From the IMG/VR virus record IMGVR_UViG_3300025853_000811, positions 1 to 21,128 of that record: 21,128 nucleotides of DNA; one strand, written 5' to 3'. The notes below the pieces were generated by a model. It was not told the DNA's origin. It made no database searches and saw only the letters and a program-made list of their open reading frames with translations. Below are positions 1 through 21,128 of this stretch, one piece after another. The translations under genes and the position numbers were made by a program. Numbering within the stretch: the stretch's first letter is position 1; the number at the start of each line of letters is the position of its first letter. The stretch comes from a virus.

Positions 1-329
1 TCCCGCTGTTGTGTTGCTTCATCTGTTTCTCGCCAGCCAGCTTGTGTTTTTAGATAGAAGATCTGGGCTGTGACGTTACCGTCCAGGCCAGTTTTGATCA
101 GGGATTGACCCATTCTTGCAATGGCCCTGGCTCGGCCTTTTTGATAGGCATCACTTACCTCAGGCTGCCTGCCTTCTACCTCGCGCAAGGTAGTCTCTGA
201 AATGCCAAAATAATCAGCCATTTGGCGCTTTGATGTGACAGCAGCCAGCGCTTCTACCTGGGCGATTTCTTGCTCGTTGAATACTCTCATTGGCCTGCCG
301 CCGCCGTCTCCCTGATTACCGCGTTTCAC
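1..329 (-). CDS. Small terminase-like HTH protein, C-terminus beyond left edge
   Basis: The frame is open from a GTG at 329 to the left edge (about 109 codons, no stop). I chose this GTG because AAGGAA lies 7 nt upstream and the gene then overlaps the end of the ParB-methyltransferase by 14 bp. The alternative is ATG at 290. The N-terminus has a basic Gly-rich GGGRP segment, then a helix-turn-helix-like stretch (KRQMADYFGISETTLREVE) and the segment AQIFYLKTQAGWRE, which I know from phage small-terminase and related DNA-binding proteins. Small terminases recognise the packaging site and load DNA onto the large subunit. Position at the end of the early operon, next to a ParB-methyltransferase, fits a packaging start, with the large terminase expected just outside the window. 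The family call is from motif resemblance only; a generic phage DNA-binding protein remains possible. Confidence 0.6.
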   Translation of the reverse strand, partial: MKRGNQGDGGGRPMRVFNEQEIAQVEALAAVTSKRQMADYFGISETTLREVEGRQPEVSDAYQKGRARAIARMGQSLIKTGLDGNVTAQIFYLKTQAGWRETDEATQQR

Positions 330-1626
330 GTGGAACTTCCTTCAGTTGACCAATCCCGGCATCTGCAAGATTCCCTTTTCGTCCATTAACAATCATGTCG
401 TTATATGAATCACCGCTGGATTCGAGAATAGCTTGCTTGCCAGAGAAGTCCTGCCATCGATTAATTATCACATCGCAGTATTTTGGGTCGAGTTCCATTA
501 ATCTTGCCATTCGGCCATTTTTCTCTGCAGCAATCATTGTCGTTCCAGACCCACCAAAACTATCCAAAACAATATCGCCGCCTTTAGTATTATTCAAAAG
601 GCAGTACTCAAACAAATCAACGGGCTTCATCGTTGGATGCTTTTCGCTTTTTGATGGCCTATTAAATTCCAGGATAGTGGTTTGCTTTCTATCTGACGCC
701 CAGAGATGTCCAGCGCCATCTTTCCAGCCATATAAGCATGGCTCATGCTGCCAATGGTAATCCTGCCTTCCCATTACCATTGATTGTTTTTTCCATATCA
801 AACATTGTCGAACCTGCCAAGCAGTATCTTTTGCTGCGCCTCTAAAATTGTATCCTTCTGAATCGGCATGCCAAATATAGAATACGGCACCTGGCTTCAT
901 GACCGAATCTGCCGCAACATAGCAATCGCGCAGGAATTGCCGAAATTGGCCGTCGCCCATTGAGTCATTTTTTATTGTTAGCGCATCCTTTGTTTTGCCC
1001 TCGTAAGCGACATTATATGGTGGGTCAGTGAGCCACATATCCACAGATTGACCGCACAATTCTTCTATCTGATCGATGCTAGTGCTGTCACCGCACATCA
1101 GACGATGATTCCCCATAACCCAGACATCTCCGGGCCTGGTTATAGGATCGTCTGGCACATCGGGAACCTCATCCTCATCGGTCAAACCATCGACTGTTTC
1201 CGGTTCCAGGAGCTTGGCGAGCTCGTCTGAATCGAATCCGAGCAGTTCAAGATCGAAATCTGATTCCTGGAGTGCGGTGAGTTCCGTCGATAATATCTCC
1301 GTGTCCCATCCAGCATTTAGAGCCAGGCGATTATCCGCAATGACATAAGCCTTTTTCTGGGCCTCTGTCAAATGCTTTGCCTGTACCACTGGAAGATGGG
1401 TTTTGCCCAGTTTACGGGCAGCCAATACGCGGCCATGCCCAGCAATTATGCCGTTGTCGCCGTCCACGATGATTGGATTGAGAAAGCCGAACTCCGATAT
1501 GCTGGCAGCAATCTGCGCCACTTGAGCATCGGAATGAGTGCGAGAATTGAGAGCGTACGGTATTAGATCGTCTATTGAGACAATCGAGTGCTCTATTGCG
1601 TCTTGTGCCATCTGTACCCCGTACAT
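316..1626 (-). CDS. ParB-like domain fused to DNA methyltransferase (N6-adenine/N4-cytosine class)
   Basis: A 436-aa two-domain protein. Residues about 12-100 form a ParB/Sulfiredoxin-like domain with the nucleotide-binding signature IIAGHGRVLAARKLG (60-74). After an acidic linker (about 140-162) comes a methyltransferase with DPPY at 201-204 (motif IV, catalytic), HPTMKP at 330-335 and FGGSGTT at 357-363 (motif I, AdoMet binding). The order IV before I is the beta-class arrangement of amino-methyltransferases. Such ParB-methylase fusions are common in phages next to terminase genes, as here. It probably methylates adenine N6 or cytosine N4 in phage DNA, shielding it from restriction; the role of the ParB part is unknown. 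ATG at 1611 (MAQDAIEH) has GGGG nearby and is an alternative start. Family call is firm; the exact base modified is not readable. Confidence 0.93.
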   Translation of the reverse strand: MYGVQMAQDAIEHSIVSIDDLIPYALNSRTHSDAQVAQIAASISEFGFLNPIIVDGDNGIIAGHGRVLAARKLGKTHLPVVQAKHLTEAQKKAYVIADNRLALNAGWDTEILSTELTALQESDFDLELLGFDSDELAKLLEPETVDGLTDEDEVPDVPDDPITRPGDVWVMGNHRLMCGDSTSIDQIEELCGQSVDMWLTDPPYNVAYEGKTKDALTIKNDSMGDGQFRQFLRDCYVAADSVMKPGAVFYIWHADSEGYNFRGAAKDTAWQVRQCLIWKKQSMVMGRQDYHWQHEPCLYGWKDGAGHLWASDRKQTTILEFNRPSKSEKHPTMKPVDLFEYCLLNNTKGGDIVLDSFGGSGTTMIAAEKNGRMARLMELDPKYCDVIINRWQDFSGKQAILESSGDSYNDMIVNGRKGNLADAGIGQLKEVPRETR

Positions 1627-1659
1627 CTGAACAGCCGCCCCAAGCAGCTGATGCAGGGA

Positions 1660-1941
1660 TTATATCACAGATGGAACTTTGCCTGCCAAGTAGTCGGTGT
1701 GGTCAGTCACAAAGCCCTTCTCCTTGGCCTTCCGATGCTCGCAAGCCCGGTGCATAGCCAGTATCTTCTCTTCCAGGCTATATGCGTTCCAGGCGATCAC
1801 GTCTTTGTAGTACCGATTGCATCCTACGCACCAGATGGAGCCGACTGTGGTGGTGGAGCAAATACCCACGCACGGATTGTTCACTTTCAGACTTTCGGCA
1901 GCGGGCAGTTTGTCGGGAAATGCTTGTACTTGTTCACGCAT
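1660..1941 (-). CDS. DUF1289-family cysteine-rich protein
   Basis: A 93-aa protein with the DUF1289 layout: PCVGIC at 23-28, CVGCNRYYKDVIAWNAYS at 38-55, then a charged tail. Cysteines at 24, 28, 38 and 41 would suit a small zinc or iron-sulfur site; the family is found in many proteobacteria and some phages, with no established function. The first ATG (1941) lies inside the preceding gene, giving a 55-bp overlap, and has only a weak upstream purine run. A later start near the conserved PCVGIC is possible, for instance GTG at codon 20. It sits between another small cysteine-rich gene and the ParB-methyltransferase. Confidence 0.75.
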   Translation of the reverse strand: MREQVQAFPDKLPAAESLKVNNPCVGICSTTTVGSIWCVGCNRYYKDVIAWNAYSLEEKILAMHRACEHRKAKEKGFVTDHTDYLAGKVPSVI

Positions 1942-2072
1942 ATCTCTACCTCGAACCCATGTTTCTCAGTGAGTTTAGCGCAGTATAAACGATTCGGATT
2001 AATTTTGTCTCGTATTTGGTGAATACACTGATTGCAATTTTCCAGGATGTTCAGTTCGCTTTCTTGTCTCAT
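1887..2072 (-). CDS. Small cysteine-containing protein, unknown function
   Basis: A 61-aa ORF starting at ATG 2072, which overlaps the methyltransferase stop by 4 bp (ATGA), with AAGG 7 nt upstream. Translational coupling to the methyltransferase is therefore likely. It contains CNQC at 13-16 and further cysteines at about 31, 45 and 56, a pattern that could bind a metal. I do not recognise the family. It overlaps the start of the DUF1289 gene by 55 bp. The well-formed start supports a real gene despite its size. Confidence 0.6.
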   Translation of the reverse strand: MRQESELNILENCNQCIHQIRDKINPNRLYCAKLTEKHGFEVEICVNKYKHFPTNCPLPKV

Positions 2073-3121
2073 ACAAATGCCTTGATTATTTCTGCCGCGA
2101 CTTGCGGGACAATGGCGTTACCCGCTCCGCGCAGTATGCCCACTCGATTGGATATCCCATTAGCCAAAGGGAAAAGCGCGGGTTCAGTTGGGATGGCTCG
2201 GAATTTTCCGTCTTTGCATTGCACTGCCTGACAGCGCCCCCAAGTGTTGTGCCATTGGTCTTGCTGTACTGGCCCGCCATCTGAGCGTTGTCCTGAGTTG
2301 TTACTGTCGGCCAGAGAGTCGTTGCCTGCGTATTCAGCCCGCCGCTCCGCTTCCCGTCCAATTCTCTCGTTCCATTGGTGTCCGATGTCGTTGGAGTCAG
2401 CCATATTGAGCCAACCATCATTGAAAGTTCGATTGATTTTTTCTTCTCTATCCGCCTCTGAATTGCTGGACTGTCGTAATGCCCCCGGTCTCTGTTGTCG
2501 CTTGATAATGGTGTCGGCCATTTCGACACCTCTTCCATCAGATGAACACAGTGCGCCATCTTGTCGGATCTCCCGCTGTTCACTACGCTCGGAGCCGCCC
2601 CATCCTTGCCGTCCCGAGCCGCTGGCGTGGGCCACGATCCAGAGCCTATCCCTTTTGTGGAGAGCGCCGACACCTGAAGCTGGCAGTACCGCCGCTGCGC
2701 AGGCGTAGCCTTCAGCTTCCAAATCTTCTTGAAGGGAATCAAGCCAGCCGTGCCTGATAGCGGAGCTAACTTGCTCTCCAAATATGATTGAAGGTCTGCA
2801 CTCTCTGACAAGATTGAACCAGACGGGCCAGAGGTGTCGCTCGTCATCTGTTCCTTTCTGCTTTCCTGCGACCGAGAATGGCTGACAGGGCGGTGATCCT
2901 GTCCACATTGGTCTGTCATCTCTCCATCCAGCAAGTCTAGCTGCATATGCCCAACCTCCTATTCCGGCGAAAAAATGGCATTGTTTATATCCCTTCAGAT
3001 CAGATGGCTCAACCTCGGTAATGCTTCTTGAATCTACATCTCCCGCTGGGATCAAGCCATCCTTGATAAGCTCCTTGAGCCACTCAACAGCGAATGGCTC
3101 ATATTCGTTGTAATAGTTCAC
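2069..3121 (-). CDS. Phage DNA cytosine-5 methyltransferase (main frame, alpha-like chain)
   Basis: A C5 methyltransferase of about 350 aa that transfers a methyl group from AdoMet to cytosine C5. Visible motifs: FAGIGG (I, about 51-56), SPPCQPFS (IV, catalytic Cys about 79), GEQV (VI, about 115-118, Gln in place of the usual Asn), KRDR (VIII-like, about 156-159) and GAGNAIVPQVA (X, near 332-342). The region between VIII and X repeats an AH/AD-containing unit four times (VAHASGSG, MADTI, MADSNDIG, LADSNNSG). A classical motif IX (R-x-L-T-x-R-E...Q-x-F-P) is missing from this frame. I chose GTG 3121 because it overlaps the previous stop by 4 bp and has GAGGA 6 nt upstream; TTG 3127 is also in frame. 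A second ORF is nested in another frame. The target sequence cannot be read. Confidence 0.93.
   Translation of the reverse strand: MNYYNEYEPFAVEWLKELIKDGLIPAGDVDSRSITEVEPSDLKGYKQCHFFAGIGGWAYAARLAGWRDDRPMWTGSPPCQPFSVAGKQKGTDDERHLWPVWFNLVRECRPSIIFGEQVSSAIRHGWLDSLQEDLEAEGYACAAAVLPASGVGALHKRDRLWIVAHASGSGRQGWGGSERSEQREIRQDGALCSSDGRGVEMADTIIKRQQRPGALRQSSNSEADREEKINRTFNDGWLNMADSNDIGHQWNERIGREAERRAEYAGNDSLADSNNSGQRSDGGPVQQDQWHNTWGRCQAVQCKDGKFRAIPTEPALFPLANGISNRVGILRGAGNAIVPQVAAEIIKAFV
2086..2946 (-). CDS. Out-of-frame ORF nested in the cytosine methyltransferase gene (putative beta-like chain)
   Basis: A 286-codon ORF lying wholly inside the methyltransferase gene, shifted +1. ATG 2946 has a perfect AGGAGG 8 nt upstream, formed by the codons of motif I. 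The product looks protein-like: four W-[PL]-T-[PV]-x-x-x-D units (residues about 105, 143, 182, 212) and a C-terminal LNPRFSLWLMGYPIEW (254-269). The latter resembles C5-methyltransferase motif IX (L-T-P-R-E...L-Q-G-F-P), which the main frame lacks. In M.EcoHK31I a beta chain encoded in an alternative frame inside the alpha gene supplies motif IX and is needed for activity; by analogy this may be the partner chain that completes target recognition. Seen: SD, length, repeats. Inferred: translation and role. The competing view is a chance ORF kept open by the repeats. Confidence 0.65.
   Translation of the reverse strand: MQLDLLDGEMTDQCGQDHRPVSHSRSQESRKEQMTSDTSGPSGSILSESADLQSYLESKLAPLSGTAGLIPFKKIWKLKATPAQRRYCQLQVSALSTKGIGSGSWPTPAARDGKDGAAPSVVNSGRSDKMAHCVHLMEEVSKWPTPLSSDNRDRGHYDSPAIQRRIEKKKSIELSMMVGSIWLTPTTSDTNGTRELDGKRSGGLNTQATTLWPTVTTQDNAQMAGQYSKTNGTTLGGAVRQCNAKTENSEPSQLNPRFSLWLMGYPIEWAYCAERVTPLSRKSRQK
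2955..2960 (-). promoter_or_regulatory. Internal Shine-Dalgarno (AGGAGG) within methyltransferase motif I
   Basis: The codons for Ile-Gly-Gly of FAGIGG read ATA GGA GGT on the minus strand, giving AGGAGG, with ATG following after 8 nt. This is a near-ideal ribosome binding site for the nested ORF starting at 2946. Confidence 0.7.
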
Positions 3122-3297
3122 TCGCAATCCTCTGAGCCATATGGAATGCCGACATAGTCATGCCCAGTAGCCTCCCACTGGGCACGTTGTTCGCAGATAT
3201 CATTCTGGTAATCGCTCGAACTCCAGCCGTCAAGAACCATCAGAGTGAATGCGATGGTCAGAGCACCGCATCCCAGCATGTACATAAAATCTTTCAT
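3118..3297 (-). CDS. Small single-span membrane protein, unknown function
   Basis: A 59-aa ORF starting at ATG 3297, sharing one base with the previous stop (TGATG) and preceded by AGGAGG at 7 nt. Residues about 5-22 (MYMLGCGALTIAFTLMVL) form a hydrophobic segment that could be a membrane anchor. The rest is polar, with cysteines near residues 35 and 58. The stop overlaps the GTG start of the methyltransferase (GTGA). The strong ribosome site and coupling on both sides argue for a real gene. No family recognised. Confidence 0.65.
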   Translation of the reverse strand: MKDFMYMLGCGALTIAFTLMVLDGWSSSDYQNDICEQRAQWEATGHDYVGIPYGSEDCE

Positions 3298-3635
3298 CAG
3301 TATGCCTCCTGCATTGGCATTGCCTTTTCTTCCCAGAGCGCCCAGATGCGATCCTCGTACCTGGTCAGCCTGCGCTCTGCATACTCTCGCAGCAGTTGGG
3401 CTTCGCGGCGATCAGCGCGTATCTGATCATCAAGGCATTTTTCTACCAGCTGCTTGATGCGTAGGCTGGCCAGCAAGTGATCGCCATCAATGGCCTCATA
3501 GTACACCGAGTCAGCGCCTTCGCTTTCCATCAAGGACTCCAGCACTTCATCCAGGACTTTATAGCTTGGATCGAACTCGCCGTATCGGATGATCTCGTCC
3601 AGGCTGTCAAAAATTATCGCGTTCAGTGATTTCAT
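3297..3635 (-). CDS. Hypothetical phage protein, charged and helical
   Basis: I placed the start at ATG 3635 (112 aa) because GGAG lies 6 nt upstream. The frame extends to a TTG at 3683 that overlaps the previous stop by 4 bp, so a 128-aa form is possible. The protein is acidic in its first half (LDEVLESLMESEGADS) and basic and helical in its second half (DDQIRADRREAQLLREYAERR). No family recognised. It lies in a run of small early genes downstream of the 4.36 kb promoter. Confidence 0.65.
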   Translation of the reverse strand: MKSLNAIIFDSLDEIIRYGEFDPSYKVLDEVLESLMESEGADSVYYEAIDGDHLLASLRIKQLVEKCLDDQIRADRREAQLLREYAERRLTRYEDRIWALWEEKAMPMQEAY

Positions 3636-3679
3636 TTTCTTCTCCGTTTTTTCAAAAAAATCTGGGTTTCTTTTTACTC

Positions 3680-3907
3680 TCAAGCATCATTCCGTCCAGG
3701 AAGTTCCATAGCATGCTGCTGCGGCAGAATCGATTCGATTCTTTCCTTCCAGCAGGCAACTTGCAGCGATGCTTCGGGCAGGCTCGTGTTTTTGAGATTC
3801 CACTCCCAGCTAGCAAGCTGCTTTCGGGCATAGGCGATCTCCTTTGCCTGCCGCTCTCTTACAAGTTCTGCGATGGTAGTGTAGCCAATCATGTCTTGCT
3901 CGTTCAT
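3680..3907 (-). CDS. Small hypothetical phage protein
   Basis: A 75-aa ORF from ATG 3907, chosen because AAGGAG lies 6 nt upstream; the frame is open further upstream but without a comparable site. The sequence is helical and rich in Glu, Gln and Arg (AELVRERQAKEIAYARKQL), with one cysteine. It has no transmembrane segment or known motif. Part of the same early operon as its neighbours. Confidence 0.65.
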   Translation of the reverse strand: MNEQDMIGYTTIAELVRERQAKEIAYARKQLASWEWNLKNTSLPEASLQVACWKERIESILPQQHAMELPGRNDA

Positions 3908-3994
3908 GTTTCGCTCCTTTTTGAGTAATTCTTTTATCAGAATGCTCGCTATTAGTAATGGTTGCGCCAGATGTTGCTTTGTTTCTACTGCCAA

Positions 3995-4012
3995 ACCCGC
4001 AGTTAAGCGGGT
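3995..4012. other. Intercistronic hairpin (possible weak terminator)
   Basis: ACCCGC and GCGGGT form a 6-bp perfect stem around a 6-nt loop, 25 bases downstream of the 90-aa gene. The minus-strand tail begins TTTGG, so a U-tract is nearly absent. It could be an attenuator or RNA-stability element rather than a full terminator. The rest of 3908-4036 shows nothing else I can name. Confidence 0.4.
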
Positions 4013-4036
4013 CTGGGTTCGGTTGTGAGTTTTTGA

Positions 4037-4309
4037 TTAGATCACCTCGACTTCGATTGATTTGATTGGCGATATTTTTAGGTACAACTGTTTAACGTCT
4101 GGCTTGCTGTTGTATGTGCAACGTGAGCTAAGTGCATTAGCTTTTCCGTTGCCGTTTACATACCTATCATAAACATTAACGAAAGGCTTCAAAAGGCCTG
4201 CTTTTTTGATCACCTCTTCAGTGCCATCAGCCAAGATTGCGATGTACTGGTACTTACCGTTTTTAAGTTGCTTAGCTTGAACCGCTTGGATGTTTGCTGG
4301 ATTAGTCAT
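4037..4309 (-). CDS. Small hypothetical early phage protein
   Basis: A 90-aa protein starting at ATG 4309, with CGGAG 9 nt upstream, first behind the 4.36 kb promoter (predicted leader about 40 nt). The sequence has a beta-rich look (QLKNGKYQYIAILADGTEE, then KQLYLKISPIKSIEVEVI) with a basic middle and one cysteine. I recognise no family. The frame is also open upstream through the promoter region to ATG 4504, but that stretch is AT-rich and holds the promoter, so I reject the longer form. Confidence 0.65.
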   Translation of the reverse strand: MTNPANIQAVQAKQLKNGKYQYIAILADGTEEVIKKAGLLKPFVNVYDRYVNGNGKANALSSRCTYNSKPDVKQLYLKISPIKSIEVEVI

Positions 4310-4348
4310 TCGTTTTATCTCCGTTTGTGAGCCGCTTTGTGCCGCTCC

Positions 4349-4368
4349 ATGTAGATCATTATCTACAT
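4349..4368. promoter_or_regulatory. 20-bp perfect inverted repeat over the -10 box (probable operator)
   Basis: ATGTAGATAATGATCTACAT on the minus strand: two 8-bp arms around AATG. It covers the predicted -10 hexamer GATAAT and the start-site region of the leftward promoter, where a dimeric repressor would block RNA polymerase. The binding protein is unknown; the 79-aa HTH protein of this phage is a candidate by inference only. Confidence 0.6.
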
Positions 4369-4385
4369 CTGGGCCCAAAAGTAAA
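4358..4385 (-). promoter_or_regulatory. Predicted sigma70-type leftward promoter for the small early genes
   Basis: On the minus strand TTTACT (4380-4385) and GATAAT (4358-4363) are separated by 16 bp, matching TTGACA/TATAAT at 4 and 5 of 6 positions. The start site would fall near 4350, about 40 nt before the first gene at 4309. The -35 region lies in the element shared with the 11.5 kb promoter. Confidence 0.55.
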
Positions 4386-4398
4386 CAGTTTTGATAAC
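4375..4398 (-). repeat. 24-bp promoter-associated element, copy A
   Basis: On the minus strand this begins GTTATCAAAACTG and ends TTTACTTTTGG. It matches 11521-11544 at 21 of 24 positions in the same orientation. Both copies include the -35 hexamer and the region just upstream, so they probably bind the same activator or are recognised by the same polymerase form. Confidence 0.65.
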
Positions 4399-4418
4399 AA
4401 ATTTCCTGTTTTTCGTTA

Positions 4419-4465
4419 TTTTTGTACGATTTTTGTACAATTTCGTGGGATTCTGGCGTACAAAA
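4419..4465. promoter_or_regulatory. Cluster of three GTAC-centred half-sites
   Basis: TTTTTGTACG (4419-4428), TTTTTGTACA (4430-4439) and the inverted CGTACAAAA (4457-4465) lie just upstream of the early promoter. Two direct copies and one inverted copy of (T)TTTGTACG in 47 bp resemble a multi-site regulator-binding region. No protein can be assigned. Confidence 0.35.
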
Positions 4466-4500
4466 TGGCTGATTTTCCCAAATCCAGCATAATCCGCAGA

Positions 4501-4626
4501 TCATTGTGGTGGCCCGTATCGTGGGCCTGACGGCAAGCGCCTGGCGTGAGAGATAGCGAGATGCCATCGCTTGCTGCAGGTGTTTTCCGGGAAACGGTCA
4601 AAACCCGATGCACCGCCTGCTGGCAT
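4501..4626 (-). CDS. Possible 41-codon ORF downstream of helicase (doubtful)
   Basis: ATG 4626 shares a base with the helicase stop (TAATG) and the frame runs 41 codons to TGA at 4501-4503. The product is Arg-, Gly- and Pro-rich (e.g. RLPSGPRYGPPQ) and resembles nothing I know. The coupled start is its only support; there is no good ribosome site, so it may be non-coding trailer. The rest of 4310-4625 is regulatory sequence with no convincing gene. Confidence 0.25.
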   Translation of the reverse strand: MPAGGASGFDRFPENTCSKRWHLAISHARRLPSGPRYGPPQ

Positions 4627-6137
4627 TATTTTTGCGCCTGCTTTCGCTGCCAGTTCCGATAGGCAATCTGGCGGCTCAGGATAAAATTGACCACATCATC
4701 CTGGATTCGCAGCTGGTGATCTTCGCGCATATTCTTCGGCCAGACCCCGAATTTGGCCTTGTACTGGTGGCTGGCCCATCCTGGCTTGAAACCGGACTGC
4801 TTGGCGTACTTCATCAGATTGGCGTACCAGCGCTGCTTTTCTTCGGTGGAATACTGCTTCTTCCGGCCATTGCCGTTCAGCCTGACCAATAACTCATTGG
4901 TGCTTTCCAGGGCTTCCGTGATGCGGATCTCGTGCCCGCACTTACAGCGTAGTCCCTGCATGATCTGGCCGCAGCTTCGGCATTCATTGATGGCAGCTTC
5001 TTCCTTCTTGTCCTTCTTGACCTGGCTGCGCTCGCTAAAATGCTTTTCCTTGGTGTCCAGGTGGTGCGGCACAAGATACTCCATCATCCCGTGGCGCTGC
5101 ACGTTCCCGGCATGATCAAGATAAATGGCATAATCCTTTCCAGGTGCTGTCCTGATGATTCTCCCTGCAGCCTGCTGATACCCGATCAGGCTCTTGGTCG
5201 GCTTGCAGTCGATCATGCAGCTGGTACTGGGTGAGTCGTACCCGACCGTCAGGAGCTTGGAACAGCTGAGAATCTTGAACTCCCCGGCATCATGGCCAGT
5301 GTATAGCCGGCGGCGCTCGCTTTCCTCGGTATAGCCATCGATGTGTTCGGCTGGGATTCCATGGCGGCGAAATTCATCCACCAGGAACTTGCTCTGCTTG
5401 ATGGATGGGCAGAAGGCGATTGTCTGGCGATTCTCGCCGTGTTCCAGCCAGTTCCGTACAATGTCGCCGACAAGCCCAGTATCGGCGTCTGTGGCGGCTT
5501 CCAGGGCCTCTGGATCGTAATCTGAGCCACCTGTGGGCAGGGCTTTAGATTTGAGCTTAGAAACGTCCACAGAGCGCCCACCATAGTAATGCACCGGCGT
5601 CAGGTATTTTTGCTGGATCAGCTTCTCGGTAGTCGTTGGCACTACCAGGTCATGCCAGATCAGCCCCAAGCCTCGACTATACGGCGTTGCGCTCAATCCC
5701 ACATATCTGGCCACATCGTAGCGGTCCATGATCTTGGTAATGGATTCATAGGCAGTATGGCATTCGTCAATGATCGCAAGATCATAGTCCGAGACATGCT
5801 TGCGCCGTGCAACCGTCTGGATGCTGGCGATCTGGCAGGGCTTGCTGGGATCAGTCAGTGGATGGTCGGCCTGCAGCACACCGTACTGGATACCGAATTT
5901 GTCGAAAGCCTGGAGCGTCTGGTCTATCAGCTTGATGCGATCTGCGAAGAAGATAACACGCTGGCCTTTGGCGATTGCTTCCTGTGCCATCCAAGCGCTG
6001 ATGATGGTCTTGCCGAACCCACATGGCGCAGCCAGTAAAACCCGCTTTTTCCCTGCCCAGAATGACCGCCTGATCTGGTCAATCGCCTGTATCTGATGCT
6101 CCCGTAATTCAATGCTTTCTTTCATCGTTTCGCTCAC
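4626..6137 (-). CDS. SF2 DEAD/DEAH-type helicase with C-terminal zinc ribbon
   Basis: A 503-aa superfamily 2 helicase, ATP-driven and acting on DNA during phage replication or repair. Motifs in order: Q-motif-like LREHQIQAID (11-20), Walker A APCGFGKT (37-44), DECH (124-127), SATP (149-152), and motif VI QQAAGRIIR (321-329). A Cys4 zinc ribbon follows (C386, C389, C398, C400), then a conserved tail with FKPGWASHQYKAKFGVWP, a module I know from many phage helicases. Since the primase gene carries no helicase domain, this may be the replicative or origin-melting helicase (inference). The first start is GTG 6137; ATG 6125 (MKESIELREHQ) is equally possible, both with weak ribosome sites. It follows the structured non-coding stretch. 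Confidence 0.93.
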   Translation of the reverse strand: MSETMKESIELREHQIQAIDQIRRSFWAGKKRVLLAAPCGFGKTIISAWMAQEAIAKGQRVIFFADRIKLIDQTLQAFDKFGIQYGVLQADHPLTDPSKPCQIASIQTVARRKHVSDYDLAIIDECHTAYESITKIMDRYDVARYVGLSATPYSRGLGLIWHDLVVPTTTEKLIQQKYLTPVHYYGGRSVDVSKLKSKALPTGGSDYDPEALEAATDADTGLVGDIVRNWLEHGENRQTIAFCPSIKQSKFLVDEFRRHGIPAEHIDGYTEESERRRLYTGHDAGEFKILSCSKLLTVGYDSPSTSCMIDCKPTKSLIGYQQAAGRIIRTAPGKDYAIYLDHAGNVQRHGMMEYLVPHHLDTKEKHFSERSQVKKDKKEEAAINECRSCGQIMQGLRCKCGHEIRITEALESTNELLVRLNGNGRKKQYSTEEKQRWYANLMKYAKQSGFKPGWASHQYKAKFGVWPKNMREDHQLRIQDDVVNFILSRQIAYRNWQRKQAQK

Positions 6138-6184
6138 TTTTATTACCGTTTTTGTTTACTTTTCACCATTCAGGCATACTTACC

Positions 6185-6681
6185 CATTTTCCCCTGCAAG
6201 AGCCCAGTGGTGCTACTGGCCTGTCCCCTGCAGCCGTCAAAAAATGACGGTAGGCAATAATGCCTCGGTACTCATTACTCCGCCCAGCCTCGCGCTGAGT
6301 CGTCCCTGCGTACTAGGCTGTCCCCGCGGGATGCCGTTCCGTACACCGCCTCACCAGACTTTGACCTTTCGGCTTGCAGTTGCCTGTTGTCATGGGTTAG
6401 GACAGAGCAGGACTATCGCTGGCTTAGTTACACGTTTCCGCAGCTGCAGTTTTATTAGGTCTGCGCCCGACCATCAGAGATTTTATCGGTCTTGATCTAC
6501 CACCCCGGTGGTGGCGAGAATCGCTAACTTTTAGCGGATTTGGCCAGGTACTTGACCCAATTGGTAGGATAAAAGAAAATACGCACATCGGCGTACCGTC
6601 TTTTCTCCCTGTCATTTGGGTCGGTACACCAGGCGCTACAACGCCACCGACAGCCCAAGTATACAAAAATACTTGAGCGAT
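6185..6681. ncRNA. Candidate structured non-coding RNA region
   Basis: This 500-bp stretch has no convincing gene in a genome otherwise without gaps, and is dense in inverted repeats. The strongest is a long imperfect stem of 6542-6560 with 6616-6633 (core GACCCAA/TTGGGTC, continuing GTAC/GTAC). It encloses a nested stem AAAAGA (6571-6576)/TCTTTT (6599-6604) and TACGC (6580-6584)/GCGTA (6591-6595). Others: CCGTCA/TGACGG (6234-6250), CCAGT/ACTGG (6204-6219), CCACC/GGTGG (6500-6511), CGCTAA/TTAGCG (6522-6536). Strand is unsettled: a G-U wobble in the long stem and the U8 terminator favour plus; the direction of all other genes favours minus. It matches no RNA family I can name. An origin of replication is an alternative. 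Confidence 0.45.
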
Positions 6682-6718
6682 AAAAAGCCCTGGCATCGCT
6701 CCGTCAGGGCTTTTTTTT
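6682..6718. terminator. Bidirectional intrinsic terminator
   Basis: Stem GCCCTG (6687-6692)/CAGGGC (6705-6710) with a 12-nt loop. The plus strand is followed by eight Ts, the minus strand by five. On the minus strand it starts at the stop codon of the 54-aa gene and so would end the recombination/replication operon. On the plus strand it would end any rightward transcript from the candidate RNA region. Confidence 0.75.
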
Positions 6719-6868
6719 GCGTACAAGTTGCTGATGCCGGACGTCCAGGGCCGTCATGATCTTGTTGCCTTTGGCCAGATATTCCTTGATGTCCTGCTCC
6801 AGCTTTTGCCGCAGCTCATCCTTCTTCTGCTGGCTTTGATTCGGCTTGACCGGGTCATTGATCGCCAT
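6704..6868 (-). CDS. Small helical charged phage protein
   Basis: A 54-aa ORF from ATG 6868, chosen because GGAG lies 7 nt upstream; it overlaps the DUF3310 gene by 14 bp. It is basic and helical (KKDELRQKLEQDIKEYLAKG), with an EYLAKGNKI motif reminiscent of small phage regulatory proteins, but no assignable family. Its stop codon lies in the terminator stem, making it the last gene of the operon that begins at 11.5 kb. Confidence 0.65.
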   Translation of the reverse strand: MAINDPVKPNQSQQKKDELRQKLEQDIKEYLAKGNKIMTALDVRHQQLVRKKKP

Positions 6869-7112
6869 ATTTCGTCTCCATCTCAATCAGCTTGTCCAGG
6901 TAGTGCTTGGCCTTGCGCAGATCCTCAATGCCATTCTTATCTGGATAGCGACCGATATATTTTATGACATTACCGCGCAGGTAGCCTATAAACTCCCTGG
7001 GCGTGAACCATGCTTCCATCGCTTCCCATTGCTGGATTGACTTGGAACGGTAGTGCTCGCCGCCGATCTGCACGTCATCAGATTTTGTTGTAGACAATTT
7101 TCCGCACTTCAT
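6855..7112 (-). CDS. DUF3310 protein (T7 gp1.7-like family)
   Basis: An 85-aa protein with the full DUF3310 signature: GGEHYRSKSIQQWEAM (17-32), then FIGYLRGNVIKYIGRY (about 41-56), DLRKAKHYLDKLIE (about 64-77). The family is widespread in phages and includes T7 gp1.7, a nucleotide kinase, so a role in nucleotide metabolism is possible; the catalytic mechanism in short members is unproven. ATG 7112 lies inside the preceding 48-aa gene, with a purine run (AGGGG) rather far upstream. GTG 7073 is a less likely start because it would sit without any ribosome site. Confidence 0.85.
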   Translation of the reverse strand: MKCGKLSTTKSDDVQIGGEHYRSKSIQQWEAMEAWFTPREFIGYLRGNVIKYIGRYPDKNGIEDLRKAKHYLDKLIEMETKYGDQ

Positions 7113-7224
7113 CAGGATGAACCCCTGTCATTTTGTAAATCTTCACTGGCTTGCGATCATCCTCAAAATATAGCGCCTTGATGTGCTTTTTCAGCTTTTC
7201 GGTTATCTTAATTTTTTTTGCCAT
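7078..7224 (-). CDS. Small basic HTH-like protein
   Basis: A 48-aa ORF from ATG 7224, with GAGGA about 10 nt upstream; it overlaps the NinG end by 22 bp and the DUF3310 start by 35 bp. It is very lysine-rich at the N-terminus (MAKKIKITEKLKKHIKALYF). The second half, KIYKMTGVHPDEVRKIVYNK, reads like a helix-turn-helix recognition unit. A DNA- or RNA-binding role is inferred. No known family recognised. Confidence 0.6.
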   Translation of the reverse strand: MAKKIKITEKLKKHIKALYFEDDRKPVKIYKMTGVHPDEVRKIVYNKI

Positions 7225-7766
7225 TTTCTGCAGATCCTCTTGAGTCGTTGTAGATCGTTTTTGTTGTAATTCCTGGGACGGTTATCATTTTCGATAACTT
7301 CAACCTTCGCCAGCCCGATTCGATCAATCAGGCGCTTGCGGTATTCCACCACGTTGCCGCTGAGATACCTGTTGCACTTCTTGCATTGGCCATGCGCGTT
7401 CAGGTAATGAAAACGTAAATGAGGAGCGCTGCCGACACTACGATAGTGCCCGCAATCGTAACCGCCGCCAACTCCACCAGGTGATAGAATGGTGTCGCAC
7501 GATATACAGCGCTTTCCGGCATCTCTGGCTCGTATGAGCGCATTGAATGCCTGCTGCGCTTCCTTTCGGTGATCTGATACCGTTTTCTGTTTGGCAAGCG
7601 TTTCACGCTTCTCGGCTTTGCGTTGCTTGTCATAGTTCTGCCTGCCAGCTTCGCTCCTGGAATACTCGATCAGATGCTCCATGCAGCAAAATGCCCGCAG
7701 CCTGCCAATCACAGCAGTTTCCGCAGGCACTTTCTTTCTGCATAGTGAACATCGCCTAGTTCGCAT
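7203..7766 (-). CDS. ninG: NinG-like recombination protein (lambda NinG/Rap family)
   Basis: A 187-aa protein with the NinG signature: paired cysteines CSLC at the start, CISCD, GYDCGHYRSVGSAPHLRFHY, then QCKKCNRYLSGN and YRKRLIDRIG. Lambda NinG (Rap) is a structure-specific endonuclease that resolves recombination intermediates in phage Red-type pathways. Its presence with SSB, exonuclease and annealing protein completes a lambda-like recombination set. Start ATG 7766 (MRTRRCSLC) overlaps the previous stop by 11 bp; a TTG at 7781 would add five residues. Length is close to the lambda protein (about 200 aa). Confidence 0.92.
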   Translation of the reverse strand: MRTRRCSLCRKKVPAETAVIGRLRAFCCMEHLIEYSRSEAGRQNYDKQRKAEKRETLAKQKTVSDHRKEAQQAFNALIRARDAGKRCISCDTILSPGGVGGGYDCGHYRSVGSAPHLRFHYLNAHGQCKKCNRYLSGNVVEYRKRLIDRIGLAKVEVIENDNRPRNYNKNDLQRLKRICRKWQKKLR

Positions 7767-8283
7767 CGCCCTGGTGAGCAAGTAGCGTGATCAAATCTTC
7801 CATCGCATTCAAATCAGAGATATTCATCATGCGATTTTCGGCCAGCTGTACTTTTTTATCCATCGAGCCTTTTTCCTGCAGCCAGCTTACTTCATCACTC
7901 CAGAATCTATCCTTTGTGATCCATCCCCACAGCGTTGCGTCATAATCACTCACTCCCGCAAACACATAGATGTCGGTGCGCTGGAATTCTTGATATGTGG
8001 GAATGCGACAATGCCAATCTGGTTGCGGCTCGTAGTTACTATGTGCAGTCTTTACATCAATAAACAGGCTGTCCACCCGGAAATCAAAATCAGTTGACTC
8101 CATCGCCAGGTATTGAAAATCAAGTTGATTGTCGATCAGGTATCTTCCGAATACCATTTCACCCATTAACCCAACCACTTGAGACTTGCGGCCATTCGCA
8201 ATCGTGCGCCCGTTCAGCGCCTCATCTCCGACTGCGCTGTCTGCAAAATCCCGCCAGTTCTGGCGTATCTTATACTTTATCAT
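7756..8283 (-). CDS. Putative PD-(D/E)XK nuclease-like protein
   Basis: A 175-aa protein from ATG 8283, which overlaps the previous gene by 14 bp (GGAG about 10 nt upstream). The segment VVGLMGEMVFGRYLI gives a Glu, DFDFRVDSLFIDVKT gives the D...D-V-K core, and TDIYVFAGVSDYDATLWGW a following strand, together the outline of the PD-(D/E)XK nuclease fold. It sits between NinB-like and NinG genes, so DNA processing is plausible. The fold call rests on motif spacing only, and the specific reaction is unknown. Confidence 0.6.
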   Translation of the reverse strand: MIKYKIRQNWRDFADSAVGDEALNGRTIANGRKSQVVGLMGEMVFGRYLIDNQLDFQYLAMESTDFDFRVDSLFIDVKTAHSNYEPQPDWHCRIPTYQEFQRTDIYVFAGVSDYDATLWGWITKDRFWSDEVSWLQEKGSMDKKVQLAENRMMNISDLNAMEDLITLLAHQGDAN

Positions 8284-8686
8284 TCTGCGGCCACTCCGGT
8301 ATTTTGATTCCAAATTTCTCGCCCATATGCCGAGCCAGCACTTCTTGCACTTTGGCATAGTCCTGGCGCTCAGCGTCTGCAGTTGATTCCTCGCCGATCA
8401 CAGCTTTCTGCAATGGCTTCCAGAGATGCTCCTTGGCATTATCTCGCGTCCAGGGAATTTCTACGCCTTCCTTCAATACAGCCCGCATATCCAGCCCGGC
8501 TTCATTCAGGCAATCAGCCAGGTGTTGTAGGAAAAGATGCAGTGCATTGTTTTGCTTTAATGTTCGCTGCTTCCCCGTAGTCCACTGGAAGGTGACATGC
8601 TTGTGCTGGTCGTATAGTTTTGCAACGTGCTTGATGAATTCTTTTTTCGTGAATTCAGAATTGACTACCCAGTGCTGCCCTTGCAT
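8270..8686 (-). CDS. NinB-like recombination-associated protein
   Basis: A 138-aa protein from ATG 8686, with GGAG 8 nt upstream and a 22-bp overlap with the primase. It contains [37 protein letters not shown] and [14 protein letters not shown], a pattern I know from phage proteins placed among recombination genes and often annotated NinB-like. Lambda NinB (Orf) is a recombination mediator that helps load annealing proteins on SSB-coated DNA. Similarity to lambda NinB itself is limited, so the family assignment is moderate, but the operon context supports it. Confidence 0.6.
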
Positions 8687-9597
8687 TTGTCTCGCTCCAC
8701 ATAATCCGCAAAATCAGTGCCAACGCGCTCTGGCACATGAACCCGTACTCCAATCTCATTCGATAATCTCTTAGCCAGCGAATACGCTGCAGCCTGGCCT
8801 GTATAACTGGCATCGTTATCAGCAAAGATGTGTAAATCTTTCACCTCTGCCGGTGGATTGAATTTCTCCAACAATCCAGCAGTCGCCGCTGCCCAGCATG
8901 GCATGTTGTACAGCTTCATCACCGCCAGGGCAGTCTCGATGCCTTCGGCAATGCCCATCTCTGGATACACATCAGACAAGCGTATAGCGCCGCCGGTAAC
9001 TGTGCCGCACTTTGGCATGATCTTCTTCGCTGCTGGGACTGGAGCCTTCTTGCCGTCTGGCGTCAGATAGGTAATGTGCAACGTCACTGCCTGCCCGTTG
9101 TTCCATAGCTGGCCCAGCATCGCAGGATACTTTCCAAGCAATGCCCCGGAATCGTAATACGGCAACCCTGGATGAAAATACAGGTGATGCGTATACGGGA
9201 GCCCACGATTGCGTAGGTATAAACGCATCGCGCTGATTTCCGCATCGGTGTCGCAGCCACGCATAATCTGCTGCAGTCGTTTGCGGTTCTTATCATAGTC
9301 TTGGTCAAGCGGTGTTTGCTTGCGAGCTGGTACATCGCCCACCAGAGCAAATATCTTCTTGGCGACTTCCTTCGCGCTCAGTCTGGTAATCAGCTGCGCG
9401 AGTTTCCATCCGTCACCTGCACCGCAGCAGTTGCAGTAGTACGTCCCATCGCCGCCTTTATCATCAAAACGGAAACGGTCTTTTCCACCGCAGATCGGGC
9501 ATGGCCCGTGAATGTTTTTGAGATAGGTTTCATCAATACCGAGCGCAATCAGTAATCCATGCCATCGGCCCCTGGCCTTTAGCATGACATCACTCAT
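8665..9597 (-). CDS. Phage DNA primase with zinc ribbon and TOPRIM domain
   Basis: A 310-aa protein from ATG 9597, which overlaps the HTH gene stop (ATGAGTGA). It has an N-terminal Cys4 zinc ribbon (C33, C36, C55, C58; [15 protein letters not shown]) of the P4-alpha/DnaG type. A TOPRIM domain follows, with the catalytic Glu in [11 protein letters not shown] (about 216-226), the DND of LHIFADND (about 255-262) and GTDFADYVE near the end. It makes RNA primers for phage replication. There is no fused helicase domain; a separate helicase is encoded at 4626-6137. Length is typical of a primase-only phage protein. Confidence 0.9.
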
Positions 9598-9829
9598 TGT
9601 AGTCCCAGCCTTGATTGGAATACTTTGCAAGAAAGTCGCTGATGCGCTCATCAAAAACGCTGGCGATCCGAATTGCTACTGATAGCTTGATGTCTTTTGC
9701 TTTTACCCATCGAGCAACAGTTTGCGGTCTGACGCCTAATTCGCGAGCAATATCGGCCTGGCGAATATAGGTGCATTTTTGCGCGTTGCGAACAGCTTTA
9801 CCAAAGTCTAAAATGTCGGTGTTGTTCAT
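9590..9829 (-). CDS. Small HTH DNA-binding protein (Cro/XRE-like)
   Basis: A 79-aa protein from ATG 9829, with AGGGA about 6 nt upstream. Residues about 23-45 ([20 protein letters not shown]) form a clear helix-turn-helix. It overlaps the primase start by 8 bp. A transcriptional regulator, perhaps acting on the operators at 4.35 kb or 11.5 kb, is plausible but only inferred; a replication-initiation role is also possible given its place between SSB and primase. Confidence 0.7.
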
Positions 9830-9849
9830 TATCTTCCCTTGAGAGTTTC

Positions 9850-9876
9850 GGCCCGCCTTGCAGCGGGCCTTTTTTT
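9850..9876 (+). terminator. Intrinsic terminator-like hairpin, U-tract on the plus strand only
   Basis: GGCCCGC (9850-9856) and GCGGGCC (9863-9869) form a 7-bp GC stem with a 6-nt loop followed by seven Ts on the plus strand. On the minus strand, where the genes run, it lies between the SSB stop and the HTH start with no T-tract, so there it may act as an mRNA-stability or processing hairpin. Confidence 0.6.
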
Positions 9877-9878
9877 AT

Positions 9879-10280
9879 CTAAAACGGGATGTCCTCGAAT
9901 TGATCCTCATTGTCCTGTTTTTGTTGAGAATTATCAACAGAACCGGACGATTCAACGCGATTTAACATCTGTAATTGATTGGCAACGATCTCGGTGCTGT
10001 ATTTCTTCACACCGTCCTGCTCCCAGCTGCGCGTCTGAATCTTGCCTTCAATGTAGAGTTTGCTGCCCTTGCGAACATAATTCTCCACGATGTTGGCCAG
10101 ATTGCCGAATACCACAACGCGGTGCCATTCAGTCTTTTCCTGCTTGTCGCCGGTGTTCTTGTCCTTCCAGGTTTCGCTAGTCGCAACTGAAAGATTTGCA
10201 ACGGCGTTGCCGTTTGGCATGTGACGTATTTCCGGGTCCTGACCGACATTCCCGATCAGCATTGCTTTATTGAGACTCAT
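9879..10280 (-). CDS. ssb: Single-stranded DNA-binding protein SSB
   Basis: A 133-aa OB-fold SSB: starts [20 protein letters not shown], contains [21 protein letters not shown] and [20 protein letters not shown], then an acidic, Gln-rich linker and the C-terminal tip EDIPF used to dock partner proteins. It coats ssDNA during replication and recombination. Start ATG 10280 shares a base with the exonuclease stop (TAATG) and has AGGAG 6 nt upstream. The intact DIPF tip suggests it also recruits partners, possibly host proteins. Confidence 0.97.
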
Positions 10281-10882
10281 TATTTTCTCCTGAGTTTTTC
10301 TACGTTCAGATTTATTATTTCCACTGCTTGACCAACCAAAGCAGCAAGTTCGCCGATGTATTCTTCATCGCGATACGTTCGCACCATCAGCGGTTTCATG
10401 GTCGGATGGTAGGCGAAAAAATCGCACCACTCGCGCCCAGTAATCCAAAGCTGGCCCTGGACCTGCGGCTTGTACTTTGCAGGCAGCCATTCTTCCCGCA
10501 GATACTCCACCATCGTTCCTGGTTGCGGGCACTTGATTTCAAGCAGCCCATCATCTCCCACCAGCCCGTCAGGTGATGCGCCTGCGTCCATCGTATCGTG
10601 CAGGCAAAGCCCGATTTCAAACACTTCCACGTCATAGGCGATCTCGTAGAACGCCCGTGCCTCTGGCTCAGTGTCAGTGCCGTGCTGCATCGCATCGGTG
10701 ACTTTGACGTATGTCGGCTCGCCAGTGATCTTCTCGGCGATCAGCTGATTGCAGTATGCCGCCATCTGTGCAGATTGCTTGCCGGTCGGCGTGATGATCT
10801 TGCCAAATTGCGAGGCGGTCGGAATGCCCAACCGCGCCGCGTACCAGCCTTCGCTGCGTTGCTCGTGCTCAGTGACTCGCAT
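10280..10882 (-). CDS. YqaJ-family (lambda exonuclease-like) recombination nuclease
   Basis: A 200-aa alkaline-exonuclease-type protein of the YqaJ/lambda-exo superfamily. Signature [16 protein letters not shown] (about 9-24), then the PD-(D/E)XK core [17 protein letters not shown] (D105, E115, K117) and [17 protein letters not shown] (about 140-156). It resects one strand of dsDNA ends to give 3' tails for the annealing protein encoded just upstream. Start ATG 10882 (MRVTEHEQ) has GGAG 7 nt upstream and a 14-bp overlap with the previous gene; an upstream in-frame start at 10936 lacks a comparable site. Confidence 0.93.
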
Positions 10883-11462
10883 TGGCCTGCTCCATCTTGT
10901 TGAGTTTGATTTCCAATGCCTGAGTCGCTTTCTCAAGCTGTCCTTGTGTCAAATCTTCCGGCTTATCCACGCCGAACGCCTTGGCGAACTTCTCCCGATC
11001 TGATTCGGTTTTAGTCAGCAGATCATCAATCTTGCTCCACTGGTCATCGTTCAGCGGTTCGCTTTGCTTTGCCTGTTCAGCAGCAGGCAAATCTTCGCCA
11101 GCATAGATGTAATGGCCCAGCCCGAACATTGCCAGACACTTGGTCAGGCAGCGCATCTTGCTAGTATTCATCTGGAAAGCGCCAGGATTCGGTATTGCCT
11201 TGTTGCGATGATCCATCACCGGCAGCCACATGGTACGGCTGCAGGCTCCGATGCTCACTGTGCAGTAGACTGTCACAGTGCCATCGGCATGGATCTCATG
11301 CTCGCCAAAGGCATACTCGGCTTCTGGGTAGTGCTCCATCAGAACGCCCCAAGCCCATGCCCAGGATAGATATGTCAGGTTGCCCTTCTGCTCAACGTGA
11401 TTGCTCACATCAATAGCGGACAGCGTTTGCCAGATGTCACCGGCGGTAGGTGTTTTACTCAT
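10869..11462 (-). CDS. Single-strand annealing protein, DUF1071 (Sak3-like) family
   Basis: A 197-aa protein with NLTYLSWAWAWGVLMEHYP (about 28-46) and SKMRCLTKCLAMFGLGHYIYAGED (about 101-124), the hallmarks of the DUF1071/Sak3-like phage annealing family. The C-terminal third is charged and helical, as usual for SSAPs. It anneals complementary ssDNA and pairs with the adjacent YqaJ exonuclease in a Red-like two-component system. Start ATG 11462 has AGGAG 6 nt upstream. It is the first gene behind the 11.5 kb promoter. Confidence 0.87.
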   Translation of the reverse strand: MSKTPTAGDIWQTLSAIDVSNHVEQKGNLTYLSWAWAWGVLMEHYPEAEYAFGEHEIHADGTVTVYCTVSIGACSRTMWLPVMDHRNKAIPNPGAFQMNTSKMRCLTKCLAMFGLGHYIYAGEDLPAAEQAKQSEPLNDDQWSKIDDLLTKTESDREKFAKAFGVDKPEDLTQGQLEKATQALEIKLNKMEQANASH

Positions 11463-11501
11463 TGTTCGCTCCTATACCCGGCAGAATTACCGGTGACGGC
11501 A

Positions 11502-11531
11502 ATTATTAACCGAAACGGAGCCAAATGTAAA
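11502..11531 (-). promoter_or_regulatory. Predicted sigma70-type promoter of the recombination/replication operon
   Basis: On the minus strand TTTACA (11526-11531) and AATAAT (11502-11507) are spaced by 18 bp, each matching the consensus at 5 of 6 positions. A leader of about 35 nt would precede the annealing-protein gene. The -35 region lies in the element shared with the 4.36 kb promoter. The leader contains two CCGG motifs but no clear terminator. Confidence 0.55.
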
Positions 11532-11544
11532 TAGATTTGATAAC
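11521..11544 (-). repeat. 24-bp promoter-associated element, copy B
   Basis: Begins GTTATCAAATCTA and ends TTTACATTTGG on the minus strand; identical to 4375-4398 at 21 of 24 positions. It reaches from the last base of the endolysin stop codon into the -35 box. Shared position at two operon starts points to co-regulation. Confidence 0.65.
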
Positions 11545-11927
11545 TAATATGACCAAATTGTAGGACGTGGCCCGCCAAATTCGTGGTCTTGCGCTATGTC
11601 CAGGTGGATAAACCTGCCCGTCCGCTTCTGCTGGATGCCGATGCCGGTGAAGCAACCCATCGCCAAAGCCGCTGAGAGCACCGTCAGGGCATTTTCTCCT
11701 GACAGTGATATATCCACAGCCACCCCGCCGGAATGTGGCCCAGGGACGCTCTTACTGGCTTCTGCGGGATGCTTTGGGCAGCGGTAGCCGGATGTGATGA
11801 TTAGCGGGAAATCGCAGATAGTTCGCAGGCTATCCAGCAGCTCCAGGAGCCGGGGCGACATCTCGGAGCCGTCTGAATCGCATTCACCACACCGGCAGGC
11901 AAATTCTGCCAGCTTGAAATATCTCAT
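11544..11927 (-). CDS. M15-family peptidoglycan endopeptidase (endolysin)
   Basis: A 127-aa zinc peptidase of the M15 (DD-carboxypeptidase/VanY-like, Peptidase_M15_3) type. SGYRCPKHP at 46-54, HSGGVAVD at 65-72 (H65, D72 metal ligands) and RFIHLD at 105-110 (H108) supply the usual catalytic and zinc residues. It cuts cell-wall peptides at lysis. It lacks a signal peptide and so probably depends on a holin. Start ATG 11927 overlaps the preceding stop by 4 bp. The extra cysteines at 11, 13 and 16 are unexplained. The preceding small membrane protein is a candidate partner. Confidence 0.9.
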   Translation of the reverse strand: MRYFKLAEFACRCGECDSDGSEMSPRLLELLDSLRTICDFPLIITSGYRCPKHPAEASKSVPGPHSGGVAVDISLSGENALTVLSAALAMGCFTGIGIQQKRTGRFIHLDIAQDHEFGGPRPTIWSY

Positions 11928-12184
11928 TCGCTGAGATTGATGAACTTGGCAACCGCACCTTCGATCTGATCGTCAATAAAGCCATCCACCGCATCAATGG
12001 CTTCATCAGCGATTTCAGCGTATTTCGCCGCCATGATGATCGCAGTCTTAACAGCCTCGAATTTTTGTTTGCCGTGGCCGCCTTCTGGCAGTTGTTCCTC
12101 GGCGCTCAGAACCAGAGTCTTGATGGAAGTGATGATAAATACAACAAATCTGCCGATTTCAAATGCGAGTTTCAGTTTGTTCAT
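11924..12184 (-). CDS. Small membrane protein, possible holin (LLH-like)
   Basis: An 86-aa protein with one N-terminal hydrophobic helix (about 7-27, FEIGRFVVFIITSIKTLVLS), then EEQLPEGGHGKQKFEAVKTAI and a helical acidic tail. This layout resembles LLH-type phage holins, and the gene is coupled to the endolysin by a 4-bp overlap. A second holin-like gene lies at 15005-15412, so which one is the functional lysis holin is open; this one might instead be a regulator or accessory lysis protein. Confidence 0.55.
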   Translation of the reverse strand: MNKLKLAFEIGRFVVFIITSIKTLVLSAEEQLPEGGHGKQKFEAVKTAIIMAAKYAEIADEAIDAVDGFIDDQIEGAVAKFINLSE

Positions 12185-12321
12185 TTCTTTGCCCTTGCTT
12201 TCGCTTTACGCGCTACCGATAGAGCAATAGCTGTCGCTTGTTTTCGCGACTTGCCTGCTCGCATCTCGCGCTTGATGTTTTCAGAGATGGATTTACCGCT
12301 ATAACCTTGGATTAGTGGCAT
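12181..12321 (-). CDS. Conserved small basic phage protein (DUF6496-like)
   Basis: A 46-aa ORF from ATG 12321, linked by a 1-bp overlap upstream (TAATG) and a 4-bp overlap downstream (ATGA). The sequence opens MPLIQGYSGKSISENIKREM and continues AGKSRKQATAIALSVARKA, the pattern of a short protein repeatedly found in phages and some bacteria (DUF6496-like). Function unknown; strongly basic, perhaps nucleic-acid binding. The familiar sequence makes it a real gene despite its size. Confidence 0.75.
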   Translation of the reverse strand: MPLIQGYSGKSISENIKREMRAGKSRKQATAIALSVARKAKARAKK

Positions 12322-13058
12322 TAGTCACGTCCCCAGGCGTTTTTTAACAATACTGCTTCAACGAATATAGCCACTTCGTTCGTGCCAGAACTGGATTTGA
12401 CATCGAACTCAAAGTCCGTGCATTCATTGATGCGGAATGGCACCTGCCGGTCATAGCTGATTTGAGTCGTGGCCGATGTCGCCCTGGCTGTATTGATAAC
12501 AAGTCCTTCTTTGGAAATCGTCTTATTTCTCAAAGTCAGATATTTGTTCGGGTTTGCGGTCGCAGAGTTCAAATCTATTCGAAACAGATACAGCGAATGA
12601 TCAGCCGGGACAGTATAGACGCACATCTGTGAGATACCTTCACCGATGCCAATATATCCATAAGTCGTGCCGCCATTGGTCACAGATATATTTCCAGCGT
12701 GAGTGCCGTCCAGGTTGATCACCTGGTTGATTCTCAAGAATTCTACTTGGCCAGCGACCGGCGTAGTCGCATCAGTGCCGTCAGTGGTGATGATCTCGAT
12801 CACTTCATCATAGAATTCATCCAGCCCGGTGATCTTGATGCGCTTGTTTGTGTCTCCAGAGTTAGAACTGGATACCGACATGACAACAGCAGATGCTGGT
12901 CTGGAATAAACGCCACCGAAATTCCAGATTGTTTCGTAGGTAGTCCCAACGTCGGGATTATAGCCAAACAGATTCAGTACACGGGCTTCAGCGATGTTGC
13001 CTCTGGCTATATCAAAAAGAGTATGCCCGGACGGGTTCAGGTTGGTGTATTCGCTCAT
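12321..13058 (-). CDS. Putative virion structural protein
   Basis: A 245-aa beta-rich protein without signal peptide. Segments such as DIARGNIAEARVLNLFGYNP, ETIWNFGGVYSRP and GDTNKRIKITGLDEFYDEV match a family of unnamed structural proteins common in environmental phages. It shows no catalytic motif. GGTGGA lies about 5 nt before ATG 13058, which overlaps the previous stop by 4 bp. A role as head decoration or tail component is inferred only. Confidence 0.6.
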   Translation of the reverse strand: MSEYTNLNPSGHTLFDIARGNIAEARVLNLFGYNPDVGTTYETIWNFGGVYSRPASAVVMSVSSSNSGDTNKRIKITGLDEFYDEVIEIITTDGTDATTPVAGQVEFLRINQVINLDGTHAGNISVTNGGTTYGYIGIGEGISQMCVYTVPADHSLYLFRIDLNSATANPNKYLTLRNKTISKEGLVINTARATSATTQISYDRQVPFRINECTDFEFDVKSSSGTNEVAIFVEAVLLKNAWGRD

Positions 13059-13306
13059 TGCTTTCCACCGAATTCAAAGTATATCCCGGTCGCTATGAGC
13101 GCCAGGATCGCAGTTGTAATGATGCGAGTAATGGTATGTCCGACTGTTTTGCGCGTATCGCGCCAAACTTCCAGCAATGATCGCAATTCGCGTATATCGT
13201 CATAGGCTTTTTCATCGCCCATGCCGATGTCCTTCAGGGCTTGCTGTGCGCCTTTTTTCGCAGCTCTGTCCAGGAGCAGCTCAAGTTCTGCATCATTCAT
13301 ATTCAT
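13055..13306 (-). CDS. Small tail-anchored membrane protein (DUF6127-like)
   Basis: About 83 aa with a helical N-terminal part (DAELELLLDRAAKKGAQQAL, then DDIRELRSLLEVWRDTRKT) and one C-terminal membrane helix (about residues 60-79, ITRIITTAILALIATGIYF). This matches small phage proteins classed as DUF6127, as far as I recall. Several ATGs lie close together (13306, 13300); the choice is uncertain because none has a clear ribosome site. It overlaps the previous gene by 14 bp. A structural, lysis or superinfection role cannot be decided. Confidence 0.6.
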   Translation of the reverse strand: MNMNDAELELLLDRAAKKGAQQALKDIGMGDEKAYDDIRELRSLLEVWRDTRKTVGHTITRIITTAILALIATGIYFEFGGKQ

Positions 13307-13475
13307 CAACTAGCGCACTAATCGGCACGACCTTCAGTTCAGTTTGCTTTGTATTGGACTTCTGGCCTTCATAGGAGGCGATCAGCTCAACCAATTCCAT
13401 GATTTCCTCGACGGTATATTGACCGTGCCCATAGTAGAGTATTGATAAAACCAATTCAGCGGGCTTGTACTGCAT
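13293..13475 (-). CDS. Small hypothetical protein
   Basis: A 60-aa ORF from ATG 13475, 4 bp after the previous stop, with GTGGTG 5 nt upstream. The sequence has a helical centre (YTVEEIMELVELIASYEGQ) and an acidic tail; no family recognised. I chose this start over an in-frame one at 13544 because that region is already covered by the preceding gene. Confidence 0.55.
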   Translation of the reverse strand: MQYKPAELVLSILYYGHGQYTVEEIMELVELIASYEGQKSNTKQTELKVVPISALVDEYE

Positions 13476-13479
13476 ACCA

Positions 13480-13761
13480 TCACCACTTGACCTTGTTACT
13501 CCACCAGGCTGCCGACATCTTGCCTTTCTTGATGTTATCGGCATGTCTTGCTTTCCAGGCTAGTCGCCTGGATCGGTTGGCCTTGGATTCGCCTTCTCGG
13601 TACGGCGATCCCTTGACTCCCTGCTGGCCGAACCTGATCGTCTTGATCTGGTCGCCTTCCTTCGCCACCACGACATGCGATTTTGTCGGATGATTCGGTG
13701 TGCGCTTCGGCTTGTTGTATCCTTCAAGTCCGAGCCTGGTCAGTCGTGGGTCTTTAGCCAT
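13480..13761 (-). CDS. Conserved basic phage protein
   Basis: A 93-aa, strongly basic protein: MAKDPRLTRLGLEGYNKPKR, then PTKSHVVVAKEGDQIKTIRF, GQQGVKGSP and a C-terminal ARHADNIKKGKMSAAWWSNK. I know this pattern from many phage and some bacterial genomes, where it is unnamed; it may bind nucleic acid. No good ribosome site is visible before ATG 13761, and TAAAAT lies 9 nt upstream, so a short-leader or leaderless transcript is possible (weak inference). Confidence 0.75.
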   Translation of the reverse strand: MAKDPRLTRLGLEGYNKPKRTPNHPTKSHVVVAKEGDQIKTIRFGQQGVKGSPYREGESKANRSRRLAWKARHADNIKKGKMSAAWWSNKVKW

Positions 13762-13790
13762 AATGAGTTAATTTTAGCACGAATTCCGCG

Positions 13791-15005
13791 CTATAAAATC
13801 TCCGCATCGAGCCCACGATTTTCCCGTGGGATTTCATAGGAATACGAAAGCATCTTGCCGCCTTCGCGCTTGAAAACGATCATCTCCATGACATGCGCCG
13901 ATCCATATCCTTGGCTGGCATGCCAGGCATCAGGCGGTGCCAGGGTTCCAAACTTCTTCACAATAACCGAATTGTCGCATTCGATCTCGTGGGAATGGTG
14001 AAAATGCCCAACCGCCCACATCCGGTGCGTAGTATCAGACCACGCGCCCGGCATATCCCTGGGCATTATATTGGCCAGCTTGTCGGCCTTGATCTTGTCG
14101 CCGTGATGGACGCCCAGCAACCACTTCCCGAACTTGATGTAGTGGAAGTATCCCTTGGATCTCAGGACGTTTACCCGTGGCTCTTTGGCGTAGTAATACT
14201 CCAGAATCATCTGCAGCGCGATGGCTGCGTCCGGATCGTGATTGCCCCTGGCGATGATCACCTGGACATTCTTGAACTTGGTCAGCATTGAATCCACAGC
14301 ATGGCGCAGGGTCTCGGCAGCCACCCGCATGAATTTCTCATAGCGAGTATCCACGTCCAGCGGCGTTCCCTTCGCGGTGGTGGCGTTGCTGTTGTTGGCA
14401 TGGACAAAATCACCGACATTGACAAGCAGCCCGGTGTCGGCATCCGGCGCGACTGATACCAGGTCATCTATCGCTGTGCAGATTTCGCTCTGCGCTATCC
14501 TGCTATCGAATGATCGGTCTCTGGTCTCTGCACGATCGGCTCGCATGCCAATGTGGGCATCTCCGATGAATATGCTAGGCATCAATTCCTTGCTGCGCTT
14601 CTTGTTCTCAATCTTCTTTGGCGTTACTGGCTCGATGCTGGACTGCAGCCCTTCCACGAACTCAAGCAGGGCTTTGCGCTGGTTCTCCTGCTCGGCCTTG
14701 GTCTTGATCCAGACGGTATTGCCTTCATCATCCTTGGTCAGCGTAGACTTTCCGATGATCTGCTGCCCAGGATCAACAAATCTGGTCGCGTTGAATGTTG
14801 ACGTATACCCAGCTTTTGCGGCTTTCTTTTCTACAGCATACTTAACTTCACGAACGGTTTTATCGTTCATGGCCAGATGCTTCGCTGCCTCCACGCTGCT
14901 GCCCAGCTGAATCCACAGAGACAAGACTTGATGCTGCCTTTCAGTGCAATAATTGAGCAGCTCAACATCAGGAGGATTGCGGTTACCCATATGATTGTAA
15001 GCCAT
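13791..15005 (-). CDS. HTH-containing calcineurin-like metallophosphoesterase
   Basis: A 404-aa protein with two parts. Residues about 20-65 form a sigma-factor-like helix-turn-helix (TERQHQVLSLWIQLGSSVEA, then NDKTVREVKYAVEKK). Residues about 143-345 are a metallophosphoesterase: GDAHIG (148-153), GDF (198-200), GNHD (254-257), HHGD (300-303) and GHFHH (333-337), the complete set of metal-binding motifs. The family cleaves phosphate esters, often in nucleic acids. The start shares a base with the holin stop (TGATG). Its place between holin and small structural-looking genes is curious; DNA repair, ejection-time defence or late processing are all possible. Confidence 0.85.
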   Translation of the reverse strand: MAYNHMGNRNPPDVELLNYCTERQHQVLSLWIQLGSSVEAAKHLAMNDKTVREVKYAVEKKAAKAGYTSTFNATRFVDPGQQIIGKSTLTKDDEGNTVWIKTKAEQENQRKALLEFVEGLQSSIEPVTPKKIENKKRSKELMPSIFIGDAHIGMRADRAETRDRSFDSRIAQSEICTAIDDLVSVAPDADTGLLVNVGDFVHANNSNATTAKGTPLDVDTRYEKFMRVAAETLRHAVDSMLTKFKNVQVIIARGNHDPDAAIALQMILEYYYAKEPRVNVLRSKGYFHYIKFGKWLLGVHHGDKIKADKLANIMPRDMPGAWSDTTHRMWAVGHFHHSHEIECDNSVIVKKFGTLAPPDAWHASQGYGSAHVMEMIVFKREGGKMLSYSYEIPRENRGLDAEIL

Positions 15006-15412
15006 CAGCGGTTGCGTTCAACCTTGTTGATCTTCTCAGCAGTTCGCATGCCGCCAAGTCCCAACATGCCAAGCAGGACCGGCATCATGGTCTGCATGTC
15101 GATTAGATCAAGCTGGATGTCATAGCCGGAAATGTCCAGGCCAAGGTTGATAAACGGGATCAGAAGAAAGTTGAACAACATGGCCAGCGCACATACCCAT
15201 CCGACCGCTGGCCGCCAACCAGCAACGAACATGCTCGGATGCTGCGCTTCGGCTTTGTTGACCTCGATCTGGCCCATGACCTGCTCCTGAGCTTGCTTGT
15301 CTGCAAGCGTAGCGATCTCGTGAGCCAGCCTGGCCTTCTGGTCTTTGTCCTCGATGAACTTGTCCAGCAATCCAGCAACAGGATCAACCAGCGATGTGAT
15401 CAGGCTCAGCAT
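15005..15412 (-). CDS. Holin of the 3TM (GTA-type) family
   Basis: A 135-aa protein with a polar helical N-terminal half (DKDQKARLAHEIATLADKQA), then GWRPAVGWVCALAMLFNFLL (66-85) and a second hydrophobic segment around MPVLLGMLGLGGMRTAEKI (110-128). This is the pattern of holins classed as GTA_holin_3TM. It would make pores that release endolysin at the end of infection. GGA lies 8 nt before ATG 15412. The matching endolysin (M15) is about 3 kb further along the same strand. Confidence 0.85.
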   Translation of the reverse strand: MLSLITSLVDPVAGLLDKFIEDKDQKARLAHEIATLADKQAQEQVMGQIEVNKAEAQHPSMFVAGWRPAVGWVCALAMLFNFLLIPFINLGLDISGYDIQLDLIDMQTMMPVLLGMLGLGGMRTAEKINKVERNR

Positions 15413-15417
15413 AATCG

Positions 15418-15729
15418 CTATCCAGTAGCACTCTTTCGCTTCTTGCCCAGCGCTTTACCAACCGATGCCCGGAAAGCATTGCTCTTGGTAATAATCCTGC
15501 TTACCAATTCAGCCTTGTCCTCGCCTGATTCGCTGATAATGGCGTCAATCATTGGAGTTGGAGAAGTGTTGTCAGCTATATATGACTTGGCTTCTTCTTC
15601 CTGAACAGGGAAGGTGTCTATTTCTTCCTGTGTGTAGTCCTTGACTATCTGTCTAGCTTCTATTTGGAAAGCCTTGGTAGCGTTTCGTGCATCAACAATA
15701 GCCTTTAGTTCTTCCTGAGTGTGCTTCAT
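15418..15729 (-). CDS. Small fibre-associated protein (tail assembly chaperone-like)
   Basis: A 103-aa protein directly behind the tail fibre, sharing one base with its stop (TAATG), with AGGG about 8 nt upstream. It contains DYTQEEIDTFPVQEEEAKSY, TPMIDAIISESGEDKAELVS and RIITKSNAFRASVGKALG, the layout of short proteins of the tail-fibre-assembly/DUF4376 type. It may be a chaperone for folding or trimerising the fibre, as usual for genes in this position; the family link is approximate. Confidence 0.55.
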   Translation of the reverse strand: MKHTQEELKAIVDARNATKAFQIEARQIVKDYTQEEIDTFPVQEEEAKSYIADNTSPTPMIDAIISESGEDKAELVSRIITKSNAFRASVGKALGKKRKSATG

Positions 15730-18700
15730 TACACTACCCTCACTTTCAAGTTGTTGGCAGCCAGAGCAGTTATCCTGACTTTATTCGTTGCGGGGAAATC
15801 AAAGTCGTAATCAGTACCAATTATTGCGCCTTCATTGAGTGTGTTGGCATCGTAGTTAATAGATACCCCATCACTTGAAGGAACAGTTGAGCCACTAGAC
15901 AGATTAAAGATAATCGCCAAATCCAGATCATTACCTAGAGTAAAGTGGTTGGCGTCTGTGACGGCCTCTAGTTGAGTCTTGTTCATGCGGTTTTCGGCTT
16001 CGGCCATCGCTTCTTCCAAAGCACTCAGTTCTGTATTAGTGCTTGCCGCTGTCCAGGTCTCCGAACCGTAGGTTGAGTTAGAGTTGTATTCCCAAGTACC
16101 ACCGTTGTTCCGGACAATATCTCTCTCGCCGTCTGTGTTATCTATAACAGTCCACGTTGTTCTGTCGTCTGTAGAGACTGCGTAATAGACATTCCCATCA
16201 CCTGCGCTTTCATCAGCAGTCATGGAGTTAATGTCAGTCCAGTAGGTAGAGTCTATTGAGGCTGTAGTGTGGGCTGCGTTGTAGCCGGATGGGATTGAGA
16301 TTGTGCCAACGTTATATTCGTTGACGTCTTGTCCACCATATCCAACAATAAACATCTTTGTTCCATCAGTGTTAAAGGCTATTCCTCGTGGGGTTGCTTC
16401 TTGTGCAGATACTGAAAAGTTTTGAGAATAAGTGGCCGTGGATACGTCAAAACCTGTACCCAATGTGTATTCGTTAACATCTTGACCAGACCCACCAACA
16501 ACAAACATTTTTGTTCCGTCATTGTTGAAAGCTAGCCCGTACGGGAATGTGTCTTGTGCGGATACAGAAAAGTTCTGTGAATAAGATGCTGTGGATACAT
16601 CAAATCCAGTGCCTAGTGTGTATTCGTTGACGTCATCTCCATCGGTTCCAAGAATAAACATTTTTGTGCCATCAGTATTAAATGCTATTCCCTGTGGCTG
16701 TGTTTCTTGTGCGGATACAGAAAAGTTCTGTGAGTAGGTGGCCGTAGAAACGTCAAATCCTGTAGTTAATGTGTACTCGTTGACGTCTTGTCCACTAGTG
16801 CCAACAATAAACATCTTAGTGCCATCGCTATTAAATGCCATGTCTCTCGGGTCTGTTTCTTGTGCAGATACAGAGAATGCGTCAACAAAACTTGCCGTTG
16901 AAACGTCAAAACCTGTGCCTAATGTGTATTCGTTGACGTCATCTCCAGCAAAACCAACAACAAACATTTTCGTGCCGTCGGTATTAAAAGCTATTCCGCT
17001 TGGCTGTGTTTCTTGTGAAGCTACAGAAAAAGAATCAACAAAACTAGCCGTAGAAACATCAAACTTAGTATCAGGATCAAGAATTCCACTCAACTCCAAA
17101 TCACCATCAGTGGTGTTATACACTACGGCGTACATCTCCCAGTCACCTGAAGCTACTTGAGCGTAAGAAGAAGGGGCTGTGGTTTCTACAAAGGCACCAC
17201 CTGTAGATGTGAGGATAAGCTCACCAGAGTTAGCGTAGATAGTTTTGCCTACGTCTGCGGAAGTGAAGGAGCCTGTGCCGATCTTTACAGAGGAATAGCT
17301 TAGATCGTATTCGTTAACATCATCCCCAGTGCTTCCAACAATAAACATTTTATTACCGTCGGTGTTAAAGGCTATTCCGAATGGAGTTGCTTCTTGTGCA
17401 GATACGGAAAAGTTTTGGGAGTATGTTGCTGTTGAAACATCAAATCCTGTTCCTAATGTATATTCGTTTACGTCATCTCCATCAGTTCCAACAATAAACA
17501 TTTTTGTTCCATCGGTATTAAAGGCTATTCCTCTTGGGTTTGTGTCTTGTGCAGATACAGAAAATGCGTCAACAAAAGTAGCCGTTGAAACATCAAAACC
17601 TGTGCCTAGTGTGTATTCGTTGACATCTTGTCCAGTACTGCCAACAATAAACATTTTAGTTCCATCATTGTTAAAGGCTATTCCTACTGGGCCTGTGTCT
17701 TGTGCAGATACAGAAAAGTTTTGTGAGTAACTAGCAGTAGAAACATCAAATCCTGTTCCTAGTGTATACTCGTTGACGTCATCTCCACTATATCCAACAA
17801 TAAACATTTTCGTTCCATCTGTATTAAAGGCTATTCCCTGTGGAGATGTTTCTTGCGCTGATACAGAAAAGTTTTGAGAGTATGTAGCCGTAGATACGTC
17901 AAAGCCTGTGCTAAGAGTATATTCATTTACGTCTTGCCCTGCGAAACCAACAATAAACATCTTGGTGCCGTCTGTATTGAACGCTATATCTTGTGGGGTT
18001 GTATCTTGTGCAGAAACAGAAAAAGCATCAACAAAATTCGCCGTACTCACATCAAACCCAACAAAGTCCAACGTAGTCGCAGGGGCACTATTGACCCTGG
18101 TGTAATTTTCAGCAGTTGAGTTGACATCCCAAGAATTATTAGTAACACCTGTTTGGGGGACTTCTTTAGTCACAGAAACTACAGGAGTACCAGCAGTCAC
18201 AGCAGAGGATAGAGTGAGCGTTGATTGCTCACCTGAAATATAAGTCTTGGTCTGTGTTGCTAGTGTTGGGTCTATTGCAGCCCACTCCACGCCGTTCTCA
18301 GCAGTGTTTACCGCTAACGCTTTGCCAGCATTTCCGGAGAGCGTAGGAACACCGACCGCAGCTTGAGCCGCAGCAGCGTAGATCTGAGCATTATTGGCAG
18401 AAGTTGCTGCGTTGGTTGCGGATGTCCCCGCCGACGTAGCGCTAGCCGCTGAGTCGGTAGAGTAGCTCTTTGCGCTATACTCGCCATCAGCAACGATCTG
18501 CCCTGCAGTCTTGCTAGCCCAATCCTTTGCCGAGCCTGTAGGTGCTGCACCGCTTGCGTTAGCGAATGCCGACCAGTCGGAGCCGGTTACTGCCGCATCG
18601 TTCTTAGTCGCCCAATTTTGAGCCAGAACCACGTTAGTATCAACGCCAGCGATGTCAGTATTCATCTCACCGATACTGGTGTTAAGTTCTGTTACCATCG

Positions 18701-18803
18701 TGACCAGTGCAGCCAGGAAAGCATCTGCTCTGGAAATGAATGTAGCAGGAGCGTCAGTTCTTGCTGGCGCTGTTGGTAGTGCAGTAATTGTGCTAATAGT
18801 CAT
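15729..18803 (-). CDS. Tail fibre with ten 51-residue propeller-like repeats
   Basis: A 1024-aa fibre, probably the host-binding protein. The N-terminus (TALPTAPARTDAPATFISRA) resembles siphophage fibre attachment regions. Residues about 105-150 are Ala/Ser/Thr-rich and may form a coiled coil. Residues 250-505 and 581-835 each hold five repeats of the form FDVSTA...FSVSAQ...P.GIAFN.DGTKMFIVG..G.DVNEYTL, with no indels; a 76-residue domain separates the blocks. The repeat matches the sequence style of beta-propeller blades, so each block or the whole may form a propeller. The C-terminus (about 835-1024) is a separate beta-rich segment that recurs in environmental phage proteins. ATG 18803 shares a base with the previous stop. 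Which part binds the host is unknown. Confidence 0.85.
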   Translation of the reverse strand: MTISTITALPTAPARTDAPATFISRADAFLAALVTMVTELNTSIGEMNTDIAGVDTNVVLAQNWATKNDAAVTGSDWSAFANASGAAPTGSAKDWASKTAGQIVADGEYSAKSYSTDSAASATSAGTSATNAATSANNAQIYAAAAQAAVGVPTLSGNAGKALAVNTAENGVEWAAIDPTLATQTKTYISGEQSTLTLSSAVTAGTPVVSVTKEVPQTGVTNNSWDVNSTAENYTRVNSAPATTLDFVGFDVSTANFVDAFSVSAQDTTPQDIAFNTDGTKMFIVGFAGQDVNEYTLSTGFDVSTATYSQNFSVSAQETSPQGIAFNTDGTKMFIVGYSGDDVNEYTLGTGFDVSTASYSQNFSVSAQDTGPVGIAFNNDGTKMFIVGSTGQDVNEYTLGTGFDVSTATFVDAFSVSAQDTNPRGIAFNTDGTKMFIVGTDGDDVNEYTLGTGFDVSTATYSQNFSVSAQEATPFGIAFNTDGNKMFIVGSTGDDVNEYDLSYSSVKIGTGSFTSADVGKTIYANSGELILTSTGGAFVETTAPSSYAQVASGDWEMYAVVYNTTDGDLELSGILDPDTKFDVSTASFVDSFSVASQETQPSGIAFNTDGTKMFVVGFAGDDVNEYTLGTGFDVSTASFVDAFSVSAQETDPRDMAFNSDGTKMFIVGTSGQDVNEYTLTTGFDVSTATYSQNFSVSAQETQPQGIAFNTDGTKMFILGTDGDDVNEYTLGTGFDVSTASYSQNFSVSAQDTFPYGLAFNNDGTKMFVVGGSGQDVNEYTLGTGFDVSTATYSQNFSVSAQEATPRGIAFNTDGTKMFIVGYGGQDVNEYNVGTISIPSGYNAAHTTASIDSTYWTDINSMTADESAGDGNVYYAVSTDDRTTWTVIDNTDGERDIVRNNGGTWEYNSNSTYGSETWTAASTNTELSALEEAMAEAENRMNKTQLEAVTDANHFTLGNDLDLAIIFNLSSGSTVPSSDGVSINYDANTLNEGAIIGTDYDFDFPATNKVRITALAANNLKVRVV
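16299..17063 (-). repeat. Five tandem 153-bp coding repeats (fibre block 2)
   Basis: Units start at 17063, 16910, 16757, 16604 and 16451, exactly 153 bp apart, in frame. The last unit diverges after VNEY. Differences cluster at two loop positions per unit. Confidence 0.9.
17292..18056 (-). repeat. Five tandem 153-bp coding repeats (fibre block 1)
   Basis: Units start at 18056, 17903, 17750, 17597 and 17444, exactly 153 bp apart. The fifth unit changes after VNEY into the 76-residue inserted domain (17064-17291). Confidence 0.9.
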
Positions 18804-19720
18804 TACACTAATCCTTCAATTTCCAACGCGCATCTGCTGAGCGTTGGATTGGTCAAAATGATGTCGAATTCTCGGTAATAGCCGTAAATGATGGAGCCGC
18901 GATTGTCGTCCTCCGCTATCCAGACCACGGGAGTTGTCCGAATATCGGTCAGAACGTCCTTGGCCTGCTTGAATGATGCAGTATTTAAGACCACATCGAC
19001 CTCCATCTTGTTGGCATAAGCCCCTGGCGTGATTGTCACCCGGCCCTGTGCATCTGTTGTCTTGGTCGAGTAATCAATAATGGACATGCTTGCGCCATGC
19101 TGCGAAAAGCCCAGGTCTGCAAATTGCCCGATCACCAGAGCGCCGCACTTTGCTGTGCCGGTTTCTGTAAAAACCACTGTTATGTCAGCATTGGCATACG
19201 GCGGCAGCCCAGTAATCGCCAGGCGATCATCCCGAACGATTGGCTCGAAGAAGTACGCATACCAATCCTGGATGCCTGAGTCAGATATAAGACTGAAAGT
19301 CTCGTTGTACACTTCGCCTTCTGTCGCATCGTCCACCGTGATCGTGACCGATGCGGCGTAAACATTGATCAGCGCCAGGGCATTGATCACGTTCGGTGAC
19401 TGTAACTCTACAGTCATGCCGCCAGCAGCCTCAGTCTGATCCTGCACGATAGCATCAAACATCTTCCAGCGATTCGTGCTGGAGACCTCGACCCAGTATG
19501 TGCCATCGTCAATAGTCGGATCGTTGCCGGTATTCGAGCCTTGCTGCGATTCGTAAATCTTGTGAGTAGCAGTCGCCGCGCCACCGCCTGTGCCTGTGAC
19601 CATCACCAGCGCAGCATCAGCATAAGTCGTGCCAGATGCCCATTCCGATTCGTCCGCCTCGGTAACAGTAGACGATTGGAATATGCTGTCTGTGATTGTT
19701 TCTGGTCGAATGATCTTCAC
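18803..19720 (-). CDS. Phage distal tail structural protein
   Basis: A 305-aa beta-rich protein following the tape measure gene. It contains EWASGTTYADAALVMV, an IYESQQGSNTGNDP segment, DDGTYWVEVSSTNRWKMFD (about 71-89), and further beta strands to the C-terminus. The first part resembles the carbohydrate-binding-like modules found in phage tail proteins, and NRWKMFD is a recurring signature there. Start is GTG 19720, with GAGGG 7 nt upstream. Located between tape measure and fibre, it probably belongs to the tail tip. Confidence 0.7.
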   Translation of the reverse strand: MKIIRPETITDSIFQSSTVTEADESEWASGTTYADAALVMVTGTGGGAATATHKIYESQQGSNTGNDPTIDDGTYWVEVSSTNRWKMFDAIVQDQTEAAGGMTVELQSPNVINALALINVYAASVTITVDDATEGEVYNETFSLISDSGIQDWYAYFFEPIVRDDRLAITGLPPYANADITVVFTETGTAKCGALVIGQFADLGFSQHGASMSIIDYSTKTTDAQGRVTITPGAYANKMEVDVVLNTASFKQAKDVLTDIRTTPVVWIAEDDNRGSIIYGYYREFDIILTNPTLSRCALEIEGLV

Positions 19721-19722
19721 AA

Positions 19723-21128
19723 TTATGCCCTCGTTGGCGGCAAGCCATTCTTGTCCCAGCGGTCATACAGGCGATATGACTTGGCGGTGTTCCTGGCCAC
19801 AGCGATCATGATTTCCTCAATCGAGCCACGCAGTGATGCAATGTCCATTGCCATGCTGTCCCTGGCATTTGCTTCTTGGGCGGTCAAGACTCGCTCGCCA
19901 GCATGTAGCTCAGCTACAAAGCCATCGTGCGGAACATTGTACAGGCCATCCTTGAATGATCCATCCACCATATCGTACAGCGAAGTCTGCAGCAGTGGAT
20001 GATTCTCAATCTTGGAAAGCGTATCTGACGCGTCAGTGCCGAGCCTGCCTTTGATGCGCCTGTAAAGATCAATCAGCACGGCAGGCTCAAATCCAGCCAT
20101 GCCTTCGGTATCTTCTGGGCCTAATCCCATCATGAACGGCTGGGCATTGGCCTCAAATGCCTCTAACAATTCTTGCGCCTGGACAGCTGGCGGCAATTCA
20201 TCGAATGATGGATAGTTTGGCCTGTTCAATCCGAATATATCCCACTTGAGCGCAAGATAGCCAAAGAGCGCAGCCGGGCCGAGAGTTTGCAATGCAGAAC
20301 TGATGCCACCGCCGGTTGCTGCTGCTGTTGTGCCTGTCGTTGCGGCTGTTGTGGCGGCAGTTGTTCCACTAGTCAACCCTGTTACTGCTGTTGTGCCAGC
20401 CAGTGCGCCTGGCGCAGTAAATCCGGCAGTGGTTCCAGCGGCCAGGCCTGATCCTGCAGCCAGCGCTGCAGTGTTTATTCCACCAGTTACTGCGGCAGAT
20501 GTGGCTGCCGCAGATGTGGCTGCTGCTACTGATGCCGCTGCAGTTCCAGCTGCGCCGCCTCCACCGCCAAGAACTGCAGCAGCTGCGCTGGCGAGACCGG
20601 ATATAGTTGAGCTAATCGAACTGAATATGCCGCTGAACATCGAGCTAATGCTGGAGCCAAGATTAGAGAACCCGCCGCTGATTATTTCCATCACGCGGCT
20701 TGCAGCCCAATCAGCCAACATCTTCACCAACATGGCTTTGAATGAATCTCCGATGTTCTTGAATGCGTCTTGTCCATTAGTAAACAGATCAACAAAGAAC
20801 CCGGATATGGCGTCTTTGGTGGCCTTGGTATCTTCTTCAATCTTCTTCTGCGCTTCTTCATTGGCTTTTGCCAGTTCATCGGCAGCAGTTGATGCTGCAT
20901 CCAGGGCAGCCTTTTCGTTGTGCAACTCAGTGGTGGCGGCAATGATTTGCTCACCAAGTTCTGACGTGGCATCGACTCCGGCTTTTTGCAGATTGTTTCG
21001 GATCTCCAGTTCCAGGTTGCTGAGATGCAGGGCTTCTTGTTCATTGCTGATTGCGCCCAGCACTTCCAGCGCCTTGGTACGCATGGCTTCCATTTCCACC
21101 TCAGCGGCAGCGGCGGCAACGGCGGTCT
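19723..21128 (-). CDS. Tail tape measure protein, C-terminal part (open at right edge)
   Basis: The frame stays open to the right edge; the first in-window start codon (GTG 21099) is internal, as TAVAAAAAEVEM lies in frame upstream. The visible 468 codons hold a helical stretch (AAATTELHNEKAALDAAS), the tape-measure signature GFFVDLFTNGQDAFKNIGDS and LVKMLADWAASRVME, then a long low-complexity Ala/Gly/Thr region. The C-terminus has PHDGFVAELHAGERVLTAQE, common at the ends of lambda-family tape measures. It sets tail length and assists DNA ejection. Confirms a long-tailed phage. Confidence 0.88.
   Translation of the reverse strand, partial: TAVAAAAAEVEMEAMRTKALEVLGAISNEQEALHLSNLELEIRNNLQKAGVDATSELGEQIIAATTELHNEKAALDAASTAADELAKANEEAQKKIEEDTKATKDAISGFFVDLFTNGQDAFKNIGDSFKAMLVKMLADWAASRVMEIISGGFSNLGSSISSMFSGIFSSISSTISGLASAAAAVLGGGGGAAGTAAASVAAATSAAATSAAVTGGINTAALAAGSGLAAGTTAGFTAPGALAGTTAVTGLTSGTTAATTAATTGTTAAATGGGISSALQTLGPAALFGYLALKWDIFGLNRPNYPSFDELPPAVQAQELLEAFEANAQPFMMGLGPEDTEGMAGFEPAVLIDLYRRIKGRLGTDASDTLSKIENHPLLQTSLYDMVDGSFKDGLYNVPHDGFVAELHAGERVLTAQEANARDSMAMDIASLRGSIEEIMIAVARNTAKSYRLYDRWDKNGLPPTRA

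Follow-up and report, generated by a model that had tools for sequence, protein, structure and literature searches.

The DNA analyzed here, referred to as the window, is a virus record of 21,128 bases (IMG/VR record IMGVR_UViG_3300025853_000811) that carries a methyltransferase locus on its minus strand. The gene that we call alpha (positions 2069 to 3121, minus strand) matches PF00145 (E = 1e-20) and phrog_363 (E = 2e-75) and encodes the predicted large, catalytic chain of a C5-cytosine methyltransferase, 350 amino acids long when read from a GTG at 3121. Its ORF is open as far as 3127 (2069 to 3127, minus strand), and a likely Shine-Dalgarno (SD) sequence, AGAGGA, lies 6 nt upstream of the GTG (3128 to 3133); alpha probably starts at this GTG rather than at the ORF edge.

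Alpha contains motifs I, IV, VI, VIII, and X of the C5-cytosine DNA methyltransferases in the conserved order. Motif I, FFAGIGGW (SAM binding; 2951 to 2974), has invariant or near-invariant columns, and motif IV, GSPPCQ (2882 to 2899), includes the catalytic Cys81 (ORF numbering), with P80, C81, and Q82 invariant. In motif VI, FGEQV (2768 to 2782), E118, Q119, and V120 are invariant; the EQV that replaces the usual ENV is shared by the whole 85-sequence alpha alignment. R159 and R161 are invariant in motif VIII, HKRDRLWIVA (2630 to 2659), as are, fully or nearly so, R328, R333, G336, and N337 in motif X, RVGILRGAGNAIVP (2105 to 2146). A sequence-only reading of this DNA had assigned these motifs to the main frame and found it to lack motif IX, which agrees with our analysis: motif IX is present at the locus, in the nested frame described below rather than in alpha. 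In the AlphaFold2 model of alpha, the catalytic part mostly has pLDDT values above 90, residues 188 to 286 are disordered, and the motif X helix is ordered. The top Foldseek matches to this model are structures of M.HhaI, which resembles alpha in the fold of the catalytic domain but is a single chain with its TRD and motif IX in one frame.

The second gene, beta (2086 to 2946, minus strand), is nested in the +1 frame of alpha and encodes 286 amino acids that match phrog_1008 (E = 4e-27), a family annotated as "DNA methyltransferase." No match to beta was obtained in Pfam and NCBIfam searches or in a PDB sequence search. As the sequence-only reading had described, a perfect AGGAGG (2955 to 2960) is located 8 nt before the ATG at 2946; in alpha, the same bases encode the Gly-Gly of motif I (FAGIGGW). 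Beta consists of a helix/hairpin domain (residues 51 to 100) followed by a recognition region of WPTP repeats and then motif IX. AlphaFold2 modeled only the helix and hairpin (51 to 100) and two motif IX helices (250 to 280) with confidence, and the rest of the model had a low pLDDT of 57. When this model was searched against viral structures with Foldseek, two matches had E values below 0.001, one of them a phage methyltransferase; their TM-scores were ~0.2, and we discarded them.

An open frame of this length might simply be a by-product of a conserved alpha and GC-rich repeats, being open and seemingly conserved yet untranslated. Alpha is indeed well conserved. The openness, however, was destroyed when synonymous codons of alpha were permuted: a +1 open run of at least 290 codons occurred in 0.16% of 5,000 permutations, and the longest open run in the beta frame averaged 120 codons, relative to 290 in the real sequence. 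Open runs in the two alternative frames did not exceed 124 codons in six further long genes of the window. Across 85 dereplicated loci, the beta frame contained 0.27 stops per gene versus 3.7 expected under alpha codon permutation, and the third frame contained 11.4 versus 10.6 expected. The single-chain enzymes of Javan311 and pST, which are ordinary C5-methyltransferases, contain many stops in each of the two other frames, again contrary to what the by-product explanation implies.

The nested frame is also open in nearly all homologs, the first of the checks that the sequence-only reading had proposed. A tblastn search with beta returned 132 phage records, 97 of which cover at least 80% of beta, and a scan of IMG/VR with beta returned 64 loci. 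So that loci would not be chosen by beta, we also scanned with an alignment of the N-terminal part of alpha; among the best 80 of at least 589 relatives, beta was matched in the +1 frame at all 79 of the 79 additional loci. This sample is strong, although its independence is incomplete, given that the query alignment (A1) was built largely from beta-selected loci. At 123 of 128 distinct alpha loci, at least 80% of beta was nested in the +1 frame; four of the remaining five had a +1 beta with less overlap and one had a displaced beta, so that none was without a beta match. A contig scan with the beta alignment A2 identified five loci in bacterial MAGs, four with the +1 overlap and one (L169) with an interrupted beta. 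As judged by these alignments, two different predicted proteins are encoded in overlapping frames, and the arrangement recurs in well over 100 related phage sequences. In L169 (1536 to 3435) and L067 (1233 to 3324), the beta frame lies in pieces around an extra ~730 bases, and alpha is intact in L169.

Because the beta frame is shifted by +1, each alpha third position doubles as position 2 of a beta codon. We therefore scored third-site identity among alpha four-fold codons for the same residue. This identity was 0.31 in the alpha-only part, remained close to that value over codons 70 to 98, and, beginning near codon 103, rose to 0.9 to 1.0 at many sites; over motifs IX and X, the mean was 0.66, and synonymous sites over alpha residues 331 to 345 (motif X) relaxed again. 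The ratio of pairwise differences at position 3 to those at position 2 fell from 3.7 outside the overlap to 2.0 where the beta domain is encoded and 1.3 at motif IX, and it returned to 3.9 beyond this motif. Between the window and its relative L002, there were 28 third-position changes in 55 alpha-only codons versus 3 in 71 overlap codons; the 22 motif IX codons contained no third-position changes and 3 changes at the alpha first position, which is the wobble position of beta. The extra synonymous constraint to be expected of a dual-coding overlap was thus strong at alpha synonymous sites, and these substitution patterns show that dual-frame coding is under selection.

Translation signals were likewise enriched. 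In-frame ATGs preceded by an SD match of five or more were found at 44 of the 85 loci, relative to 11.6 expected (maximum, 20 in 100 permutations), and none was found in the third frame. Relative to the conserved Arg97 of alpha, the most common site is 59 codons upstream, with constant AGGAG spacing, and the beta start of the window is 36 codons upstream. Since the first ~35 residues of beta are weakly constrained, the ATG at beta residue 34 (2845 to 2847), where the constraint sets in, is a possible second start. The family-wide SD-ATG enrichment, which lies further upstream, favors an upstream start such as 2946 over the ATG at 2847. Most of these first ~35 residues do look like a by-product of alpha. 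Nevertheless, the effect of codon permutation, the frozen synonymous sites of alpha, and the enrichment of SD-preceded ATGs led us to reject the by-product explanation, which we regard as almost certainly wrong.

We next consider the recognition region, whose four repeat units are readable in both frames, as the sequence-only reading had noted: as AH- or AD-containing units in alpha and as W-[PL]-T-x units in beta. The units (all minus strand) are WPTP at beta residue 105 over alpha VAHA (2623 to 2634), WPTP at residue 143 over MADT (2509 to 2520), WLTP at residue 182 over MADS (2392 to 2403), and WPTV at residue 212 over LADS (2302 to 2313). Four-fold sites of beta, which are first positions of alpha, are constrained under the alpha catalytic motifs and motif X, and their identity is around 0.3 at the WPTP units. 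At the Asp located at +7 of 206 WxTP units, a residue that played no part in choosing the units, beta codon positions 1 and 2 are conserved (0.87 and 0.89 bits) and position 3 is free (0.24 bits). Since the wobble pattern at these units follows the beta frame, a further argument against the by-product explanation, selection in the recognition region acts on beta codons. The AD and AH residues of alpha in this region look like by-products. The constraint pattern puts the TRD, beyond motif IX alone, in the beta frame, which goes further than the sequence-only reading.

The end of beta, which that reading had likened to motif IX, contains LNPRFSLWLMGYPIEW (2140 to 2187, minus strand). VSAEFYEWLMGLPRGW of Mycobacterium phage Graduation and LSPVFVEWMMGLPRGW of Gordonia phage JKSyngboy align in MAFFT on LTPRECWRLQGFPDYAF, the segment between motifs VIII and X of the single-chain enzyme of Streptococcus phage Javan311, and hhalign places beta on the same Javan311 stretch as a moderate match (probability, 68 to 69%; E value, about 4e-5), with the WLMG end of beta aligned with motif IX. 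This part of beta thus aligns with single-chain relatives, forms helices in the beta model, and lies where the third sites of alpha are frozen. The specific DNA contacts of M.HhaI and M.HaeIII are made by the small domain, which comprises the variable region together with motif IX (PMC3404938); by this comparison, each frame at the locus would correspond to one structural domain.

The motif IX assignment also bears on whether beta could be an independent protein with another job, such as a regulator or a homing nuclease. Out-of-frame HNH genes are known inside phage methylases, and in the ShiLan methylase the HNH is encoded in the other frame of an inserted segment (PMC11855218). In contrast, no HNH or other domain was found in beta in our searches, its end aligns as motif IX and is in frame with motif X in relatives, and alpha is without a motif IX of its own. 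Moreover, beta overlies catalytic motifs IV to VIII and is therefore not an insertion. We rejected a ShiLan-type homing HNH given the lack of an HNH match in beta and the conserved alpha motifs beneath it, and we consider an independent role for beta very improbable. An ORF of HNH-like appearance (CEKCGDPHWRLHVHHISENRSDNHPENLKTLCPSCH) was observed at a related locus, L151 (phiKX1; 1283 to 2940), where it occupies another frame inside alpha (2421 to 2940), between the recognition region and motif X, and is possibly a homing insertion.

The distribution of motifs IX and X between frames differs among relatives. In three distant loci (L156, L157, and L163), the alpha ORF stops either past motif VIII or partway through the recognition region. 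An overlapping +1 ORF there encodes the repeats and continues without a change of frame through motif IX to motif X. The beta-frame chains of these loci match both phrog_1008 (beta) and phrog_363 (motif X part); Pfam did not recognize motifs IX to X in the L156 and L157 chains. In Graduation, the alpha frame itself encodes both motifs IX and X, and what remains in the +1 frame is a short ORF with the hairpin part and a single repeat unit. From these predicted layouts, the frames of motifs IX and X vary between relatives, and the early part of the recognition region stays +1 to motifs I to VIII. The overlap is also present in Lactobacillus phage Lc-Nu and Paenibacillus phage Jacopo.

This variation would be compatible with programmed ribosomal frameshifting from alpha into a fused chain in place of internal initiation, since a shift could bridge the varying frames and a strong SD-start is missing from some loci. 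However, the beta constraint reaches alpha codons 103 to 167 (motifs VI to VIII), which lie outside any fusion made after motif VIII, a single shift in the topology of the window would omit motif X, and SD-preceded starts are enriched as described above. We therefore judge frameshifting to be improbable, though somewhat less so than an independent role for beta, and favor internal initiation.

Several individual loci depart from the common layout. Stops break alpha in the recognition region of L103 (2949 to 4308) and L108 (2949 to 4128), and beta runs through; motif X would thus be a separate peptide there. In L094 and L113, the frames are exchanged by apparent indels, so that the alpha N-terminal part runs into motif IX or the beta N-terminal part into motif X; these indels may be sequencing errors. 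L134 (2970 to 5685) carries two dual-frame C5-methyltransferases of different subfamilies adjacent on one contig; a stand-alone, nonoverlapping beta was considered for the second of these and was dropped, as its beta ORF overlaps alpha.

A design in which the small chain of a C5-methyltransferase is encoded in another frame within the large-chain gene has been known since 1995 from M.EcoHK31I, an enzyme with the target YGGCCR. This naturally split enzyme is functional as two polypeptides (PMC3439449); its small chain has only motif IX, and motifs I to VIII and X are assigned to the large chain along with a predicted TRD (PMC3404938). The window resembles it in having a large chain with motifs I to VIII and X but without IX, and a small chain with motif IX in another frame inside the large-chain gene. 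By this analogy, the locus is the same kind of arrangement as M.EcoHK31I, and the open frame, the synonymous constraint, and the motif IX alignment support the shared dual-coding design put forward in the sequence-only reading. In contrast to the M.EcoHK31I TRD, which is predicted in the large chain, the recognition repeats of the window vary as beta codons; since the alpha frame over these repeats is unconstrained and disordered, a TRD in the large chain, which is perhaps not a defining trait, was not found at the window locus. We do not claim that M.EcoHK31I itself differs in the frame of its TRD, because its published TRD is a prediction and was compared by description only.

The beta gene of M.AquI, another two-chain C5-methyltransferase, follows its alpha without a long overlap. 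M.AquI is split after motif VIII, and its second chain contains part of the recognition region and motifs IX and X (PMC3404938). The window shares with it the location of motif IX on the second chain but has motif X in the alpha frame, whereas L156, L157, and L163 resemble M.AquI in carrying motif X on the second chain but differ in that this chain overlaps alpha. Among phages, K1ind2 and K1ind3 ("C-specific methylase" and "Mte8-like"), PhiXhv-5, and Jacopo have a homologous +1 nested pair, annotated as two ORFs. Our literature search, conducted mostly without subscription papers, found no paper that treats the phage overlap as a family or explains the K1ind2-type pair. The breadth of the arrangement in phages, the placement of the TRD in beta rather than alpha, and the several frame topologies are possibly new.

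Taken together, the locus is very probably a dual-coding gene for a two-chain C5-cytosine methyltransferase in which a catalytic alpha and a beta carrying the recognition region and motif IX assemble into one enzyme. Both chains would be made from one message, with beta likely initiated internally at its own ribosome-binding site inside alpha. Alpha would supply the large catalytic domain (SAM binding, the catalytic Cys, motifs I to VIII, and the motif X helix) and transfer the methyl group, and its frame across the recognition region is probably just a stop-free spacer. Beta would constitute the small domain, in which a helix-hairpin lead precedes the WPTP-type recognition repeats and motif IX, and would read the DNA sequence. 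By analogy with known two-chain enzymes, we infer that the chains join, and that both are needed, to methylate phage DNA at a specific site. On a broader scale, we lean toward the view that the locus belongs to a large, old family of phage C5-methyltransferases with catalytic and recognition domains in two overlapping frames, with motifs IX and X moved between frames by lineage and with annotation that gives most members only one protein, which on its own would be inactive.

The choice of frame in phage annotation looks arbitrary, and records of these relatives usually give just one of the two ORFs. Alpha alone is annotated in Gungnir39, EBPR podovirus 2, Marilyn, and BcepC6B; beta alone is annotated in ST20 ("hypothetical protein"), Tunturi_1 ("DNA methyltransferase"), and phiKX1; and both ORFs are annotated in K1ind2, K1ind3, PhiXhv-5, and Jacopo. 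The public annotation of L173, L175, L176, and L181 gives alpha, beta, or both without pattern. Cloning from an annotated ORF alone may truncate or lose the partner chain. To our knowledge, long same-strand overlaps of two functional protein domains are rare, and selection on the present one has been tested across many phage lineages. It offers a natural system for studying how two domains coevolve under the requirement that no change in recognition sequence may close a second frame, and the route by which an enzyme domain moves into another reading frame.

Since no cognate nuclease was recognized among the window genes examined, the enzyme likely serves to protect phage DNA from host restriction. 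Directly downstream of the locus (316 to 1626, minus strand), the window encodes a ParB-like domain fused to an adenine/N4-type DNA methyltransferase (phrog_498; E = 7e-172). A 1,024-amino-acid protein encoded farther away (15729 to 18803, minus strand) contains many repeats of the type FDVSTAxFxxxFSVSAQxxxPxxIAFNTDGTKMFIVG, which perhaps form a propeller in a tail or fiber protein.
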